Part shown: in pieces, positions 1 to 64,000 of the stretch
Layout: the number at the start of each line of letters is the position of its first letter
Position numbering within the stretch: position 1 is the first letter of the stretch
Assembly: GCF_022899935.1 (NCBI RefSeq)
Contig: NZ_JALJCJ010000004.1
Span: 496,001 to 560,000, forward strand
Reading direction: 5' to 3'
DNA: 64,000 bases
DNA from: Shinella curvata
Lineage (GTDB): Bacteria > Pseudomonadota > Alphaproteobacteria > Rhizobiales > Rhizobiaceae
Program-made: the position numbers and the translations under genes
Notes under the pieces: model-generated
Told to the model about the DNA's origin: nothing
Database searches by the model: none
The model's input: the letters and a program-made list of their open reading frames with translations, nothing else

Positions 1-3000
1 GCGAAGGAAAACGGCGTTCGCCTCGTCGTCGGCTGCCGGCTGGATCTTGTCGATGGCACGTCGCTGCTCGTCTATCCGACCGACCGCGATGCCTATGCCC
101 GGCTTTGCCGCTTGCTCACCATCGGCAAGAAAAAAGCCGGCAAGGGAAAATGCCATCTCGACTGGTCGGATGTCGTCGAATGGAACGAAGGCCTGCTTGC
201 CGTGCTGGTGCCCGACGAGGCCGATGACACCGCCGCCTTCAACCTGCGCCGCCTCTCGGAGGCGTTTGCGGACCGTTGCTACCTCGCCCTGACGCTCCGC
301 CGTCGGCCGAACGACCAGCTGCGCCTCTTCGACCTCTCCAACCTCGCTGCGCAGTATCGCGTGCCCACGGTCGTCACCAACGATGTGCTCTACCACGAAC
401 CGGCCCGTCGCATGCTGCAGGACATCGTCACCTGTATCCATCACAACGTCGTCATCGACAATGCCGGCTTCCTGCGCGAACGCCACGCCGACCGCTACCT
501 CAAGCCGCCAAAAGAAATGCACCGCCTGTTCGCGCGTTACCCGGAGGCCCTTGCCCGCACGCTCGATATCGTGGAACGCTGCCGGTTTTCGCTGGATGAG
601 CTGGAATATCAATATCCGGAGGAACGGGAATATACCGAGCTGACCCCGCAGGAGGCGTTGGAGAAATATACCTGGGAGGGAGCGGCGGTGTTCTATCCAG
701 AGGGCATTCCGGACATGGTGTGCAAAAAGCTCCTTCACGAGTTGGAGCTGATCCGCAAGATGAAATATGCGCCCTATTTTCTCACGGTGAACGCCATCGT
801 GCGCCATGCACGCTCACTTCCTATCCCGATCCTTTGTCAGGGCCGGGGTTCGGCAGCCAACAGCGCGGTCTGCTTCGTCCTCGGCATCACCTCCATCGAA
901 CCGACGGTGAACGGCCTGCTTTTCGAGCGTTTCGTCTCCGAGCAACGCGGCGAGCCGCCCGACATCGATGTGGATTTTGAGCACGAGCGCCGAGAGGAGG
1001 TGATCCAGTGGATATATGAGACGTATGGAACGCAGCGCTCCGCGCTCTGCGCGACCGTCATTCGCTATCGCTCGCGTGCGGCGATGCGCGATGTCGGTCG
1101 GGCGCTCGGTATGCCGGAAGATGTCTTAAAAGCCCTATCCTCGCAAGTGTGGGGTTGGTCGAATGACGTGCCGCAAACCTATACCGGATCGGCCGGCCTG
1201 AATGTGGATGATCGGCGAATAAAACTGCTGTTCGATCTTGCTCGACAATTGATCAACGCCCCTCGCCATCTCTCCCAGCATCCGGGTGGCTTCGTACTGA
1301 CGCGCGACCGGCTGGACGATCTGGTGCCCGTCGAGCCTGCCAGCATGGACAAACGGCAAGTGATCGAATGGGACAAGGACGATATCGAATATTTGAAATT
1401 CATGAAGGTCGACGTGCTGGCGCTCGGCATGCTCACCTGCATGCGTCGCGCTTTCGATTTTCTGAAAGAGCACAAGGGCTTGAACTATACGCTAGCGACC
1501 ATTCCGCAAAAAGATAAGCCGACTTATGAGATGATCTCGAAGGCCGACACGCTTGGCACATTCCAGATCGAGAGCCGCGCACAAATGTCCATGCTGCCGC
1601 GTCTCAGGCCGCAGGAGTTTTACGATATCGTCATCCAGGTGGCGATCGTCCGGCCAGGCCCGATCCAGGGTGACATGGTGCATCCGTATCTGAGGCGCCG
1701 GCAAAAACTTGAGAAGGTTGATTATCCCAGCCCGGCTTTTCGCAAGGTTCTGGAGCGGACGCTGGGTGTGCCCCTGTTCCAGGAGCAGGCCATGCAGGTG
1801 GCCATCGAATGCGCGGGCTTTACTCCCGGCAGGGCGGATGAGTTGCGCCGTGCCATGGCGACCTTCAAGCAGACCGGTGGGGTCGACAAGTTTCGCGAGG
1901 AATTGATCGAAGGCATGGTTAAGCACAAGCATCCGCGCGAATTTGCCCAACGCATGTGTAAACAGCTTGAGGGCTTCGGCTCCTACGGTTTCCCGGAAAG
2001 CCATGCCTACAGCTTCGCCATCGTCGCCTATGCCTCGTCCTATGTGAAATGCCATCACCCGGATGTCTTCTGCGCGGCCCTGCTCAATTCCCAGCCGATG
2101 GGGTTCTACGCGCCGGCGCAGATCGTGCGCGATGCGCGGGAGCATGGGGTGGAGGTGCGGCCTGTCTGCATCCACAAGAGCCGATGGGACTGCACGCTGG
2201 AGCCGACGGACGTGGCGGGGCGTTTTGCCGTGCGGCTCGGGCTGCGGCTGGTGAAGGGGCTCAACAACAAGGAGGCCGGTCGGTTTCTCGCCGAACGGGA
2301 AGAGGAGCCGTTCGTCTCGATCGACGATTTCTGGCGCCGTTCGGGGCTCTCGGCCGAGGTCCTGGTCCGGCTGGCAGAGGCGGACGCCTTTCTCCCCTCG
2401 CTCGGCCTGTCTCGCCGTGAAGCGCTCTGGGCGATCCGCGGCCTGCGCGACGAGCCGCTGCCGCTCTTCATTGCCGCTGCCGAGCGCGAGGCGGCGACCG
2501 TCCCGGAAATCACCGAGCCGGCCGTGGCGCTGCGCCCGATGGCGGTGGGCGGCGAGGTGGTGAAGGATTATGGCCATGTCGGCCTGACGCTCCGGGCCCA
2601 TCCGGTCAGTTTCCTGCGCGAAAGCCTGCAGCGGCGGCGCATCCTCCCCTGCGCGGAAGCGATCCGGCTGCGCGACAGGCAAAAGGTCGAGACGGCGGGC
2701 ATCGTGCTGGTGCGCCAGCAGCCGGGTTCGGCCAAGGGCGTCATCTTCGTGACCATCGAGGACGAGACGGGAATCGCCAACCTCGTCGTCTGGCGCAAGG
2801 TCTTCCTCGCCTATCGCCCCATCGTGATGGGCGCGCCGATGATCGGCGTGAAAGGCTATATCCAACGGGAAGGGGAGGTGGTGCATCTTGTCGTGCAGCA
2901 CCTCACCGATTTGTCCGCCGATTTCGCCACGATCGGCCGGCGCGGCGCCGCCGCTGGAAATGATGCGGGTCAGGTGGAGGCGATCCGCGTCAAGTCCCGC

Positions 3001-3012
3001 GATTTCCATTGA
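1..3012 (+). CDS. dnaE2: Error-prone DNA polymerase DnaE2 (ImuC), 5' end outside window
   Basis: Partial gene: the frame is open from base 1, so the start lies upstream and 1003 residues are visible. Full-length DnaE2 is around 1080 residues, so roughly 80 are missing. It is a C-family polymerase of the alpha-subunit type used in SOS-induced translesion synthesis with ImuA and ImuB. The end of the PHP domain is present (GCRLDL near codon 11). The palm carries the catalytic triad PDIDVDF at window codons 320-326, and the DnaE2-type stretch FQIESRAQMSMLPRL lies near codon 521. The C-terminus holds helix-hairpin-helix and OB-fold regions. In rhizobia this gene normally ends an imuA-imuB-dnaE2 operon; the upstream partners would be outside the window. 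No SOS box can be assessed here. Confidence 0.96.
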   Translation, partial: AKENGVRLVVGCRLDLVDGTSLLVYPTDRDAYARLCRLLTIGKKKAGKGKCHLDWSDVVEWNEGLLAVLVPDEADDTAAFNLRRLSEAFADRCYLALTLRRRPNDQLRLFDLSNLAAQYRVPTVVTNDVLYHEPARRMLQDIVTCIHHNVVIDNAGFLRERHADRYLKPPKEMHRLFARYPEALARTLDIVERCRFSLDELEYQYPEEREYTELTPQEALEKYTWEGAAVFYPEGIPDMVCKKLLHELELIRKMKYAPYFLTVNAIVRHARSLPIPILCQGRGSAANSAVCFVLGITSIEPTVNGLLFERFVSEQRGEPPDIDVDFEHERREEVIQWIYETYGTQRSALCATVIRYRSRAAMRDVGRALGMPEDVLKALSSQVWGWSNDVPQTYTGSAGLNVDDRRIKLLFDLARQLINAPRHLSQHPGGFVLTRDRLDDLVPVEPASMDKRQVIEWDKDDIEYLKFMKVDVLALGMLTCMRRAFDFLKEHKGLNYTLATIPQKDKPTYEMISKADTLGTFQIESRAQMSMLPRLRPQEFYDIVIQVAIVRPGPIQGDMVHPYLRRRQKLEKVDYPSPAFRKVLERTLGVPLFQEQAMQVAIECAGFTPGRADELRRAMATFKQTGGVDKFREELIEGMVKHKHPREFAQRMCKQLEGFGSYGFPESHAYSFAIVAYASSYVKCHHPDVFCAALLNSQPMGFYAPAQIVRDAREHGVEVRPVCIHKSRWDCTLEPTDVAGRFAVRLGLRLVKGLNNKEAGRFLAEREEEPFVSIDDFWRRSGLSAEVLVRLAEADAFLPSLGLSRREALWAIRGLRDEPLPLFIAAAEREAATVPEITEPAVALRPMAVGGEVVKDYGHVGLTLRAHPVSFLRESLQRRRILPCAEAIRLRDRQKVETAGIVLVRQQPGSAKGVIFVTIEDETGIANLVVWRKVFLAYRPIVMGAPMIGVKGYIQREGEVVHLVVQHLTDLSADFATIGRRGAAAGNDAGQVEAIRVKSRDFH

Positions 3013-3114
3013 TCCTGTCGGCGGCGGCAGTGATTCGCACGTCTTCAAGGCCTGCGTCTCGCCTTGCCCCACCTGCAAAACTCGCCTACGAAAATGGTAG
3101 CGAGGGAGGGCGCC

Positions 3115-4557
3115 ATGCAGGAAGAACTCACAGCTTCGGACGGACGGCTGGACGACCCGCAGCGCGCCTATAAAATCCTGATCGCCGATCTCGTCGGACT
3201 GCGCTTCGATGCGGATGGTAATCCCGATCCCGGCGAGGTGCGCGCGCATATCGAGGCGAAGGGCGGCACCTTTCATGAGGGCGTCTATCAGCGCGAGCCC
3301 CTGCCGCCGGGCCTGCATTTCTTCTACCAGCCGGATCTGAGCGCCGAGGCCGAGATCATCGCCCAGACGGCGGACGGGCGTTATGACTCACTGATCGCGG
3401 CGGCGACCTTCATTCCCAAACAGGCGATTTTTCCGCTCGGCGGCGTGCGTATCGGTGCCGGCACCGGCAATATGGGCTCGGCCTCCTGGGGCGGCGGCAA
3501 TGGCGAGGGTGGTGATGCCCCCTTGATGAACACGCCCGGCATCAACAGCCGCGCCACGGCGCAGATGGTTATGAAGGCGATCCTGAAGGTGATGCCGGAC
3601 CTGCCGGTCGCGCAGCTGCATGCGCGCGTGGTAACGGGTGATTTCGACACCGGCCGTGACCTCAAATCCTTCCCGACCGCCAAGCTCGAGGGGCGTCGCA
3701 TGGCGGTGCTCGGCTATGGCAATATCGGCCGTGAGGTGGCCCGGCTCGCCCGGGCTTTCGGGATGTTCGTGACGATTTATGCCCGACCGAAGCATCGGCA
3801 ATGGATCGAGGCCGAGGGGTTTGGCTATGCGGCCTCGCCGGTGGAGGCGGCCGACGGGGCGGATGTGCTTTCCGTCCATGTCGGTCTTGGCCGGCTGGAC
3901 GAGGAGACGCGGATCCATGCCAATGCTGGTATGGTCGGCGAGGCGGTGATGGTGGCGATGAACCGTGGCGCCGTCATCGTGAACTACGATCGCGGCGAGG
4001 TGGTGGATACAGCGGCCCTCGACCGAGCGCTGGCCTCGGGGCAGGTGCGCCATGCGGCCATCGATGCCGATCTCTTCAGGAACGCGACGAGCGGCGCTCT
4101 AAGCGGCCCGATGCTACCCTATCTCAAACTCGCCGAGCGCCATCCGGACAGGCTTGAACTGCTGCCCCATGCGGCGGCCGATACGGACCATCCCTCGCGG
4201 GTTGCCGGCGCCTGCCAGGCGGTGGACCAGATCATCGATGTCATCCATTTCCGGCGGGTGACGAACCGGAAGGGCGATCTTCCCGAAGGCTATGTCGATG
4301 CCGGGGCGAAAGTGCCGCATGGCATCGGCCGCGTGACGACGGCAACACTTGCGGCGGCGGCGGTCGATCCACGTTTTGCCGAGCTCAACGGCATTTCACG
4401 CGAGATCGCCGATACGTTCGAGGCGATCGTCGAGGCGGTGGACGAGGGTATGACGCACCAGCCGGCGCATGGCGACGTCGCCTCGCTGACCCATCTCCTG
4501 CTGCGCCAGCGCCGGCTTCTCGAAGCGCTGGGGCTGGACGGGCCGGCGGAGGCCTGA
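3115..4557 (+). CDS. Atypical NAD-binding D-2-hydroxyacid dehydrogenase family protein
   Basis: A 480-residue protein of the D-isomer 2-hydroxyacid dehydrogenase fold (phosphoglycerate/formate dehydrogenase relatives). The Rossmann motif GYGNIG is at residues 200-205. The catalytic-type Arg is at 293 in NYDRGEVVD and the His at 352 in LLPHAAADTDH. It is longer than usual (family about 310-410), with an extended C-terminus past residue 380. The usual DVFxxEP segment carrying the third catalytic acid reads DADLFRNAT, so the Glu is not in its normal place. The start at 3115 is chosen because GAGGGAGG lies 6 bases upstream; in-frame ATGs at 3064 and 3094 lack such a site. Substrate is not deducible. 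It stands between dnaE2 and a small membrane protein and shows no obvious pathway link. Confidence 0.85.
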   Translation: MQEELTASDGRLDDPQRAYKILIADLVGLRFDADGNPDPGEVRAHIEAKGGTFHEGVYQREPLPPGLHFFYQPDLSAEAEIIAQTADGRYDSLIAAATFIPKQAIFPLGGVRIGAGTGNMGSASWGGGNGEGGDAPLMNTPGINSRATAQMVMKAILKVMPDLPVAQLHARVVTGDFDTGRDLKSFPTAKLEGRRMAVLGYGNIGREVARLARAFGMFVTIYARPKHRQWIEAEGFGYAASPVEAADGADVLSVHVGLGRLDEETRIHANAGMVGEAVMVAMNRGAVIVNYDRGEVVDTAALDRALASGQVRHAAIDADLFRNATSGALSGPMLPYLKLAERHPDRLELLPHAAADTDHPSRVAGACQAVDQIIDVIHFRRVTNRKGDLPEGYVDAGAKVPHGIGRVTTATLAAAAVDPRFAELNGISREIADTFEAIVEAVDEGMTHQPAHGDVASLTHLLLRQRRLLEALGLDGPAEA

Positions 4558-4582
4558 GGAACTTTCGTCCTGCCCGTAAGTT
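4558..4582 (+). promoter_or_regulatory. Candidate EcfG-type (general stress sigma) promoter
   Basis: GGAAC at 4558-4562 directly follows the stop codon of the preceding gene. It is followed after 16 bases by AGTT (4579-4582), one mismatch from the alphaproteobacterial EcfG pattern GGAAC-N16/17-CGTT. It sits 34 bases before the start of the small membrane protein gene. Pattern match by eye only. Confidence 0.35.
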
Positions 4583-4616
4583 TTGCTCCTGAGATGAAAT
4601 TCAGGGAGTGTCCGCC

Positions 4617-4988
4617 ATGACCCATCAGCAAGACGAACGCGGCGATCCGATCACCCTCACGCATGATCCCGTCCGCAAGGATTATTCCGCCCGCGAGACC
4701 CGGCAGGGCGGCCCTGGCAGGCCGGTGTTGAAAGTGCTCGGCATCAGCCTTGCGCTCGCCCTTATCGCCTGGGGCGCGGTGGAAATCTTCGGCGAACGCA
4801 TCGATCCTTCCGCGCCTGTCGATGCGACGCAGACCTCGTCCACCACCAGCGGCGAGCCGGCGCAGGACACGATCGACAACAGCGTGCCCGGCGGCGGCGA
4901 AGCGGTGCCGACCGACCGTTCTCCGACGCAGCAATCCGGGACCGACGGCGATAGCCAGAAGGTCACGCCTGGCGGTACTGCGAACTGA
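4617..4988 (+). CDS. Small single-pass membrane protein, hypothetical
   Basis: A 123-residue protein of unknown function. The N-terminal 40 residues are polar and charged. One hydrophobic segment follows (VLKVLGISLALALIAWGAV, about residues 39-57), then a low-complexity Ser/Thr/Gly/Pro/Asp-rich tail of about 60 residues that would lie outside the membrane. There is no signal-peptide-like positive n-region at the very start, so a signal anchor is more likely than secretion. The ATG at 4617 is preceded by GGGAG; a GTG at 4608 in the same frame is the alternative. A possible EcfG-type promoter upstream would place it in the general stress response, which is inference. The protein is not assigned to a named family. 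Confidence 0.7.
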   Translation: MTHQQDERGDPITLTHDPVRKDYSARETRQGGPGRPVLKVLGISLALALIAWGAVEIFGERIDPSAPVDATQTSSTTSGEPAQDTIDNSVPGGGEAVPTDRSPTQQSGTDGDSQKVTPGGTAN

Positions 4989-4992
4989 TCTG

Positions 4993-5016
4993 AAAAGCCG
5001 GCGCGTTAGCGCCGGC
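4993..5016 (-). terminator. Minus-strand hairpin terminator containing the stop codon in its loop
   Basis: Perfect 8-bp inverted repeat GCCGGCGC / GCGCCGGC (4997-5004 and 5009-5016) with a 4-base loop. On the minus strand the stem is followed by four Ts (4993-4996). The TAA stop of the P1 peptidase gene lies at 5008-5006, inside the loop. It may also serve as a hairpin for the plus-strand gene ending at 4988. Confidence 0.7.
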
Positions 5017-6127
5017 CATACTGCTGCATGACGGCCATCAGCGCTTCGTGATCGATGGCATCGACGCGCAGGCGGTCGTGCGGTGTGCCGCCGGCGCTTT
5101 CCGCTGCCAGCATGGCGTTGACCACGGCTTCCTCCACACTATCGACTGCCGCCGCATAGACGGGGTCGAGATATTCGTCATTGACCATCTCGATGTTGAG
5201 CCGGGCCGGGGCGCGGTGTGCCATGGGCCGTGGATTGGCGGTGGAAAAGGCGAGGAAGATATCGCCGGAATTGTTGCCGCCGGGCGTGCCGTTGCGGCCG
5301 ATGCCGATCGAGGCGCGGCGGGCGAGGCGTTTCAGCTGGTGCGGTGCCATCGGTAAGTCGGTCGCGATGACCACGATGATCGAGCCACGCTCCTTCAACT
5401 GGCTCTGTGGGGTATTGTCCGTGAGGTGTTTGCCGACGGGTACGCCGCAGACCGTCAGCCAGTCGCGCTGGCCATGATTGGCCTGCACGAGCGTGCCGAT
5501 CGTATAATCCCTGTCGCCATAGGAGACGACGCGGGAGGACGTGCCTGTGCCGCCCTTGAAGCCGTAGGTGATCATGCCCGTGCCGCCGCCGCAATTGCCC
5601 TCGGAGACGGGGCCACGCGAGAGATTTTCCAGCGCCGCTCGGGCGTCGGCTTCCGTCACCGGCATGCCGTTGATGTCGCTCAAGGCTCCGTCATAGGTCT
5701 CGGCAATCACCGGCATCAGCCAGAGGAAATCGCCGATGTCGTAGGTCGAGGGATAGCGCTCCAGCATCCAGCGGATCGTCGCGTGATGGGTGATGCCGAC
5801 GCCATGGGTGTTGGTGATCATGACCGGGCCGAGGAAGGTGCCGCCGTCCTCGATCCAGTGCGTGCCGGTCATCTCGCCATTGCCGTTGAACCGGTGCAGG
5901 CCGGCATAGACGGGCACGGGCGTTTCGCTTTCGCTGTGCGGCAGGATGGCGGTGACGCCGGTGCGCACCGGCAGTTTGCGGCCGGGGCGCGGGGTTTCCT
6001 CGCGGATGGTCTGGAAGCCGACGGCAATGCCGTCGACATCGGTGATGGCATTGAGCGGGCCGGTGCGGCCGGTGAAAGGCAGGCCGAGCGCGCGGGCGCG
6101 GGGTTTGGTCGTCTGGGTCATGATCAT
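5006..6127 (-). CDS. P1 family (DmpA/BapA-like, S58) aminopeptidase
   Basis: A 373-residue member of the DmpA family of N-terminal-nucleophile peptidases, which release N-terminal L- or D-residues or beta-amino acids. Family hallmarks seen: EGNCGGGTGM and GFKGGTGTSSRVV in the middle, then RGSIIVVIATDLP followed by PHQLKRLARRA. Autocleavage in the family occurs before the Ser of the last motif; here that is Ser249, matching DmpA Ser250 closely. The start ATG at 6127 overlaps the TGA of the upstream permease (ATGA), so the gene is translationally coupled as the last gene of the ABC operon; a second ATG lies at 6121. Its position suggests it processes the imported substrate, but which amide bond it cuts is unknown. 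Confidence 0.9.
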   Translation of the reverse strand: MIMTQTTKPRARALGLPFTGRTGPLNAITDVDGIAVGFQTIREETPRPGRKLPVRTGVTAILPHSESETPVPVYAGLHRFNGNGEMTGTHWIEDGGTFLGPVMITNTHGVGITHHATIRWMLERYPSTYDIGDFLWLMPVIAETYDGALSDINGMPVTEADARAALENLSRGPVSEGNCGGGTGMITYGFKGGTGTSSRVVSYGDRDYTIGTLVQANHGQRDWLTVCGVPVGKHLTDNTPQSQLKERGSIIVVIATDLPMAPHQLKRLARRASIGIGRNGTPGGNNSGDIFLAFSTANPRPMAHRAPARLNIEMVNDEYLDPVYAAAVDSVEEAVVNAMLAAESAGGTPHDRLRVDAIDHEALMAVMQQYGRR

Positions 6128-6954
6128 TTCTGCCGGGAACGAAGGTAGAGGCCAAGCGAGGCGATGACGAAGGAGAAGGTCAGCATCATCACGGCGATGG
6201 CGTTGATCTCCGGCTTGATGCCGCGCCGGAGCATGGCGAAGATGAACATCGGCAGCGTCGTGACATCGACGCCGGCGATGAAATAGGTGATGACGAGGTC
6301 GTCCATCGAAATGATGAAGGCCAGCAGCGCGCCGCCGACGACGCCGGGCAGCAGCTGAGGGAACACCACCTTGCGGAAGGTCGTCCATTCGTTGGCGCCG
6401 AGATCGGCGGAGGCATGCTCCAGCGTGCGATCCATGCCGGCGAGCCGTGCCGAGACGACGATGAAGACATAGGAGATCAGAAAGGTGCACTGGCCGATGA
6501 TGATCGTCTTCAGGCCGAGATTGATGCCGGAATTGACGAAGAAGATCAGGAGCGCGATGCCGAGCACTATATCGGGCATCAGCATCGGCATGAACATGAT
6601 GGTGCGGTAGAAGCGCCGTCCGAAGAAGTCGAAACGGTAGACGGCGATCGCGATTGCCGTGCCGAGCACGGTGGCGATCGCCGTGGTGGAGGTTGCGATG
6701 ATCAGGCTGTTCCAGAGCGCCTCGACGAGTTGGCTCGTCGATTCCAGATAGAGCGCGTTTTCCGAAATCTTCGTCTTGAAGCCGAGGACCTGAGCGTACC
6801 ATTCGGTGGTGAAGCCGGTCCAGGTCATCATGTTGACCGGGTTCGCATTGAACGAATAGACGGCGATCAGCGCGAGCGGGATGTAGATGAAGGCGAAGAA
6901 CAGCGCGGTATAGGCGATCAGGCTGCCGCGGGCCAGCGTGGCGAAAATCTTCAT
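6124..6954 (-). CDS. ABC transporter permease, PotC-like
   Basis: A 276-residue inner-membrane permease of the spermidine/putrescine (PotC/YdcV) group. About six hydrophobic segments are visible, beginning SLIAYTALFFAFIYIPLALIAVYSF. The ATPase-contacting EAA loop reads EHASADLGANEWTTFRKVVFP around residues 180-200. The start at 6954 has GAGGAG 9 bases upstream. It lies 11 bases after the PotB-like permease stop and overlaps the next gene by 4 bases, giving an operon order ATPase-permease-permease-peptidase. It probably pairs with the 300-residue permease encoded upstream and with the solute-binding protein divergently encoded at 9117. Confidence 0.92.
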   Translation of the reverse strand: MKIFATLARGSLIAYTALFFAFIYIPLALIAVYSFNANPVNMMTWTGFTTEWYAQVLGFKTKISENALYLESTSQLVEALWNSLIIATSTTAIATVLGTAIAIAVYRFDFFGRRFYRTIMFMPMLMPDIVLGIALLIFFVNSGINLGLKTIIIGQCTFLISYVFIVVSARLAGMDRTLEHASADLGANEWTTFRKVVFPQLLPGVVGGALLAFIISMDDLVITYFIAGVDVTTLPMFIFAMLRRGIKPEINAIAVMMLTFSFVIASLGLYLRSRQK

Positions 6955-6965
6955 GGCCGCTCTCC

Positions 6966-7868
6966 TCAATGTCCGGTCGCGGGGTCGAAGCCGCGACGGC
7001 CGGAAACGACGACGTGGATGAAGAGCAGCACCAGCATGACGGTCATCACCATCATGGCGAGCGCCGAGCCGAAGGGCCAGTTGCGCGCGGCGAGGAACTG
7101 CTGCTCGATGAGATTGCCCAGCATCATGACCTTCGCGCCGCCGAGAATGGCCGGCACGACGAAATTGCCGAGCGCGGGAATGAAGACGATGACCGCGCCG
7201 CCGGCAATGCCCGGCGCCGTCAGCGGCAGGATGATGCGCAGGAAGGTGCGGATCGGCCCGGCGCCGAGATCGAGCGAGGCGCGCACCAGCGTCCAGTCGA
7301 GTTTCTCGACGCTGGCATAGACCGGCATGAACATGAACGGAATGAAGACATAGACCATGCCGAGAATGATCGCGCCGTCGGTATAGATGAGGTCGAGCGG
7401 TCGGCTGACGATACCGGTGCCGATGAGCACTTCGTTGGCGAGGCCGGTCGGGCGCAGGATGAGCACCCAGATGAACAGCCGCACGATCAGGCTGGTGAAG
7501 AAAGGCAGCGTGATCAGGAAGAGGCAGAAATTCTTCCAGCGGTCGGAGAGCCGGCTGATGCAGAAGGCGGCCGGGTAACAGACGAGGAGTGTCGCCAGGA
7601 CGGTCATCGCCGCGATCTTCAGCGAGCGCAGGAAGATCGCGATGTAGATCGGGTCGAAATCCTCGAACATGGGGTCGGCGAAGCCGAGGATGCGGCCGTA
7701 ATTGTGCGGATACCAGGTCCATTCCACCCCGCCGTAAAGGCCGGGCGCGAGGAAGCTCGTCACGATCATGATGGCGAGCGGGCCGAGGAAGAAGACCGCC
7801 AGGAACAGCGAGACGGGTCCGAGCAGGACGGCCAGCTGGGCGCGGCGGCGAAAGGCAATCGACGTCAT
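6966..7868 (-). CDS. ABC transporter permease, PotB-like
   Basis: A 300-residue inner-membrane permease of the PotB/YdcU type. The N-terminal transmembrane segment (QLAVLLGPVSLFLAVFFLGPLAIMIV) is followed by a periplasmic stretch of about 60 residues and then the five-helix core. The EAA-type loop reads VRASLDLGAGPIRTFLRIILP near residue 200. The start ATG at 7868 comes 1 base after the ATPase stop, so translation is probably coupled. It forms the permease heterodimer with the product of the next gene. Polyamine-type substrate is inferred from family only. Confidence 0.92.
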   Translation of the reverse strand: MTSIAFRRRAQLAVLLGPVSLFLAVFFLGPLAIMIVTSFLAPGLYGGVEWTWYPHNYGRILGFADPMFEDFDPIYIAIFLRSLKIAAMTVLATLLVCYPAAFCISRLSDRWKNFCLFLITLPFFTSLIVRLFIWVLILRPTGLANEVLIGTGIVSRPLDLIYTDGAIILGMVYVFIPFMFMPVYASVEKLDWTLVRASLDLGAGPIRTFLRIILPLTAPGIAGGAVIVFIPALGNFVVPAILGGAKVMMLGNLIEQQFLAARNWPFGSALAMMVMTVMLVLLFIHVVVSGRRGFDPATGH

Positions 7869-7869
7869 G

Positions 7870-8952
7870 TCAGGCCGCCTCCGCCGGAAGGAGGTGCACG
7901 GCGGCAGGATCATAGGCGAGGCGCGCGCGGCGCGACTGCTCGATTTCGCCGACGAGGCTGCGCCGCATGGCGGGGATTTCCGCGATGACGCGCCGGCCGG
8001 TCACTGTCCGGCCGAACAGCTCGAAGGTCGAGCCGACGAAGACGATCTGTTCGAGATCGACGTCGAGGCCCGGCGCGCTGTCGCCGGATTGAGCGATGAA
8101 GAATTGTTCGGGGCGGATGAGCGCGGTTGCCGCGCCCGTTGCACCCTGCCGGCCATGGGAAATGGATAGGCCGTCCTTGGTGACGAGCTGCCCGCTGCCG
8201 GCCTCGCCCTCGAAGAGATTGCTGGCGCCGACGAAGGTGGCGACGAAACTGTTCTTCGGCTGGTCGTAGATGGCGCGCGGCGTGTCGAGCTGCTGGATGC
8301 GGCCGCCCGAGAGCACGGCGACGCGGTCCGACATTGTCAGCGCCTCCTGCTGGTCGTGCGTCACGAAGATGAAGGAGATGCCGAGCTCGTGCTGCAGCGT
8401 CTTCAGCTCGATCTGCATGGACTGGCGCAGATTCTTGTCGAGCGCCGACAGCGGTTCGTCGAGTAGCAGCAGCTTCGGCCGGGCGATGATGGCGCGGGCG
8501 AGCGCCACGCGCTGCTGCTGGCCGCCGGAGAGCTGACGGGGCTTGCGGCCCTCCATGCCCTCGAGCCCGACCATGCGCAGCGCGTCGCCGACGCGCTTCG
8601 TGCGCTCGGCTTTCGCGACACCGGCGACTTCAAGCGCATAGCCGGTGTTTTCGCCCACCGTCATATGCGGGAAGAGCGCATAGTTCTGGAACACCGTGTT
8701 GACCGGGCGGCGGTAGGGCGGCCGGTCGGTCATGTCCTCGCCGTCGATCAGAATGTGGCCGCCATCGAGCTGGACGAAGCCGCTGATCGCCTGGAGCAGG
8801 GTGGTCTTGCCGCAGCCGGACGGCCCAAGCAGCGTCAGGAATTCGTTTCGGCTGACGTCGAGATCGATCGCGTCGAGCGCCGTCACGGTCTGTCCCTCCG
8901 GCGTGGCAAAGGCCTTCGCCGCCTTTTCCAGGCGGACTATGGAATCTCGCAT
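7870..8952 (-). CDS. ABC transporter ATP-binding protein, PotA-like
   Basis: A 360-residue ATPase of the spermidine/putrescine/opine class. Walker A GPSGCGKT is at residues 43-50, the signature LSGGQQQR at 141-148 and Walker B LLLLDE at 161-166. A C-terminal TOBE-type domain extends from about residue 240. It energises import through the two permeases encoded immediately downstream. First gene of the minus-strand operon, reading away from a shared regulatory region with the solute-binding protein gene at 9117. Close relatives carry polyamines, Fe(III) or phosphonates, so the substrate call rests on the permease and binding-protein types. Confidence 0.93.
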
Positions 8953-8969
8953 CGTCGTTCCCCATTAAT

Positions 8970-8983
8970 GTTATTAAAATAAC
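8970..8983. promoter_or_regulatory. Inverted repeat, candidate RpiR-type operator
   Basis: GTTATT-AA-AATAAC, perfect 6-bp arms, embedded in TGTTATTAAAATAACG. It lies 18 bases upstream of the ATPase start and 134 bases upstream of the divergent binding-protein gene. Its layout resembles operators of RpiR-family regulators such as HexR. An RpiR-family gene sits at 10243. Assignment is inference. Confidence 0.4.
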
Positions 8984-9116
8984 GCTTGTGCGATTTAGAT
9001 ATTTGGATACCATTTGTTCATCCAAGTCAACGGCCGAAAGAAGCCGGGACGGGAAATGCGGCGCAAAGGAAAGCGCCGGGGCCACGACGGGCCGAACCAT
9101 CAGAGGAGAGTATTTT

Positions 9117-10175
9117 ATGCCGAAATCGCATGATGCCGGTCTGTCCGGCTTTCGCCGCGCCGCTTTTTCGCTCGCCGTGCTCATGGCCACGACGGGCATG
9201 GCCAGCGCCGCGGAACTCAACGTCTACAACTGGGGCGAATACATCAATCCGGAAGTTTTGAAGAAGTTCGAAGAGGAGACCTCGATCAAGGTCAACCTCT
9301 CGACCTATTCCTCCAACGAGGAAATGCTGGCCAAGATCCAGGGCGGCGCCACGGGCTATGACATCGTCTTCCCGTCCGTGCACATGCAGGACATCATGGC
9401 CAAGCTCGACCTTCTGGAGAAGACCGACATCAACCAGTATGAAGGCTTCAAGAATATTGATCCCGCCTTCCTGCGCGCGAAAAGCGATCCGGACGGCGCA
9501 TATTGCCTGCCCTATGCCTGGGGCTCGGTCGGTATCATGTACAACCGCAAGATCATCGGCAAGGATATCACGGGTTGGAAGGACCTGATCGAGACGGTGA
9601 AGGCAAAGGGCCTGAAGTTCACCCTGCTCGATGACATGCGTGAAGTGCTGGCGGTCGGCCTTATTCTGAACGGCCACAAGATCAACTCGACGGATCCGGC
9701 CGAGCTGCAGCAGGCGGCCGACACGATCATCGCCATGAAGCCGGATGTGGCGGCCTTCACCTATGACGAGCGGCCGATGGTGCAGGCGGGCGACGTTGCC
9801 GCCGGTCATGCCTTCGTCGGCGCGATGGTGGATATCTTCGCCAATGAGAAAGACCTGGGCTACGTGATCCCCGAGGAGGGGGCGACTATGTATCAGGAGG
9901 ACATCTGCGTGCTGAAGAGCGCGCCGAACAAGGACAATGCGATCAAGTTCCTCCAGTTCTATACGCGTCCGGAAATCGTCGCTCTCAACGTCACGCAGCA
10001 GACCAACGGCACCGCCAACGTGCCGGCACGGGAATTGACCCCGGAAAAGATCAAGAATAGCAAGGAAATCAACCCGCCGGCCGAGACGATGGCGCGTCTC
10101 CAGATATTCGAGGATCTGGGCCCGGCCCTGCGTCAGGTGGACCGTGTCTGGACGCGGGTCAAGACGGCGCAATGA
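9117..10175 (+). CDS. Periplasmic solute-binding protein, PotD/PotF-like
   Basis: A 352-residue binding protein of the polyamine ABC family. A signal peptide ends near residue 31 (hydrophobic core AFSLAVLMATTGMASA). The mature protein begins ELNVYNWGEYI, the classic PotD/PotF start. Later motifs such as FPSVHMQDIMAK and YLPYAWG-like segments match the family fold. The start at 9117 is supported by AGAGGAGAG 7 bases upstream; an upstream in-frame ATG at 8988 would put the signal peptide internally. It is transcribed divergently from the ATPase/permease operon it presumably feeds and is followed by a GC-rich hairpin and then the RpiR regulator. Confidence 0.93.
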   Translation: MPKSHDAGLSGFRRAAFSLAVLMATTGMASAAELNVYNWGEYINPEVLKKFEEETSIKVNLSTYSSNEEMLAKIQGGATGYDIVFPSVHMQDIMAKLDLLEKTDINQYEGFKNIDPAFLRAKSDPDGAYCLPYAWGSVGIMYNRKIIGKDITGWKDLIETVKAKGLKFTLLDDMREVLAVGLILNGHKINSTDPAELQQAADTIIAMKPDVAAFTYDERPMVQAGDVAAGHAFVGAMVDIFANEKDLGYVIPEEGATMYQEDICVLKSAPNKDNAIKFLQFYTRPEIVALNVTQQTNGTANVPARELTPEKIKNSKEINPPAETMARLQIFEDLGPALRQVDRVWTRVKTAQ

Positions 10176-10200
10176 GTCCGGTGTGAGTGCGGTTGATACC

Positions 10201-10220
10201 CGCCCGTCTTTGGACGGGCG
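10201..10220 (+). other. Intergenic stem-loop after binding-protein gene
   Basis: CGCCCGTC / GACGGGCG with a 4-base loop, 25 bases after the binding-protein stop and 22 bases before the RpiR start. No T-run follows, so it looks more like a 3'-end stabiliser or partial attenuator than a full terminator. Confidence 0.55.
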
Positions 10221-10242
10221 GGATTTCGAAGAGAGGGGCGAC

Positions 10243-11097
10243 GTGTCGAAACGCATTCTGAAGCTCGTTCAGTCCGACGACCTCAGGCGGTCCAAATCCG
10301 ACAAGCTGATCGCTCATTACATCGAGCGCAACATCGCCGAGCTGCCCTTCGAGACGGCACGGTCGATCGCGCAGCGTCTTGAGCTTTCGCCCATGACCAT
10401 CGGCCGCTACCTGCGCCGCATGGGTTTCGATGGGCTCGACGAGCTGAAGAGCGAGCTGCGCCGCAGCAGTTCCAATCCCGCCTGGCAGGTCAAGGGCCAG
10501 GTCGGCCGGCTTGAGCAGGACCGCAAGGATGGCAAGCTGCTCGCCGGCCTCATCCAGCAGCAGATCGACAATCTCGGCGAGATCTACGCCATTACCACCG
10601 CGCCGGAATGGCAGCAGACGATCGACGCGCTGATCGGCGCGACCGAGGTCTATGTCGCGGCTTATCAGAACGTGCGCGGCATTGCGCAGTATTTTGCAAG
10701 CCAGCTCTCCTATACCCGCCCGCGCGTGCAGTTCGTCGATGGTGTGAACGGCACCTATGCCGAAGTGCTCGACGGCTCCGTCGAGGGTCGGCTGCTCTTC
10801 CTGCACGACGTGCGCCGCTTTGCCGCCAAGGCCCGGCCGCTGGCGCTGGAGGCGCGGCGGGCGGGCGTGAAGGTCGTGCTGCTGACCGATGAATTCTGCC
10901 CCTGGGGGCCTGAAGTTTCCGATATCTGCCTCATCGTGCCCGGCTCGCATGGACCGCTGTGGGATGGTGCCGCGACCATGACGGCGGTCATGGATCTCAT
11001 GCTCAGCAATGTCATCGTCGAGATGGGCGACGCGGTGAGCGAACGCGTCGACCGATTGACGCAGCTTCAGGACGTCTTCGGGGATTTCGAAAGCTGA
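10243..11097 (+). CDS. RpiR-family transcriptional regulator (HTH plus SIS domain)
   Basis: A 284-residue regulator. The N-terminal HTH spans about residues 5-75 (ARSIAQRLELSPMTIGRYLRRMGFDG). A SIS sugar-phosphate-isomerase fold follows at about 120-260 (EVYVAAYQNVRGIAQYFASQL). GTG at 10243 is chosen because GAGAGGGG lies just upstream and the product then begins with the usual SKRIL-type helix; longer in-frame starts at 10144 and 10183 lie in or just after the 3' end of the preceding gene. RpiR proteins normally sense phosphosugars; here the gene is downstream of a polyamine-type binding protein, so it likely controls the flanking ABC operon. The candidate operator is 8970-8983. Confidence 0.88.
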   Translation: MSKRILKLVQSDDLRRSKSDKLIAHYIERNIAELPFETARSIAQRLELSPMTIGRYLRRMGFDGLDELKSELRRSSSNPAWQVKGQVGRLEQDRKDGKLLAGLIQQQIDNLGEIYAITTAPEWQQTIDALIGATEVYVAAYQNVRGIAQYFASQLSYTRPRVQFVDGVNGTYAEVLDGSVEGRLLFLHDVRRFAAKARPLALEARRAGVKVVLLTDEFCPWGPEVSDICLIVPGSHGPLWDGAATMTAVMDLMLSNVIVEMGDAVSERVDRLTQLQDVFGDFES

Positions 11098-11111
11098 TTG
11101 TCGCCGTCACC

Positions 11112-11140
11112 TTGACGCCGTCGAATGGGGCGGACTAAGG
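11112..11140 (+). promoter_or_regulatory. Candidate sigma-70 promoter for the riboswitch operon
   Basis: TTGACG at 11112-11117 and CTAAGG at 11135-11140 with a 17-base spacer, just downstream of the RpiR stop and immediately before the riboswitch. The -35 is one base from consensus; the -10 is weak. Confidence 0.4.
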
Positions 11141-11356
11141 ATGGCGCGACGGCTCCCCGAAGGATGACTCCCAGGGGATTAATAGGGAACACGGTGCGGA
11201 CGACCCAACAGGGACCGAAGCCGTGGCTGCCCCCGCAACTGTAGGCGGATTGCCGCCTGTCCTCGTGGCGCATTCTAGCGTCATGCCACTGCGCATTTTG
11301 CGCGGGAAGGCAGACAGGCAGCAGATATCCGTGAGCCAGGAGACCTGCCGTCAGAG
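11139..11356 (+). promoter_or_regulatory. Cobalamin (AdoCbl) riboswitch
   Basis: Conserved elements appear in the expected order. These are an AATAGGGAACACGGTG block (11180-11195), GGACCGAAGCCGTGGCTG (about 11211-11228), the core CCCCCGCAACTGTAGGCGG (11229-11248) and the closing box GAGCCAGGAGACCTGCC (11333-11349). Peripheral stems lie between the last two. This is the Cbl riboswitch class controlling B12 uptake or synthesis. The ABC operon starts at 11546, so about 190 bases lie between aptamer and gene. A G+C hairpin (CTGCCG/CGGCAG at 11440-11455) within that stretch could belong to the expression platform. Confidence 0.93.
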
Positions 11357-11426
11357 CCGAGAGTGCTGTTTGTCCTGCACTCGAGAATCCAAGTCACGGG
11401 CGGGGAAGCCCGGAACAGGAGACGCC

Positions 11427-11513
11427 ATGACGAGCCAGCCTGCCGCCTGCGGCAGACCACCATTCGTTTTCTCCCGACCGCATTCGGTGCGCCCTTCGTG
11501 GTTCATCGGCTGA
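11427..11513 (+). CDS. Putative 28-residue leader peptide between riboswitch and ABC operon
   Basis: ATG at 11427 is preceded by AGGAG at an ideal distance. The frame runs 28 codons to TGA at 11511-11513, 32 bases before the binding-protein ATG. The peptide is MTSQPAACGRPPFV followed by FSRPHSVRPSWFIG. It has one Cys, one His and no clear domain. The codons cover the CTGCCG/CGGCAG hairpin, so translating it could change leader folding. Whether it is translated is unknown; it could be a chance ORF. Confidence 0.4.
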   Translation: MTSQPAACGRPPFVFSRPHSVRPSWFIG

Positions 11514-11545
11514 GCCCGCACGCCTTCACTCTCCGGGAGAAATCC

Positions 11546-12583
11546 ATGACCCTGTTTTCCGCGGCCCTGCGCGCCGCATCCCTCGTTTCCGCCGTTGCCG
11601 GCGCGGTGACCCTTATCGCTTCCGGTGCGGCCCAGGCCGCCGCGACGCAATACCCGCTGACGCTGCAGAATTGCGGCCGCCCGGTCACCTTCCAGAAAGC
11701 GCCGACGAAGACCGTCTCGATTGGCCAGAGCTCGACCGAAATCCTCTACATGCTCGGCCTCGCCGACAAGGTGGTGGGCACGGCACTTTGGGTCGGCCCG
11801 GTTCTCAAGGGCTATGAGGACGTCAACGCCAAGATCGACCGCCTGGCCGACAACGAGCCGAGCTTCGAAAGCGTGCTGGCCAAGAAGCCTGACATCGTCA
11901 TGGTGCAGTTCCAGTGGCAGGTCGGCCCGGAAGGCGTCGTCGCCAAGCCCGAGCAGTTCGAGGAGCTCGGTATTCCCGTCTACACCTCGCCGGCGGATTG
12001 CGTCGGCAAGGAGAACAATGCGGCCAGCGACGGCGTGCGCCATCAGGTCTTCACCATGGAGCTGGTCTATCAGGAGATCCGCGAGATGGCGCAGATCTAC
12101 GATATTCAGGACAAGGGCGAGGAAGTCGTTGCTGCGCTGAAGGCGCGCGAGGAGGCTGCCCGCGCCAAGGTCGCCGCCGCGAAGGACAAGCTTTCCGCCG
12201 TCTTCTGGTTCTCCAGCGCTGCCGATGCCGATCCCTATGTTGCCGGCAAGAACGGGGCGCCGGGCTACATCATGTCGGCGCTCGGCATCGAAAATATCAT
12301 CAAGACCGATGACGAATGGCCGACGGTCGGTTGGGAAACCATCGCCAAGGCAGCACCGACGATGATCGTCGCCGGTTCGATGGAGCGCCGCCGCTATCCG
12401 CTCGATAGCCTCGAAGCCAAGCTCGACTTCCTGAAGACCGACCCGGTCGCGAGCCTCATGCCGGCGGTGAAGAACAACCATGTCTTCGACATGGACGCCC
12501 AGGCGATGAACCCGACGATCCGCACCATCGAAGGCATCGAGCTTCTGGCCGACGCCATTGAAAAGGCTGGTCTCGCCAAGTGA
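11546..12583 (+). CDS. ABC transporter substrate-binding protein, BtuF/FepB-like, probable corrinoid uptake
   Basis: A 345-residue class III periplasmic binding protein. The signal peptide ends near residue 32 (LIASGAAQAAA). The mature start QYPLTLQNCGRPVTF and the motif IGQSSTEILYMLGLADKVVG are typical of the iron-siderophore/B12 family. The start at 11546 has CGGGAGA 6 bases upstream. It is the first large gene behind the cobalamin riboswitch, and its stop overlaps the permease start (GTGA). The riboswitch argues for a corrinoid or cobalt-related substrate; the family alone would equally allow Fe-siderophore. Confidence 0.87.
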   Translation: MTLFSAALRAASLVSAVAGAVTLIASGAAQAAATQYPLTLQNCGRPVTFQKAPTKTVSIGQSSTEILYMLGLADKVVGTALWVGPVLKGYEDVNAKIDRLADNEPSFESVLAKKPDIVMVQFQWQVGPEGVVAKPEQFEELGIPVYTSPADCVGKENNAASDGVRHQVFTMELVYQEIREMAQIYDIQDKGEEVVAALKAREEAARAKVAAAKDKLSAVFWFSSAADADPYVAGKNGAPGYIMSALGIENIIKTDDEWPTVGWETIAKAAPTMIVAGSMERRRYPLDSLEAKLDFLKTDPVASLMPAVKNNHVFDMDAQAMNPTIRTIEGIELLADAIEKAGLAK

Positions 12584-13608
12584 TCTCCGATCGCCCCATT
12601 CTGCTCCGGACGGGCGCCGCTTTCGCGGCGCTCCTCCTCTTGCTGTTTGCGCTCGGCGTCGGCGCCGCGGTCGGCGAGACGGCGATCCCGCTCGACGTGG
12701 TCGCCAAGACCGTGGCGAACCGCCTCTGGCAGGCCGGTTACCCGCTGGAGCCGATCGACGAGGGCATCATCTGGAACTACCGGCTGAGCCGGGCGATGGT
12801 CGCGGCCTGCTGTGGTTCGGCGCTCGCGCTCTGCGGCGTCATCCTGCAATCGCTGCTGCGCAATGCGCTGGCCGATCCCTACATCCTCGGCATTTCCGCC
12901 GGCGCCTCGACCGGCGCCGTCAGCGTGGCGATCCTCGGCATCGGGGCCGGCGCCCTGACGCTGCCGGCCGGCGCCTTCCTCGGCGCGCTCGTCGCCTTCG
13001 GTCTTGTCAGCGCGCTCGCCTTGCGGGCAGGCCGCGGCACGAGCGCGATCATCCTGGCCGGCATCGCAGGCTCGCAGCTCTTCAATGCGCTGACCTCCTT
13101 CATCGTCACCAAGGCGGCAAGTGCCGAACAGGCGCGCGGCATTATGTTCTGGTTGCTCGGCAATCTCTCCGGCGTGCGCTGGCCGGATGTCTGGCTGGCG
13201 CTGCCGGTGGCGATCCTCGGGCTTCTCGTCTGCCTTTGGCATGCCCGCGCGCTCGATGCCTTCACCTTCGGCACGGAATCGGCGGCCTCGCTCGGCATTC
13301 CCGTGCGCCGGGTCTATGTCGTGCTGATTGCGATTTCCGCGCTGATGACGGCGACCATGGTCTCGATCGTCGGCTCGATCGGCTTCGTCGGTCTCGTCAT
13401 TCCGCATGCCGCGCGCATGGTCGTCGGCGTGCGCCACGGCCTGCTTCTGCCCGCATCGGCGCTGATCGGCGCCATCTTCATGATTGCGGCCGACGTGCTG
13501 TCGCGTGTCATCATTCCCGGCCAGGTCCTGCCTATCGGCGTCATCACGGCGCTGTTCGGCGCGCCGGCCTTCGCGCTCATCCTCAGCCAGAGGAGGTCTG
13601 CCCTGTGA
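12580..13608 (+). CDS. FecCD-family ABC permease (probable corrinoid uptake)
   Basis: A 342-residue polytopic inner-membrane protein of the BtuC/FecCD/FhuB family, with about nine or ten hydrophobic segments. Family blocks include NYRLSRAMVAACCGSALALCG, LRNALADPYILGISAGAS and SIGFVGLVIPHAARM. The GTG start overlaps the stop of the binding-protein gene by 4 bases and the gene overlaps the ATPase gene by another 4, so the set is translationally coupled. It should form the homodimeric transmembrane channel of the riboswitch-controlled importer. Confidence 0.92.
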   Translation: MISDRPILLRTGAAFAALLLLLFALGVGAAVGETAIPLDVVAKTVANRLWQAGYPLEPIDEGIIWNYRLSRAMVAACCGSALALCGVILQSLLRNALADPYILGISAGASTGAVSVAILGIGAGALTLPAGAFLGALVAFGLVSALALRAGRGTSAIILAGIAGSQLFNALTSFIVTKAASAEQARGIMFWLLGNLSGVRWPDVWLALPVAILGLLVCLWHARALDAFTFGTESAASLGIPVRRVYVVLIAISALMTATMVSIVGSIGFVGLVIPHAARMVVGVRHGLLLPASALIGAIFMIAADVLSRVIIPGQVLPIGVITALFGAPAFALILSQRRSAL

Positions 13609-14411
13609 CGCTGTCTGCCCAAAACCTGCACTGGTCGGCCGGCGGCGCGACGATCCTGCGGGATGTCTCGCTCGATGTGCGCCCCGGTGAATTTCTCGGC
13701 ATTATCGGCCCGAACGGCTCTGGCAAGACGAGCCTGATGTCGCTGATGTCCGGCATCCGCAAACCGCAGGCCGGTGCCGTCCTGCTCGACGGCAGACCGC
13801 TTTCGGATCATGGCCGGCAAGCCATTGCCCGGCGCATCGCCTTTGTCGAACAGCAGGCGGAAACCACCGAGCGCATCACCGCGCGCCAGGCCGTCGAACT
13901 TGGCCGCACGCCGCATCTGGGCGCGCTCACGCCCTGGTCGCGGGCTGACGACGCCATCGTCGACCGGGCGCTGGAGGAGGTCGACATGGCGCATTTTGCC
14001 GATCGGCTGTGGCACACGCTCTCCGGCGGCGAGCGGCAGCGGCTGCACATCGCCCGTGCTCTGGCTCAGCAATCGCCGATCCTGCTACTCGACGAGCCGA
14101 CCAACCATCTCGATATCGGCCACCAGATCAGCCTGCTCCAGCTGGTGCGCGAGCAAGATCTGACCGTCGTTGCGGCCCTGCACGATCTCAACCACGCCGC
14201 CATGTTCTGCGACCGCATTGCCGTCATGCAAGGCGGTCGCATCGTGGCGCTGGGCACGCCGGCCAAGGTGCTGGAGCCGCAGCGTCTGCTGGAGGTTTTT
14301 GGCGTCACCGTGGATGTGGAGCGCGACAGCACCGGCGGCTGCTTCATCCGCTATCGTCGCCCGGAACCGCGGCCGCCGCGGCTGAAACTCGTCGCCAGCG
14401 AGGGCAAGTGA
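13605..14411 (+). CDS. FecE/BtuD-like ABC ATP-binding protein
   Basis: A 268-residue ATPase. Walker A GPNGSGKT is at residues 35-42, signature LSGGERQ at 139-145 and Walker B LLLDE ending at residue 164; the switch region LHDLNHAAMFCDR is typical of the FecE/FhuC/BtuD group. GTG start at 13605 overlaps the permease stop and is preceded by AGGAGG. It supplies energy to the FecCD permease. The last base of its stop is shared with the ATG of the methyltransferase gene (TGATG), so the four genes are one unit. Confidence 0.93.
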   Translation: MTLSAQNLHWSAGGATILRDVSLDVRPGEFLGIIGPNGSGKTSLMSLMSGIRKPQAGAVLLDGRPLSDHGRQAIARRIAFVEQQAETTERITARQAVELGRTPHLGALTPWSRADDAIVDRALEEVDMAHFADRLWHTLSGGERQRLHIARALAQQSPILLLDEPTNHLDIGHQISLLQLVREQDLTVVAALHDLNHAAMFCDRIAVMQGGRIVALGTPAKVLEPQRLLEVFGVTVDVERDSTGGCFIRYRRPEPRPPRLKLVASEGK

Positions 14412-15193
14412 TGCACGGCACGCTTTCCAACGATCACCTCAAGGAAGATATCCGGGACTACTGGTCCCGCCGCTCGCAAACCTTCGATCTCGCCTTCGGT
14501 CACCGCATTCCCGAAGGCCCGGAATTCGACGCGTGGGCGGCGGCGATCCGTGAGCGTCTCGGGCCGGAGCCGCGCCGCGTGCTGGAATTGGCCTGCGGCA
14601 CGGGGGAGGTGACGCGCCTGCTCTTGTCGCTTGGTCATGACGTGACCGCGCTCGATTTTTCCGAGGAAATGCTGTCGGTAGCGCGCAAGAAGCACGCGGG
14701 GGCCAAGGGCCTCCGCTTCCTGCTCGCCGATGCGGAAAATCCGATGGAGCCGGACGAAAGCTACGATGCCATCGTCTGCCGCCATCTCGTATGGACGCTG
14801 ACGACGCCCGATCAGGCTTTTGCGGAATGGCACCGCATGCTGAAGCCTGGTGGCACGCTGCTGTTCTTCGACGGCGACTGGGCCGCCCCGACGCGGCTCG
14901 GCCGGTTGGCAAGCCGTGCCATCGCCGTGCTCGACCGGTTCATCGGAACCGACCCGCATTATGACGGTGCGATGAGTGACCGGCATTCCAGCATCATGCA
15001 GCGGCTGCCCTTTGGCGATGGGTTGACGGTTGAGCGCGTGCTGCCTCTGCTGGACGCGGCCGGTTTCCGCGATATGACGATCGGCTCCCATGCGCCTATC
15101 GCCAGGGCACAAAGGCGGACGACGGATCTGCGCAACAAGCTGCGAACGCTGCTTTATCGCCGTTTCATCCTCTGCTGCCGCAAGCCGGACTAG
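14411..15193 (+). CDS. Class I SAM-dependent methyltransferase
   Basis: A 260-residue Rossmann-fold methyltransferase. Motif I VLELACGTGEV is at about residues 57-67, the acidic end of beta-2 is TALDFSEEML and motif III is LKPGGTLLFFDGDW. It is translationally coupled to the ATPase gene (TGATG) and therefore expressed under the cobalamin riboswitch. The methyl acceptor is unknown. Such genes are recurrent companions of this importer type in rhizobia as far as I recall, so a role in handling the imported ligand is plausible but unproven. Its TAG stop overlaps the oppositely oriented phnF stop within a CTAG palindrome. Confidence 0.85.
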   Translation: MHGTLSNDHLKEDIRDYWSRRSQTFDLAFGHRIPEGPEFDAWAAAIRERLGPEPRRVLELACGTGEVTRLLLSLGHDVTALDFSEEMLSVARKKHAGAKGLRFLLADAENPMEPDESYDAIVCRHLVWTLTTPDQAFAEWHRMLKPGGTLLFFDGDWAAPTRLGRLASRAIAVLDRFIGTDPHYDGAMSDRHSSIMQRLPFGDGLTVERVLPLLDAAGFRDMTIGSHAPIARAQRRTTDLRNKLRTLLYRRFILCCRKPD

Positions 15194-15918
15194 ACATCAG
15201 TTTCCACCGTCAACTTCACGCGGTCGGCGGCAAAGCGGGTGCGGGAAAACTGGATCGGCGTTCCTGAAAGGTCAGTGTTGACGGCCGTCGTGACGAGAAT
15301 GATCGCGCCGGGCGAAAGCTTCAGGTGCCGGATATCGTCGCCCTCGGCATGGATGGCCGAGATTTCCGTCGAGCGGCGCACATAGTCGGCGACGCCAAGC
15401 TCCCGGAAGGCTGAAGTGACGGAGCGCGTCCGATCGTAGATCGTTCCCATCTCGCCGAAACGCTCCGCCGGGAAATAATGCGTTGCACGCGAGATCGGGC
15501 GCTTGTCGGCGCTGTTGACGGTTTCCATCCGCACACAGAGCGTGCCGATAGGCAGTCCCAGGGCTTCCGCGACGATCGACGGCGCAACCTCTGTTGCCGC
15601 CTCCAGCATCTTCCCTTCGATATCGCGTGCCTGATTGCCGAGGCCCTGCGAAAAGCGCGTGCGTTTCGAAATCGGAAAGCGCAGCCGGTCGCGCCGCTCG
15701 ATGCGGGTGCCGATGCCCTGGATGGGGCGCACGATGCCTTCTTCCGCAAGGGCCGCCATGGCGCTGCGTACCGTGTGGCGGTTCACGCCGAAGCGGGCGG
15801 CAAGCGTCATTTCCGGCGGCATCATACCGGTTTCGTCGAAATCGCCGTTGTTGATCGCAAGGCGCATGCGGTCGGCGATCTGCCGCCAGAGGGCCACGCC
15901 CGATTGCCGTTCCACCAT
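15190..15918 (-). CDS. phnF: Phosphonate operon GntR/HutC regulator PhnF
   Basis: A 242-residue regulator. The N-terminal GntR winged helix spans about residues 1-68 (VALWRQIADRMRLAIN, MTLAARFGVNRHTVRSAMAAL). A UTRA ligand domain follows. ATG at 15918 is preferred, with GGGGGC upstream. A GTG at 15948 would add 10 residues, but its codon lies inside the PHO box at 15942-15959. It is divergent from phnG and probably represses it by binding the TGTCTA/TAGACA repeat at 15994-16011. Its stop interlocks with the upstream convergent methyltransferase. Confidence 0.92.
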   Translation of the reverse strand: MVERQSGVALWRQIADRMRLAINNGDFDETGMMPPEMTLAARFGVNRHTVRSAMAALAEEGIVRPIQGIGTRIERRDRLRFPISKRTRFSQGLGNQARDIEGKMLEAATEVAPSIVAEALGLPIGTLCVRMETVNSADKRPISRATHYFPAERFGEMGTIYDRTRSVTSAFRELGVADYVRRSTEISAIHAEGDDIRHLKLSPGAIILVTTAVNTDLSGTPIQFSRTRFAADRVKLTVETDV

Positions 15919-15941
15919 TTTCGCCCCCGCGATTTCACCCT

Positions 15942-15959
15942 TTGTCACACCCTTGTCAT
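15942..15959 (+). promoter_or_regulatory. PHO box upstream of phnG
   Basis: Two 7-base repeats TTGTCAC and TTGTCAT separated by 4 bases (ACCC). This matches the PhoB pattern CTGTCAT-N4-CTGTCAT with one mismatch in the second repeat and two in the first. Located 68 bases before the phnG ATG in the phnF-phnG intergenic region. Confidence 0.7.
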
Positions 15960-15993
15960 TCCGGCCGATTAAGACAAGACTTAGATGTTCGGT

Positions 15994-16011
15994 TGTCTAG
16001 ATTAATAGACA
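15994..16011. promoter_or_regulatory. Candidate PhnF operator
   Basis: Inverted repeat TGTCTA-GATTAA-TAGACA, perfect 6-bp arms, 15 bases before the phnG start. Half-sites of the form GTCTA/TAGAC are those used by HutC-subfamily GntR regulators. PhnF is the adjacent divergent gene, so it is the obvious ligand. Confidence 0.6.
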
Positions 16012-16026
16012 TTTGGAGATGAGGCA

Positions 16027-16506
16027 ATGGCATCAGTTGAGAAAATAGCCGAGGCCGCCGCGAAAGGTGCGACGGCGGACCGGCAGAGGGCGATGGGCCT
16101 GCTTGCGAAGGCGAGCCGGGCGGAATTGCAAGCGGCATTCGACGCGCTGGCGGAAAAGCCGGTCGTGCAGCCGGTGCGCGGTCCAGAGACAGGTCTCGTC
16201 ATGGTGCGCGGCCGGATCGGCGGCGGCGGTGCGCCGTTCAATCTCGGCGAGGCGACGGTGAGCCGCGCCAGCATCCGTCTTGCGGATGGCACGGTCGGTC
16301 ACGGGCAGGCGCTCGGCACGGACGGTGCCAAGGCCCGGCTTTCGGCGATTTTCGACGCGCTCTTCCAGCAGCCGGCGCACAGGGCCGAGGTGGACGCATT
16401 GCTCAATGCCATCGCGGCGCGCGTTGCCGACGAGGATGCCGCGAAGGCCCGCCAGACGGCGGCCACCCGCGTCGATTTCTTCACCATGGTTCGCGGAGAG
16501 GACTGA
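16027..16506 (+). CDS. phnG: C-P lyase core subunit PhnG
   Basis: A 159-residue subunit of the carbon-phosphorus lyase core complex (PhnGHIJ). It acts with PhnI, PhnH and PhnL in transferring the phosphonate to the C1 of ribose in ATP. Family features: RQRAMGLLAKASRAEL near the N-terminus, the central GRIGGGGAPFNLGEATVSRA and the ending RVDFFTMVRGED. ATG 16027 has GGAGATGAGG upstream. First gene of the phnGHIJKL unit; its TGA overlaps the phnH ATG. Confidence 0.97.
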   Translation: MASVEKIAEAAAKGATADRQRAMGLLAKASRAELQAAFDALAEKPVVQPVRGPETGLVMVRGRIGGGGAPFNLGEATVSRASIRLADGTVGHGQALGTDGAKARLSAIFDALFQQPAHRAEVDALLNAIAARVADEDAAKARQTAATRVDFFTMVRGED

Positions 16507-17114
16507 TGACTTTGGATACGCTCGCCTTTTCCGGCGGTTTTCAGGAGCCGGTCTTTCAGGCCCAGGCCGTCTTCCGCACGCTGATGGACTGCATGGCTCG
16601 TCCGGGCACGATCGGCGCTATCGCCGCGACCGTCACGCCGCCCAAGCCGCTGACGCCGGCTGCCGGTGCCATCGCGCTGACGCTCTGCGACCACGACACC
16701 ACCGTCTGGCTGACGCCGGCGCTTGCCGCCTCAGCCTTGCCCGGCTGGCTCGCCTTCAATGCCGGCGCGGTGCTGGCGGATGAGCGCCAGAACGCCCGCT
16801 TCGCCTTCATCGAAAAGGGCGCGATGCTGCCGAATTTCTGCCTCTTCGCGCAGGGCACGCAGGAATATCCGGACCTGTCCACGACGCTGGTCGTCGAGAT
16901 CGAAGCCTTCGAAGGCGGCCGGCCGCTCGTCCTGAAGGGGCCGGGCATCCGCACGCAGGAGGAGATCGCGCCCGTCGGTCTGCCCGACATGTTCCCGCAG
17001 TTCTGGGCGGAGAACCGCCAGAAGTTTCCGCGCGGCGTCGATCTGATCCTCGTTGCCGGCGACAAGATCATCTGCCTGCCGCGCACCACCGTCATCAGCG
17101 TGAAGGAGGCGTAA
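16506..17114 (+). CDS. phnH: C-P lyase core subunit PhnH
   Basis: A 202-residue PhnH, the PLP-transferase-like-fold subunit of the C-P lyase core. Typical opening GGFQEPVFQAQAVFRTLMDCMARPG and the later GPGI and FPRGVDLILVAGDKIICLPRTT blocks are present. It starts on the TGA of phnG (TGATG) and ends 4 bases before phnI. Length matches the family (about 190-210). Confidence 0.97.
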   Translation: MTLDTLAFSGGFQEPVFQAQAVFRTLMDCMARPGTIGAIAATVTPPKPLTPAAGAIALTLCDHDTTVWLTPALAASALPGWLAFNAGAVLADERQNARFAFIEKGAMLPNFCLFAQGTQEYPDLSTTLVVEIEAFEGGRPLVLKGPGIRTQEEIAPVGLPDMFPQFWAENRQKFPRGVDLILVAGDKIICLPRTTVISVKEA

Positions 17115-17118
17115 GTCC

Positions 17119-18225
17119 ATGTACGTTGCCGTCAAGGGTGGCGAAGCCGCCATCTCCAACGCCCACCGCCTTCTGGCTGATCGCCGCCGTGGCGACCGTT
17201 CGCTGCCGGCCATCGGCATCGAGCAGATCGTCGCCCAGCTCGGGCTTGCCGTCGATCGCGTGATGGCGGAAGCCTCGCTCTACGATCGTTCGCTTGCGGC
17301 CCTCGCCGTCCGGCAGGCGCGGGGCGACATGATCGAGGCGATCTTCATTCTGCGCGCCTACCGCACGACGCTGCCGCGCTTCGGCTATTCCAGGCCGGTG
17401 GAGACGGGGGCCATGCTCGTCGAGCGCCGTGTCTCGGCGACCTACAAGGATCTGCCCGGCGGTCAGCTGCTTGGCCCGACCTTCGACTATACACACCGTC
17501 TGCTCGATCCCTCGCTTCTGAACGATGAAGCGGTGGATACGCCGCTGGAACGCGACGAGGCCAGTGAGCCGGTCATGCGCGTCTCCGACATTCTGGCCGG
17601 CGAAGGCCTGGTCGAGGATGACGGCGACATGCCGGACGGCCATGTCGCCGGCGATATCACCCGCGAGCCGCTGGAATTCCCGATGGCCCGCGACCTGCGC
17701 CTGCAAGCGCTCGCCCGTGGCGACGAAGGCTTTCTGTTGGCGCTCGGTTATTCCACGCAGCGCGGTTACGCCCGCACCCATCCCTTCGTCGGCGAAGTGC
17801 GCATCGGCGAGGTCGAGGTGGAGCTGGATATGCCGGAACTCGGCTTTGCCGTCTCGCTCGGCCGCGTCCAGATCACCGAATGCCAGATGATCGCGCAGTT
17901 CAAGGGCTCGGCGAAGAACCCACCGCAGTTCACCCGCGGTTACGGTCTCGTCTTTGGCCAGAGCGAGCGCAAGGCCATGGCCATGTCGCTGGTCGACCGG
18001 GCACTGCGGGCGGAGGAGTTCGGCGAGGACATCGTGGCACCGGCGCAGGATGAGGAATTCGTCATCTCCCATTCCGACAACGTGCAGGCGACCGGCTTCG
18101 TCGAGCATCTGAAGCTTCCGCATTACGTGGACTTCCAGGCCGAACTCGACCTCGTGCGCCGCATGCGCCGCGAATACGAGGCCGCTCAAAACACCGACAC
18201 CGATCTTCCGGAGGCCGCAGAATGA
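17119..18225 (+). CDS. phnI: C-P lyase core subunit PhnI (nucleosidase)
   Basis: A 368-residue PhnI, the subunit with purine-nucleosidase activity that, with G, H and L, makes the ribose-1-phosphonate 5-triphosphate. Family signatures: MYVAVKGGEAAISNAHRLLA at the N-terminus, then GYARTHPFVGEVRIGEVEVE and the acidic-residue-rich C-terminal region. It overlaps phnJ by 4 bases (ATGA), so the core subunits are coupled. Confidence 0.97.
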   Translation: MYVAVKGGEAAISNAHRLLADRRRGDRSLPAIGIEQIVAQLGLAVDRVMAEASLYDRSLAALAVRQARGDMIEAIFILRAYRTTLPRFGYSRPVETGAMLVERRVSATYKDLPGGQLLGPTFDYTHRLLDPSLLNDEAVDTPLERDEASEPVMRVSDILAGEGLVEDDGDMPDGHVAGDITREPLEFPMARDLRLQALARGDEGFLLALGYSTQRGYARTHPFVGEVRIGEVEVELDMPELGFAVSLGRVQITECQMIAQFKGSAKNPPQFTRGYGLVFGQSERKAMAMSLVDRALRAEEFGEDIVAPAQDEEFVISHSDNVQATGFVEHLKLPHYVDFQAELDLVRRMRREYEAAQNTDTDLPEAAE

Positions 18226-19121
18226 GTACGGCAGACATGAGCAGCGCAGAATTGGCGACCTATAATTTTGCCTATCTCGACGAACAGACGAAACGCATGA
18301 TCCGCCGCGCAATCCTGAAAGCGATCGCGATCCCCGGCTATCAGGTGCCCTTCGCCTCGCGCGAAATGCCGATGCCCTATGGCTGGGGCACTGGCGGCGT
18401 GCAGGTCACTGCGGCGATCCTCGGACCGCAGGACGTGCTGAAGGTCATCGACCAGGGGGCGGATGATACGACCAATGCCGTCTCCATCCGCGCCTTCTTC
18501 CAGAAGGTCGCCAATGTGGCGGTGACGACCAAAACGCGGGAGGCGACGATCATCCAGACGCGCCACCGCATTCCCGAGGAGAAACTGACGGAAGGCCAGA
18601 CGCTGGTCTATCAGGTGCCGATCCCCGAACCCCTGCGCTTCCTCGAACCGCGCGAGACCGAGACGCGCAAGATGCATGCGCTGGAAGAATACGGCCTCAT
18701 GCATGTCAAGCTCTACGAGGACATCGCCCGCAACGGCCATATAGCCACGACCTATGCCTATCCGGTGAAGGTCGAGGGGCGCTATGTAATGGACCCGTCG
18801 CCGACGCCGAAATTCGACAATCCGAAGATGCACATGTCGGAGGCGCTCCAGCTGTTCGGTGCCGGCCGCGAGAAGCGCATCTATGCGGTGCCGCCCTATA
18901 CGGAAGTCGTCAGCCTCGATTTCGAGGACCATCCCTTCGAGATCCAGAGTTTCGACAAGCCCTGCGCGCTGTGCGGCGCGGAGAATGTCTATCTCGACGA
19001 AGTGGTGCTCGACGACAAGGGCGGGCGGATGTTCGTCTGCTCGGATACCGACCATTGCGAAGACCGCTGCGCCCACGGCCACCGTGGTCATCTCGCCTAT
19101 AACAAGGAGGCTGCCGAATGA
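18222..19121 (+). CDS. phnJ: C-P lyase PhnJ, radical SAM phosphonate lyase
   Basis: A 299-residue catalytic C-P lyase that uses SAM and an Fe-S cluster to cut the C-P bond, giving the hydrocarbon and 5-phosphoribosyl-1,2-cyclic phosphate. The four cluster Cys are at 248, 251, 273 and 279, with the exact PhnJ spacing C-x2-C-x21-C-x5-C. Gly39 in AIPGYQVPF corresponds to the radical-bearing Gly32 of E. coli. All key residues are intact, so the enzyme is expected to be active. Overlaps phnK by 4 bases. Confidence 0.98.
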   Translation: MSTADMSSAELATYNFAYLDEQTKRMIRRAILKAIAIPGYQVPFASREMPMPYGWGTGGVQVTAAILGPQDVLKVIDQGADDTTNAVSIRAFFQKVANVAVTTKTREATIIQTRHRIPEEKLTEGQTLVYQVPIPEPLRFLEPRETETRKMHALEEYGLMHVKLYEDIARNGHIATTYAYPVKVEGRYVMDPSPTPKFDNPKMHMSEALQLFGAGREKRIYAVPPYTEVVSLDFEDHPFEIQSFDKPCALCGAENVYLDEVVLDDKGGRMFVCSDTDHCEDRCAHGHRGHLAYNKEAAE

Positions 19122-19894
19122 CCGACACGCCGCTTCTCAAAGTCCGCGACATCTCGAAATTCTACGGCGCGCGCATCGGCTGCCAGAATGTCTCTTTCGA
19201 TCTCTGGCCCGGTGAAGTGCTGGCCATCGTCGGCGAATCCGGTTCCGGCAAGACGACGCTGCTCAATTGCCTCGCCACCCGGCTGATGCCCACATCGGGT
19301 GCCGTCGAGTACCGTATGCGCGACGGCGAGATGCGCGAACTCTCCCGCATGAGCGAGGCGGAGCGCCGCTTCCTGATGCGCACCGACTGGGGTTTCGTGC
19401 ACCAGAACCCGGCCGATGGCCTGCGCATGGCGGTCTCCGCCGGCGCCAATGTCGGCGAGCGGCTGATGGCCGTCGGCGACCGGCACTATGGCAAGATCCG
19501 CGAGACGGCCGGCGACTGGCTGCGGCGGGTCGAGATCAGCACCGACCGCATCGATGACCAGCCGCGCGCCTTTTCCGGCGGCATGCGCCAGCGCCTGCAG
19601 ATCGCCCGCAACCTCGTGACCGCGCCGCGCCTGATCTTCATGGACGAGCCGACCGGCGGCCTTGACGTGTCGGTGCAGGCACGCCTGCTCGATCTCTTGC
19701 GCGGCCTCGTGCAGGACCTCGGCCTTTCGGCGATCATCGTCACGCACGACCTTGCCGTCGCGCGCCTCCTGTCGCACCGCATGATGGTGATGAAGGATGG
19801 CCTCGTCATCGAGCAGGGCCTGACGGACCGCGTGCTCGACGACCCGCGCGAAGCCTATACCCAGCTCCTTGTTTCCTCGATCCTTCAGGTGTGA
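19118..19894 (+). CDS. phnK: C-P lyase-associated ABC-type ATPase PhnK
   Basis: A 258-residue ABC-type ATPase that docks on the C-P lyase core instead of on a membrane permease. Walker A GESGSGKT is at residues 39-46; the signature is FSGGMRQRLQIARNL and Walker B LIFMDEPTGGLDVS. It resembles dipeptide-transport ATPases, as usual for PhnK. No permease is linked to it here. The stop overlaps an alternative GTG start of phnL. Confidence 0.96.
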   Translation: MTDTPLLKVRDISKFYGARIGCQNVSFDLWPGEVLAIVGESGSGKTTLLNCLATRLMPTSGAVEYRMRDGEMRELSRMSEAERRFLMRTDWGFVHQNPADGLRMAVSAGANVGERLMAVGDRHYGKIRETAGDWLRRVEISTDRIDDQPRAFSGGMRQRLQIARNLVTAPRLIFMDEPTGGLDVSVQARLLDLLRGLVQDLGLSAIIVTHDLAVARLLSHRMMVMKDGLVIEQGLTDRVLDDPREAYTQLLVSSILQV

Positions 19895-19896
19895 CC

Positions 19897-20604
19897 ATGG
19901 CTACTCCGCTCGTTGTTTCCGAAGTTGCGAAGAGCTTTACGATGCACCTTCGCGACGGCATCCGCCTGCCGGTCATGTCCAATGTGTCCTTCTCGGTGAA
20001 GGCGGGCGAATGCGTCGTGCTGGGCGGTCCGTCCGGCATCGGCAAGAGTTCGCTGCTCAAGATGGTCTATGGCAACTATGCCGTCGACAGCGGCCAGATC
20101 CTGATCGAGCACGGCGGTCGCCTGCTCGACCTCGCGGTCGCCGATCCGCGCACCATCCTGTCGGTGCGCCGGGCGACACTCGGTTATGTCAGCCAGTTCC
20201 TGCGCACCGTGCCGCGCGTCGCGGCCGTCGATGTCGTGGCCGAACCGCTCACCGCTCGCGGTGTCGATGCCGCCGAGGCGCGAGAGACGGCGGAAGCGAT
20301 GCTGGCCCGCCTCAACCTGCCGCGCGAACTCTGGCAATTGCCGCCCGCCACCTTCTCCGGCGGCGAACAGCAGCGCGTCAACATCGCCCGAGGTTTCATC
20401 ACCGATCACCGCATCCTGCTGCTCGACGAGCCGACGGCCTCGCTCGATGCGAAGAACCGCGCGGTCGTTGTCGGCATGATCGAGGAGAAGAAGGCGGCCG
20501 GCGTCGCGCTTCTCGGCATCTTCCACGACGAGGATGTGCGCGAAAAGGTCGCCGACCGCATCGTCGACGTCTCCGCCTTCTCGCCGCGAAAGTCCGCCGC
20601 ATGA
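19897..20604 (+). CDS. phnL: C-P lyase-associated ATPase PhnL
   Basis: A 235-residue ABC-type ATPase of the LolD-like branch. It is needed for ribosyl phosphonate formation and binds the core complex with PhnK. Walker A GGPSGIGKS is at residues 43-51, the signature FSGGEQQRVNIARG and Walker B LLLDEPTASLD. ATG 19897 is preferred; a GTG at 19891 overlapping the phnK stop is the alternative. Its stop overlaps the start of the hexapeptide transferase. Confidence 0.96.
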   Translation: MATPLVVSEVAKSFTMHLRDGIRLPVMSNVSFSVKAGECVVLGGPSGIGKSSLLKMVYGNYAVDSGQILIEHGGRLLDLAVADPRTILSVRRATLGYVSQFLRTVPRVAAVDVVAEPLTARGVDAAEARETAEAMLARLNLPRELWQLPPATFSGGEQQRVNIARGFITDHRILLLDEPTASLDAKNRAVVVGMIEEKKAAGVALLGIFHDEDVREKVADRIVDVSAFSPRKSAA

Positions 20605-21215
20605 CCAAGCTCTCCGAAACGCCGCTGATCCACCCGACGGCCGTGGTCTCCGATACCGTTCTCGGCCGCTATACGGAAATCGACGAGAACTGCCGCGTCA
20701 GCGAGGCCGAGATCGGCGACTATTCCTACATCATGAATGGCGGTTCCGTCTGGTGTGCAACGATCGGCAAGTTCGCCAATATCGCGGCGTCCGTGCGCAT
20801 CAACGCCACGAACCATCCGATGTGGCGTGCGACGCTGCATCACTTTACCTACCGCGCCAACGATTACTGGCCGGATGCGGAGCCCGAGGCCGAATTCTTC
20901 TCGTGGCGGCGCGAGCATCGCGTCACCATCGGCCACGACGTCTGGATCGGTCATGGATCGACCATCCTGCCGGGTGTCACGATCGGCAACGGTGCTGTCA
21001 TAGGTTCCGGCGCCGTCGTCACAAAAGACGTCGAACCCTACATGATCGTCGGCGGCGTGGCGGCGAAGGTCATCCGCGAGCGGTTCCCGCGAAGCATCGC
21101 CGAACGCATGGAAAAACTCGCCTGGTGGGACTGGGATCACACCCGGCTGCGCGGGGCTTTGGACGACTTTCGCAAACTTGACGCAGAAGCCTTTCTCGCC
21201 CGTCACGACGGGTGA
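20601..21215 (+). CDS. Phosphonate-locus hexapeptide-repeat acyltransferase
   Basis: A 204-residue left-handed beta-helix acetyltransferase of the xenobiotic/chloramphenicol acetyltransferase-like type found in phn operons. Hexapeptide repeats run from about residue 11 (HPTAVVSDTVLGRYTEI) and again at VTIGHDVWIGHGSTILPGVTIG; an insert with NHPMWRATLHHFTYRA lies between, including the usual catalytic-type His region. ATG 20601 overlaps the phnL stop, so it is coupled to the C-P lyase genes. It may acetylate aminoalkylphosphonates as PhnO does; the substrate is inferred only. Confidence 0.9.
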   Translation: MTKLSETPLIHPTAVVSDTVLGRYTEIDENCRVSEAEIGDYSYIMNGGSVWCATIGKFANIAASVRINATNHPMWRATLHHFTYRANDYWPDAEPEAEFFSWRREHRVTIGHDVWIGHGSTILPGVTIGNGAVIGSGAVVTKDVEPYMIVGGVAAKVIRERFPRSIAERMEKLAWWDWDHTRLRGALDDFRKLDAEAFLARHDG

Positions 21216-21253
21216 GAAAGCTCGTTCCGACACCGGAAAATCAGGCCTGTGGA

Positions 21254-21282
21254 CTGTTATTTTTCCGACATCGAACTGACAT
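21254..21282 (+). promoter_or_regulatory. Three-unit PHO box upstream of phnC
   Basis: Three 7-base units at 11-base spacing: CTGTTAT (21254-21260), CCGACAT (21265-21271) and CTGACAT (21276-21282), each separated by 4 bases. Each is one or two mismatches from CTGTCAT. It lies 88 bases before the phnC ATG, in the only sizeable gap between the C-P lyase and transporter units. Confidence 0.65.
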
Positions 21283-21369
21283 CGCCCCTTCATCAACAGC
21301 GTTTAGAGCCAGTCCCGAAAACGACAGGACCCGACCCTGGGCCGCAAGTTAAGGAAGAGGGATCCCGCC

Positions 21370-22218
21370 ATGTTCCGACTGAAGAATGTCACCCGCCGTT
21401 TCGGCACGCGCGTCGCGGTCGACAATGTGACCTTCGACATTCCGCAGGGCCAGATGGTCGGCGTCATCGGCCGCTCGGGCGCCGGTAAGTCCACCATGCT
21501 GCGCATGATCAACCGTCTCGCCGATCCGAGCGAAGGCACGATCCATTTTAACGACGTCGAGGTGTCGTCGTTGCGTGGTTCGGCGCTGCGCAACTGGCAG
21601 CGCGATTGCGCGATGATCTTCCAGCAGTTCAATCTGGTGCCGCGCCTCGATGTGCTGACCAATGTGCTGCTCGGCCGCCTGAACCATCGCTCGACGGTCA
21701 TGAGCATCCTCAATCTCTTCACCCGTGAAGAGCGCATCATGGCGATATCGGCTCTGGAGCGGCTCGGCATCGAGCAGACGGCCCTGCAGCCGGCCGGCAC
21801 GCTTTCGGGCGGCCAGCAGCAGCGCGTGGCAATCGCCCGTGCGCTGATGCAGAACCCGAAGATGCTGCTCGCCGACGAGCCGATCGCCTCGCTCGATCCG
21901 CTCAACGCCAAGATCGTGATGGACGCGCTGCGTGACATCAACGAGCGCGACGGCATCACCGTCGTCACCAACCTGCACACGCTCGATACGGCGCGCGCCT
22001 ATTGCGAACGCATCATCGGCATGTCCGGCGGCCGCGTCGTCTTCGACGGTCCGGCGCGCGAGCTCGATGCCGAGGCCGTGCGCACGATTTACGGCACCGG
22101 CGCCGATGGCGCCGAGATCGATGAAAGCCTCACGTCCACGGCGATCCGCAATCCGGCGCGCCAGGACAACATCAAGGAATCCGCCAGCCCGACACCGCTG
22201 GCACTGGCCGGGCTTTAA
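21370..22218 (+). CDS. phnC: Phosphonate/phosphate ABC ATPase PhnC (PhoC)
   Basis: A 282-residue ATPase of the phosphonate importer. Walker A GRSGAGKS is at residues 34-41, the signature [15 protein letters not shown] and Walker [14 protein letters not shown]. Compared with standard PhnC it has a C-terminal extension of roughly 30 residues (after [12 protein letters not shown]). Preceded by a PHO box and by AGGAAGAGG. It starts the phnCDE1E2 unit, equivalent to phoCDET of Sinorhizobium, where it imports both phosphate and phosphonates under starvation. Confidence 0.95.
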
Positions 22219-22297
22219 CCCCGCCGGGATCGAACGGCCCGCGTAAAGGGCCATACACTTCAAGGCACGGCAAAGCCGGCCAAACAGGAGAGAGACC

Positions 22298-23203
22298 ATG
22301 CTGAAGAAGATCCTTCTGGGCGCCGTCGCGCTCATCGCCCTTGCCGGTCACGTCCAGGCTGAAGACCTCAAGGAATTCCGCGTCGGCATCATCGGCGGTG
22401 AAAACGAAGCCGACCGCCTGCGCAACTACCAGTGCCTCGGCGATCACCTGAAGGCCGAGCTCGGCTTCGAGAAGGTCTCGTTCTTCCCGGCCGCCGACTA
22501 TGACGGCGTCATCCAGGGCCTGCTCGGCGGTACGCTCGACTATGCCGAACTCGGCGCTTCCGGCTTTGCCAAGATCTACCTCGCCAAGGCCGATGCCGTC
22601 GAGCCGATCCTGACGACCGTCCAGACCGATGGCTCGACCGGCTACCACTCGATCATGGTCGCCCGCAAGGATTCGGGCATCACCAAGCTCGAAGACCTCA
22701 AGGGCAAGAAGCTCGGCTTCGCAGACCCGGACTCGACCTCGGGCTACCTCGTTCCGCTCGTTACCCTGCCGGAAGCCATCGGCGGCCCGGTCAAGGAATA
22801 TTTCGCTGAAACCGGCTTCGGCGGCGGTCACGAAAACCTCGTTCTCGAAGTGCTGAAGGGCACCTTCGACGCCGGCACGACCTTCGGTTCGGGCGTTGGC
22901 GAATGGAAGGACGGCTACACGTCCGGCAACCTGCACAAGATGGTCGAGAAAGGCATTCTCGACATGAACGACATCGTCGAACTGTGGAAGTCGCCGCTCA
23001 TCCCGAACGGCCCGATCGTCGTTCGCACGTCGCTTGCCGACGAGACCAAGGCGAAGTTCAAGCAGTTCATGCTCGACCTGCCGAAGAAGGACGCCGCCTG
23101 CTTCGCAGCCGTCATGGGCGGTGACTTCACGTCCTTCACGGAAGTGAACGTCGACTTCTACAAGCCGATCATCGACGCCCGCAAGGCAACGATCGGCGGC
23201 TGA
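22298..23203 (+). CDS. phnD: Phosphonate/phosphate-binding protein PhnD (PhoD)
   Basis: A 301-residue periplasmic binding protein. The signal peptide is about 22 residues (LLGAVALIALAGHVQA). The mature protein carries the PhnD family blocks FRVGIIGGENEADR, LDYAELGASGFAKIYL and GKKLGFADPDSTSGYLVP. The SD AGGAGAGAG precedes the ATG. A strong terminator-like hairpin and a long palindrome follow, which would favour excess PhnD over the permeases. Confidence 0.96.
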   Translation: MLKKILLGAVALIALAGHVQAEDLKEFRVGIIGGENEADRLRNYQCLGDHLKAELGFEKVSFFPAADYDGVIQGLLGGTLDYAELGASGFAKIYLAKADAVEPILTTVQTDGSTGYHSIMVARKDSGITKLEDLKGKKLGFADPDSTSGYLVPLVTLPEAIGGPVKEYFAETGFGGGHENLVLEVLKGTFDAGTTFGSGVGEWKDGYTSGNLHKMVEKGILDMNDIVELWKSPLIPNGPIVVRTSLADETKAKFKQFMLDLPKKDAACFAAVMGGDFTSFTEVNVDFYKPIIDARKATIGG

Positions 23204-23220
23204 TCGCAACGATGCTTCAA

Positions 23221-23251
23221 GCGCCGGCTGGACAACCGGCCGGCGCTTTTT
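23221..23251 (+). terminator. Hairpin plus T-run after phnD
   Basis: GCGCCGGCTGG / CCGGCCGGCGC, 11-bp stem with one G-U pair and a 4-base loop (ACAA), followed by TTTTT at 23247-23251. It lies 17 bases after the phnD stop and 107 bases before phnE1, so it is probably a partial (attenuating) terminator inside the transporter operon. Confidence 0.75.
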
Positions 23252-23263
23252 GCCGATGCCATT

Positions 23264-23314
23264 ACCCCTCCTCCGTCATCCTCGGGCTTGACCCGAGGAT
23301 GACGGAGGAGGGGT
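23264..23314. repeat. REP-like palindrome between phnD and phnE1
   Basis: Perfect 23-bp arms (23264-23286 and 23292-23314) around the 5-base loop CTTGA. The arm core GTCATCCTCGGG / CCCGAGGATGAC is a palindrome I recognise as widely dispersed in alphaproteobacterial genomes. No transposase or target duplication is seen. Confidence 0.85.
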
Positions 23315-23357
23315 GCGTTGGCCGGAACTGTGCAGGGAACCGCAAGGCGGACAGACC

Positions 23358-24320
23358 ATGGCCATGAACACGCTTCACGACGGCTTCAGCGAGAAGGGCG
23401 CGCTCATCGAGCGGCACTGGCAGGAGCTGAACGCCCGGCGCCGCCTCTACACCTGGCTCGGCCTTGCCATCCTGGCGGTTGCGTTGTCCGGTTCGCTCTG
23501 GTTCGCCAACGAGACGAATGCCGGAAAATTCTTCGACCGGCTGCCCCATCTCTTCGATTTCGTCGGCGACATGGTGCCGCGCGATGGCCTTGAGGTCTTC
23601 CGCGCCCTGTTCGATCTGCCTTCGCCCTATGACGACGGCAGCTTCAAGTACAATTATCCCGAGGGACGGCTCTACATTGCCGAGAGCTTCTACATCCCGG
23701 AATATTTTCACAAGATGCTGGAGACGCTGAACATCGCGCTGTTCTCTACCATTATCGGCATGTTCTTCGGCTTCCTGCTCTGTTTCCTGGCGGCCAAGAA
23801 TCTCGTCGCCAATCGTCTGCTGCGCGGTTTCGTGCGCCGTTTCATGGAAATCCTCCGTGCCTTTCCGGAAGTGGTTCTCGCCGGCTTTTTCCTCGCCATC
23901 CTCTCGCTTGGGCCGTTGCCGGCCGTTATCGCCGTGTCGATCCATACGGTCGGCGCGCTCGGCAAACTGTTCTTCGAGGTGGTCGAGAATGCCGACATGA
24001 AGGCGGAGGAGGGGCTTCGCGCTGTCGGCGCGAGCTGGATCGAGCGTGTCTGGTTTGGCATCGTGCCGCAGGTCATGCCGAACTTCATGAGCTATTTCCT
24101 GCTGCGCCTTGAAATCAACGTGCGCGCCTCGACGATCATCGGCGCCGTCGGCGGCGGCGGCATCGGCGAGCTGCTGCGCCTGTCGATCGGCCAGAACCAT
24201 CAGGCGAAAACTTTGGCCATCGTGCTTTTGCTGCTCATCACCATCATTGCTGTCGACCAGTTTTCCGCCTGGCTGCGCCGCAGGCTCGTCGGCGATCAAG
24301 CCTTTCGGCTGGCCCAATAG
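23358..24320 (+). CDS. phnE: Phosphonate ABC permease PhnE1 (PhoE)
   Basis: A 320-residue inner-membrane permease of the PhnE family. The N-terminal transmembrane segment WLGLAILAVALSGSLWFA is followed by a periplasmic loop of about 75 residues and the transport core. The EAA-type loop is EEGLRAVGASWIERVWFGIVPQVMPNF; STIIGAVGGGGIGELL follows. Start ATG 23358 has a weak SD (AAGGCGG); ATG 23364 is possible. It works as a heterodimer with the longer PhnE2. Confidence 0.94.
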   Translation: MAMNTLHDGFSEKGALIERHWQELNARRRLYTWLGLAILAVALSGSLWFANETNAGKFFDRLPHLFDFVGDMVPRDGLEVFRALFDLPSPYDDGSFKYNYPEGRLYIAESFYIPEYFHKMLETLNIALFSTIIGMFFGFLLCFLAAKNLVANRLLRGFVRRFMEILRAFPEVVLAGFFLAILSLGPLPAVIAVSIHTVGALGKLFFEVVENADMKAEEGLRAVGASWIERVWFGIVPQVMPNFMSYFLLRLEINVRASTIIGAVGGGGIGELLRLSIGQNHQAKTLAIVLLLLITIIAVDQFSAWLRRRLVGDQAFRLAQ

Positions 24321-24329
24321 GAGTGCGCC

Positions 24330-25832
24330 ATGACGACCCTCAATCCCGCTGAGATGGATGAGATCGCGGCACGCCATCCGGCCGTCTTCCACCGCTCGTT
24401 CTGGCAGCGTTTCCGCGTCGCCATCATCGCCGGCGGCTTCGTGCTCTACGCCCTTTATTGCTGGTGGTTCTTCGCTATCGGCCATGTGCTCGGCACCGCC
24501 AACTGGAACATCGCCGGCACCTATCTCGCCGACTGGGTGTCCTACGAGGTCCGCCCGGAAGTGACGATCGCGCCCGATGGCGCGATGAAGCTCACCTATC
24601 CGCGCTTTTCGCCGCTCGGGCCGAATGCCGAGCCGGACTGGGTGGAAATCGAGCGTGGCACGATGACCCGCACGATGCCGGCCGCGGAAGCTTCGAGCAC
24701 CACGGTCAAGAAGCCAGCCTCCATGGGCTTCATGGGCGAGGGTGCCGTCCTGGGCGGCTCGGCCGCTGCTGCGGAAGGCATGGCGACAGCGACGACACGC
24801 GAGGAGGAGGTGGTCAAACGGGCAAGGATCACGCTCAACTCCTCGACGAGCGTCGAGGTCGTGCCGGATCGTGTGACCGTTGAGCATGCCGGCCAGACGC
24901 TTCTCGTCGCTCTTGATAACGGCGCGATGAAAATCGATGGCGATCTGCCCGCCTGGGCGACGCAGAAAAGGCCGGGAGAGAAAATCACGCTCGCCTTCGG
25001 ATTTGCCGGCTGGGGCGAAATCGAGGCCGGCGACGTCAGCATTCGCAGGCGCTTCCTCGGCTGGGCGAACTTCATCTTCGACACGAACTCGCCGTTCCAC
25101 GGCAAGTCGACGTCGGAGGTCTTTTCGCTGATCGCCTCGGCCGACCGGATCGACCCGAAGCAGTCGAACCTGTCGCTTGCCTGGAACAACATTCTCTATA
25201 ATGCGGAATGGCAGCATCTCGACGTCTGGACCAAACTGCTCCAGACCATCGTCATGGCCTTTGTCGGCACGCTTTTTGCGATGCTGCTCGCCTTCCCGCT
25301 CGCTTTCCTTGCGGCGCGCAACATCACGCGCAACTGGTTCTCCAACCAGATCACCAAGCGTCTGTTTGACTTCCTGCGCTCCGTCGACATGCTGATCTGG
25401 GCGCTGTTCTTCACCCGTGCCTTCGGCCCCGGACCGCTCGCCGGTATCTCGGCGATCTTCTTCACGGATACCGGAACGCTTGGAAAACTCTATTCCGAAG
25501 CGCTTGAAAACATCGACGACAAGCAGCGCGAGGGTGTGAAGTCCGTGGGTGCCGCACCCGTCGCCGTACAGCGCTACGGTGTGCTGCCGCAGGTCATGCC
25601 GCTCTTTGCCTCGCAGGCGCTTTATTTCTGGGAATCGAACACCCGTTCTGCCACGATCATCGGCGCGGTCGGGGCTGGCGGCATCGGCCTCAAACTCTGG
25701 GAAGCGATGCGCACCAATTCGGACTGGGAGAATGTCGCCTATATGGTGCTGTTGATCCTCATCGTCGTCTTCGTCTTCGACGGAATCTCAAATGCGCTTC
25801 GCTCGCGCCTGATGGGCAAGCCGGCGCATTGA
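24330..25832 (+). CDS. phnE: Phosphonate ABC permease PhnE2 (PhoT) with large inserted extracytoplasmic region
   Basis: A 500-residue permease, almost 200 residues longer than ordinary PhnE. After one transmembrane segment (FVLYALYCWWFFAIGHVL, about 33-50) comes a roughly 230-residue hydrophilic, beta-rich region. The permease core then starts near residue 300 (LLQTIVMAFVGTLFAMLLAF). The EAA-type loop REGVKSVGAAPVAVQRYGVLPQVMP and SATIIGAVGAGGIGLKLWEA are intact. It corresponds to PhoT of the rhizobial PhoCDET system. The function of the large insert is not known to me; it would face the periplasm and could contact PhnD. Confidence 0.93.
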   Translation: MTTLNPAEMDEIAARHPAVFHRSFWQRFRVAIIAGGFVLYALYCWWFFAIGHVLGTANWNIAGTYLADWVSYEVRPEVTIAPDGAMKLTYPRFSPLGPNAEPDWVEIERGTMTRTMPAAEASSTTVKKPASMGFMGEGAVLGGSAAAAEGMATATTREEEVVKRARITLNSSTSVEVVPDRVTVEHAGQTLLVALDNGAMKIDGDLPAWATQKRPGEKITLAFGFAGWGEIEAGDVSIRRRFLGWANFIFDTNSPFHGKSTSEVFSLIASADRIDPKQSNLSLAWNNILYNAEWQHLDVWTKLLQTIVMAFVGTLFAMLLAFPLAFLAARNITRNWFSNQITKRLFDFLRSVDMLIWALFFTRAFGPGPLAGISAIFFTDTGTLGKLYSEALENIDDKQREGVKSVGAAPVAVQRYGVLPQVMPLFASQALYFWESNTRSATIIGAVGAGGIGLKLWEAMRTNSDWENVAYMVLLILIVVFVFDGISNALRSRLMGKPAH

Positions 25833-25928
25833 TATCGCCGTGGCGGCATGATGCTGCCACACGAATCCCTTCAAGCTCCGGCGTCGCCCTTCAAGGCGGC
25901 GTCAAACGACTTTTACAGGAATGAGCCC

Positions 25929-26636
25929 TTGCGTTACGCCCTCTACTTCACCCCGTCCGCCAGCGATCCGCTGACCCTTGCCGCGCAGCGCTGGCTGGGC
26001 CGCAACGCCTTTACGGGGGCACGCCTGGAACAGCCGGCCGTGAGCGGTTTCGAAGCCGAGGCGCTTGCGGGCCTGACCGCCGATCCGCGCCGCTATGGTT
26101 TTCACGCCACGCTGAAAGCGCCGTTCTCGCTTGCCGAGGGCCGCAGCGAGGCCGAACTGATCGCCGAGATCGGCCGTTTCGTATCCGAGATCGACCCCTT
26201 CGAGATTCCCGAAGTCGTCGTCGGACGTCTCGGCTCGTTCTTCGCGCTCGTGCCGGGTGATCAGTGCGATCCGCTGCAGGCGTTCGCCGGAGAGGTCGTG
26301 CGTCGCTTCGAACGCTTCCGCGCGCCGCTCAGCTCGGCCGACATCGCGCGCCGAAAGCCGGACGAGTTGACGACGGACGAGCGCCGGAACCTCGTGCAAT
26401 GGGGCTACCCCTACGTGTTCGACGAGTTCCGCTTCCACATGACGCTGACAGGGCGCGTACCGGCGGACCGCCGCGATGCCGTCGAAGGCGTGCTTCACAA
26501 TCAGTTCGCCGAATTCCACGGCAAGGCGCTGCCGGTTTCAGGCCTTGCGCTGTTCCGGGAACCCTCGCGCAGCGCCGACTTCACCGTCCATTCGCTCTTC
26601 CCGCTGGGTGGGGCCGCCAACAGAAAGACCGCCTGA
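25929..26636 (+). CDS. DUF1045 phosphonate-locus protein, 2H phosphoesterase-like
   Basis: A 235-residue protein of the DUF1045 family found in phn operons. Two HxT motifs, H59-A-T61 in YGFHATLKAPF and H170-M-T172 in FRFHMTLTG, are the hallmark of the 2H phosphoesterase superfamily. Start: TTG at 25929 is preferred, since AGGA lies 8 bases upstream and the product then begins MRYALYFTP as is usual. An ATG at 25848 would add 27 residues of unlikely sequence. It lies between phnE2 and phnM, ending 1 base before the phnM ATG. No PhnP-type metallo-phosphodiesterase is present, so this enzyme may hydrolyse the ribosyl 1,2-cyclic phosphate. That is inference. Confidence 0.9.
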   Translation: MRYALYFTPSASDPLTLAAQRWLGRNAFTGARLEQPAVSGFEAEALAGLTADPRRYGFHATLKAPFSLAEGRSEAELIAEIGRFVSEIDPFEIPEVVVGRLGSFFALVPGDQCDPLQAFAGEVVRRFERFRAPLSSADIARRKPDELTTDERRNLVQWGYPYVFDEFRFHMTLTGRVPADRRDAVEGVLHNQFAEFHGKALPVSGLALFREPSRSADFTVHSLFPLGGAANRKTA

Positions 26637-26637
26637 C

Positions 26638-27771
26638 ATGACCCGCGAAACCGTTCTTTCCAATGCCCGCATCGTGCTGGAGGACCAGATCCTCGACGGC
26701 ACGCTGGTGCTGCGCGATGGTCTCATCGCCGATATTTCCGAAGGTTCGTCGGCGGCCGGCGAGGATATGGAAGGCGACTTCCTGATCCCCGGCCTCGTCG
26801 AGCTGCATACCGACCACCTCGAAGCGCACTACTCGCCGCGTCCCGGCGTGCGCTGGGGCCTGACGGCGGCGATCCAGGCGCATGATGCGCAGGTCGTGAC
26901 CTCGGGCATCACCACGGTCTTCGACTGCCTGCGCATGGGCTCGGATGCCGATGGCGGCTTCGAGAAGGGGGAGATGCGGGGTATGGCCGACGCCATCGCA
27001 CAAGCCCAGAACGAGGATCGCCTGCGCGCCGAGCACCTCATCCACCTGCGTTGCGAGGTCTCGACCGACAATGTGCTGGATCACTATGAGGAGTTCGAGG
27101 ACGATGCGCTGGTGCGTCTCGTCTCGCTTATGGACCATGCGCCCGGCCAGCGACAGTTCCAGACGATGGAGCAGTATGTGCTCTACTATCAGAAGAAGCG
27201 TGGCCTTTCGGATGCCGAGTTCGCCGAGTTCTGCAAACGTCAGCAGGATCTCTCCGCCCGCTATGCCAAGCCGCACCGCGACGCCATCGCCGCCTCCTGC
27301 GCGGCCCGAAACATCTCGGTCGCCAGCCACGATGATGCGACGCTCGAGCATGTCGAGGAAGCCATCGGCTACGGCATCCGTCTTGCCGAGTTCCCGACGA
27401 GCGTCGAAGCCGCCAAGGCCTCGCACGGTGCCGGCATGAGTGTCCTGATGGGCGCGCCGAACATCGTGCGCGGCAAGTCCCACTCCGGCAATATCGCCGC
27501 GCGCGATCTCGCCGGGATGGGCGTTCTCGACGTGCTTTCGTCAGACTACGTGCCCTTCAGTCTGATGCATGCGCCCTTCATCCTTGCCGACGAGGGCATG
27601 AACCTTTCCAAGGCGATCGCCATGGTCTCGACCACGCCTGCCCGTACCGTCGGTCTCGATGATCGCGGCGCCATCGCCAGGGGGCTTCGCGCCGATATCG
27701 TGCGCGTGCGTCGCCCTGAGGGCGTGCCGGTCGTGCGCTCGGTCTGGCGGCAAGGCAAGCGGGTGGCATGA
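26638..27771 (+). CDS. phnM: PhnM, alpha-D-ribose 1-methylphosphonate 5-triphosphate diphosphatase
   Basis: A 377-residue amidohydrolase-superfamily enzyme that removes pyrophosphate from the ribosyl phosphonate triphosphate before C-P cleavage. Metal-binding motif ELHTDHLEAH is at residues 55-64, with His57, Asp59, His60 and Glu62. Further motifs are the central ISVASHDDATLEHVEEA and the distal VLSSDYVPFSL. Length matches the family. The gene starts 1 base after the DUF1045 stop and overlaps phnN by 4 bases. Confidence 0.97.
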   Translation: MTRETVLSNARIVLEDQILDGTLVLRDGLIADISEGSSAAGEDMEGDFLIPGLVELHTDHLEAHYSPRPGVRWGLTAAIQAHDAQVVTSGITTVFDCLRMGSDADGGFEKGEMRGMADAIAQAQNEDRLRAEHLIHLRCEVSTDNVLDHYEEFEDDALVRLVSLMDHAPGQRQFQTMEQYVLYYQKKRGLSDAEFAEFCKRQQDLSARYAKPHRDAIAASCAARNISVASHDDATLEHVEEAIGYGIRLAEFPTSVEAAKASHGAGMSVLMGAPNIVRGKSHSGNIAARDLAGMGVLDVLSSDYVPFSLMHAPFILADEGMNLSKAIAMVSTTPARTVGLDDRGAIARGLRADIVRVRRPEGVPVVRSVWRQGKRVA

Positions 27772-28373
27772 GCAAGGCCGGCGATATCGTTGTCACACCA
27801 TCCTTGCCGGTTGCGGCCGGCACGATGGTGGTGGTGGTCGGTCCAAGCGGGGCGGGCAAGGACAGCGTCATGTCCTATGCTGCCCGACAGTTCGACGATG
27901 AGGTGCGGGTGAAATTCGTGCGCCGTATCGTCACCCGCCCGGCGGATGCCGGCGGGGAGGCGCATCAGGCGATCGATGCAGATGGATTCCGCCGCCGCGA
28001 GGCCGCGGGCGGGTTTGCGGTCTCCTGGGATGCCCATGGTCTTTCCTACGGCATTCCGCGCGAAACGCTCGATGATCTTGCTGACGGCGTGACGCTGATT
28101 GCCAATGGCAGCCGCTCCGCGCTGCCGGCTTTTGCTGAAGCCTATGCGAAGCTCGTGGTCGTGCTGATCACCGCGCGCCCGGAAATCCTCGCGGCTCGCC
28201 TTGCCGCACGCGGCCGGGAAAGCGCCGAGGCCATCGCCAAACGCCTCGACCGCACAGTGCCGGAAATCGTGATCGCCGCCGATACCGTTGTCATAGACAA
28301 CAGCGGTGCGCTGGAGGACGCTGGCGAAGCATTCGTCTCGCTGCTTGTCTCGAGACTGTCGCGCGGCAACTAG
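27768..28373 (+). CDS. phnN: PhnN, ribose 1,5-bisphosphate phosphokinase
   Basis: A 201-residue P-loop kinase of the guanylate-kinase-like fold that converts ribose 1,5-bisphosphate to PRPP, the last step of phosphonate salvage. Walker A GPSGAGKD is at residues 25-32. Family blocks RRIVTRPADAGGE and SWDAHGLSYGIP follow, with a lid region RLAARGRES. ATG overlaps the phnM stop. Its TAG stop interlocks with the photolyase stop on the other strand in a CTAG palindrome, closing the phosphonate locus. Confidence 0.96.
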   Translation: MSKAGDIVVTPSLPVAAGTMVVVVGPSGAGKDSVMSYAARQFDDEVRVKFVRRIVTRPADAGGEAHQAIDADGFRRREAAGGFAVSWDAHGLSYGIPRETLDDLADGVTLIANGSRSALPAFAEAYAKLVVVLITARPEILAARLAARGRESAEAIAKRLDRTVPEIVIAADTVVIDNSGALEDAGEAFVSLLVSRLSRGN

Positions 28374-29809
28374 CCGTCCTTCAACGTCTTGTAGGCACCG
28401 AGCGCCCGTTCGCGGGCCTTGGCATGGTCGACGAGCGGCCTCGGATAGGTTTTGCCCAGCACCACGCCCGCCTTCTTCAGCACGCTTTCGGGGGCGTCGA
28501 AGGGCTTGTGGATGAAGGCAGCATCCAGCTTTTCGAGTTCCGGCACGAAGCGGCGCACATAGGTGCCGTCAGGATCGAATTTCTCGCCCTGCAGGATCGG
28601 GTTGAAGATGCGGAAGAAGGGGGAGGCATCGGCGCCGGAGCCGGCGACCCACTGCCAGTTCGCCGCGTTCGACGCTGCATCCGCATCGACGAGCGTATCG
28701 CGAAACCATTGTTCGCCACGTCGCCAGTCGATCATGAGATGTTTGATGAGGAAGGAGGCGGTGATCATGCGCACGCGATTGTGCATGAAACCGTGCTGCC
28801 AGAGCTGCCGCATGCCGGCGTCGACGATGGGATAGCCGGTTTTGCCACGCGTCCAGGCCTTGAATTCCTTTGTGCTGCCTTCCCAGGGAAAGGCATCGAA
28901 GCGGTCGTTCCAGTTCTTCTCCGCCAGAGCCGGAAAATGGAAGTGCAGGTGGTGGCAGAATTCCCGCCAGACCAGCTCCTTGCGGAAATGGATCACGTCG
29001 TCCGTCGGCGCCTTCAGGCCGCGCGTTGCATGCCAGACCCGCGCCGGGGAGATTTCGCCCATGGCCAGATGCGGCGACAGCATGGAGGTGGCGTCGATGG
29101 AGGGATGGTCGCGTTTGGCCTGATAACCATTAATGGCGCCGTCGACGAAGGTTTCGAGGCGCTCCCGTGCCGCGTCTTCGCCCGGCGTCCAGATGTCGCT
29201 GAACGTGGTCGCCCAGTCCGGTTTGCTCGGCAGAAGGTTCCAGTCGTCGAGCGCTTCGGATTTCGGCGCGGGATGCAAGGCGACGAGTTTTTCCGGTGCA
29301 TCGATCGGCTCATGCGGCTCACCATCCCGCTCGAAGGCGCGCCAGAAGGGTGTGTAGACGCGGTAGGGTTTCTTCTCCCCGGTCAGAAGGCGGGTCGGGT
29401 CGTGCAGCAGCTCGCCCGCAAAACTCTTCGCCGCGAGACCTCGTCCCTTCAGGGAGGCCTTGATGTCCGTATCGATTTCGATGCCGGCGGGGTCGTGCCG
29501 GCGGTTCCAGTAGACCGTTTCGGCGCCGGTTTCTTCGATCAGGTCGTCCAGAACCTTGCCCGCATCGCCGCTGCGCAGGATCAACGGCGTGCCGAGCGCC
29601 CTGAGCGACGTGCCGAGCGTTGTCAGCGAATGGTGCAGCCACCAGTCCTGCGCCGCGCCGAGCGGGCCGGTTCCGTCGGCCGCTTCGCGGATGTAGAGCG
29701 TCACAACGGGCTGGCCGCTGTCGGCGGCTGCGGAAAGGGCTGCGTTATCATCCGTGCGCAGGTCACGGCGGAACCAGACGATGACGGGCGGCTTGCTTTT
29801 GTCCGGCAT
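28370..29809 (-). CDS. phrB: Deoxyribodipyrimidine photolyase
   Basis: A 479-residue class I photolyase/cryptochrome that splits UV-induced cyclobutane dimers using light. The N-terminal antenna domain begins VIVWFRRDLRTDDNAAL (residues 9-25). The C-terminal FAD domain carries WREFCHHLHFHFP, TGYPIVDAGMRQL and the signature NAANWQWVAGSGADASPFFR followed by IFNP. Start ATG 29809 with AAGGAAAA upstream; an in-frame ATG at 29857 would read through the end of the neighbouring gene. It begins 4 bases after the stop of the YbaN-like gene, so the two are probably cotranscribed. Confidence 0.95.
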   Translation of the reverse strand: MPDKSKPPVIVWFRRDLRTDDNAALSAAADSGQPVVTLYIREAADGTGPLGAAQDWWLHHSLTTLGTSLRALGTPLILRSGDAGKVLDDLIEETGAETVYWNRRHDPAGIEIDTDIKASLKGRGLAAKSFAGELLHDPTRLLTGEKKPYRVYTPFWRAFERDGEPHEPIDAPEKLVALHPAPKSEALDDWNLLPSKPDWATTFSDIWTPGEDAARERLETFVDGAINGYQAKRDHPSIDATSMLSPHLAMGEISPARVWHATRGLKAPTDDVIHFRKELVWREFCHHLHFHFPALAEKNWNDRFDAFPWEGSTKEFKAWTRGKTGYPIVDAGMRQLWQHGFMHNRVRMITASFLIKHLMIDWRRGEQWFRDTLVDADAASNAANWQWVAGSGADASPFFRIFNPILQGEKFDPDGTYVRRFVPELEKLDAAFIHKPFDAPESVLKKAGVVLGKTYPRPLVDHAKARERALGAYKTLKDG

Positions 29810-29813
29810 CGTC

Positions 29814-30179
29814 TCATTTTCCTTTTGGCAGCGGGCGGGTGAGAATGAAAAGGGCACTGCAGGACAGCACGAGGCCGACGACGACCGCCAGCAGGACCGA
29901 AGGCTGGGTGCGGTAGACGAAGAAGGCGTAGCTCGCGACGATCAGGCTGACGGCGACGACCTTGGTGCGGCCGGAGATCGCGCCCTCGCGCTGCCAGTTC
30001 GTCAATGGGGGGCCGAGCGTCTTGTGCGTGATCAGCCATTGTTCCAGCCGGGGCGAGGAACGCGAAAAGCACCACACCGCGAGGAGCAGGAACGGCGTCG
30101 TCGGCAGGAGCGGCAGGAACGCACCGACGATGCCGAGCGCCGTCATCAGCAGGCCGGCCAGCAAATAGATCGTGCGCAC
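29814..30179 (-). CDS. YbaN-family (DUF454) inner-membrane protein
   Basis: A 121-residue membrane protein of the DUF454/YbaN family, function unknown. Two or three hydrophobic segments: IYLLAGLLMTALGIVGAFLP, PTTPFLLLAVWCF and a C-terminal pair from VVAVSLIVASYAFF to LLAVVVGLVLSCSALFIL. Family motifs GIVGAFLPLLPTTPFLLLA and FSRSSPRLEQWLITH are intact. GTG start at 30179 with AGGAA upstream; the frame is open far upstream, but nothing recognisable is encoded there. Likely an operon with the photolyase. Confidence 0.85.
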   Translation of the reverse strand: MRTIYLLAGLLMTALGIVGAFLPLLPTTPFLLLAVWCFSRSSPRLEQWLITHKTLGPPLTNWQREGAISGRTKVVAVSLIVASYAFFVYRTQPSVLLAVVVGLVLSCSALFILTRPLPKGK

Positions 30180-30320
30180 AGGGTTCCTCGCCGAAAATCG
30201 CGTCGAGCGTTCAGATAGAGTGCTTTGCGTTCCTGTCCAAGGGGCCAAGGTGCCGCGGCGGTGGAACGAAGATGATTGTCGGGCATTCCTGGTGGACCTG
30301 GGACTGGAGTGTGATGACGC

Positions 30321-31133
30321 ATGTTGGATGACAGCGAATTTACCGGCGACCATGTGTGGTGGATGACCTCGCGCGGGCCATCGCGCATCGTCGGCACTGC
30401 TATCCACAACGGTCACGCCGTCAGGGGAGCGCTTGCCTCGCGGATGGCGCTCGACGGCGACGCGCGACTGCGCGAGGAGGACCCCTTCACGGCCGAAACC
30501 ATCCATGACCTTGCCAACCGCATCGTCTTCCAGCGCTCTCGTTTCGAGATCGATCTCAATCGTGCGCGAGATGCCGCCGTCTATCAGCGGCCGGAGCAGG
30601 CCTGGGGCCTGAATGTCTGGCGTGAACCGCTCTCCGCCACCGAACTGGCCGAGAGCCTTGCATTGCACGATGCTTACTACAGCATGCTGGAGAGTTATCT
30701 GCGCGATGTGGAAGCGCAGTACGGCGCCTTCGTCGTGCTCGACATCCACAGCTACAACCACCGTCGTGGCGGAGCTTCGGGTGCGCCGACGCAGGCGGTC
30801 GAAGCGCCCGATATCAATATCGGCACGATATCCATGGACCGCACCCGCTGGGCGCCCGTCGTCGATACGTTCATGGATTTCTGCGCGGACTATGATTTCC
30901 TTGGGCGTCGGTTGGACGTGCGCGAGAATGTCGCCTTCCAGGGACGCGGCGAGCAGACCCGCTTCATCCATGAGCGGTTCCCGGAAAGCGGCTGTGCTAT
31001 CGCCATCGAGTTCAAGAAGATCTTTATGGACGAATGGACCGGCGTGCCGGACTGGCAGGCGATTTCTGCACTTCGTTCGCTGATCGCCGCCTCGGTGCCG
31101 GTGCTCGAAAGTGCGCTGCGGGAGGTTGCATGA
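30321..31133 (+). CDS. N-formylglutamate amidohydrolase family protein
   Basis: A 270-residue zinc hydrolase of the N-formylglutamate amidohydrolase (HutG/NFGase) family. Visible family elements are RIVGTAIHNGHAVRG near residue 22-36, an LNRARDAAVYQ segment and FVVLDIHSYNHRRGG, which carries likely metal or catalytic His residues. No hut genes are nearby. Instead it is coupled by ATGA overlap to a DUF1704 peptidase and then an ATP-grasp ligase, so it probably acts on an amide or peptide made by that set and not in histidine breakdown. A weak EcfG-like pattern (GGAAC at 30263, CATT at 30284) lies upstream. Confidence 0.88.
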   Translation: MLDDSEFTGDHVWWMTSRGPSRIVGTAIHNGHAVRGALASRMALDGDARLREEDPFTAETIHDLANRIVFQRSRFEIDLNRARDAAVYQRPEQAWGLNVWREPLSATELAESLALHDAYYSMLESYLRDVEAQYGAFVVLDIHSYNHRRGGASGAPTQAVEAPDINIGTISMDRTRWAPVVDTFMDFCADYDFLGRRLDVRENVAFQGRGEQTRFIHERFPESGCAIAIEFKKIFMDEWTGVPDWQAISALRSLIAASVPVLESALREVA

Positions 31134-33022
31134 GCCTAACCAGGGCGGCGCGCAGGCCGCGCGCAAAGAAGGAAAAGAGCCTCGTCGAGGATGTGATCGC
31201 GGCGCTGGAGGCTGGCAAGCCGGTGCGCCGCGAATTCGAGGGCGGACGCTTGCACATCGACCGTCCGCAGCCCTTTCTCTTCCTGCATGTCGGTGATCCC
31301 GAGAAGCATGTGGTGGCGCGCGAGGTGGCAAGCGCCAATGCCTCCCATCTGGTGACAGCAGAGATCGACGATGCCGTCGCGCTGCTCGGGCCGATTGCCG
31401 GTATCCTGCGCAAGGCATTTGGCACGTTCGTGCTTGTCGATATCGACGAGCTGGAGCGCGACCGGTTGCTCTCCGATGACGCTCCCTTTCTCCAGCCGTT
31501 CGAGGTGACCCTTTCGGCGACACGCGGCCTTGCGGCTAACCGGGCGGTAAAAGCCTTCGGTGCGGCGGTAAAGGCTTTCGAGGCGCGATTCCGCACGCCG
31601 CATGTCGATCTTTGCGAGGCGCAGGAAGATCCTTGCGCGCGGCCGGAGCTTCTGAAATTGCGGCTGCCGCTCCTCACCCTGCGGTTTGCCCCGATCTACC
31701 GCGTCACCGGGTCGGATGCGACCTATCCGGATTTGCGCGAACGCCTCGTCGGCAATTTCCTCGATGCGGGTCTGCAGGCCGTCGCCGCCTTTCTCGATGC
31801 GGACGGTTTTCCCAAGCCCGTCACCTACCGCGCCTTCGGCCGCAAGGCTTTTGTCGATGCGGTGGAGCGGGCGGATCGCGGCATGGACGATGTCGCTTCC
31901 AGTTTCGATTTCCTGCTCTGTGTGACGCCGATCAATGCGAACGCTGCGTGGAAAGAGTTCAAGGCAAATCATCACGACAAGCCTCCGCGCTTTCTCTACC
32001 GGCCGTTGAGCCTTCTGGTGGAGCGGGAAAAGCGCCGCCTTTATTCGATTTCGCTCGATCATCTCGAAGACCCCGTCCTGCACCAGATCTATCGTGAAAA
32101 GCAGCAGGAGCTCGACCTCCAGCTCACCCTCATCGGTCATCGGGAAAAAGCCCGTTTCGTCGAGTTCGGCCGTGCGCTCTACGGTCCGGTCGAACCGTCG
32201 CTGCTGAAGGCCGCGCGAGAGGTTCTCGATGGTACGGGAGAGGCAAGCCGCATATCCGCGCTCGCGTCCGATGACGACGTCGTTGACTGCTTTTTTGTCG
32301 AGCACCGTGCCCGGTCGATGATGGCGGATTATCAGCGGCGCCATGAAGGCTTCGATGCATCGATCGAACTTCGCGACGACGTGCCGCCCGGCCTGCTCGT
32401 CTCCGGGCCGCGGCTGCTCATCTCCCGCCGCACACGCATGATGCGCCAGCGCGTCGATGCTCTGCTCAGTCACGAGGTCGGCGTGCATCTTCTGACCTAC
32501 TTCAACGGCTCGGCGCAGGGGCTGCGTGTCTTTCGCACGGGCCTTGCAGGTTACGAGGGCATGCAGGAGGGGCTGGCGGTCTTCGCCGAGTTCCTGGCCG
32601 GCGGTTTCACGCCGGAGCGGCTGCGGCTGCTGGCCGCGCGCGTCATCGGCTGTGATCTCATGCTGTCGGGTGCCTCCTTCGTCGAAAGCTTCCGGCATCT
32701 GACGGATCGCTACGGTTTTGACGCGGAAACCGCCTTCGGCCTGCTGCTGCGCGTCTTCCGAGGAGGAGGGCTTGCGAAGGACGCAATCTATCTGCGCGGG
32801 CTCCTGTCTCTGCTCAGCCATTTCAAGGGCGGGGGGGCGCTCGATCCATTCTGGATGGGCAAGATTTCCGCGGCCGATTTCACCGTGATGGAAGAGCTCG
32901 GTGCGCGTGGCCTTCTGAAGGCGCCGGTCCTGCGGCCCCTTTGTCTTGAAACCGAACGCGGGCGCGCAAGGCTGGAGCGCGCCCGCGACGGCCTCACCCC
33001 CCTTGCCATGCTCGAAGCTTGA
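31130..33022 (+). CDS. DUF1704 (QEGLA-motif, MATCAP-like) putative metallocarboxypeptidase
   Basis: A 630-residue member of the family annotated 'flavohemoglobin expression-modulating QEGLA motif protein', whose DUF1704 domain is shared with eukaryotic tubulin tyrosine carboxypeptidases MATCAP1/2. The zinc motif HEVGVH (HExxxH, residues 448-453) is followed 26 residues later by QEGLA at 479-483, which supplies the third ligand. No signal peptide or membrane segment, so cytoplasmic. The N-terminal 300 residues are uncharacterised. ATG overlaps the amidohydrolase stop, and the gene is followed 11 bases later by an ATP-grasp gene. Carboxypeptidase activity is inferred from the family. Confidence 0.9.
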   Translation: MSLTRAARRPRAKKEKSLVEDVIAALEAGKPVRREFEGGRLHIDRPQPFLFLHVGDPEKHVVAREVASANASHLVTAEIDDAVALLGPIAGILRKAFGTFVLVDIDELERDRLLSDDAPFLQPFEVTLSATRGLAANRAVKAFGAAVKAFEARFRTPHVDLCEAQEDPCARPELLKLRLPLLTLRFAPIYRVTGSDATYPDLRERLVGNFLDAGLQAVAAFLDADGFPKPVTYRAFGRKAFVDAVERADRGMDDVASSFDFLLCVTPINANAAWKEFKANHHDKPPRFLYRPLSLLVEREKRRLYSISLDHLEDPVLHQIYREKQQELDLQLTLIGHREKARFVEFGRALYGPVEPSLLKAAREVLDGTGEASRISALASDDDVVDCFFVEHRARSMMADYQRRHEGFDASIELRDDVPPGLLVSGPRLLISRRTRMMRQRVDALLSHEVGVHLLTYFNGSAQGLRVFRTGLAGYEGMQEGLAVFAEFLAGGFTPERLRLLAARVIGCDLMLSGASFVESFRHLTDRYGFDAETAFGLLLRVFRGGGLAKDAIYLRGLLSLLSHFKGGGALDPFWMGKISAADFTVMEELGARGLLKAPVLRPLCLETERGRARLERARDGLTPLAMLEA

Positions 33023-33033
33023 GGAGAGCAACC

Positions 33034-34080
33034 ATGCGTATCGCCTTTTTCGTCAATTCGATCGAAGACGAGACTCCCACCTTCACCACCACCTCACTTG
33101 CCATGGCCGCGCTCTCGCGAGGGCATGACATCTGCTATCTGACGCCGGGCGACTTCGTGCTCAGGGCGGATGACAGTCTTTCGGTGCGCGGCCGCGTGCT
33201 GCCCGGCAAGCGCTACAAGAAAGCGGAAAGTTTTCACGCCGCCCTCCAGGGCGACGAGGCGACGGTCGAGACCATGGACATCGGCGAGGTCGACGTTTTG
33301 TTCCTGCGCAACGACCCTTCGCTCGACGCCGACGGCCGACCGTGGGCGGCCCATGTCGGAGCAATGTTCGGGCGGTTGGCCGCTGCGCGCGGCACACTCG
33401 TCGTCAACGATCCCGACGGCCTGTCGCTCGCCCAGAACAAGCTCTATTTTCAGGGTTTCCCGCAGGCCGTGCGGCCGCGGACGCTGATTTCCAAGAGCAT
33501 CGATGAAATCCGCGGCTTCATCGATCTGCACAAGGAGGGGGTGATCATGAAGCCGCTGCAGGGGTCCGGCGGCCGGAACGTCTTCAAGATCGGTTCGACA
33601 GGGGAAGCCAATCTGAACCAGATTTTCGAGGCCGTCAGCGGCGAGGGCTACCTGATCGCCCAGAATTACCTGGCGGCTGCGACCGAGGGCGATATCCGCC
33701 TCTTCCTGATGAACGGCCGTCCGTTGGAGAAAGATGGCACCTATGCCGCGATCCGCCGCGTGCCGGCGAAAGGCGAGGTCCGTTCCAACATTCACGCTGC
33801 GGGCACGGCCGTGAAGGTGGAGATCACGCCGGAAATTCTGGCGATCGCCGAGATGGTGCGGCCCAAGCTGGTGGAGGACGGCATGTTTCTCGTCGGCCTC
33901 GACATTGTCGGCGACAAGATCCTGGAAATCAACGTCTTCACGCCCGGCGGGCTGAGCGTGATGCTCGACCTCTATGGCGTGGATTTTTCCGAAAACATCA
34001 TCGTCGCGCTGGAAAGCAAGGTCGCCCAGCGCGACGCCTATGATGGGGCGATCGCCAACAGGATCCTGGCGGCGCTCTGA
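33034..34080 (+). CDS. GshB-like ATP-grasp ligase
   Basis: A 348-residue ATP-grasp enzyme resembling prokaryotic glutathione synthetase. It begins MRIAFFVNSIEDETPTF, a variant of the GshB N-domain. ATP-grasp motifs: EGVIMKPLQGSGGRNVFKI (phosphate-binding loop), YLIAQNYLAAATEGDIRLFL and the metal-binding end DKILEINVFTPGG. SD GAGGAG. Standard GshB sits with gshA or in housekeeping context; here the partners are a peptidase and an amidohydrolase, so it more likely joins an amino acid or small acid to a peptide or protein. The stop directly abuts the stop of the convergent DUF2934 gene (TGATCA). Confidence 0.88.
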   Translation: MRIAFFVNSIEDETPTFTTTSLAMAALSRGHDICYLTPGDFVLRADDSLSVRGRVLPGKRYKKAESFHAALQGDEATVETMDIGEVDVLFLRNDPSLDADGRPWAAHVGAMFGRLAAARGTLVVNDPDGLSLAQNKLYFQGFPQAVRPRTLISKSIDEIRGFIDLHKEGVIMKPLQGSGGRNVFKIGSTGEANLNQIFEAVSGEGYLIAQNYLAAATEGDIRLFLMNGRPLEKDGTYAAIRRVPAKGEVRSNIHAAGTAVKVEITPEILAIAEMVRPKLVEDGMFLVGLDIVGDKILEINVFTPGGLSVMLDLYGVDFSENIIVALESKVAQRDAYDGAIANRILAAL

Positions 34081-34398
34081 TCAGATCGGCTTGCTGTTCG
34101 CCGCCTTGGCGGATTTCACTTTCGCGATGGCCTTGGCGGCAGCGGCCGGCTTTTCAGCGCCGGCGGCTTTCTTCTTCGGCTTCGCGGCCTCGGCGTCCTT
34201 GGTCTTGGAAATCTCGATCAGCGGCTTCTTGCTCACCTTGGCGGTGGCGGCATCCGGTTTCAGGGCCACGCGCTCGAGTTCGTCGCGCTCGCGCACGGCC
34301 TGCTCCCAATGGGCATTGTCATGGCCATGGGGCCGGCCCGCTTCTTCCCAGATCGAGTAGGCCCGTTTGCTGATCCATTCCTTGCGTGCATCCGTCAT
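34081..34398 (-). CDS. DUF2934 protein with Lys/Ala-rich tail
   Basis: A 105-residue protein. The N-terminal DUF2934 segment (residues 1-40, RKEWISKRAYSIWEEAGRPHG then HWEQAVRERDELER) is followed by a roughly 55-residue tail rich in Lys and Ala that looks histone-H1-like and intrinsically disordered, ending KAANSKPI. Such proteins are common in rhizobia and of unknown role; the tail suggests nucleic-acid binding. It is convergent with the ATP-grasp gene with zero bases between stops. A GGGGAT sequence precedes the ATG. Confidence 0.82.
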   Translation of the reverse strand: MTDARKEWISKRAYSIWEEAGRPHGHDNAHWEQAVRERDELERVALKPDAATAKVSKKPLIEISKTKDAEAAKPKKKAAGAEKPAAAAKAIAKVKSAKAANSKPI

Positions 34399-34792
34399 CG
34401 TATATCCCCGTTTGAGAGTGAACTGACGCCGTGCCGGTGCCGCGGGCTGTGCCGGCAGAACCGGAAAACGGAACTCGCTGGACGGCCGGGATGACCGGCA
34501 GGTCCAGATATTCGACGCACCTTTGCTCCGGGCCACGGCCTCTCTGGAGCAGGTCTGCTTCAAGCGATTCGCGCAGGTAGAATGCGCCCAAAGACGGGGT
34601 GCTTCAAGGCGCGCGACCGCGACATCCTTTCTCTCGCCGTGGCCGGTCGAAGCGAATCTTTACGGGATGTGCGATAAATCGGCGAAATTTTGCAAAACTT
34701 TTCCCGCGCGGGTGGACAGCGCCGATCCGGCCAACGTATTGTCCGAATGAGAGAATCTTCAAACTGGGCAACGGCATCGAGAGGCAGGGCGT
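34399..34792. other. Gene-free stretch, nothing recognised
   Basis: 394 bases with no supported gene, RNA or repeat. Short open frames exist on both strands but lack SD sites, domains and rhizobial codon bias. The 5' end must hold the minus-strand promoter of the DUF2934 gene. An AT-richer patch around 34660-34710 could hold a promoter for the downstream small secreted ORF. Confidence 0.5.
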
Positions 34793-35176
34793 TTGGCAGC
34801 AACGAAGCAACAGCATCGACCGGTTCGTCGGGCTTTTGGCCTTCTTTGCACAGCGTTGACCTGTCTTCTTCTGTTGATAAACACGGCGCCGTCACCGTCT
34901 GCCGCCAGCGCTGCTGCAAAAGTGCTTCGTTACGGCACGCAGAAGCCGACGGGACAGGCTTCCATCGACGAGCGGGACTGCCGCAAGCGTACCAGTGCCG
35001 GAAAGATCGCCTCTCCGGCGAGCGTGGGCGTCGATCCTGCCTGCCTGCCGGAGAGTTTCGGCTTTCGTTTGAAGGCGGTGGAGCGGGTTTCCGTTGCCAT
35101 GGTTCCGCCAGATGCGGCCGGCAAGGGAGGCGTCGAAACGCATAGGGCGCGCGCGCCTCCGATGGTTTTCACCTGA
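34793..35176 (+). CDS. Small putative exported protein, hypothetical
   Basis: A 127-codon frame starting at TTG with GAGAGGCAGGG just upstream. The N-terminus looks like a signal peptide: basic start (KQQHRPVRR), hydrophobic core (LLCTALTCLLLLI), then a small-residue cleavage region SPSAASAAA near residue 42. The remaining 85 residues contain two Cys and many Arg/Lys; no family recognised. It could be real, a decayed gene, or chance in a G+C-rich gap. It ends 100 bases before the antiporter operon. Confidence 0.4.
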   Translation: MAATKQQHRPVRRAFGLLCTALTCLLLLINTAPSPSAASAAAKVLRYGTQKPTGQASIDERDCRKRTSAGKIASPASVGVDPACLPESFGFRLKAVERVSVAMVPPDAAGKGGVETHRARAPPMVFT

Positions 35177-35276
35177 CGGCCGCATCGATCACCGACATCG
35201 ATCGCGCTGCCTTTCCGATGGGTGTCGCTCCGGCACTCCAGAGAAGCTCTGACGTTCGAAAGCGACCGACCAACCG

Positions 35277-38195
35277 ATGACTGGCGAATTGATTCTGGTC
35301 CTGCTGGTTTGCCTCCCCTTCGCGGGAAGCCTTGCCGCGACCATTCTCTTGCGGACGGATTCCCGCATTCTTGCTGCGCGCATGTCGGGCGTCGTCTCGT
35401 TTGCCGCACTCCTGCTGACGGCTGCGCTCTATCCCGCCGTGCGCGAAGGCGGCAAGGTTCGGCTCGATCTCGAATGGCTGCCGCAACTCGGCCTGAATGT
35501 CACGCTGCGCATGGATGGATTTGCCTGGCTTTTCGCCATGCTCATCACCGGCATCGGTTGCCTTGTCGTGCTCTATGCTCGCTACTACATGTCGGAAGAG
35601 GATCCGGTACCGCGCTTCTTCTCGTTCCTGCTTGCCTTCATGGGCTCGATGCTCGGTATCGTGCTGTCGGGCAACATCATCCTGCTCTCCGTCTTCTGGG
35701 AGCTGACCAGCATCTTCTCCTTTCTGCTGATCAGCTACTGGCATCACAATGCCGCGGCCCGCGACGGCGCGCGCATGGCGCTGACGATCACCGGTATCGG
35801 CGGTTTCTGCCTGCTGGCCGGTCTGCTCGTGCTCGGCCATATCGTCGGCAGCTACGATCTCGATGTCGTGCTCGCCTCCGGCGACCTGATCAAGGCACAT
35901 CCGCTCTATCTCACGGCGCTCGTGCTCATCCTCATCGGCGCGCTGACCAAGAGCGCGCAGGTGCCATTCCATTTCTGGCTGCCGAACGCCATGGCCGCGC
36001 CGACGCCGGTTTCGGCCTATCTGCATTCCGCCACCATGGTGAAGGCGGGCGTCTTTCTGCTGGTGCGGTTCTGGCCGGCGCTGTCGGGCACCTATGAGTG
36101 GTTCATGCTGGTCGGCATCGCTGGTATCAGTACCCTGCTTCTCGGCGCCTACTTCGCCATGTTCCAGCAGGACCTGAAAGGCCTGCTCGCCTACTCGACG
36201 ATCAGCCATCTCGGCCTCATCACCACGCTGCTCAGCCTTGGCAGTCCCGTCGCTGCGGTCGCTGCGATCTTTCACATGATGAACCACGCCACCTTCAAGG
36301 CTTCGCTCTTCATGGCCGCCGGCATCATCGACCACGAGACCGGCACACGCGACATGCGACGATTGAGCGGGCTGCTCAAATACCTGCCGATAACGGGCAC
36401 GCTTGCCATGGTGGCGAGTGCGGCCATGGCCGGCGTGCCGTTGCTCAACGGCTTCATTTCCAAGGAAATGTTCTTCGCCGAAGCTGTGGAAACGCATGCC
36501 GATTCCGTGCTCGACCGCATCCTGCCCTACGTTGCGACGCTCGCCGGCGCCTTCTCCGTCGCCTATTCTCTGCGCTTCATCCATATGGTGTTTTTCGGCC
36601 CCGAACCTACGGATCTGCCGAAACCGAAGCCGCACGAGCCGCCGCACTGGATGCGTTTCCCCATCGAGTTCCTCGTGCTCGCCTGCCTGGTCGTCGGCAT
36701 CATTCCGAGCCTGTCGATCGGTCCGTTCCTGCACTCGGCGGTCATCTCCGTTCTCGGAGACCGCACTCCGGAATACAGCCTTGCCGTCTGGCATGGCATC
36801 AACACGCCGCTGATCATGAGCCTGATCGCGCTGGTCGGCGGCGCGGCGCTATACTTCGTGATGAAGGACTATCTCGCCAAATGCGACGACGGGCCGCCGC
36901 TTTTCCGGCACCTTGCCGGCCAGCGCATCTTCGAACGTGTCCTCGTCACCGTTTCCTGGAAATGGGCGCGCTGGCTGGAAAGCAATCTCGGGACGCGCCA
37001 TCTTCAGCCGCAGCTTCGCCTCATCGCGGCCGCGGGCTTCCTGGCCGGCGCAGTGTCGCTTTATCTCGCGGGGTTTTCTCCGAAGCCTTTGTCCTTCGGG
37101 GATGTCGATCCGATCTTCGCCGCCGTCTGGTGCATCGGTGCTTTTTGCGCTCTCGGGGCGGCCTATCAGGCAAAGTACCACCGGCTCGCAGCCCTGGTGC
37201 TGCTCGGCGGCGCTGGCATCACCACCTGCATCACCTTCGTCTGGCTCTCGGCGCCCGATCTGGCCATCACGCAGCTCGTCGTGGAAATCGTAACGACGGT
37301 TCTCCTGTTGCTCGGCCTGCGCTGGCTGCCGAAGCGCTCGGAAAAGGTCGACAATTCCGTCTCGTTTGCCGCGCGAAGCCGCCGTTTCCGCGATTTCCTG
37401 CTCGCGATTTCCTGCGGCTTCGGCATGTTCCTGTTCTCCTATGCCATCATGACGCAGCCGGTGCCGGATGCGATTGCGAGCTACTTCCTCGACAAGGCCT
37501 ACACCGAAGGTGGCGGGCGCAACGTCGTCAACGTCATCCTCGTCGATTTCCGCGGCTTCGACACGATGGGCGAGATCGCGGTGCTGGCCATCGTGGCGCT
37601 GACGGTCTTCGCGCTGTTGCGCCGCTTCCGTCCGGCGCCGGACAGTATCGAAAAGCCGGAACAACAACGCATCCAGAACGCGTATGACGCGGAGCGCCCC
37701 GAGCGCTCGGCCGGCGATACGGTCCGCGACTATCTGCTCGTGCCCTCGGTCATCATGCAGTGGATGTTCCCCGTAATCGTAACCTTCTCGGTCTATCTCA
37801 TCATGCGTGGCCACGATCTGCCGGGTGGCGGTTTTGCCGCTGGCATCACAATGGCGATCGCCTTCCTGCTGCAATATCTGGCGGGCGGCGTGCGCTGGGC
37901 GGAGGATCGCCTGCGCATCCTGCCCCTGCGCTGGATGGGTTTCGGCCTGCTGATGTCGGCGGCGACGGGCATGGGAGCCTGGCTGTTGGGCTATCCGTTC
38001 CTGACCACCCATTCGCAATACATAGAGGTGCCGTTCATCGGTAAGGTACCGGCAGCGAGCGCGCTGCTCTTCGATCTGGGTGTCTTCTCGCTCGTCGTCG
38101 GCGCGACGGTGCTGATCCTCATCGCGCTTGCCCACCAGTCCGTACGCATGCATCGGGTTCGCAGTCTCGACGCCCCCAAGGCGGAGGAAGCCTGA
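35277..38195 (+). CDS. phaAB: Mrp/Pha cation-proton antiporter fused subunit A/B
   Basis: A 972-residue polytopic membrane protein. The N-terminal MnhA part resembles NuoL/ND5, with SVFWELTSIFSFLLISYWHHN, FHFWLPNAMAAPTPVSAYLHSAT-type and HMMNHATFKASLFMAAG blocks carrying the conserved Glu/Lys/His. A DUF4040-like region follows near residue 640. The C-terminal 150 residues are MnhB-like (SVYLIMRGHDLPGGGFAAG). Fusion of A and B is the rhizobial PhaAB form, in which the operon supports K+/Na+ efflux and alkaline tolerance. No clear SD; starts ATG 35277. Overlaps phaC by 1 base. Confidence 0.96.
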   Translation: MTGELILVLLVCLPFAGSLAATILLRTDSRILAARMSGVVSFAALLLTAALYPAVREGGKVRLDLEWLPQLGLNVTLRMDGFAWLFAMLITGIGCLVVLYARYYMSEEDPVPRFFSFLLAFMGSMLGIVLSGNIILLSVFWELTSIFSFLLISYWHHNAAARDGARMALTITGIGGFCLLAGLLVLGHIVGSYDLDVVLASGDLIKAHPLYLTALVLILIGALTKSAQVPFHFWLPNAMAAPTPVSAYLHSATMVKAGVFLLVRFWPALSGTYEWFMLVGIAGISTLLLGAYFAMFQQDLKGLLAYSTISHLGLITTLLSLGSPVAAVAAIFHMMNHATFKASLFMAAGIIDHETGTRDMRRLSGLLKYLPITGTLAMVASAAMAGVPLLNGFISKEMFFAEAVETHADSVLDRILPYVATLAGAFSVAYSLRFIHMVFFGPEPTDLPKPKPHEPPHWMRFPIEFLVLACLVVGIIPSLSIGPFLHSAVISVLGDRTPEYSLAVWHGINTPLIMSLIALVGGAALYFVMKDYLAKCDDGPPLFRHLAGQRIFERVLVTVSWKWARWLESNLGTRHLQPQLRLIAAAGFLAGAVSLYLAGFSPKPLSFGDVDPIFAAVWCIGAFCALGAAYQAKYHRLAALVLLGGAGITTCITFVWLSAPDLAITQLVVEIVTTVLLLLGLRWLPKRSEKVDNSVSFAARSRRFRDFLLAISCGFGMFLFSYAIMTQPVPDAIASYFLDKAYTEGGGRNVVNVILVDFRGFDTMGEIAVLAIVALTVFALLRRFRPAPDSIEKPEQQRIQNAYDAERPERSAGDTVRDYLLVPSVIMQWMFPVIVTFSVYLIMRGHDLPGGGFAAGITMAIAFLLQYLAGGVRWAEDRLRILPLRWMGFGLLMSAATGMGAWLLGYPFLTTHSQYIEVPFIGKVPAASALLFDLGVFSLVVGATVLILIALAHQSVRMHRVRSLDAPKAEEA

Positions 38196-38533
38196 TGGAA
38201 CTTGTTCTTGCAATCGGTATCGGCATCATGACCGGCTCGGGCGTCTGGCTCATCCTGCGCCCGCGCACCTATCAGGTCATCATCGGCCTGTCGCTGCTCT
38301 CCTATGCCGTCAATCTCTTCATCTTCGGGGTTGGTGGCGTGAAGTCCAATGCCGCCCCATTGCTGGGTGAAGGCGTTGATGTCTCGACCCTGACGGACCC
38401 CGTGCCGCAGGCGCTGGTCTTGACCGCAATCGTCATCGGATTTGCGACGACGGCACTCTTCCTCGTGGTGCTGCTCGCCGCTCGCGGGCTGACCGGCACG
38501 GACCATGTCGATGGCCGGGAGCAACCGAAATGA
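38195..38533 (+). CDS. phaC: Pha/Mrp antiporter subunit C
   Basis: A 112-residue NuoK-like subunit with three hydrophobic segments (AIGIGIMTGSGVWLIL, IIGLSLLSYAVNLFIF, ALVLTAIVIGFATTALFLVV) and the family sequence DPVPQALVLTAIVIGFA. Its ATG shares the final A of the phaAB TGA stop (TGATG); it overlaps phaD by 4 bases. Confidence 0.96.
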   Translation: MELVLAIGIGIMTGSGVWLILRPRTYQVIIGLSLLSYAVNLFIFGVGGVKSNAAPLLGEGVDVSTLTDPVPQALVLTAIVIGFATTALFLVVLLAARGLTGTDHVDGREQPK

Positions 38534-40161
38534 GCGGCTGGCAGCAACATCTCATCATCGCGCCGATCGTCATTCCGCTGGTCGCAGGCGCGCTTCTCCT
38601 GTTCTTCGACGAGCGTCAGCGCGTCGTCAAAGCCATGATCAGCGTCGTCTCGTCGCTGGCGCTGGCGGCTGTCGCGATCAACCTGTTCCGGCTTGCCAAT
38701 GGCGGCGATTTCGAAGGCGTCTATCTGCTGGGCAACTGGCCGGCCCCCTTTGGCATCGTGCTGGTTGTCGACCGGCTCTCGGCGCTGATGCTGGTGCTCG
38801 CCTCTATCCTCGCCATTCCCGCGCTGGTCTTCGCGCTGGCCCGCTGGCACGCCGCCGGCGCGCATTTCCATTCGCTGTTCCAATTCCTGCTGATGGGGTT
38901 GAACGGGGCCTTCCTGACGGGGGACCTTTTCAATCTTTTCGTCTTCTTCGAGGTGATGCTCGCCGCGTCCTACGGGCTCCTGATGCACGGCTCCGGCCCC
39001 ATGCGCGTCAAGGCGGGATTGCACTACATCGCCGTCAATCTCGCCGCCGCGCTGTGCTTCCTGATCGGCGTCAGCGCGATCTACGGTTCCGCAGGCACGC
39101 TCAATATGGCCGACCTTGCCGTGCGCATCGGCGAGATCGAGGGCGAGCGGCGCATGCTGCTGGAGGCGGGTGCTGCCATTCTCGGCGTCGTCTTCCTCAT
39201 CAAAGCCGGCATGTGGCCGCTGAATTTCTGGCTGCCTGGCGCCTATAGCGCGGCGGTAGCGCCCGTCGCCGGCATCTTCGCCATCATGAGCAAGGTTGGC
39301 ATCTACGTCATCCTGCGTCTGTCGCTCCTCGTCTTCGGACAGGGCGATTCCGCCGGCCTCGGGCTCAATGTCCTGCTCTATGGCGGCATGGCTACAATCG
39401 CCTTTGGTACGATCGGCGTGCTCGCGTCCCAGGCGCTCGGGCGTCTGGCGAGTTACAGCGTGCTCGTGTCGTCCGGTACGTTGCTCGCCGTTCTCGGCCT
39501 CAGCAACGGGGAGGTCACCGCCGGCGCGCTTTTCTACATGGTCAGTTCCACGTTGACGATCGGGGCCTTCTTCATGCTGATCGAGCTCGTCGAGCGCGGT
39601 CAGGATGCCGGCGCCTCGGTTCTCGCCGTCACCATGGAAGCCTATGGCGACGCGGACGAGGAGGAGCAGGAGGTCGAGATCGGTGTGACCATGCCGGGAA
39701 CGATCGCGGTGCTTGGCACCTGCTTTGCCGCCTGCGGCATTCTCTTGTCCGGCCTGCCGCCGCTCTCCGGCTTCGTCGCGAAATTCGCCATGCTGACGGG
39801 CATGATCGGGACCGAAGCGGTGGCCGACCAGCCGATCCCCGCCTCCGTCTGGTGGATCGTCGCTCTGCTCATCCTGTCGGGCCTTGCCGCCTTGATCTCG
39901 ATGACGCGTGCCGGCATCCGCACCTTCTGGGCTTCCATGGAAGGAACGGTGCCACGCGTGCTCGTCATGGAAATGGCGCCCGTCATGCTCCTGATCGCGC
40001 TCACGCTGATGCTGACCATCAAGGCCGGCCCGGCGATGCACTACATGGAAGAGACCGTACGCAACCTGCAGCAGCCCGGCACCTATATCGACGCCGTGAT
40101 CAATGCGCGCCGTGCCGGTGTCGCGGAGGCGAGCGGGCCGGATGGCGGGGGAGGGATCTGA
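38530..40161 (+). CDS. phaD: Pha/Mrp antiporter subunit D
   Basis: A 543-residue NuoM/N-like proton-pumping-type subunit with about 14 membrane segments. Conserved blocks: LFNLFVFFEVMLAASYGLLMHG with the key Glu, FLIKAGMWPLNFWLPGAYS with the key Lys, and GLPPLSGFVAKFAM. A hydrophilic, acidic insert (DADEEEQEVEI) sits near residue 377. Starts by ATGA overlap with phaC and ends 1 base before the phaE ATG. Confidence 0.96.
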   Translation: MSGWQQHLIIAPIVIPLVAGALLLFFDERQRVVKAMISVVSSLALAAVAINLFRLANGGDFEGVYLLGNWPAPFGIVLVVDRLSALMLVLASILAIPALVFALARWHAAGAHFHSLFQFLLMGLNGAFLTGDLFNLFVFFEVMLAASYGLLMHGSGPMRVKAGLHYIAVNLAAALCFLIGVSAIYGSAGTLNMADLAVRIGEIEGERRMLLEAGAAILGVVFLIKAGMWPLNFWLPGAYSAAVAPVAGIFAIMSKVGIYVILRLSLLVFGQGDSAGLGLNVLLYGGMATIAFGTIGVLASQALGRLASYSVLVSSGTLLAVLGLSNGEVTAGALFYMVSSTLTIGAFFMLIELVERGQDAGASVLAVTMEAYGDADEEEQEVEIGVTMPGTIAVLGTCFAACGILLSGLPPLSGFVAKFAMLTGMIGTEAVADQPIPASVWWIVALLILSGLAALISMTRAGIRTFWASMEGTVPRVLVMEMAPVMLLIALTLMLTIKAGPAMHYMEETVRNLQQPGTYIDAVINARRAGVAEASGPDGGGGI

Positions 40162-40162
40162 C

Positions 40163-40639
40163 ATGCTGCCCTATCCGCTGCTCAGCGCCTCGCTCCTCCT
40201 CATGTGGCTCGCCCTCAACGGCTTTACGCTCGGCCATCTCATTCTCGGCAGTATCGTCGCGGTCTTCGCCTCATGGGGCATGGCCTCGCTGCGTCCGGTC
40301 AAGCCGCGCATGCCGAAATGGTATCTGTTGCCGAAACTCGTCGCCATTGTGCTCTACGATATCGTGCGCTCGAACATTGCGGTCGCCTCGATCCTGGTGG
40401 CGGGACGGGGACGGCGTTTCCGGTCGGGCTTCATCACCGTGCCGCTCGACCTGCAGAACCCGACGGCGCTCGCGGTGCTGGCCGTCGTGGTGACGAGCAC
40501 GCCGGGCACCGCGTGGCTTGAATACAATTCGCTCAGCCGGACCGTGCTGATCCACGTTCTCGATCTCGTCGACGAGGCGGAATGGCAGACCCTGATCAAG
40601 GGGCGCTACGAGGCGCTGCTGATGGAGATTTTCGAATGA
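40163..40639 (+). CDS. phaE: Pha/Mrp antiporter subunit E
   Basis: A 158-residue MnhE-family membrane subunit. Two N-terminal hydrophobic segments (SASLLLMWLALNGF, LILGSIVAVFASWGMASL) are followed by a cytoplasmic domain with TSTPGTAWLEYN and HVLDLVDEAEW, both typical. ATG at 40163 has GGAGGGA upstream. Overlaps phaF by 4 bases. Confidence 0.95.
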   Translation: MLPYPLLSASLLLMWLALNGFTLGHLILGSIVAVFASWGMASLRPVKPRMPKWYLLPKLVAIVLYDIVRSNIAVASILVAGRGRRFRSGFITVPLDLQNPTALAVLAVVVTSTPGTAWLEYNSLSRTVLIHVLDLVDEAEWQTLIKGRYEALLMEIFE

Positions 40640-40917
40640 GCCAGACGATCCTCTCCTGGTCCATGGTGTTCGCGCAGGTGTGCCTGGTCGCCGCCATGGC
40701 GCTTGCCGCGTTGCGCATGTCGCGGGGCCCCCGTGCGCAGGACCGTGTCCTTGCGCTCGACACGCTCTATGTGAACTCGATGCTGCTGCTGATGGTCTTC
40801 GGTATCCGCACCGGCAAGGTCATCTATTTCGAGGCGTCGCTCGTCATCGGCATGCTCGGCTTTGTTGCCACCGTGGCGCTTGCCAAATTTCTGATGCGCG
40901 GCGAGGTGATCGAATGA
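40636..40917 (+). CDS. phaF: Pha/Mrp antiporter subunit F
   Basis: A 93-residue MnhF subunit, three membrane segments, with the family sequence RGPRAQDRVLALDTLYVN and GKVIYFEASLVIGMLGFVATVALAK. Coupled by 4-base overlaps to both phaE and phaG. Confidence 0.95.
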   Translation: MSQTILSWSMVFAQVCLVAAMALAALRMSRGPRAQDRVLALDTLYVNSMLLLMVFGIRTGKVIYFEASLVIGMLGFVATVALAKFLMRGEVIE

Positions 40918-41312
40918 GCACGATCGAGCATGCAGGCGACCTGCCGGATTGGGCGGCGCTTGCCGTTTCCTTCTTCCTGGTCATCGGCGCGGGCCTGACG
41001 CTGATCGGTACGATCGGCTTTGTCCGTCTGCCGACGTTCTATGAGCGCATCCACGCGCCGACGCTCGGCACGAGCTGGGGCACGGGCGGCATCGTCATGG
41101 CCTCGATGATCTTCTTCACGGTTCTGTCCACGAGGCCCGTCGTTCACGAGATTTTGATCGGTATTTTTGTGACCGTAACGACGCCGGTGACGCTGATGCT
41201 GCTTGCCCGTGCGACCTTGCACCGGGACCGAGCTGAAGGAAATCCGGGTGTTCCGGCTGAAGAGCCGGTGGAAGCAGGGAACCGGGAGGGCGCGGCAACC
41301 AGGGCGGATTGA
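40914..41312 (+). CDS. phaG: Pha/Mrp antiporter subunit G
   Basis: A 132-residue MnhG subunit with three membrane segments and the signature GTIGFVRLPTFYERIHAPTLG followed by GTGGIVMASM. The last about 30 residues are hydrophilic (EGNPGVPAEEPVEAGNREG). Last gene of the seven-subunit, six-gene antiporter operon. No clear terminator was seen before the next gene, 127 bases on. Confidence 0.95.
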   Translation: MSTIEHAGDLPDWAALAVSFFLVIGAGLTLIGTIGFVRLPTFYERIHAPTLGTSWGTGGIVMASMIFFTVLSTRPVVHEILIGIFVTVTTPVTLMLLARATLHRDRAEGNPGVPAEEPVEAGNREGAATRAD

Positions 41313-41439
41313 CCGAGGGCGCGCGAAAACTCGCAGGCATTATTCCGGTAATGTTAAGGTTGTTTCGTATACCTTTTTCCCCATGGACCACAGTCGCTCA
41401 TTTTCCGTCGATCGCGAGACGTCGATCCGAGGGACGCCT

Positions 41440-42558
41440 ATGCTTGATGGCAGGAGGATCGTCATCCTGTCGTCGCATGTCTTTCTGGACGGCTTCCGGA
41501 AAGCGAGCATCCATTTCGTGGCGCGGCGCTGGGCCTCTGCCGGCAGCGAGGTCTTCTTCACCACCGTCGGGCATAGCTGGATGAGCCGCTTCAAGCAGAA
41601 GCAGCGCCTTGAAGCGTTGCGCTGCGCACAGGACAATCGTTATGCCGAGGTCGAGCCCCGGCTGTTTGCCGGTGCCTATCTGCCGCCATTGCACGCCTTC
41701 AGCACGGGCAGGCCGCTCGTCAATGCGCTGGTGAAGCCGCTCTTTGCCCTCTACGGTCGTCACCTGCCTGAATTCGTTCGTCAAAAGATTGTCGGTGCCG
41801 ATCTCGTCGTGATCGAAAGCGGCACGCCTGTCGTCTTCCTGGATCTCGTGCGCCGGCTGAACCCGCAGGCGAAGCTTCTCTATTTCTGCCGCGACCTGCT
41901 GCGCAGTGTCGGGGCGGCGCCCTATCTGCGGTCGGTGGAAGAACGGGGCATCGGGTTTTTCGACAGCGTCTGCGTCCCCTCGCGCCGACTGGGCGAGATG
42001 CTGCCACCCGGCGGCAAGGTGCATTTCGTGCCGCAGGGCATCGAGGGCGAGGTTTTCGACCGTGCGGCGGCCTCACCCTATCCAGTTGGCAGTCGCAACG
42101 CGATTGCGGTCGGCGACATGCTCTTCGATCAGCGTTCCATCGCCGGAATGGCCGCGGCCGCGCCTGACGTGACCTTCCATCTGTTCGGCATACGCTGGGT
42201 CGGCGATGCGCCGGGCAACATCCGGGTGCATGGCGAGCAATCCTTCGAGACGCTGGCGGGGTATATCCGGCATGCCGATATCGGCCTTGCGCCTTATCGC
42301 GTGAAAAGCAGCGAAGTCTATCTTGCCGAATCGAGCCTGAAACTCCTGCAATATGCCTATTGCCGTCTACCCGTCCTTCTGCCCGACATCATTCCGGTAT
42401 CGCGCGGCAACGAGATCACCTACTCGCTGGATGGAGAGAACGACTGGCGGGCGATCATCGACGCTGCTCTTGCCTGGCCGCATAGCGATTCCTATCGTCG
42501 CGGCATCCTGACCTGGGACGACGTGGCGCGGCAGACGCTGGCCACGGTGCATGCCTGA
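41440..42558 (+). CDS. GumK-like glycosyltransferase
   Basis: A 372-residue GT-B fold transferase related to the GumK glucuronosyltransferase group. N-domain: IVILSSHVFLDGFRKASIHFVARRWA. C-domain: VHFVPQGIEGEVFD, then RNAIAVGDMLFDQ and the donor-binding-like GYIRHADIGLAPY and ESSLKLLQYAYCRLPVLLPD. Start ATG 41440 preceded by GAGGGA; ATG 41383 is an alternative adding 19 residues. It probably adds a sugar (possibly glucuronate) to a lipid-linked exopolysaccharide unit. It is convergent with the flippase gene, 6 bases between stops. Confidence 0.83.
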   Translation: MLDGRRIVILSSHVFLDGFRKASIHFVARRWASAGSEVFFTTVGHSWMSRFKQKQRLEALRCAQDNRYAEVEPRLFAGAYLPPLHAFSTGRPLVNALVKPLFALYGRHLPEFVRQKIVGADLVVIESGTPVVFLDLVRRLNPQAKLLYFCRDLLRSVGAAPYLRSVEERGIGFFDSVCVPSRRLGEMLPPGGKVHFVPQGIEGEVFDRAAASPYPVGSRNAIAVGDMLFDQRSIAGMAAAAPDVTFHLFGIRWVGDAPGNIRVHGEQSFETLAGYIRHADIGLAPYRVKSSEVYLAESSLKLLQYAYCRLPVLLPDIIPVSRGNEITYSLDGENDWRAIIDAALAWPHSDSYRRGILTWDDVARQTLATVHA

Positions 42559-42564
42559 GAGGCA

Positions 42565-44073
42565 TCAGCCGGAACCTGGCGCAGGCGCGATGAGGCCGGC
42601 GATACGGCGTGCCAGCGGTCGAAGGCCGCCCGGCAGGCGCCCTTCGACCATCCCGACGATCCGTACCGCTTCCTCTGGGGCAATCAATCCCAGCACGCGT
42701 GCGGCGGCGACATAGACCAACGCTCCCAACGTCACCGCGACCGGTAGCCCCAAAAGGCCCGGCAGCAGAACCGTCACGACATAGGCGCCACCACCGCATG
42801 CGCTCGCTGCGACGAATGTGCGGGAGAGGGCGCCCCAGGGAGCCGTGGGGCCGCCATGGGTACTGACCGCCATCAGCAGAAGCCCGAACGTCAGGCTCTC
42901 GGCGAGGATGCGCGCCCATCCGGCGCCGAGCAGGCCGCCCGCGGGGACGGCGACGAGGAGCAGGACGAAAACGAGGACGGCGGAGACGAGCGTCACCCGA
43001 AGCAGCCGGTTGCCCTGCTCGCGGGCCGCGAGATACGCCCAGGGCACGACCGCAAGGCCCGCCGGAACCGAAGCCAGCATGAAGAGCACGCCGGAATTCA
43101 CCGCGGGGGCAAAGTCCGCGCCGAAGACGACAGGGATGAGTGCGGGGATGATTGCGGCTCCGCCGATGCCGAGCGGCATGACGAAAAGCGCCGCGAACCG
43201 CAGGCAATTGCGATAGAGGGCATGGGGCGGAGCCGTGTCCTCGGTTGCCGCGCGCGCGGCAAGGCCGACCAGGAAGGCCGGCGAAAGCTGAAGCGTCAAC
43301 TGGCTGACCAGACCGGAGAAGACAATGGCTGCGGCGAAGTAACCGATATCCGCCTCGCCAAGGAAAAAACCGACGACGAGGAACTCGATGCGCGTGAGGA
43401 GTACGATGTCGATCGCATCGTTGGTCCACATGTTGCGCCGATAGGCCTGCATCTCGCGTGTCAGGGCCGAGGGCGGGGCGGGTGTGCGGCGGTCGAGATG
43501 ACCGGACAGGCAGAAGACCTGCGGCAGGTAGCGGGTCAGCATGCCGAGCAGCGCGCCGCCTGGGCCGATGATGGCGGCGCCCGCGAAGACGACCGGTACC
43601 TGGAGCAGGCTGCCGACCACCGTGGTGGCGGCCACCTCGCCGAAGCGTCCGCGTCCGCGGGCGACGGCGACGGAAAAGGCCGAGAGCGTATAGGCGAGGA
43701 ACAGCAGGCTCGCGCCGATCCACAACCAGGAGGCCGGCGCTCCTGACAGATGATGATGGACGCCATAGGCAAGCAACAGGAGGAAGGTAACGACCACCGC
43801 CGGCAGGAAGACGGCGAAGGCGCGGCGCACGAGCGGCGCCCAGGCATGCTGGCCCTTGTCGCTTGCGGCCGCCACGTAGCGCAGCACCAATTGCGGAAAT
43901 CCGCGATCCGCCACGGCGGCCGCACAGACGATGACCCACATGGCATAGGCGACGAGGCCGGAACCCGCCGGACCGAGCACGCGCGCATTGATGACGCTGA
44001 CGAGGAAGCCGGCGACCAGCGAGACGATCGTTGCCGCCAGGTTGAGCAGGGAGGAGCTGAGGACGCTGGTCAT
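42565..44073 (-). CDS. Polysaccharide flippase (Wzx/MOP family)
   Basis: A 502-residue polytopic protein with about 12-14 hydrophobic segments. The N-terminal polysaccharide-synthesis domain reads LLNLAATIVSLVAGFLVSVINARVLGP followed by GLVAYAMWVIVCAAAVADRGFPQLVLRY. It probably flips a lipid-linked oligosaccharide across the inner membrane for the neighbouring transferases. ATG 44073 is chosen (AAAGGGCGG upstream); ATG 44088 lacks an SD. Transcribed divergently from the TupA-like gene, sharing an AT-rich 87-base gap. Confidence 0.88.
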   Translation of the reverse strand: MTSVLSSSLLNLAATIVSLVAGFLVSVINARVLGPAGSGLVAYAMWVIVCAAAVADRGFPQLVLRYVAAASDKGQHAWAPLVRRAFAVFLPAVVVTFLLLLAYGVHHHLSGAPASWLWIGASLLFLAYTLSAFSVAVARGRGRFGEVAATTVVGSLLQVPVVFAGAAIIGPGGALLGMLTRYLPQVFCLSGHLDRRTPAPPSALTREMQAYRRNMWTNDAIDIVLLTRIEFLVVGFFLGEADIGYFAAAIVFSGLVSQLTLQLSPAFLVGLAARAATEDTAPPHALYRNCLRFAALFVMPLGIGGAAIIPALIPVVFGADFAPAVNSGVLFMLASVPAGLAVVPWAYLAAREQGNRLLRVTLVSAVLVFVLLLVAVPAGGLLGAGWARILAESLTFGLLLMAVSTHGGPTAPWGALSRTFVAASACGGGAYVVTVLLPGLLGLPVAVTLGALVYVAAARVLGLIAPEEAVRIVGMVEGRLPGGLRPLARRIAGLIAPAPGSG

Positions 44074-44160
44074 CCGCCCTTTTCGCATGAAAAGATAACT
44101 TTGAATTAAATAAAGCCGGGCATTGGTGAGGGGGGCAAAATAAAGATATTGGGGGCGAAC
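44074..44160. promoter_or_regulatory. AT-rich divergent promoter region
   Basis: 87 bases between two divergent polysaccharide genes, markedly AT-richer than the surroundings (for example TTGAATTAAATAAA at 44101-44114). It must hold both promoters; individual -35/-10 boxes are not clear enough to name. Confidence 0.45.
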
Positions 44161-45099
44161 ATGGAAAGCCCGGTTCGCAAGGAAACGTTCCTTGTTCCCG
44201 GCTATCAGCGGCGAACGCTCAGAGAGATGTTCCACCATCTGATCTGGCGCGTGATCGCACCGCTGCCGGATAAATATTACATAAGGCTGAAATATTGGGT
44301 CATCAAGGGTAGCTGGCCCGACGTCGATCACCCTAAAACCTTCAGCGAGAAGGTTCAGGCGCGCAAACTATACGACCGCAAGCCGATTTATGCCACACTG
44401 GTCGACAAGGCTGCTGTGAAGTCCTTCGTCGAAGAACGACTTGGGCCTGCCTATGTGGTGCCGACATATTGGGTCGGAACCGATCTTTCGACGGTGGACT
44501 GGTCTCAGGTGCCGCTGCCGGCTGTCGTGAAGCCCACGCATGCCAGTGCACAGGGGCGCTTCCTCTACACCCAGGAAGACATTCGCCGCCTGCTCGACGA
44601 AAACCCGCTCCCGGCATGGCTGGCGCTCGATCACGCGCGGTTCAATCGCGAATGGGCCTATAGCCAGGTAAAGCCGCAGGTTTTGATCGAGGCGATGCTG
44701 GTCGTTGATGGCGGGGTGCCGTGGGACTACCGGTTCTTTACTTTCGACGGCGTGGTTTCGCATATCGAGGTGAATCTGCGCGTCGACGGCAAGGGTTACG
44801 ATTGCTGCTACACCGCCGACTGGATACGCCTGCCTCTTCAGGATCCTGACTATCTCGCGCCATATCCCGGCGAGGTGCCGAAGCCGGCCCGGTTCGACGA
44901 GATGATGCGCATTGCGCAAACGATCGGGAAAGGCTTCGATTTCCTGCGCATCGACCTCTATGCCTGCGACGACTGGATCAAGCTTGGCGAACTGACCCTT
45001 TATCCTGGCGGTGGTTTCGAGTTGTTCGACCCTCCGCAATACGATCGCATCTTCGGCGACAGATGGGCTCTCGGTTTTGAGATCCCCCATCCTGACTGA
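44161..45099 (+). CDS. TupA-like ATP-grasp polysaccharide protein
   Basis: A 312-residue protein of the ATP-grasp TupA family often found in capsule and exopolysaccharide loci. Family segments: DHPKTFSEKVQARKLYDR, LVDKAAVKSFVEERLGPAYVVPTYW, LPAVVKPTHASAQGRF, QVLIEAMLVVDGGVPWDYRFFTFDG and the closing FDFLRIDLYACDDWIKLGELTLYPGGG. ATG 44161 has GGGGGC upstream; TTG 44149 is possible. The family probably attaches amino acids or acidic groups to polysaccharide or teichuronopeptide; the substrate here is unknown. A terminator-like hairpin follows. Confidence 0.86.
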   Translation: MESPVRKETFLVPGYQRRTLREMFHHLIWRVIAPLPDKYYIRLKYWVIKGSWPDVDHPKTFSEKVQARKLYDRKPIYATLVDKAAVKSFVEERLGPAYVVPTYWVGTDLSTVDWSQVPLPAVVKPTHASAQGRFLYTQEDIRRLLDENPLPAWLALDHARFNREWAYSQVKPQVLIEAMLVVDGGVPWDYRFFTFDGVVSHIEVNLRVDGKGYDCCYTADWIRLPLQDPDYLAPYPGEVPKPARFDEMMRIAQTIGKGFDFLRIDLYACDDWIKLGELTLYPGGGFELFDPPQYDRIFGDRWALGFEIPHPD

Positions 45100-45126
45100 A
45101 CCGACTTCGCCTCCGAACTATCGATA

Positions 45127-45160
45127 AAGGGCCCTTCTCTCGAGCGGCCCTTCGCGTTTT
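45127..45160 (+). terminator. Probable terminator after the TupA-like gene
   Basis: AAGGGCC / GGCCCTT (45127-45133, 45146-45152), 7-bp stem with a 12-base loop, followed by CGCGTTTT. Moderate strength. Confidence 0.55.
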
Positions 45161-45196
45161 CATGGGTGATCCGTCTGCTTGCGGATGATTAATGCC

Positions 45197-45224
45197 TTGA
45201 CACCGGCAGGTCGCCGCATAATGC
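45197..45224 (+). promoter_or_regulatory. Sigma-70-like promoter of the FadR-PLP-ABC operon
   Basis: TTGACA at 45197-45202 (consensus -35) and TAATGC at 45219-45224 with a 16-base spacer, 51 bases before the regulator gene. Confidence 0.55.
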
Positions 45225-45228
45225 TAAG

Positions 45229-45256
45229 ATGTCAGACCAATTTGAGAAGCTGACAT
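45229..45256. promoter_or_regulatory. Inverted repeat, candidate autoregulatory operator
   Basis: ATGTCAG (45229-45235) and CTGACAT (45250-45256), perfect 7-bp arms with a 14-base spacer, immediately downstream of the -10 and ending 18 bases before the FadR-type regulator start. The position would block transcription, consistent with autorepression. Confidence 0.5.
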
Positions 45257-45274
45257 CAAACAGGGGACGGCGTC

Positions 45275-45997
45275 ATGCCGACAGAACCGAGCAGCAGGCC
45301 GCAGATCGCGCCTTTGCCGCCCATCGACCGTGCGCGGCAGGTGACGGAGGCTTTGGCGTCCTATATCGACCGGGCCAGCCTCAAGGCTGGTGACCGGCTG
45401 CCGGCCGAGCGCGAGCTGATGGCGGCGCTGGTGGTCGGGCGCTCGACAATCCGCGAGGCGATCCGTCATTTCCAGGCGCTCGGCGTCATCGAAAGCCGCA
45501 AGGGCAGCGGCACCTATCTCCTGAAGCCGATCACCACGGCGACCGTGCACATGCCGCTCTCCTTCGATGCGGCGCATCTGCGCGACATCCTCTTGCAGAC
45601 GCTGGAGGTCCGCCGCGGTCTCGAATGCGAGGCCAACATGGTGGCTGCCAAGCGCCGCACGGCCGAGGACCTCGTCATCATCGAGGAAAAGCTCAACGAG
45701 ATGGAGCGCGTGCATATCGCCAAGGGCACCTCCGGTCCCGAGGATCTGGCATTCCACCTCGCCATCTACGACGCCACGCACAACCCGTTGTTCAAGCAGC
45801 TTCTCGAACAGATGCGCGGCGCCTTCGAGCGCTTCTGGGAAGAGCCCTTCGACCGGCAGGACTTTGCCCGCCGCTCCTTCCCGTTCCACCGCACGCTTTT
45901 CAATGCGATAGCCGCGCAGGATCCCGAGACCGCGCGCATCGAAACGCTCAAGATCCTCGAAGTCGTCGAGGAAGACATCAAGGAAATGTCCAAATGA
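45275..45997 (+). CDS. FadR-subfamily GntR transcriptional regulator
   Basis: A 240-residue regulator. The N-terminal winged helix is at about residues 20-85 (LKAGDRLPAERELMAALVVGRSTIREAIRHFQALGVIESRKGSG). An all-helical FCD domain follows, with LEVRRGLECEAN, DLAFHLAIYDATHN and the metal-type His in FHRTLFNAIAAQD. The ATG overlap at its 3' end couples it to the PLP lyase gene. It probably responds to the transported compound or its breakdown product, often a carboxylate in this subfamily. Confidence 0.92.
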   Translation: MPTEPSSRPQIAPLPPIDRARQVTEALASYIDRASLKAGDRLPAERELMAALVVGRSTIREAIRHFQALGVIESRKGSGTYLLKPITTATVHMPLSFDAAHLRDILLQTLEVRRGLECEANMVAAKRRTAEDLVIIEEKLNEMERVHIAKGTSGPEDLAFHLAIYDATHNPLFKQLLEQMRGAFERFWEEPFDRQDFARRSFPFHRTLFNAIAAQDPETARIETLKILEVVEEDIKEMSK

Positions 45998-47166
45998 CCA
46001 ACGGAGCCGATCCGTTTGACCTTGCCTCGCTCATCGTCGCTCACGACGAGGCGAACGCTTTCGAGGCCGTGGTGCCGCCCATCGTACAGACCTCGCTCTT
46101 CACCTTCGGCAGCTATGACGAGATGGTCTCGGCCTATCGCGGCGAAATCGTTCGCCCGATCTATACGCGCGGCCTCAACCCGACCGTGCGTGCCTTCGAG
46201 GAGATGCTGGCCAAGCTTGAGGGCGGCGAGGATGCACTGGGTTTTGCCAGCGGCATGGCGGCGATTTCTTCCACCGTGCTCTCCTTCGTCGAGCCGGGCG
46301 ACCGCATCGTCGCCGTGCGCCATTGCTACCCGGATGCCTTCCGCCTGTTCGGCACGCATCTGAAGCGCATGAAGATCGAGGTGACCTATATCGACGGGCG
46401 CGACGAGGAGGCCATGGAGAAGGCCATGCCCGGCGCCAAGCTGCTCTATCTCGAAAGTCCGACGAGCTGGGTGATGGAGGCGCATGACGTGGGCGCGCTC
46501 GCCGCGATTGCCAGGCGCCATGGCGCCGTCAGCGTCATCGACAACAGCTGGGCGAGCCCGATCTTCCAGCGTCCGCTGACGCTCGGCGTCGATCTGGTGC
46601 TGCATTCGGCCTCGAAATATCTCGGCGGCCATAGCGATGTGGTTGCGGGTATCGTGACCGGCTCGAAGGAACTGATCGGGCGCATCCGCTCCGAGGCCTA
46701 TCCCTATCTCGGCGGCAAGCTCTCGCCCTTCGATGCCTGGCTCCTGATCCGCGGCCTGCGCACCCTGCCGATCCGCATGAAGGCGCATGAGGCGGCGGGG
46801 CTGGAGATCGCCAAACGGCTGCAGGCGCTCGATATCGTCGAGACGGTCTGCCATCCCGCGCTCGCCAACCGCCTGCCGCCGGGCCTCACCGGCACCTCCG
46901 GCCTGTTCTCCTTCATCTTCCGCGAGGGCGTCGATGTGCGCGCCTTCGCCGATCACCTCAAGCTCTTCAAGCTCGGCGTCTCCTGGGGCGGGCATGAGAG
47001 CCTGATCGTGCCGGGCGAAGTCGTGCTGGAGCAGAAGGCCCAACCCAATTCCGCGCATACATTCGGCATCGATGCGCGGTCCGTGCGTCTTCATATCGGC
47101 CTGGAGGGAACCGAGGCCCTGTGGAGTGATCTGGAAGCGGCGATGGCCGCCGCGACCGAAACCTGA
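45994..47166 (+). CDS. Cys/Met-metabolism PLP-dependent lyase
   Basis: A 390-residue fold-type I PLP enzyme of the cystathionine gamma-synthase/beta-lyase family. PLP Lys is at residue 208 in LHSASKYLGGHSDVVAG. Other family blocks: RPIYTRGLNPTVRAFEEMLAKLEGGEDALGFASGMAAI and VIDNSWASP. Coupled to the FadR-type regulator (ATGA) and followed 37 bases later by a sugar-type ABC system, a setting unlike methionine biosynthesis. It may cleave or eliminate a group from an imported amino-acid-containing compound; that is inference. Annotation as cystathionine beta-lyase would be the default. Confidence 0.9.
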   Translation: MTNGADPFDLASLIVAHDEANAFEAVVPPIVQTSLFTFGSYDEMVSAYRGEIVRPIYTRGLNPTVRAFEEMLAKLEGGEDALGFASGMAAISSTVLSFVEPGDRIVAVRHCYPDAFRLFGTHLKRMKIEVTYIDGRDEEAMEKAMPGAKLLYLESPTSWVMEAHDVGALAAIARRHGAVSVIDNSWASPIFQRPLTLGVDLVLHSASKYLGGHSDVVAGIVTGSKELIGRIRSEAYPYLGGKLSPFDAWLLIRGLRTLPIRMKAHEAAGLEIAKRLQALDIVETVCHPALANRLPPGLTGTSGLFSFIFREGVDVRAFADHLKLFKLGVSWGGHESLIVPGEVVLEQKAQPNSAHTFGIDARSVRLHIGLEGTEALWSDLEAAMAAATET

Positions 47167-47203
47167 CGTCGAAATCCAAAGCAAACGAAAAGAGGGAACG
47201 ACC

Positions 47204-48463
47204 ATGAAGAGACTTTTGACCGCAGCCCTGCTCACCGCGTTGATGACGACGAGCGCGTTGGCCGACACGACGCTGAAGCTCGTCGAGGTGATCACCAGTC
47301 CCGAGCGCACCGAGACGCTGAAATCCATCGTCGGCAAGTTCGAGGCCGCCAACCCCGGCACCAAGGTCGAGATCATCTCGCTGCCCTGGGGCGAGGCGTT
47401 CCAGAAATTCGCCACCATGGTGTCGGCCGGCGAAGTGCCGGATGTCATCGAAATGCCCGACACCTGGCTGTCGCTCTATGCCAATAACGGCATGCTCGAA
47501 AGCCTGGAGCCCTACCTCGCCAAGTGGGAGCACACGGCGGGCCTGACGCCGCGCGCGCTGGAGCTCGGCCGTGACATCAAGGATACGGCCTATATGCTGC
47601 CCTACGGCTTCTATCTGCGGGCCATGTTCTACAACAAGAAGCTGCTGGCAGAAGCCGGTGTTTCCGAGCCGCCGAAGACCATGGACGAATTCGCTGAAGC
47701 CGCCAAGAAGGTGTCGGCGTTGCCAGGAAAATACGGCTACTGCCTGCGCGGCGGTCCGGGCGGCTTGAACGGCTGGGTGATGTTCGGTGCCTCCATGGCC
47801 GGCGACAACACGTTCTTCAACGAGGACGGCACTTCCACCTTCAACAGCGAGGGCTGGGTCAAGGGTCTCACCTGGGTGATCGACCTATATAAGAATGGCT
47901 ATGCGCCGAAGGACAGCGTCAACTGGGGCTTCAACGAGATCGTTGCCGGCTTCTATTCCGGCACCTGCGCCTTCCTCGACCAGGACCCGGATGCGCTCAT
48001 CGCCATTGCCGAGCGCATGAAGGCGGAAGACTACGGCATCATGACCATGCCGAAGGGCCCGGACGGCAAGACCTTCCCGACGATCGGCTTTGCCGGCTGG
48101 TCGATGTTTGCCTCCAGCGCAAACAAGGACCTTTCCTGGAAGCTGATCGAGACGCTCGAGGGGCCCGAAGGCAATATCGAGTGGAACAAGCGCACGGGCG
48201 CGCTGCCGGTGCACACCTCGGCGGAGAAGGATCCCTTCTATGCCAGCGAGCAGTTCAAAGGCTGGTTCGCGGAGCTTGAGGACAAGGATGCCGTGCCGAC
48301 CGTGATGCCGACGCATCTCGAAGAATTCGCCTTCTTCAAGGATTCGCTGGTCATCAAGACCTCGCAGGAAGCGCTCCTCGGCGACATCACGCCGGAAGAC
48401 CTTGCGAACCAGTGGGCCGATTACCTCACCAAGGCACAGCAAAAGTTCCTGGCCAAGAAATAG
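47204..48463 (+). CDS. Sugar-type (CUT1) periplasmic solute-binding protein
   Basis: A 419-residue family 1 binding protein. Signal peptide of 20 residues (LLTAALLTALMTTSALA). The mature protein starts DTTLKLVEVITSPERTE and carries VSAGEVPDVIEMPDTW and YGFYLRAMFYNKKLL, typical of the MalE/UgpB group. SD AGAGGGAAC before ATG 47204. It delivers substrate to the two permeases downstream. A strong hairpin lies right after the stop. Confidence 0.93.
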   Translation: MKRLLTAALLTALMTTSALADTTLKLVEVITSPERTETLKSIVGKFEAANPGTKVEIISLPWGEAFQKFATMVSAGEVPDVIEMPDTWLSLYANNGMLESLEPYLAKWEHTAGLTPRALELGRDIKDTAYMLPYGFYLRAMFYNKKLLAEAGVSEPPKTMDEFAEAAKKVSALPGKYGYCLRGGPGGLNGWVMFGASMAGDNTFFNEDGTSTFNSEGWVKGLTWVIDLYKNGYAPKDSVNWGFNEIVAGFYSGTCAFLDQDPDALIAIAERMKAEDYGIMTMPKGPDGKTFPTIGFAGWSMFASSANKDLSWKLIETLEGPEGNIEWNKRTGALPVHTSAEKDPFYASEQFKGWFAELEDKDAVPTVMPTHLEEFAFFKDSLVIKTSQEALLGDITPEDLANQWADYLTKAQQKFLAKK

Positions 48464-48476
48464 GCCGGGAAACTTC

Positions 48477-48502
48477 CGGGCGGAGAAACGAGGCTCCGCC
48501 CG
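48477..48502 (+). other. Intergenic stem-loop after binding-protein gene
   Basis: CGGGCGGAG / CTCCGCCCG, perfect 9-bp stem with an 8-base loop, 13 bases after the binding-protein stop. No T-run, so it is likelier to stabilise the upstream transcript than to stop transcription before the permease genes. Confidence 0.6.
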
Positions 48503-48549
48503 AAGCCATCTTCTGAAACGCCGCGCAACCCGGGAACGGAAGCGAGACG

Positions 48550-49473
48550 ATGACCATTGTCGCCCATCAGAAAGCCGCCAAGCCGCTCAGGAAGCGGATC
48601 GCCGACGCGTCGGAGCCCTATCTCTATAGTGCCCCGGCGCTGATCCTCATCGTCACGGTCATGCTGGTGCCGTTGGTGCTCGGCATTTCCTACGCGTTCC
48701 GCGATATCCAGCTGCTGAACCCGTTTTCCGGCGGCTTTATCGGGCTCGATCATTTTCGCGCGCTCTCCGAGGATCAGGCATTTTTCCGTGCATTGCGCAA
48801 CACGCTCTGGTGGACCGGCGCTTCGGTCTTTCTGCAATTCTTCTTCGGCCTCATCCTCGCGCTGCTTCTGGATAAGCCCTTTGCCGGCCGTGGCCTTGCG
48901 CAGGCGCTGGTCTTCCTGCCCTGGGCGGTGCCGAGCTTCCTCGCGGGCCTCAACTGGGCGTGGCTGTTCAATCCGGTGATCGGGCCGCTGCCACACTGGA
49001 TGTATGCGCTCGGCATCATGGATGCGCCGAACAATATCCTTTCCGATCCGCATCTCGCCATGTGGGGGCCGATCGTCGCCAATGTCTGGTGGGGGATTCC
49101 GTTCTTCGCGATCACGCTGCTCGCTGCCCTTCAGGCGATCCCCCGCGACCTCTATGAGGCCGCCAGCATAGACGGGGCAGGGCCCGTGCAGCGCTTCCTT
49201 TCGATCACGCTGCCGTTTCTGGCGCCAACCATCGCCATCACCATTCTCTTGCGCACCGTCTGGATCTCCAACTTCGCCGACCTCATCGTGGTCATGACCA
49301 ATGGCGGGCCGGCGGACCGAACACAGATCGTCGCGAGCTACATCTTCACGCAGGCCTTCAAGCGGCTCGATTTCGGCTATGCGTCGGCGATCGCGCTGGT
49401 GCTGCTGGTCCTGTTGCTTGCCTATTCGATGCTCATCGTGGTGCTGCGCCAGACGCTGCTGAACAAGGGTTGA
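48550..49473 (+). CDS. ABC permease, MalF/UgpA-like
   Basis: A 307-residue inner-membrane permease with six hydrophobic segments, starting with LYSAPALILIVTVMLVPLVLGISYAF. The EAA loop is YEAASIDGAGPVQRFLSITLPFL, matching the consensus EAAxxDGAxxxxxFxxIxLP. Forms a heterodimer with the next permease, whose gene begins 4 bases after this stop. Confidence 0.94.
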   Translation: MTIVAHQKAAKPLRKRIADASEPYLYSAPALILIVTVMLVPLVLGISYAFRDIQLLNPFSGGFIGLDHFRALSEDQAFFRALRNTLWWTGASVFLQFFFGLILALLLDKPFAGRGLAQALVFLPWAVPSFLAGLNWAWLFNPVIGPLPHWMYALGIMDAPNNILSDPHLAMWGPIVANVWWGIPFFAITLLAALQAIPRDLYEAASIDGAGPVQRFLSITLPFLAPTIAITILLRTVWISNFADLIVVMTNGGPADRTQIVASYIFTQAFKRLDFGYASAIALVLLVLLLAYSMLIVVLRQTLLNKG

Positions 49474-49477
49474 CGCC

Positions 49478-50311
49478 ATGCGAACCAGCAAGCTCCTCCT
49501 CACCGTCGCGCACCGCCTCGCCATCCTCGCCTATATCGTCGTGGCGCTCTTCCCGCTGTTCTGGCTGCTGAAGGTCTCGGTGACGCCGAACGATTTGCTC
49601 TACAGCGAAGGCGTGCGGATGTGGCCGTCGCGCGCGACCTTCGAGCACTACACTTTCGTCATCGCGCACAGCGCCTTTCCGACTTTCTTCAAGAACAGTC
49701 TGATCGTCGCGGGCTCCACGGCCGTCGCCGTGACCATCCTCGCCTCGCTCGCTGGCTATGCGATGTCGCGCTTCAATTTCCGGGCCAAGTACTGGATCGT
49801 CGCGTTGCTGCTGATCACGCAGATGTTCCCACTGGTCATGCTGGTGGCGCCGATCTTCAAGATGCTCTCGCCGCTCGGCCTCACCAACAGTCTGACCGGC
49901 CTCGTCATCGTCTACACCGCCTTCAACGTGCCCTTCGCCACCTTCCTCATGCAGTCCTTCTTCGATGGTATTCCGAAGGATCTGGAGGAGGCGGCGATGA
50001 TCGACGGGGCGACACAGTTCGTCGCCTTCCGCCAGATCATCCTGCCACTGACGCTGCCCGGCATCGCCGCCACCCTCGGCTTCGTCTTCACCGCCGCCTG
50101 GAGCGAACTGCTCTTCGCGCTGATGCTGATCTCCGGCAACGATGCGGCGACCTTCCCCGTCGGGCTGCTCACCTTCGTTTCGAAATTCTCGGTCGATTTC
50201 GGGCAGATGATGGCGGCAGGCATTCTCGCGCTCATCCCGGCCTGCCTCTTCTTCCTGCTCATCCAGCGCTACCTCGTGCAGGGCCTGACGGCCGGTGCGG
50301 TCAAAGGCTGA
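49478..50311 (+). CDS. ABC permease, MalG/UgpE-like
   Basis: A 277-residue permease. N-terminal segment LAILAYIVVALFPLFWLLKVS; EAA loop LEEAAMIDGATQFVAFRQIILPL; C-terminal MMAAGILALIPACLFFLLIQRYLVQGLTAGAVKG, the standard MalG-type ending. It is 11 bases upstream of the ATPase gene in the same operon. Confidence 0.94.
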   Translation: MRTSKLLLTVAHRLAILAYIVVALFPLFWLLKVSVTPNDLLYSEGVRMWPSRATFEHYTFVIAHSAFPTFFKNSLIVAGSTAVAVTILASLAGYAMSRFNFRAKYWIVALLLITQMFPLVMLVAPIFKMLSPLGLTNSLTGLVIVYTAFNVPFATFLMQSFFDGIPKDLEEAAMIDGATQFVAFRQIILPLTLPGIAATLGFVFTAAWSELLFALMLISGNDAATFPVGLLTFVSKFSVDFGQMMAAGILALIPACLFFLLIQRYLVQGLTAGAVKG

Positions 50312-50322
50312 AAGGTTTTCCC

Positions 50323-51390
50323 ATGGCTTCCATCGATATCCAGAGCATCCGCAAGAGTTTCGGTGCGTTCCCCGTCCTGCACGGCGTCGATCTCACCATC
50401 CGTGACGGCGAGTTCATCGTGCTCGTCGGCCCCTCCGGCTGCGGCAAGTCCACCCTGCTGCGCATGATTGCGGGGCTTGAGGACGTGACGTCGGGGGATA
50501 TCCGCATCGATGGCAAGCGGGTCAACGACCTCGCGCCGAAAGACCGCGATATCGCAATGGTGTTCCAGTCCTACGCGCTCTATCCGCATATGAGCGTCGC
50601 CGACAACATGAGCTACAGCCTGCGCTTGCGCCGCTCCACCAAGGAGAAGATCGCCAGTGCCGTCGGCGGGGCCGCCGCAAAGCTCGGCCTCGAACCCCTG
50701 CTGGAACGACGCCCGAAGGCGCTGTCCGGCGGCCAGCGCCAGCGCGTCGCCATGGGCCGCGCCATCGTGCGCCAGCCGAAGGCATTCCTGTTCGACGAGC
50801 CGCTGTCCAATCTCGATGCGCGCTTGCGCGAGCAGATGCGCGCTGAAATCAAGAAGCTGCACGGCGATCTCCGCGCGACCTCCATCTACGTCACGCACGA
50901 CCAGATCGAGGCGATGACGCTGGCGGACCGCATCGTCGCCATGCATGGCGGCATCGTCCAGCAGGTCGGCTCGCCGCTCGAGCTCTACGACCGGCCGGCC
51001 AATCTCTTCGTCGCTGGCTTCATCGGCTCTCCCGGCATGAACTTCTTCGAGGGGCGGTATCTCGTTTCGGGCGATCATGCCGACCTCAGGCTCCCGAATG
51101 GCACGACGATGCCGGTGCGCAAGCGCGATGGTGTCGAATCAGGTTCGGCGGCGACGCTCGGCATCCGTCCGGAGCATGTGATTCTCGCCGACAACGGTGC
51201 GCTGGAGGCTAAGGTCGATCTCATCGAGCCGACGGGCTTCGGAATCATCATGCACGTGACGATCCACGGTATCCCGATGAAAATATTTTCACAGGACAGG
51301 CGGATGCTGAAACCCGGTCCCACGATCCGCGTCGACCTGCCGCAGGACAAGCTGCATCTGTTCGAGAGCGATGGGAAACGGGTGGATTGA
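50323..51390 (+). CDS. ABC ATP-binding protein, UgpC/MsmK-like
   Basis: A 355-residue ATPase. Walker A GPSGCGKS at residues 36-43, signature LSGGQRQR at 134-141, Walker B FLFDEP with Asp158 and Glu159, then the switch His in YVTHDQIEAMTLADRI. The C-terminal regulatory OB/TOBE domain (LGIRPEHV and onward) is complete. It energises the CUT1 transporter of this operon. SD-like AAAGG precedes ATG 50323; the frame is open far upstream across the permease gene but without meaning. Confidence 0.94.
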   Translation: MASIDIQSIRKSFGAFPVLHGVDLTIRDGEFIVLVGPSGCGKSTLLRMIAGLEDVTSGDIRIDGKRVNDLAPKDRDIAMVFQSYALYPHMSVADNMSYSLRLRRSTKEKIASAVGGAAAKLGLEPLLERRPKALSGGQRQRVAMGRAIVRQPKAFLFDEPLSNLDARLREQMRAEIKKLHGDLRATSIYVTHDQIEAMTLADRIVAMHGGIVQQVGSPLELYDRPANLFVAGFIGSPGMNFFEGRYLVSGDHADLRLPNGTTMPVRKRDGVESGSAATLGIRPEHVILADNGALEAKVDLIEPTGFGIIMHVTIHGIPMKIFSQDRRMLKPGPTIRVDLPQDKLHLFESDGKRVD

Positions 51391-51433
51391 AACGGGAATG
51401 GGAACACGATTTCCGTCCGGTCCAAAGACATTG

Positions 51434-51455
51434 TTAACCTTCATTTCCTAACCAT
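51434..51455. promoter_or_regulatory. CtrA-like motif upstream of ftsK
   Basis: TTAACC (51434-51439) and CTAACCAT (51448-51455) lie 43-64 bases before the ftsK ATG. They resemble CtrA half-sites (TTAACCAT; TTAA-N7-TTAA) but the spacing is not canonical. Confidence 0.25.
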
Positions 51456-51497
51456 CTACGCATCCCTATCGGCAATGATCGTCGAGTGTGCAGGTTC

Positions 51498-54203
51498 ATG
51501 CGTATTTCCAGAACAAACTTCTATCCCATCCTCGAAACCGAAGAGCAGAACGGCGAGCACTCGCCGAACTACTCCTATGAAAACAACGCTTTGCCGGATA
51601 TTGCGCCGGAAATAGAGGATTGGCACGCCGCGGATGAGCCGGTGGCGAACGACGAGGCCTATCATCCGAGGTTCCGCTCGCCGGCGCTGCGCAGCTACGA
51701 TCCCGGCCAGTTTTCCGACGGCAGCTGGGAGAGCCATTTTTACATGGCCCCGAACGTGCGTTTCACCCGCACGCCCGACAAGGTCGCGGCGAAGATCGAG
51801 GAAGCTGCTGCCGAAGAAGCACAACGGAGCCAGTCGGTCGCCGAAACGGCTGAGCAGCCCGTTGAGGCCGCCCAGCCCGTCCTGACGCCGCAGCTCAGCC
51901 AGGCCGAATTGCTTCAGCGCCTGCGCGAGGCTCTCGAGGATCGCCGCCGCCGCTCAGAAGAGCAGCGGGCAGAGGCCGCTGCGGCTGCGCCCGCTCCGGC
52001 CGAACCCGCCCCGCCGCTCGTCCAGGCCGTGGTTGCCGCCGGTACCACCGGTACGCCGGCAGATGCCGCCGTGGTGTTCAAGCCGAGTGCGCCCATTGCC
52101 CCGCGGCTGGCTGCACCCGCCGTTGCCGCAGCAAACCCCGCCGTGAAGGCGGATGTCCGCGCCGCCATCGCCGGCTTTGCCAATCTCTCGGACCATGCAT
52201 TCTGGGAGACGTTCGTTCCCGACGAAGATGCCGTCGAGGTCCGGGCAAAACCTGCTGTGGTCGCCACCGTTGTGCGCATGCCGCTGCCAACGCCGGCGCC
52301 TATCGTCGTCCCGCCCGCACCGATGCCGGCCGCCGAGACACGTGAAGAACCGTCTTCAATCGCATCACTCTTCCGTGTCGTCGAATGCCGTCCGGCAACG
52401 GCCCGCTCCATCATCGCCGAAGCTGTCGTCATTGTGCCCGAAGTGAAGGTCGAGCCGGCTGCGATCGCTCCGTCGCCGGTCGTCGAAACCGTTGCCGAGG
52501 TCGTCCTGCCGGTTTTCGAATTCAAGCCGACGCCGGCCGCCGCCGTTTCCCCGGTTGCGCTTGCCGAGCCCGTGCGTGAAATGCCGTCCTCGGTTCTCTC
52601 CCGTGCCAAGCCATTCCAGGTTACCCTGGCGACGCCGGCCGGCGATACCTACGAATATCCGCCGCGCGACCTGTTGCAGGAGCCGCCGCGCACCGTCGGC
52701 TTCGTTCTGACACAGGAACAGCTTGAGCAGAATGCCGGCCTCCTCGAAAGCGTTCTGGAAGATTTCGGCGTTCGCGGCGAGATCATCCATGTCCGCCCGG
52801 GCCCGGTCGTCACGCTCTATGAATTCGAGCCAGCGCCGGGTGTGAAATCCTCCCGCGTCATCGGCCTTGCCGACGATATCGCCCGCTCGATGTCGGCTCT
52901 TTCGGCCCGTGTGGCGGTCGTGCCCGGCCGCAACGTCATCGGCATCGAACTGCCGAACCAGACGCGCGAGACGGTCTATTTCCGCGAGATGATCGAAAGC
53001 CAGGATTTTGCCCGTACCGGCTTCAAGCTGCCATTGTGCCTCGGCAAGACCATCGGCGGCGAACCCGTCATCGCGGAACTCGCGAAGATGCCGCACCTGC
53101 TCGTCGCCGGCACCACCGGCTCGGGCAAGTCGGTCGCCATCAACACGATGATCCTGTCGTTGCTTTATCGCTTCCGCCCGGAAGAGTGCCGCCTGATCAT
53201 GGTCGATCCCAAGATGTTGGAACTGTCGATCTATGACGGCATCCCGCATCTCCTGACCCCCGTCGTCACCGACCCGAAGAAGGCCGTCATGGCACTGAAA
53301 TGGGCCGTGCGCGAGATGGAGGACCGCTATCGCAAGATGTCGCGCCTCGGCGTGCGCAATATCGACGGCTACAACACCCGTGTTGCCGCCGCCCGCGACA
53401 AGGGCGAGACGATCTCGATCAGCGTACAGACCGGTTTCGACAAGGGAACCGGCGAGGCGATCAACGAGGAGCAGGAACTCTCGCTTGAGCCCATGCCCTA
53501 TATCGTCGTCATCGTCGACGAGATGGCCGACCTGATGATGGTCGCCGGCAAGGAGATCGAAGGCGCGATCCAGCGTCTCGCCCAGATGGCCCGTGCCGCC
53601 GGTATCCACCTGATCATGGCGACGCAGCGTCCCTCGGTCGACGTCATCACCGGCACGATCAAGGCGAACTTCCCGACGCGCATCTCCTTCCAGGTGACGT
53701 CGAAGATCGACAGCCGCACCATCCTCGGTGAGCAGGGGGCCGAACAGCTCCTCGGCCAGGGCGACATGCTGCACATGGCCGGTGGCGGGCGCATCTCGCG
53801 CGTCCACGGCCCCTTCGTTTCCGACGAGGAAGTCGAGAAGGTCGTCTTGCACCTCAAGGCCCAGGGCCGTCCGGAATATCTGGAAACGGTGACGGCCGAC
53901 GAGGAAGAAGAGGAAGAGGAAAAGCCGGCTGCCGGTGGTGCCGTCTTCGACAAGGGCGATATCGCTGCCGAAGACGGCGACGATCTCTACGAGAAGGCCG
54001 TCAAGGTCGTGCTGCGCGACCGCAAGTGCTCGACCTCCTATATCCAGCGCCGTCTTGCCGTCGGCTACAACCGCGCTGCGTCTCTCGTCGAGCGCATGGA
54101 GAAGGAAGGTCTCGTCGGCCCCGCAAACCATGTCGGCAAACGTGAGATCATCTCGGGTGAACGCGGCAGCTTCCAGGCGCCGGAACCGGCCGAAGACGAC
54201 TGA
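51498..54203 (+). CDS. ftsK: FtsK/SpoIIIE-type DNA translocase lacking membrane segments
   Basis: A 901-residue DNA motor. The N-terminal 370 residues are Ala/Pro/Val/Glu-rich, look disordered and contain no transmembrane helix, unlike canonical FtsK. The motor follows: an alpha/beta region with [22 protein letters not shown], Walker A GTTGSGKS at 538-545, Walker B VIVDEMAD with Asp674 and Glu675, then [17 protein letters not shown]. An acidic linker ([10 protein letters not shown]-like) leads to the winged-helix gamma domain ([31 protein letters not shown]), which reads KOPS in other species. ATG 51498 is used; GTG 51486 is an alternative. It probably acts in chromosome segregation beside a membrane-bound paralogue elsewhere. 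Confidence 0.92.
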
Positions 54204-54275
54204 CATCTTTTCCAGCGGCGAATGCCCGATCGCCGGGCATTTGTCCTACTTATTTGAAATGGATGGATTTTCCGG

Positions 54276-54305
54276 ATCCGGCCTGCGCGAGCGGGCCGGA
54301 TTTTT
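54276..54305 (+). terminator. Rho-independent terminator after ftsK
   Basis: ATCCGGCC / GGCCGGAT (54276-54283, 54294-54301), 8-bp stem, 10-base loop, followed by TTTTT (54301-54305). A second weaker hairpin, AATGCCCG / CGGGCATT (54221-54242), lies nearer the stop. Confidence 0.8.
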
Positions 54306-54450
54306 ACCCTGTCCACGGGAAATTTATTTCGCTTATGCCATTTAATCGATTTGGCTTACACTGGGGTCTTTGAGGCCTGTTGCATATGGCGGAGTGTTCT
54401 GTGAATAGTGCCGCCAACCCGTGAAATCAGCATCCTAAAGGAGGACAGGA

Positions 54451-55494
54451 ATGGCATTGATCACCATGCGGCAATTGCTCGACCACGCAGCGGAGAACGA
54501 CTACGCACTGCCGGCCTTCAACGTCAACAACCTGGAATATGTCCAGGCGGTGATGCGCGCAGCGGATGCGACGGACTCCCCGGTGATCCTGCAGGCCAGC
54601 CGCGGTGCGCGCTCCTATGCGGGCGATGCGTTCCTGCGTCACCTCATCCTCGGTGCGGCCGAAGAATACCCGCACATCCCGGTCTGCCTCCATCTCGACC
54701 ACGGTGACCAGCCCTCGACCTGCATCTCGGCCATCACCAACGGCTTCACCTCCGTCATGATGGACGGCTCGCTGCTCGCCGACGGAAAGTCGATCGCCAG
54801 CTACGAATACAATGTCGATGTCACAGCCGAGGTCGTGAAGATCGCGCATGCGGCCGGCGTGTCGGTCGAAGGTGAGCTTGGCTGTCTCGGCAACCTGGAA
54901 ACGGGCGCCGGCGAAAAGGAAGACGGCCACGGCTTCGAAGGCAAGCTGACGCGTGAAGAACTCCTGACCGATCCCGACCAGGCGCTCGATTTCGTCTCCA
55001 AGACCGGCGTCGACGCACTCGCCGTCGCCATCGGCACCAGCCACGGCGCCTACAAGTTCACCCGCGCGCCGGACGGCGACATCCTGTCGATCGAGACGAT
55101 CGCCAAGATCAACAAGAAGCTGCCGAACACGCACCTTGTCATGCACGGTTCTTCGTCGGTTCCGCAGGACCTGCAGGATCTCTTCACGGCCTATGGCGGC
55201 GAGATGAAGCAGACCTGGGGCGTTCCGGTCGCAGAAATTCAGAAGGCAATCCCGCTCGGCGTGCGCAAGGTCAATATCGATACCGACCTGCGCCTCGCCA
55301 TGACAGGCACGATCCGCAAGAATTTCAAGGAAAAGCCTGACAATTTCGACCCGCGGACCTACCTGAAGCCGGCCACCGCCCGCATGCAGGACGTTTGCCG
55401 CGAGCGTTTCGAAGCCTTCCGCACCGCCGGCAAGGCCTCCAGCATCCGCACCAAGCGCCTGCCCGACATGGCGAAGTTTTACGCCACCAAGTAA
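54451..55494 (+). CDS. fba: Class II fructose-1,6-bisphosphate aldolase
   Basis: A 347-residue zinc-dependent aldolase of the Calvin-cycle/CbbA subtype, cleaving fructose 1,6-bisphosphate to the triose phosphates. Family blocks: [18 protein letters not shown], the zinc/catalytic segment [28 protein letters not shown], the zinc His in [11 protein letters not shown] and [15 protein letters not shown] near-perfect SD AAGGAGG sits 9 bases before ATG, indicating strong translation. It has its own terminator downstream; not linked to other glycolytic genes in the window. Confidence 0.97.
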
Positions 55495-55516
55495 GTGCGA
55501 TCGCAGTATCGTTCCG

Positions 55517-55553
55517 CGCCCTTCCGGCCCTGCCGGGAGGGCGTTTGCGTTTT
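55517..55553 (+). terminator. Rho-independent terminator after fba
   Basis: CGCCCTTCCGGC / GCCGGGAGGGCG (55517-55528, 55532-55543), 12-bp stem with one G-U pair and a 3-base loop, then TTTGCGTTTT. Confidence 0.8.
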
Positions 55554-55716
55554 AGAGCACTTGTTGATGCATATCGGCAAAATATTTTATTGATAAATAG
55601 ATCATTCACGACGGATTGTGCGTGCGAACCCTTGCCGCCTCCCCATCCTGCTCTTAAAGATTTCACATCCCCGATGGACGGAATGTCGTGGCAGCGCCGC
55701 GACTTGTGAGGACGAG

Positions 55717-56865
55717 ATGAGCGTAGAACAGGCCCTGACGATCGCCGACCTTAAAGAACAGGCACGTCGTCGTGTGCCGAAAATGTTCTTCGAATACGCG
55801 GATTCGGGCGCCTGGACCGAAGGCACCTATCGCGCCAATGAAGAGGACTTCCACAAGGTCAAGCTGCGCCAGCGCGTGCTCGTCGACATGACCAATCGGT
55901 CGCTCGCCAGCGAGATGATTGGCGAGAAGGTTTCGATGCCCGTCGCCATTGCGCCGACCGGCTTTACGGGCATGCAGCATGCCGACGGCGAAATGCTGGC
56001 CGCGCAGGCGGCCGAAGAATTCGGCGTGCCGTTCACGCTCTCGACGATGAGCATCTGCTCGATCGAGGATGTGCGCTCCGTCACGTCAAAACCCTTCTGG
56101 TTCCAGCTCTATGTGATGCAGGATCGGGATTTCGTGCTCAACCTCATCGACCGGGCGAAGGCCGCCGGTTGCTCCGCGCTGGTGCTGACGCTCGACCTGC
56201 AGATCCTCGGCCAGCGCCACAAGGACCTGCGCAACGGCCTCTCCGCCCCGCCGCGCTTCACGCCGAAACATCTCTGGCAAATGGCGACGCGGCCCTTCTG
56301 GTGCCTCGACATGCTCGGCACCAAGCGCCGGACCTTCGGCAACATCGTCGGCCATGCCAAGGGTGTCGGCGACCTTGCCTCGCTCTCCTCCTGGACCTCG
56401 GAACAGTTCGATCCGCAGCTGTCCTGGAAGGATATCGAATGGATCCGCGAGCGCTGGGGCGGCAAGCTGATCCTCAAGGGCATCCTTGATGAGGAAGACG
56501 CGCGCATGTCGCTCGGCAGCGGCGCGGACGCGATCATCGTCTCCAACCACGGAGGCCGCCAGCTTGATGGTGCCGCCTCCTCGATCAGCATGTTGCCGCG
56601 CATCGTCGATGCCGTCGGCGACCAGATGGAAGTCCATCTCGACGGTGGCATCCGCTCTGGCCAGGACGTGTTGAAGGCGCTGTGCTACGGTGCCAAGGGC
56701 ACCTACATCGGCCGCCCCTTCCTCTATGGCCTCGGTGCCGGCGGCAAAGCCGGCGTGCGCCGCACGCTCGAGATCATCCGCAAGGAGCTCGACATCACCA
56801 TGGCGCTCTGCGGCGAGCGCGACGTGAAGAACCTGTCGCGCAACAACCTGCTGAAGGACGTTTGA
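55717..56865 (+). CDS. lldD: FMN-dependent alpha-hydroxy-acid (L-lactate) dehydrogenase
   Basis: A 382-residue flavoenzyme of the LldD/glycolate oxidase family that oxidises L-2-hydroxyacids, most likely L-lactate to pyruvate. N-terminal MFFEYADSGAWTEGTYRAN; FMN site MPVAIAPTGFTGMQHADGE; catalytic His in IIVSNHGGRQLDG; phosphate-binding HLDGGIRSGQDVLKA and GRPFLYGLGAGG. Start ATG 55717 preceded by GAGGACGAG. The 160 bases upstream are AT-rich around 55575-55610 and probably hold its promoter. A toxin-antitoxin pair follows directly. Confidence 0.93.
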   Translation: MSVEQALTIADLKEQARRRVPKMFFEYADSGAWTEGTYRANEEDFHKVKLRQRVLVDMTNRSLASEMIGEKVSMPVAIAPTGFTGMQHADGEMLAAQAAEEFGVPFTLSTMSICSIEDVRSVTSKPFWFQLYVMQDRDFVLNLIDRAKAAGCSALVLTLDLQILGQRHKDLRNGLSAPPRFTPKHLWQMATRPFWCLDMLGTKRRTFGNIVGHAKGVGDLASLSSWTSEQFDPQLSWKDIEWIRERWGGKLILKGILDEEDARMSLGSGADAIIVSNHGGRQLDGAASSISMLPRIVDAVGDQMEVHLDGGIRSGQDVLKALCYGAKGTYIGRPFLYGLGAGGKAGVRRTLEIIRKELDITMALCGERDVKNLSRNNLLKDV

Positions 56866-56906
56866 GGCGGGCTGGCTAGGTCGGGCGGTTCATGCGAGAA
56901 TGCGGC

Positions 56907-57143
56907 ATGGACAAGCACAACGACATATCCGCTGACCTCGACCGCCGCATCGATGCCCTTGCCGCGCGGTCGTCCCTGACGCGCGGCCAGATCATTGAGG
57001 ACGCGCTCACGCATGGCCGATCGCTCGCCTGGCAGGAAAAATGGATCGAGGGTGTCGAAGCCGGGCTTGCGGATGCGGATCGAGGCGACTTCGCCAGTGA
57101 GGAAGAGATCGCCGCCGTCCTCAACAGATACGCATCGCGCTGA
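56907..57143 (+). CDS. Ribbon-helix-helix antitoxin, ParD/RelB-like
   Basis: A 78-residue protein. The N-terminal RHH domain (LDRRIDALAARSSLTRGQIIEDALTHG) binds operator DNA. The C-terminal half (EGVEAGLADADRGDFASEEEI) is the acidic toxin-wrapping tail typical of type II antitoxins. ATG 56907 is used; ATG 56892 would add five residues. Its stop is 6 bases before the toxin ATG. Confidence 0.87.
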   Translation: MDKHNDISADLDRRIDALAARSSLTRGQIIEDALTHGRSLAWQEKWIEGVEAGLADADRGDFASEEEIAAVLNRYASR

Positions 57144-57149
57144 TTGCAG

Positions 57150-57440
57150 ATGACACCGGTCGTCTGGACCCGCCGCTATCTCCGCGAATTGCAGGCGATC
57201 GGCGACTATATTGCTGAACGCAATCCCGCTGCTGCCGGCAAAGTCGTCGCGAATATTCATGGGCGCACGGAACGCCTACTGTCCGGTAATCCCTTTATCG
57301 GCCGTACCGGAGAGATCGAGGGAACCCGGGAACTCGTTGTGCCGGGTACGCCCTATGTTGTTGCCTATCGTGTCCTCGAAACGCGCGTCGAAGTGCTCTT
57401 CATGCAGCATGGTGCGCGCGAGTGGCCGGACGCGTTCTGA
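57150..57440 (+). CDS. RelE/ParE-family toxin
   Basis: A 96-residue RelE/ParE-fold protein: VVWTRRYLRELQAIGDYIAERNPAAAGKVVANI at the N-terminus, FIGRTGEIEGTRELVVPGTPYVVAYRV in the middle and VLFMQHGAREWPD at the end, all typical of the group. It may poison gyrase (ParE) or act as an mRNA endonuclease (RelE); sequence alone does not decide. TTG 57144 abuts the antitoxin stop as an alternative start. Tail to tail with the histone-deacetylase-like gene, 3 bases between stops. Confidence 0.88.
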   Translation: MTPVVWTRRYLRELQAIGDYIAERNPAAAGKVVANIHGRTERLLSGNPFIGRTGEIEGTRELVVPGTPYVVAYRVLETRVEVLFMQHGAREWPDAF

Positions 57441-57443
57441 CCG

Positions 57444-58478
57444 TCAGGCGCCCTCGTATCCCTGCAGTACGTTCACCGCGTTGATGCCGAGGGCATCGAC
57501 GGCGTAACCGCCTTCCATGACGAAGAGCGTCGGCAGGCCGAAATCGGCGATACGGCGGCCGATGGTTGTGAAATGCTCGCTGTCCAGCTTGAACTGCGAG
57601 ATCGGATCGTCCTTGAACGTGTCGACACCGAGCGAGATGACGAGGGCGGTCGGGGCGTAAACACGGATCTTTTCGTGGGCGTCCTCGAAGGCGGCCTGCC
57701 ATTCGCTCCAGGGCGTGCCTGCCGGCAGCGGGTAGTTGAGGTTGTAGCCTTCGCCCTTGCCGGCGCCACGTTCGCGGGCATAGCCGAGATGGAAGGGGAA
57801 TTCGAAATCCGGGTCGCCGTGCAGGCTCGCCAGCAGCACGTCGTCGCGATCGTAAAAGATTTCCTGCGTGCCGTTGCCGTGGTGGTAGTCGACATCGAAG
57901 ATCGCGACCCGGGCGTGGCCGTTGTCGAGGAAGCGCTGGGCGGCGATGGCGGCATTGTTGAGATAGCAATAGCCGCCGAAGAAATCGCGGCCGGCATGAT
58001 GGCCTGGCGGGCGGCAGAGCGAGAACGCCGCGCGTTCGCCGGAGAGCACGGCGTCGGCGCCGGCGAGGGCCGTATCGGCGGCCCGTTTGGCGGCCCGCCA
58101 TGTCGTCTCTGTGATCGAGCCCGCCATGTCAAAGGAATAGTAGGACAGGCGTGCGTCGAGGCCGGATGGCGGGGCGTCGATCATCGGCATGGAGCGGTGG
58201 CGCCAGCTATAGGGCCAGACCTCGCCGTCACGTCCTGCCGCCCGCCATTCGGCAAAGACGTTTTCCAGGAAGTCGAGATAGTCGGGCGTGTGGATGCGCT
58301 CGATGGCGGCGCGGTCGTAGGAAGCCGGCTCCAGCACCGGGCCGAGGCCGACATCCTGCACGCGCTTCAGCACGATTTCGGCGCGCACCGGCTTTTCGAA
58401 GGTTTCGACGATGCGGCCGAAGGAGAGCTCCATGCCGCTGTGATGCAGATGATGGTCGGCGGTGTAGAAGGTTTTCAT
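57444..58478 (-). CDS. Histone-deacetylase-family acetylpolyamine amidohydrolase
   Basis: A 344-residue zinc hydrolase of the AphA type, which deacetylates acetylputrescine, acetylcadaverine or acetylspermidine. Catalytic His pair His160-His161 in RPPGHHAGRDFFGGYCYLNN; zinc ligands Asp197 and His199 in DVDYHHGNGT and the Asp of SLGVDTFKDDP; a late EGGYAVDALG. It is 2 bases downstream of the glutamine-synthetase-like gene and last in a four-gene co-oriented set starting with an AraC regulator. Its role fits feeding free polyamine to the gamma-glutamylation step. Confidence 0.92.
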   Translation of the reverse strand: MKTFYTADHHLHHSGMELSFGRIVETFEKPVRAEIVLKRVQDVGLGPVLEPASYDRAAIERIHTPDYLDFLENVFAEWRAAGRDGEVWPYSWRHRSMPMIDAPPSGLDARLSYYSFDMAGSITETTWRAAKRAADTALAGADAVLSGERAAFSLCRPPGHHAGRDFFGGYCYLNNAAIAAQRFLDNGHARVAIFDVDYHHGNGTQEIFYDRDDVLLASLHGDPDFEFPFHLGYARERGAGKGEGYNLNYPLPAGTPWSEWQAAFEDAHEKIRVYAPTALVISLGVDTFKDDPISQFKLDSEHFTTIGRRIADFGLPTLFVMEGGYAVDALGINAVNVLQGYEGA

Positions 58479-58480
58479 GG

Positions 58481-59869
58481 TCAGACGATCTCGCCGTAGA
58501 GCGCGCGTTCCAGCGCGGTCACTTCGCTGGCGAAGCGGCGGTATTCGGCGCGTTTGAGGGCGAGGTAGACGTGATGAAGGCGTTCGCCGAGTGCTTCCTT
58601 GAGGAAGGTGGAGCGGGTTGCCGTCTCAATGGCACCGCGCCAATCCGGCGGCAGCTCGTCGCCCGAGGCCTCGGCATAGGCGGTGGTTTCCGGGCCGGGG
58701 TCAGCCTTGGCGATAAGCCCCTTACGCATGCCGGCCAGCACGGTTGCACCGACCAGATAGGGATTGGAATCGATACCGGCGGCGCGCTGCTCGAGATGGC
58801 GGCCGGCGGGCGAGCCGGCGGGGACGCGCACGGCGACGCTGCGGTTGTTGGTACCCCAGGTCGGCGTAGTCGGTGCATAACTCTGCGCGGAGAAGCGGCG
58901 CCAGGAATTGAAATGCGGGGCGAAGACCAGCATGGACTCGTGCATGGTTTCAAGCAGGCCCGCGATGGCCTGTTTCAGGAGCGGCGACAGTGCCTCGCCC
59001 TGGTCTGCGAAGAGGTTGTTGCCTGCGCTGTCAGCAAGGCTGGCATGGACATGCATGCCCGAGCCGGCGCGGCCGGCAAAGGGTTTGGCCATGAAGCATG
59101 CCATCATGCCGTGACGCACGGCGAGCGCCCGGATAAGCCGCTTCAACATGGCGATGTCATCGGCAGCCCGCAACGCGCTGCCATGGCGCAAGGTCAGTTC
59201 GAACTGGCCCTGGGCATATTCCGAGATCATCGTCTCGACGGGCAGGCCCTGTGCTTCCGCGCCGCGATAGACTGCGTCTATGAAGGGTTCCAGCCGGTCG
59301 AGTTCGGTGACGCCATAGACCTGGATACCATCCGGCCGTTCGCCCGACAGCGGCAGGCGGAGCGGCTGGAAATTGCCGTCGGCGGTGCGTTCGCGGTCGA
59401 GCAGGTAGAACTCCAGCTCATAGGCGAGCACCGGGTGGAAACCATCGGCCTCCAGCAGCTGCACCTGGCGTGCCAGCGCATGGCGCGGATCGGCCGCCAT
59501 CGGCGTGCCGTCGAGTTCGTAGAGCGCGAGGCGGACTTCGCCGCGCGAAGGCGACGTCCAGGGCAGGGGAACCAGCGAGCCCGGTATCGGCCAGGCGCGG
59601 CGGTCGGCATCGCCGTCCGCCCAGACGAGGCCGGTTTCCTCGACATCCTCGCCGGTCACGTCGAGACCGAGAATGGAGCCGGGCAGGTGGCGGCCGGAAC
59701 GGAAGATCGGCAGCAGTTCATGCCGGCGGATGATCTTTCCGCGCGCGATGCCGTTGAGGTCGATCAGCACGAGATCGAAGGATGTAATCTCCGGATGTGC
59801 TGCAAGGAAGGCTTCCGCTTCGGCAATATCCGCGGCCTGTGGCGGGCGGGTGGCGAGGTCACGGCTCAC
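58481..59869 (-). CDS. Glutamine-synthetase-like gamma-glutamylpolyamine ligase
   Basis: A 462-residue GS-fold ligase of the PuuA/GlnA-type group that gamma-glutamylates amines. Family blocks: LIDLNGIARGKIIRRHELLPIF, YELEFYLLDRERT with metal-binding Glu, SEYAQGQFELTLRHGSAL, GSGMHVHASLAD and a late NNRSVAVRVPAGSPAGRHLEQR. The GTG start overlaps the aminotransferase stop (GTGA), so the two are coupled. The missing PuuB/C/D-type genes are not in the window. The substrate amine is inferred from context. Confidence 0.9.
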   Translation of the reverse strand: MSRDLATRPPQAADIAEAEAFLAAHPEITSFDLVLIDLNGIARGKIIRRHELLPIFRSGRHLPGSILGLDVTGEDVEETGLVWADGDADRRAWPIPGSLVPLPWTSPSRGEVRLALYELDGTPMAADPRHALARQVQLLEADGFHPVLAYELEFYLLDRERTADGNFQPLRLPLSGERPDGIQVYGVTELDRLEPFIDAVYRGAEAQGLPVETMISEYAQGQFELTLRHGSALRAADDIAMLKRLIRALAVRHGMMACFMAKPFAGRAGSGMHVHASLADSAGNNLFADQGEALSPLLKQAIAGLLETMHESMLVFAPHFNSWRRFSAQSYAPTTPTWGTNNRSVAVRVPAGSPAGRHLEQRAAGIDSNPYLVGATVLAGMRKGLIAKADPGPETTAYAEASGDELPPDWRGAIETATRSTFLKEALGERLHHVYLALKRAEYRRFASEVTALERALYGEIV

Positions 59870-61239
59870 GCTGCGGCCCTCCGTTCCGCGAGGCGGCCGA
59901 TGACGGTCGCGAAGGCGGCGACGAGACCGTCGGCCTGTTCATGCGAAAGGGCGGGGCTGACAAGTACCATGTTGTGGAACGGCGTCAGGAGATAGCCGAG
60001 GTTCAGCATGGAGAGGTGCAGCGCGGCTTCGATGACATCGGAGGCGGCGGCGCGGGCCTCGGCGGCGTTCGTGACCGGGACGGGCGAGAAGACGACCTCC
60101 AGCCGCGCGCCGACGCGCGAAACCGTCCAGTCGAGACCGGCAGCCGCAATCGCGGCCCTGAAACCCGTCTCGATGCGATCGGCGTTGGCCTGCATCTTGG
60201 CATAGGCGTCCTCGGTCATGACGTGTTCGAGGCAGGCGCGCAGGCAGGCGAGCTGAAGCGCGCTGCCGGAGAGCGTCGTTCCAATGCCGGAATGGCCGTG
60301 ACCGCTCTGCTCGCGGCGGATGACATGCAGCCTGTCGGAAATCGCCTGGGTCATGCCCCAGACGCTGACGGGAACCCCGCCGCCGATCGGCTTGCCCATG
60401 ACGACGAGATCGGGCTCCAGCCCATGCACCATCGAATAGCCGCCAAGACCGGTGGAAATGGTGTGCGTCTCGTCGATCAGCAGCAGCGTGCCGGCGGCGC
60501 GGGTCAGGCGGCGCAGCGCATCGTGGAAGCCGGAGGCGGGCGGGATCATGCCGCAATTGGTCATGACCGGTTCGGCGAGCACGCAGGCGATATCGTGCGT
60601 GGCAAGCGCCTTTTCCAGAGCGGCTTCGTCATTGAAGGGAATGGAGACGGTGAGTTCGCCGAGATCGCGCACCTGGCCGAGCAGGTTGCGGCGCGAAATG
60701 GTCCTGCCGTCGACGAGATCGACCAGCGTGTCATCCACGGCGCCATGGTAGCAGCCGTCGAAGACCAGAAGCTTGGCACGGCCGGTGACGGCGCGGGCGA
60801 CGCGAATGGCGAAACGGTTGGCATCGCTGGCCGTCGCTCCCAGCTGCCAGCGCGGTAGGCCGAAGCGCTCGACCAGCAGGTGGCCGACGATCTGCGCATC
60901 CGAGGAGGGCAGCATGGTGGTCAGGCCGCGCGTGCCGGCATTCTTCAGCGCCTCAAGCACGGGCGCCGGCCCATGGCCGAACATGGCGCCGGTATCGCCG
61001 AGGCAGACATCGACGATGCGGTTGCCATCGAGATCGACGAGTTCGACGCCGCTCGCCTGATCGACGACGAGCGGGAAGGGTGTCGGCCAGTCGAGCATCC
61101 AGTGCTGCGGCACGCCGTCGAAGAAACCGGAGGTCGCCTCGTCATGCGCTGCCGCACAGCGCGGCCGCTTTGCGCGAAACACTTCCGCTTCCGCCTCGAT
61201 GAGCGCGCGGGCGCGCGCCTCCAGGTTCGCCCTCTCCAT
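59866..61239 (-). CDS. Class III PLP-dependent aminotransferase
   Basis: A 457-residue fold-type I aminotransferase of the GSA/omega-aminotransferase group. PLP Lys is in VVMGKPIGGGVPVSVWG; the cofactor Asp lies in LLLIDETHTIS; the substrate/phosphate region reads TASDANRFAIRVARAVTGR and FDGCYHGAVDD. ATG 61239 is preferred because GGAG lies just upstream; an ATG at 61260 has no SD. It likely transaminates a (glutamyl)polyamine or aminoaldehyde in the same pathway as the GS-like ligase. It resembles glutamate-1-semialdehyde aminomutase more than PuuE at the Lys site. Confidence 0.88.
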   Translation of the reverse strand: MERANLEARARALIEAEAEVFRAKRPRCAAAHDEATSGFFDGVPQHWMLDWPTPFPLVVDQASGVELVDLDGNRIVDVCLGDTGAMFGHGPAPVLEALKNAGTRGLTTMLPSSDAQIVGHLLVERFGLPRWQLGATASDANRFAIRVARAVTGRAKLLVFDGCYHGAVDDTLVDLVDGRTISRRNLLGQVRDLGELTVSIPFNDEAALEKALATHDIACVLAEPVMTNCGMIPPASGFHDALRRLTRAAGTLLLIDETHTISTGLGGYSMVHGLEPDLVVMGKPIGGGVPVSVWGMTQAISDRLHVIRREQSGHGHSGIGTTLSGSALQLACLRACLEHVMTEDAYAKMQANADRIETGFRAAIAAAGLDWTVSRVGARLEVVFSPVPVTNAAEARAAASDVIEAALHLSMLNLGYLLTPFHNMVLVSPALSHEQADGLVAAFATVIGRLAERRAAA

Positions 61240-61268
61240 CCCGTTCTCCAGCTGGTGCATTCAAGAAA

Positions 61269-61278
61269 TGTGATCACA
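61269..61278. promoter_or_regulatory. Palindrome TGTGATCACA upstream of aminotransferase
   Basis: Perfect 10-bp palindrome, 30 bases upstream of the aminotransferase start, in the 79-base gap after the AraC gene. It is also close to a CRP/FNR-type half-site arrangement. Possible operator; regulator not identified. Confidence 0.35.
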
Positions 61279-61318
61279 TATTGTTTGATGTGATGCCAGC
61301 TGTCAAACGGCAAGATGC

Positions 61319-62368
61319 CTACAGAGAGCCGATCATGCGCAACCACTCGTGGACCGACGCGGCGGCCTGCCGCTCGGCGGCGTTGAGGGTACGGGGACCG
61401 CGGTCGCCCGTCTCGCGAACCTCGCTCGGGCTCATGCCGAACTGGTGTCGAAAGGCGCGGGAAAACGTCGAAATATCAGGAAAGCCGGAGGCGTAGGCGA
61501 TTTCGCCGACGGTGCGTTTGCTATCGTTTGCCAACATGTCGAATGCGGCGCGCAGGCGCCTGGTCCGGATATAGTCGGTAACGCCGCCGACCGGCTCGAA
61601 AAGCCGGTAGAGCGAGGCGCGAGACAGGCCGAACATCTTGCAGAGATGATCCGGACCAAGGTCCTGAAGGGCCATGTGCTGTTCGATGTATCGCCGGATT
61701 TCCATGATGACGGCTCCACGCACGGTCGGAGACCGCTGGCTGCGATCGTTGAGCTGCGTGCCGACGAGATTGGTGACGAGATTTGCCGTGGCCGTCACGA
61801 TTGCCGGCGCTTCGGCAGGGGTAATATCGCAAATGTCGTCGAAGAGCGTGCGCAGGTGGCTGCCGATCAGCCGGGCTGTGCTGGTCGAACGTTTCAGAAC
61901 GAGACCGTGCAGGGCGTCATTCTGTACGTCTTTGCTGAAGAGCATATGGCGCGGCAGCACGAGGGTGAGATTTCGGCAGCCCTGGGTTTCGGCCTGCATG
62001 GGGCGCGACAGATCGAACATGGAGATATCGCCGGCCTCGACACGCATAATCTCGCCGTTGACGGTGCGGATATCGCTGCCGTCAAGCGTCACCTGCACAA
62101 GGATGAGGTCGAGCCCGGTGCGGGCGATCCGGCGCAGATCGCGGGAGAACGTATAGGTCGTACCTGCCATGTCGGCGGCGAAGAACAGAGCCGGCCCCAG
62201 GAAGAAGGTGGAAAGGTCCGCGCGAAAACCGTCCAGCCGTTCCGGTGTCAGAAGCGTGGTCCGAAACACCGGGTCGAGCGTTTCGGCAAAAAGGTGGCTT
62301 GCATGGCGGACGTCTGCGCCGGCCCGTGCGGCTACGGAATTGGAGGGCAGCTTGTCGGCAGGACTCAT
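61319..62368 (-). CDS. AraC-family transcriptional regulator
   Basis: A 349-residue activator. The N-terminal AraC-binding-like domain (about 30-220) is followed by the double HTH (about 235-340): DLGPDHLCKMFGLSRASLYRLFEP, then VGEIAYASGFPDISTFSRAFRHQFGMSPSEVRE, the diagnostic second HTH. It is encoded upstream of and in line with the aminotransferase/ligase/amidohydrolase genes, so it probably controls them in response to a polyamine-related inducer. Confidence 0.92.
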   Translation of the reverse strand: MSPADKLPSNSVAARAGADVRHASHLFAETLDPVFRTTLLTPERLDGFRADLSTFFLGPALFFAADMAGTTYTFSRDLRRIARTGLDLILVQVTLDGSDIRTVNGEIMRVEAGDISMFDLSRPMQAETQGCRNLTLVLPRHMLFSKDVQNDALHGLVLKRSTSTARLIGSHLRTLFDDICDITPAEAPAIVTATANLVTNLVGTQLNDRSQRSPTVRGAVIMEIRRYIEQHMALQDLGPDHLCKMFGLSRASLYRLFEPVGGVTDYIRTRRLRAAFDMLANDSKRTVGEIAYASGFPDISTFSRAFRHQFGMSPSEVRETGDRGPRTLNAAERQAAASVHEWLRMIGSL

Positions 62369-62619
62369 TGCGACTCACGATTGTTGGGAAACGTACATGT
62401 CTTTAAGTCCCGGGACGAGCGAAGGTTCCTGGAAATTCACAAGGCCTAGCGTTTGAACGGTTTGGCACTGCGTATCATTCTTTTGTCGCTACGTCTCATA
62501 TTGGTTCAGGCGCGAACAGCCACGATTGACAGTTCGCGTGCACTCGAACCCCATGGAAAATATTGGGTCTTTTGGGCCACGGCGCCGGGCAGGGCGCTGA
62601 TCCGGATGGGGGAAGCAGC

Positions 62620-63492
62620 ATGGATCAAGTGACGTTCGACGATGCCTCGGTGGCGTTTCATGTGCCCTCGTACCAATTCCTGACAGCGCCGGGATTCGCG
62701 GAGGCACGCGACAGGTTGATTGACGGCAAGCTGGCGCTCTATGAGGGAAACCACCTTTTCAACCGGCTGATCCTCGAGGAGGGACGTTTTCTCTGTTATC
62801 TTGCCGTCCTGGCGCTGCATGCCGGCCAGGATACCGCGCAATCCTCCACATGGCTGACGCTCGGCCGCCTGCAGCGGGAGGTGACGGAGCTCGGTGTCGC
62901 CAGCCGCAACCGCGTCGAGGCACAGGTCTCCTACCTGCGCAAATATGGTTTTCTCTCCCAGCAACCCCACGCCTCCGACCGGCGCGTGCGCCTGCTGGTG
63001 CCGAGCAATGCGTTCCTGGCGCGCGACGCGAAGGTTCTCGGGCTTCTTCTCGATGGGCTTTCGTCGCTCGGTCTGTCGCCGATGGAAGGGCGGAAGGGCG
63101 CGCCGGAGCCGGCGCTGCACCGGAGCATGCGGCGTGCGACGCTGGCGCATCTGCCTGATATCAGCCGCCTGATCCGCCGGCATCTTCCGCTCGCGCCGTT
63201 CCTTGCGCATGACTGCGGCTACATGGTCATGCTGCTGCTTCTGCGAGGTGCGCGGGGAAATGATGGTTCGACTGTCACGACCGGTTATCAGCGGCTGGCG
63301 ATGCAGACCGGCGTCTCACGCACCCATGTGCGCCGTATCGTCGAGGCGGCGCGTGATGCGGGTCTTGTCGAGACGGATGCGCGGGGCGGCCACGACATCA
63401 GGCTGACGCCGTTGATGTGGCATGCGGCGGATCGCTGGTTTGCCGATCAGTTTGCGCTTGCCGATCTCTTGTTGCGCGAGGCGCTGTCCTGA
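62620..63492 (+). CDS. Putative DNA-binding protein with two winged-helix-like regions
   Basis: A 290-residue protein without a family name I can give. Two HTH-like segments are visible: TLGRLQREVTELGVASRNRVEAQVSYLRKYGFLSQ (about 78-112) and GYQRLAMQTGVSRTHVRRIVEAARDAGLVETD (about 225-256), each followed by basic beta-type residues. This suggests a tandem MarR/IclR-like arrangement. ATG 62620 has GGGGGAAG upstream. The 251 bases before it, divergent from the AraC gene, hold both promoters. Targets unknown. Confidence 0.72.
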   Translation: MDQVTFDDASVAFHVPSYQFLTAPGFAEARDRLIDGKLALYEGNHLFNRLILEEGRFLCYLAVLALHAGQDTAQSSTWLTLGRLQREVTELGVASRNRVEAQVSYLRKYGFLSQQPHASDRRVRLLVPSNAFLARDAKVLGLLLDGLSSLGLSPMEGRKGAPEPALHRSMRRATLAHLPDISRLIRRHLPLAPFLAHDCGYMVMLLLLRGARGNDGSTVTTGYQRLAMQTGVSRTHVRRIVEAARDAGLVETDARGGHDIRLTPLMWHAADRWFADQFALADLLLREALS

Positions 63493-63528
63493 AGCATTTC
63501 CGGTTAGCGAGAGTTCACCAGAAATTCT

Positions 63529-63936
63529 TTAGACGACGGACCCGGCGGCGGCGAGAATGATCGCAAGACCGATATGGGTTAGGTGATGCAGCGTCTGGTC
63601 TAGACCGAACAGCCACCAGAATGCGGTCTGGCGCGGCGTCAGAGCCTTGCGGCGTGTCGAAACGCTCTTCAGGCGGTCGATGGCGCCGTGGATCAGCATA
63701 TCGACAAGCCCCAGCCAGACCAGAGGCGGGGCGACGACCAGAAAGAGAACCGCGGTCATCGCGCCATGCATGCCGGCATGGGCGGCAAGCGGCAGGAGCC
63801 AGCCTTCCGACCGATCCTTGCCCGTGGCCATCCAGTCCGTCTGCAGGAGAAAATCCGCCAGGTAGTGTTTTACGAGAAACGCCACCGAGGCGGCGGCGAA
63901 CCATGCGGTCGAGATCTGGTTCGGTATGTCGATCAT
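63529..63936 (-). CDS. DUF3307 integral membrane protein
   Basis: A 135-residue membrane protein of the DUF3307 family. The N-terminal FLVKHYLADFLLQTDWMATGK is the family signature. Hydrophobic segments are about 10-30, 47-70 (AAHAGMHGAMTAVLFLVVAPP), 71-86 and the C-terminal HIGLAIILAAAGSVV. Function unknown. Convergent with the winged-helix gene. Confidence 0.85.
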   Translation of the reverse strand: MIDIPNQISTAWFAAASVAFLVKHYLADFLLQTDWMATGKDRSEGWLLPLAAHAGMHGAMTAVLFLVVAPPLVWLGLVDMLIHGAIDRLKSVSTRRKALTPRQTAFWWLFGLDQTLHHLTHIGLAIILAAAGSVV

Positions 63937-64000
63937 TCCACTCCCGTCTGCCGACGATGCGTTGCGCAGAAACGAAGGAATAGAATGTTTTCGCGATTCG

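Follow-up and report, generated by a model that had tools for sequence, protein, structure and literature searches.

A MATCAP peptidase, an ATP-grasp ligase and a second amide hydrolase are encoded in one operon in about a dozen bacterial phyla, and this trio of genes, designated B, C and A in the order just named, is a real unit. Its neighbours, together with a published expression study, hint that it helps cells cope with low salt. The unit is concealed by the names that its members currently carry, i.e. 'N-formylglutamate amidohydrolase' for A, 'flavohemoglobin expression-modulating' protein for B and 'glutathione synthase' for C.

The trio was studied in a 64,000-nucleotide stretch of the Shinella curvata genome (contig NZ_JALJCJ010000004.1; the window), where it lies operon-like in the order A-B-C on the + strand between positions 30321 and 34080 (Table 1). 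The stop codon of A and the start codon of B are joined via ATGA, a 4-base overlap, and B and C are separated by 11 bases (33023-33033). Re-derivation of the ORF coordinates showed the places and spacing given in a first-pass annotation to be correct, and the three families that it had named were confirmed as Pfam PF05013 (A), PF08014 (B), and PF02955 with PF02951 (C), as were the HExxxH and QEGLA motifs that it had placed in B. The genes named around the trio are those for photolyase, phosphonate, DUF2934 and antiporter functions. A Mrp/Pha cation antiporter lies 1.2 kb downstream of the trio. Its inclusion in the set was not supported: a close relative, on a plasmid labelled Roseateles, retains it, but it does not follow the trio in Sinorhizobium meliloti. 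A role in anti-phage defence was set aside, as PADLOC models matched none of the three proteins.

Table 1. Features of the A-B-C gene set in the Shinella curvata window
Feature	Window positions	Strand	Residues	Description or basis
Gene A	30321-31133	+	270 aa	FGase-family (PF05013) metal amidohydrolase
Gene B	31130-33022 (ATG at 31130)	+	630 aa	Putative decayed FGase-like domain plus DUF1704/MATCAP metallopeptidase domain
FGase-like fold of B	31172-31834	+	15-235	Profile comparison with A; catalytic residues absent
MATCAP metallopeptidase domain of B		+	about 249-616	PF08014 and fold match
HEVGVH, predicted metal-binding/catalytic motif of B	32471-32488	+	448-453	Conservation
QEGLA motif of B	32564-32578	+	479-483	Conservation
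Gene C	33034-34080 (ATG at 33034)	+	348 aa	GshB/RimK-type ATP-grasp carboxylate-amine ligase

Linkage of the three genes is kept across phyla. In a sample of 80 retained genomic matches to B, drawn from about a dozen phyla, all of A, B and C were present in 77 loci (in the order A-B-C in 75), A in 78 and C in 79. Thus, the three-gene operon of the first-pass annotation was upheld, as was the co-occurrence in other genomes on which that annotation had made its reading depend. The conservation of the set, together with the family scores given below, indicates that the trio is not a chance arrangement. In 75 loci, the median spacing within A-B-C, measured up to the first aligned residue, is 35 and 9 bases. 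Among 24 non-rhizobial loci, the pairwise distances of the three correlate at 0.82-0.87, with species descent uncontrolled and eight loci (L106, L111, L113, L119, L122, L131, L133 and L135) excluded. The trio is rare in the class to which the window belongs (3 of 387 genomes), yet scattered over many phyla; within these 387 genomes, a long B adjoins C in all three that have C. In other Proteobacteria, A and B form a single fused protein adjoining C, and C adjoins the A-B fusion in two Photobacterium replicons and in all six loci of the phylum sample that have the fusion. A fused A-B is also present in Vibrio sp. HDW18, with no C in a 12-kb stretch, and locus L052 has B with neither A nor C in 17 kb. 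Tandem C paralogues occur in L110, L118 and L129, and one subfamily of them makes up a separate clade.

The linkage is not a general trait of DUF1704, since neither A nor C was found near any of 12 short DUF1704 genes (stretches of 16.5-17 kb). Among 2,157 neighbouring ORFs of at least 80 aa, no fourth gene recurred across phyla; hence, a dedicated substrate protein of that size is not indicated. A further neighbour set comprised 92 hand-picked genes from 25 loci rather than all ORFs. Only one transporter cluster recurs widely in the vicinity (23 loci), and it is made up of mixed ABC genes.

Protein A scored 82.7 bits against the PF05013 FGase profile (cut-off 28.9) and matched no model in an NCBIfam search. 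H29, H143 and E230, invariant in all 31 aligned A proteins, are candidate catalytic residues, and a conserved pocket includes R49/R51-EED, S73-R74, D78 and N80-R81. The top fold matches of the predicted structure (pLDDT 93.1) were the solved N-formylglutamate amidohydrolase 2q7s and Atu2144 (2odf). The context of A does not fit HutG of the histidine pathway, as the neighbours listed above are not histidine-use genes. The DIHS histidine is missing from the fused FGase of locus L045, which suggests that A activity is not needed everywhere.

Protein B scored 292.4 bits against PF08014 (cut-off 27) and 348.3 bits against TIGR02421 ('flavohemoglobin expression-modulating QEGLA motif protein'; cut-off 338.65), for which a Pontibacter B (L109) remained below the cut-off at 320.8 bits. 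H448, E449 and H453, as well as Q479, E480, G481 and A483, are invariant in all 41 aligned B proteins. E480 is likely to be the third metal ligand by analogy with the EEG motif of TMCP1/MATCAP, described as providing a putative third ligand (PMC10499314). A Foldseek search with the predicted structure (pLDDT 90.0) gave human MATCAP chains as the top five matches (target TM 0.71-0.72, best E 1.5e-8), in agreement, for the predicted model, with the MATCAP kinship proposed in the first-pass annotation.

The first 235 residues of B are unannotated. With whole B, the first FGase appeared in the Foldseek list at rank 41 (E 0.07). An hhalign comparison of the B front (41 sequences) with A (31 sequences) gave a probability of 88% and E 3e-6, over 108 columns only, while two controls gave 0.1% and 0.5%; an earlier alignment with 7 sequences of the B front was weak (65%). 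Strands and helices, as read by eye, occur in the same order in the models of the B front and of A, and the B position matched by eye to H143 of A is W, G, D or another residue. The 108-column profile match and the order of elements in the two models support the view that this region is a degenerate version of the A fold. As modelled, B looks like an intact MATCAP zinc domain fused to a decayed FGase-like domain.

Protein C scored 170.5 bits against PF02955 (cut-off 23), 47.1 bits against PF02951 (21.3) and 472.5 bits against the PRK12458 subfamily model NF009110 (408). It remained below the cut-off for the RimK family TIGR00768 (68.2 bits; 143.4). Across 39 aligned C proteins, K136, K173, D290 and N300 do not vary, and E298 is almost invariant.

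Outside rhizobia, MscS and CorA genes are enriched beside the trio, sometimes in an operon-like arrangement. In 30 genomes, MscS was observed 8 times in the trio flanks (0.26 expected) and CorA 4 times (0.07 expected), the link having been noticed before the test. MgtE sits between B and C in L121, and an MscS gene overlaps the last C by 4 bases in L118. A scan of 48 rhizobial and 8 Pontibacter loci gave no such gene; hence, the link may not apply to this window. An RNA-seq table for Photobacterium damselae lists two genes (RS17020/RS17025) that are 38- and 28-fold up at low salt (PMC10308900), and these are very probably C and the fused A-B of Photobacterium, respectively. The physiology of the trio may thus be ionic or hypo-osmotic.

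It is tentatively proposed, with confidence a little short of even, that A, B and C form one cassette, probably cytoplasmic, which both synthesizes and trims a peptide-like compound with amide bonds for ionic or hypo-osmotic adaptation. C would activate the carboxylate of a small peptide-type acceptor with ATP and join it to an amine, probably an amino acid. This reaction class follows from the family of C; its substrate, like the substrate, reaction direction and physiological role of the cassette as a whole, is what we infer. B, as a metallopeptidase, would cut off the C-terminal residue, and A would hydrolyse another amide bond in the same compound. A would dock on the decayed FGase domain of B, or would once have been paired with it, as the A-B fusions in other lineages suggest. 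Where a locus has additional C genes, these would make the product longer or more diverse, and a protein could be the final acceptor.

Making and trimming of a small peptide fits as well as, or better than, reversible tagging of protein C-termini, in which C would add an amino acid, B would remove it, as MATCAP does with the tyrosine of tubulin, and A would recycle or edit the tag. The MATCAP fold and metal site of B speak for tagging, as do the facts that TMCP1/MATCAP is a carboxypeptidase acting on protein tails (PMC10499314) and that RimK puts glutamates on the C-terminus of a ribosomal protein, the co-encoded peptidase RimB regulating RimK (PMC12239564). Tagging is nevertheless rather unlikely: no conserved fourth gene of at least 80 aa was found as a target, the family of A is named after a small N-acyl amino acid, and action of B and C on one common bond would be an assumption. 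Furthermore, the closest relative of C is GshB, whose acceptor is a dipeptide. That same kinship raises the question of whether C acts as another glutathione synthetase, or converts gamma-glutamylcysteine into a glutathione analogue, with A and B acting in turnover. An alignment of C with the glutathione synthetase chain 1gsa spans 312 residues (E 3e-36), two fused-type C proteins are just above the cut-off of one glutathione synthase equivalog, NF003573, and of that one only (280 and 277 bits; cut-off 272), and in two genomes (G006 and G037) a strong GCS2 gene is accompanied by no GSH-S_ATP match above 47 bits other than C of the trio. However, the window C is below both equivalogs (NF003573, 207.3 bits; TIGR01380, 193.2 bits, cut-off 299.05), and 11 of 25 trio genomes, that of the window included, own a separate GshB (226-275 bits). 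Neither GCS2 nor Glu_cys_ligase was detected in 6 of the 25, some of which are MAGs of unknown completeness. A search for the eukaryote-type glutathione synthetase PF03917 gave zero matches anywhere, controls included. The separate gshB and the six genomes with no gamma-glutamylcysteine ligase family detected bear out the earlier conclusion, drawn from context, that the operon does not serve glutathione synthesis. Judged by sequence comparison, C is something other than a simple glutathione synthetase, and the glutathione explanation is improbable.

Two further explanations carry much less weight. That C cross-links a ribosomal precursor peptide in a RiPP/graspetide pathway, the product being matured by B or A, is very improbable: C scores as GshB-like and only 20.4 bits against the ATP-grasp maturase TIGR04187 (cut-off 350), the short A-B-C gaps mostly leave no room for a precursor, and the recurring transporter genes are a mixed ABC cluster. 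Branches 7 and 8 of a graspetide survey do comprise loci with an ATP-grasp protein and a peptidase and no detectable precursor (PMC8939145), and a precursor of under 80 aa could lie beside the trio, as the comparison between loci covered ORFs of at least 80 aa. Least probable is a scavenging role, in which A and B, both hydrolases and fused in some lineages, would break down N-acyl peptides as nutrients and C would be a bystander, for the linkage of C is as tight as that of A (79 and 78 of 80 loci) and the distances of A, B and C co-vary.

The proposed peptide-making and -trimming cassette may be extended, though this is doubtful, to a widespread response mounted when external salt or magnesium is lost. 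A cytoplasmic peptide, or a peptide mark, would be assembled by one to three GshB-like ligases and trimmed by an FGase and a MATCAP peptidase that a pseudo-enzyme domain keeps together, in concert with MscS, CorA and MgtE. If so, the 'glutathione synthase' strongly induced by low salt in Photobacterium is not about glutathione, and osmotic control in bacteria includes an ancient counterpart of the MATCAP-ligase pairing on tubulin. The current gene names probably led the expression study in question to interpret C as glutathione metabolism (PMC10308900). The model bacterium Sinorhizobium meliloti (strain 1021) carries the trio on pSymB (NC_003078, at about 1122942-1126743), so its function is open to immediate testing.

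New beyond the first-pass annotation are the fusions of A with B, the putative decayed FGase-like domain of B, the duplication of C genes and the ion-channel neighbours. No publication on this gene set appeared among the literature matches listed, though the neighbourhood may have been mentioned earlier. For Vibrio low-salinity transcriptomes with glutathione synthase, the matches listed were PMC10308900 and an oyster paper only, and presumed S. meliloti locus tags around the trio had no literature match. A family-name search matched PMC10308900 as well as PMC3091676 and PMC3245289, the latter two being by title Vibrio vulnificus and malaria genome comparisons.

Compared with glutathione synthetase GshB, C is likewise a two-domain ligase with conserved lysines and metal-site residues. 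It differs in its scores below the equivalog cut-offs, in forming its own clade, in its linkage to A and B and in its presence in genomes where no glutamate-cysteine ligase was detected. A shares family and fold with N-formylglutamate amidohydrolase of the HutG type, but is only 15-17% identical to the solved members, has an additional invariant arginine-rich pocket and is tied to a MATCAP peptidase and a ligase, away from histidine-use genes. The writing and erasing of amino acids by ligase-peptidase pairs is already known, on tubulin and from RimK/RimB. On tubulin, MATCAP is opposed by TTL, an ATP-grasp ligase. With the tubulin carboxypeptidases MATCAP1/MATCAP2 (TMCP1/TMCP2), B shares PF08014, the fold and the HExxxH...EG metal site, and an ATP-grasp ligase belongs to the same biology; in contrast, B bears a putative decayed FGase-like domain, C is GshB-like and the trio has no known link to tubulin. 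In the RimK/RimB system of Pseudomonas and in the RloABC operon, an ATP-grasp protein is also co-encoded with a peptidase. RimB and RloA are, however, retropepsin-like aspartic enzymes, RloA is secreted and FGase is absent from the systems as described (PMC12239564), and C of the trio is nearer to GshB than to RimK. RloA peptidases are required for hypo-osmotic survival, a defect rescued by loss of RloB or RloC (PMC12239564), and this hypo-osmotic setting resembles that proposed here for the trio.

The amidohydrolase of the FGase family (A), the DUF1704/MATCAP peptidase (B) and the GshB-like ATP-grasp ligase (C) lie where the first-pass annotation had placed them, with an ATGA overlap at the A/B junction and 11 bases between B and C, and the three families named there were likewise recovered, all well above the Pfam cut-offs. 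C scores under the cut-offs of both NCBIfam glutathione synthase equivalogs. No signal peptide was evident when the starts of A, B and C were read by eye; hence the trio is probably cytoplasmic.

Genes of the trio in the window, and MgtE and MscS genes at other loci (L-numbers denote DNA stretches around relatives of B)
Gene	Coordinates	Family or position
A	30321-31133	PF05013 (Pfam)
B	31130-33022	PF08014 (Pfam); TIGR02421 'QEGLA' family (NCBIfam)
C	33034-34080	PF02955/PF02951 (Pfam); PRK12458 subfamily, 472.5 bits vs cut-off 408 (NCBIfam)
MgtE	L121:5767-7161	between B and C
MscS	L118:10149-11906	4-base overlap with last C
MscS	L045:9001-9525	20 bases after fused A-B
MgtE	L130:7969-8634	23 bases after C

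A profile scan of genome contigs with the B alignment gave at least 559 relatives, from which the best 80, ranked by likeness to the B of the window, were kept. All three genes are present in 77 of these 80 loci, and in 75 they are in the order A-B-C on a single strand. B and C occur without A in L115 and L134 (the L134 contig starts at B), and B and A without C in L139. Median distances in 75 loci are 35 bases from the stop of A to the first aligned residue of B and 9 bases from the stop of B to the first aligned residue of C. Judging by titles, 47 of the 80 loci belong to Hyphomicrobiales (Rhizobiales), and the others, many of them MAGs, to Bacteroidota, Planctomycetota, Gemmatimonadota, Acidobacteriota, Calditrichota, Poribacteria, Campylobacterota, Verrucomicrobiota and other groups.

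Because these loci had been ranked by likeness to the window B, drawn genome samples were added. In the sample from the window's class (387 genomes), three genomes have C (called at E <= 1e-90) and eight have DUF1704. As expected from the proposed co-occurrence, every C (3/3) adjoins a long B, and these are the only three genomes with such a pair, the other five B genes being short or broken. DUF1704 was found in 53 of 397 genomes of the phylum sample, chiefly in the short form; 14 long-form loci taken from this sample comprise six A-B fusions with an adjoining C, five with A, B and C, two with B and C, and one with B alone (L052). Neither A nor C is present near short-form DUF1704 in 12 of 12 loci (16.5-17 kb each). 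The trio is a real unit and, from the counts in the best 80 loci and both samples, its spread is therefore thin but wide and its linkage tight.

FGase and MATCAP form one protein of ~660 residues (fused A-B) in L045, L048-L051, L055, two Photobacterium replicons and one Vibrio plasmid. When A and B are separate (split form), no Pfam match was obtained for the front part of B (235 residues). Compared with the FGase profile, the front part aligned over 108 columns with a probability of 88% (E 3e-6), versus controls of 0.1% for the MATCAP half against A and 0.5% for the front part against C. The predicted models of the front part and of A, compared by reading, have a common order of strands and helices; H29, H143 and E230, among the residues invariant in 31/31 A proteins, are not retained at the matched strands in B. 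On the basis of the profile alignment, the models and the lost invariant residues, the front part is read as a dead FGase domain, holding A or standing in for a lost partner. The MATCAP half remains intact, with H448, E449, H453 and E480 present in 41/41 B proteins, and the suggested structural relationship to MATCAP was supported, human MATCAP chains being the five best fold matches of the predicted B model. Those of A are solved N-formylglutamate amidohydrolases. The FGase half of the fused A-B in L045 (6998-8980) is without its DIHS histidine, a decay separate from that of the split B proteins; just upstream, on the opposite strand, lies a RimK-like ligase gene (L045:4745-5653).

C might be taken for a glutathione synthetase: of the two glutathione synthase models, one is passed narrowly, by a few bits, by the two C proteins of the fused form that were scored, and in genomes G006 and G037, which have a strong GCS2, C is the sole GSH-S_ATP match above 47 bits. 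A different contig of the window genome encodes another GshB, which scores higher than C (243 bits vs 172), and a separate GshB of 226-275 bits is found in 11 of 25 trio genomes. GCS2 was matched in 16 of the 25 (two at ~1e-5 only) and Glu_cys_ligase in three, while six (G398, G399, G400, G409, G411 and G412) matched neither. Judged from these sequence matches, the role of C is not plain glutathione synthesis, which upholds what the first-pass annotation had concluded from context. Split-form and fused-form C proteins each group as a single clade in the tree of C. Two or three C genes are close together in L110, L118 and L129, and an extra C subfamily of ~343 residues, directly 3' of B, forms its own clade (SH-aLRT support 100). 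L129 has B repeated as well as C.

In the proposed mechanism, C would form an amide bond driven by ATP, B would take off a C-terminal residue, and A would hydrolyse another amide in the same compound. The product may be a peptide metabolite or a protein mark; the metabolite is tentatively favoured since C is nearest to GshB, the N-acyl amino acid after which the family of A is named is a small molecule, the duplications of C look suited to chain lengthening, and no recurring fourth gene that might be a target was found near the trio among ORFs of at least 80 aa compared between loci.

The neighbours of the trio point to ions and osmosis. Pfam matches among 92 neighbours chosen from 25 non-rhizobial loci include MscS (5), CorA (3), MgtE (2) and TrkA-C (2), together with six LysR regulators and four sigma-54 activators. 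Against densities from whole-genome counts in 30 genomes, the flanks contain eight MscS genes (0.26 expected) and four CorA genes (0.07 expected), in a comparison restricted to these two families and made after the pattern had been noticed. An MscS, CorA or MgtE gene was detected by phmmer in 14 of 94 long-form loci, two of which (L057 and L058) share one genome; of the 48 rhizobial and 8 Pontibacter loci among the 94, none has such a gene. The arrangement of MscS or MgtE with the trio can be operon-like, and the genes within or right behind the cassette in L121, L118, L045 and L130 come from different phyla. The MscS fragment in L118 gave no Pfam match because the stretch stops ahead of most of the MscS beta-domain; it was found by whole-genome search, with a CorA gene adjoining.

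In the window, an Mrp/Pha-type monovalent cation/H+ antiporter cluster (35277-41309) begins 1.2 kb past C, with a DUF2934 gene on the opposite strand between them. The cluster is retained in the close relative L148 (B identity 81%) but is missing behind the S. meliloti trio (L146). L148 belongs to NZ_CP084753, a plasmid whose record is marked UNVERIFIED_ORG and carries the label Roseateles sp. XES5, and it shares the window order of phn genes, photolyase, trio and antiporter. It may derive from a rhizobium, and the trio region can reside on a large plasmid. The phosphonate-type genes of the window (transporter permease, DUF1045, amidohydrolase and PhnN; 24330-28373), upstream of the photolyase, have no apparent connection with the trio.

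The expression table of a study of Photobacterium damselae at low salinity (PMC10308900) lists A0J47_RS17020 ('glutathione synthase GshB') as up 38.42-fold and A0J47_RS17025 ('QEGLA motif protein') as up 27.51-fold, both on chromosome II. In two other Photobacterium strains the large second replicon carries exactly C, then fused A-B, and in genome G202 contig 2 has both C and A-B, with the stronger GshB placed on contig 1; the fused A-B proteins of G202 and of the Vibrio plasmid are 63% identical. These layouts make it very probable that the two P. damselae genes correspond to C and fused A-B. A gene named RimK, up 52-fold in the same table, may encode an RloC-like ATP-grasp protein. According to PMC12239564, hypo-osmotic survival of Pseudomonas aeruginosa requires retropepsin-like RloA peptidases, and RloA mutants are rescued by losing RloB or the ATP-grasp protein RloC. 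The low-salt expression and the RloABC parallels raise the ionic reading above guesswork.
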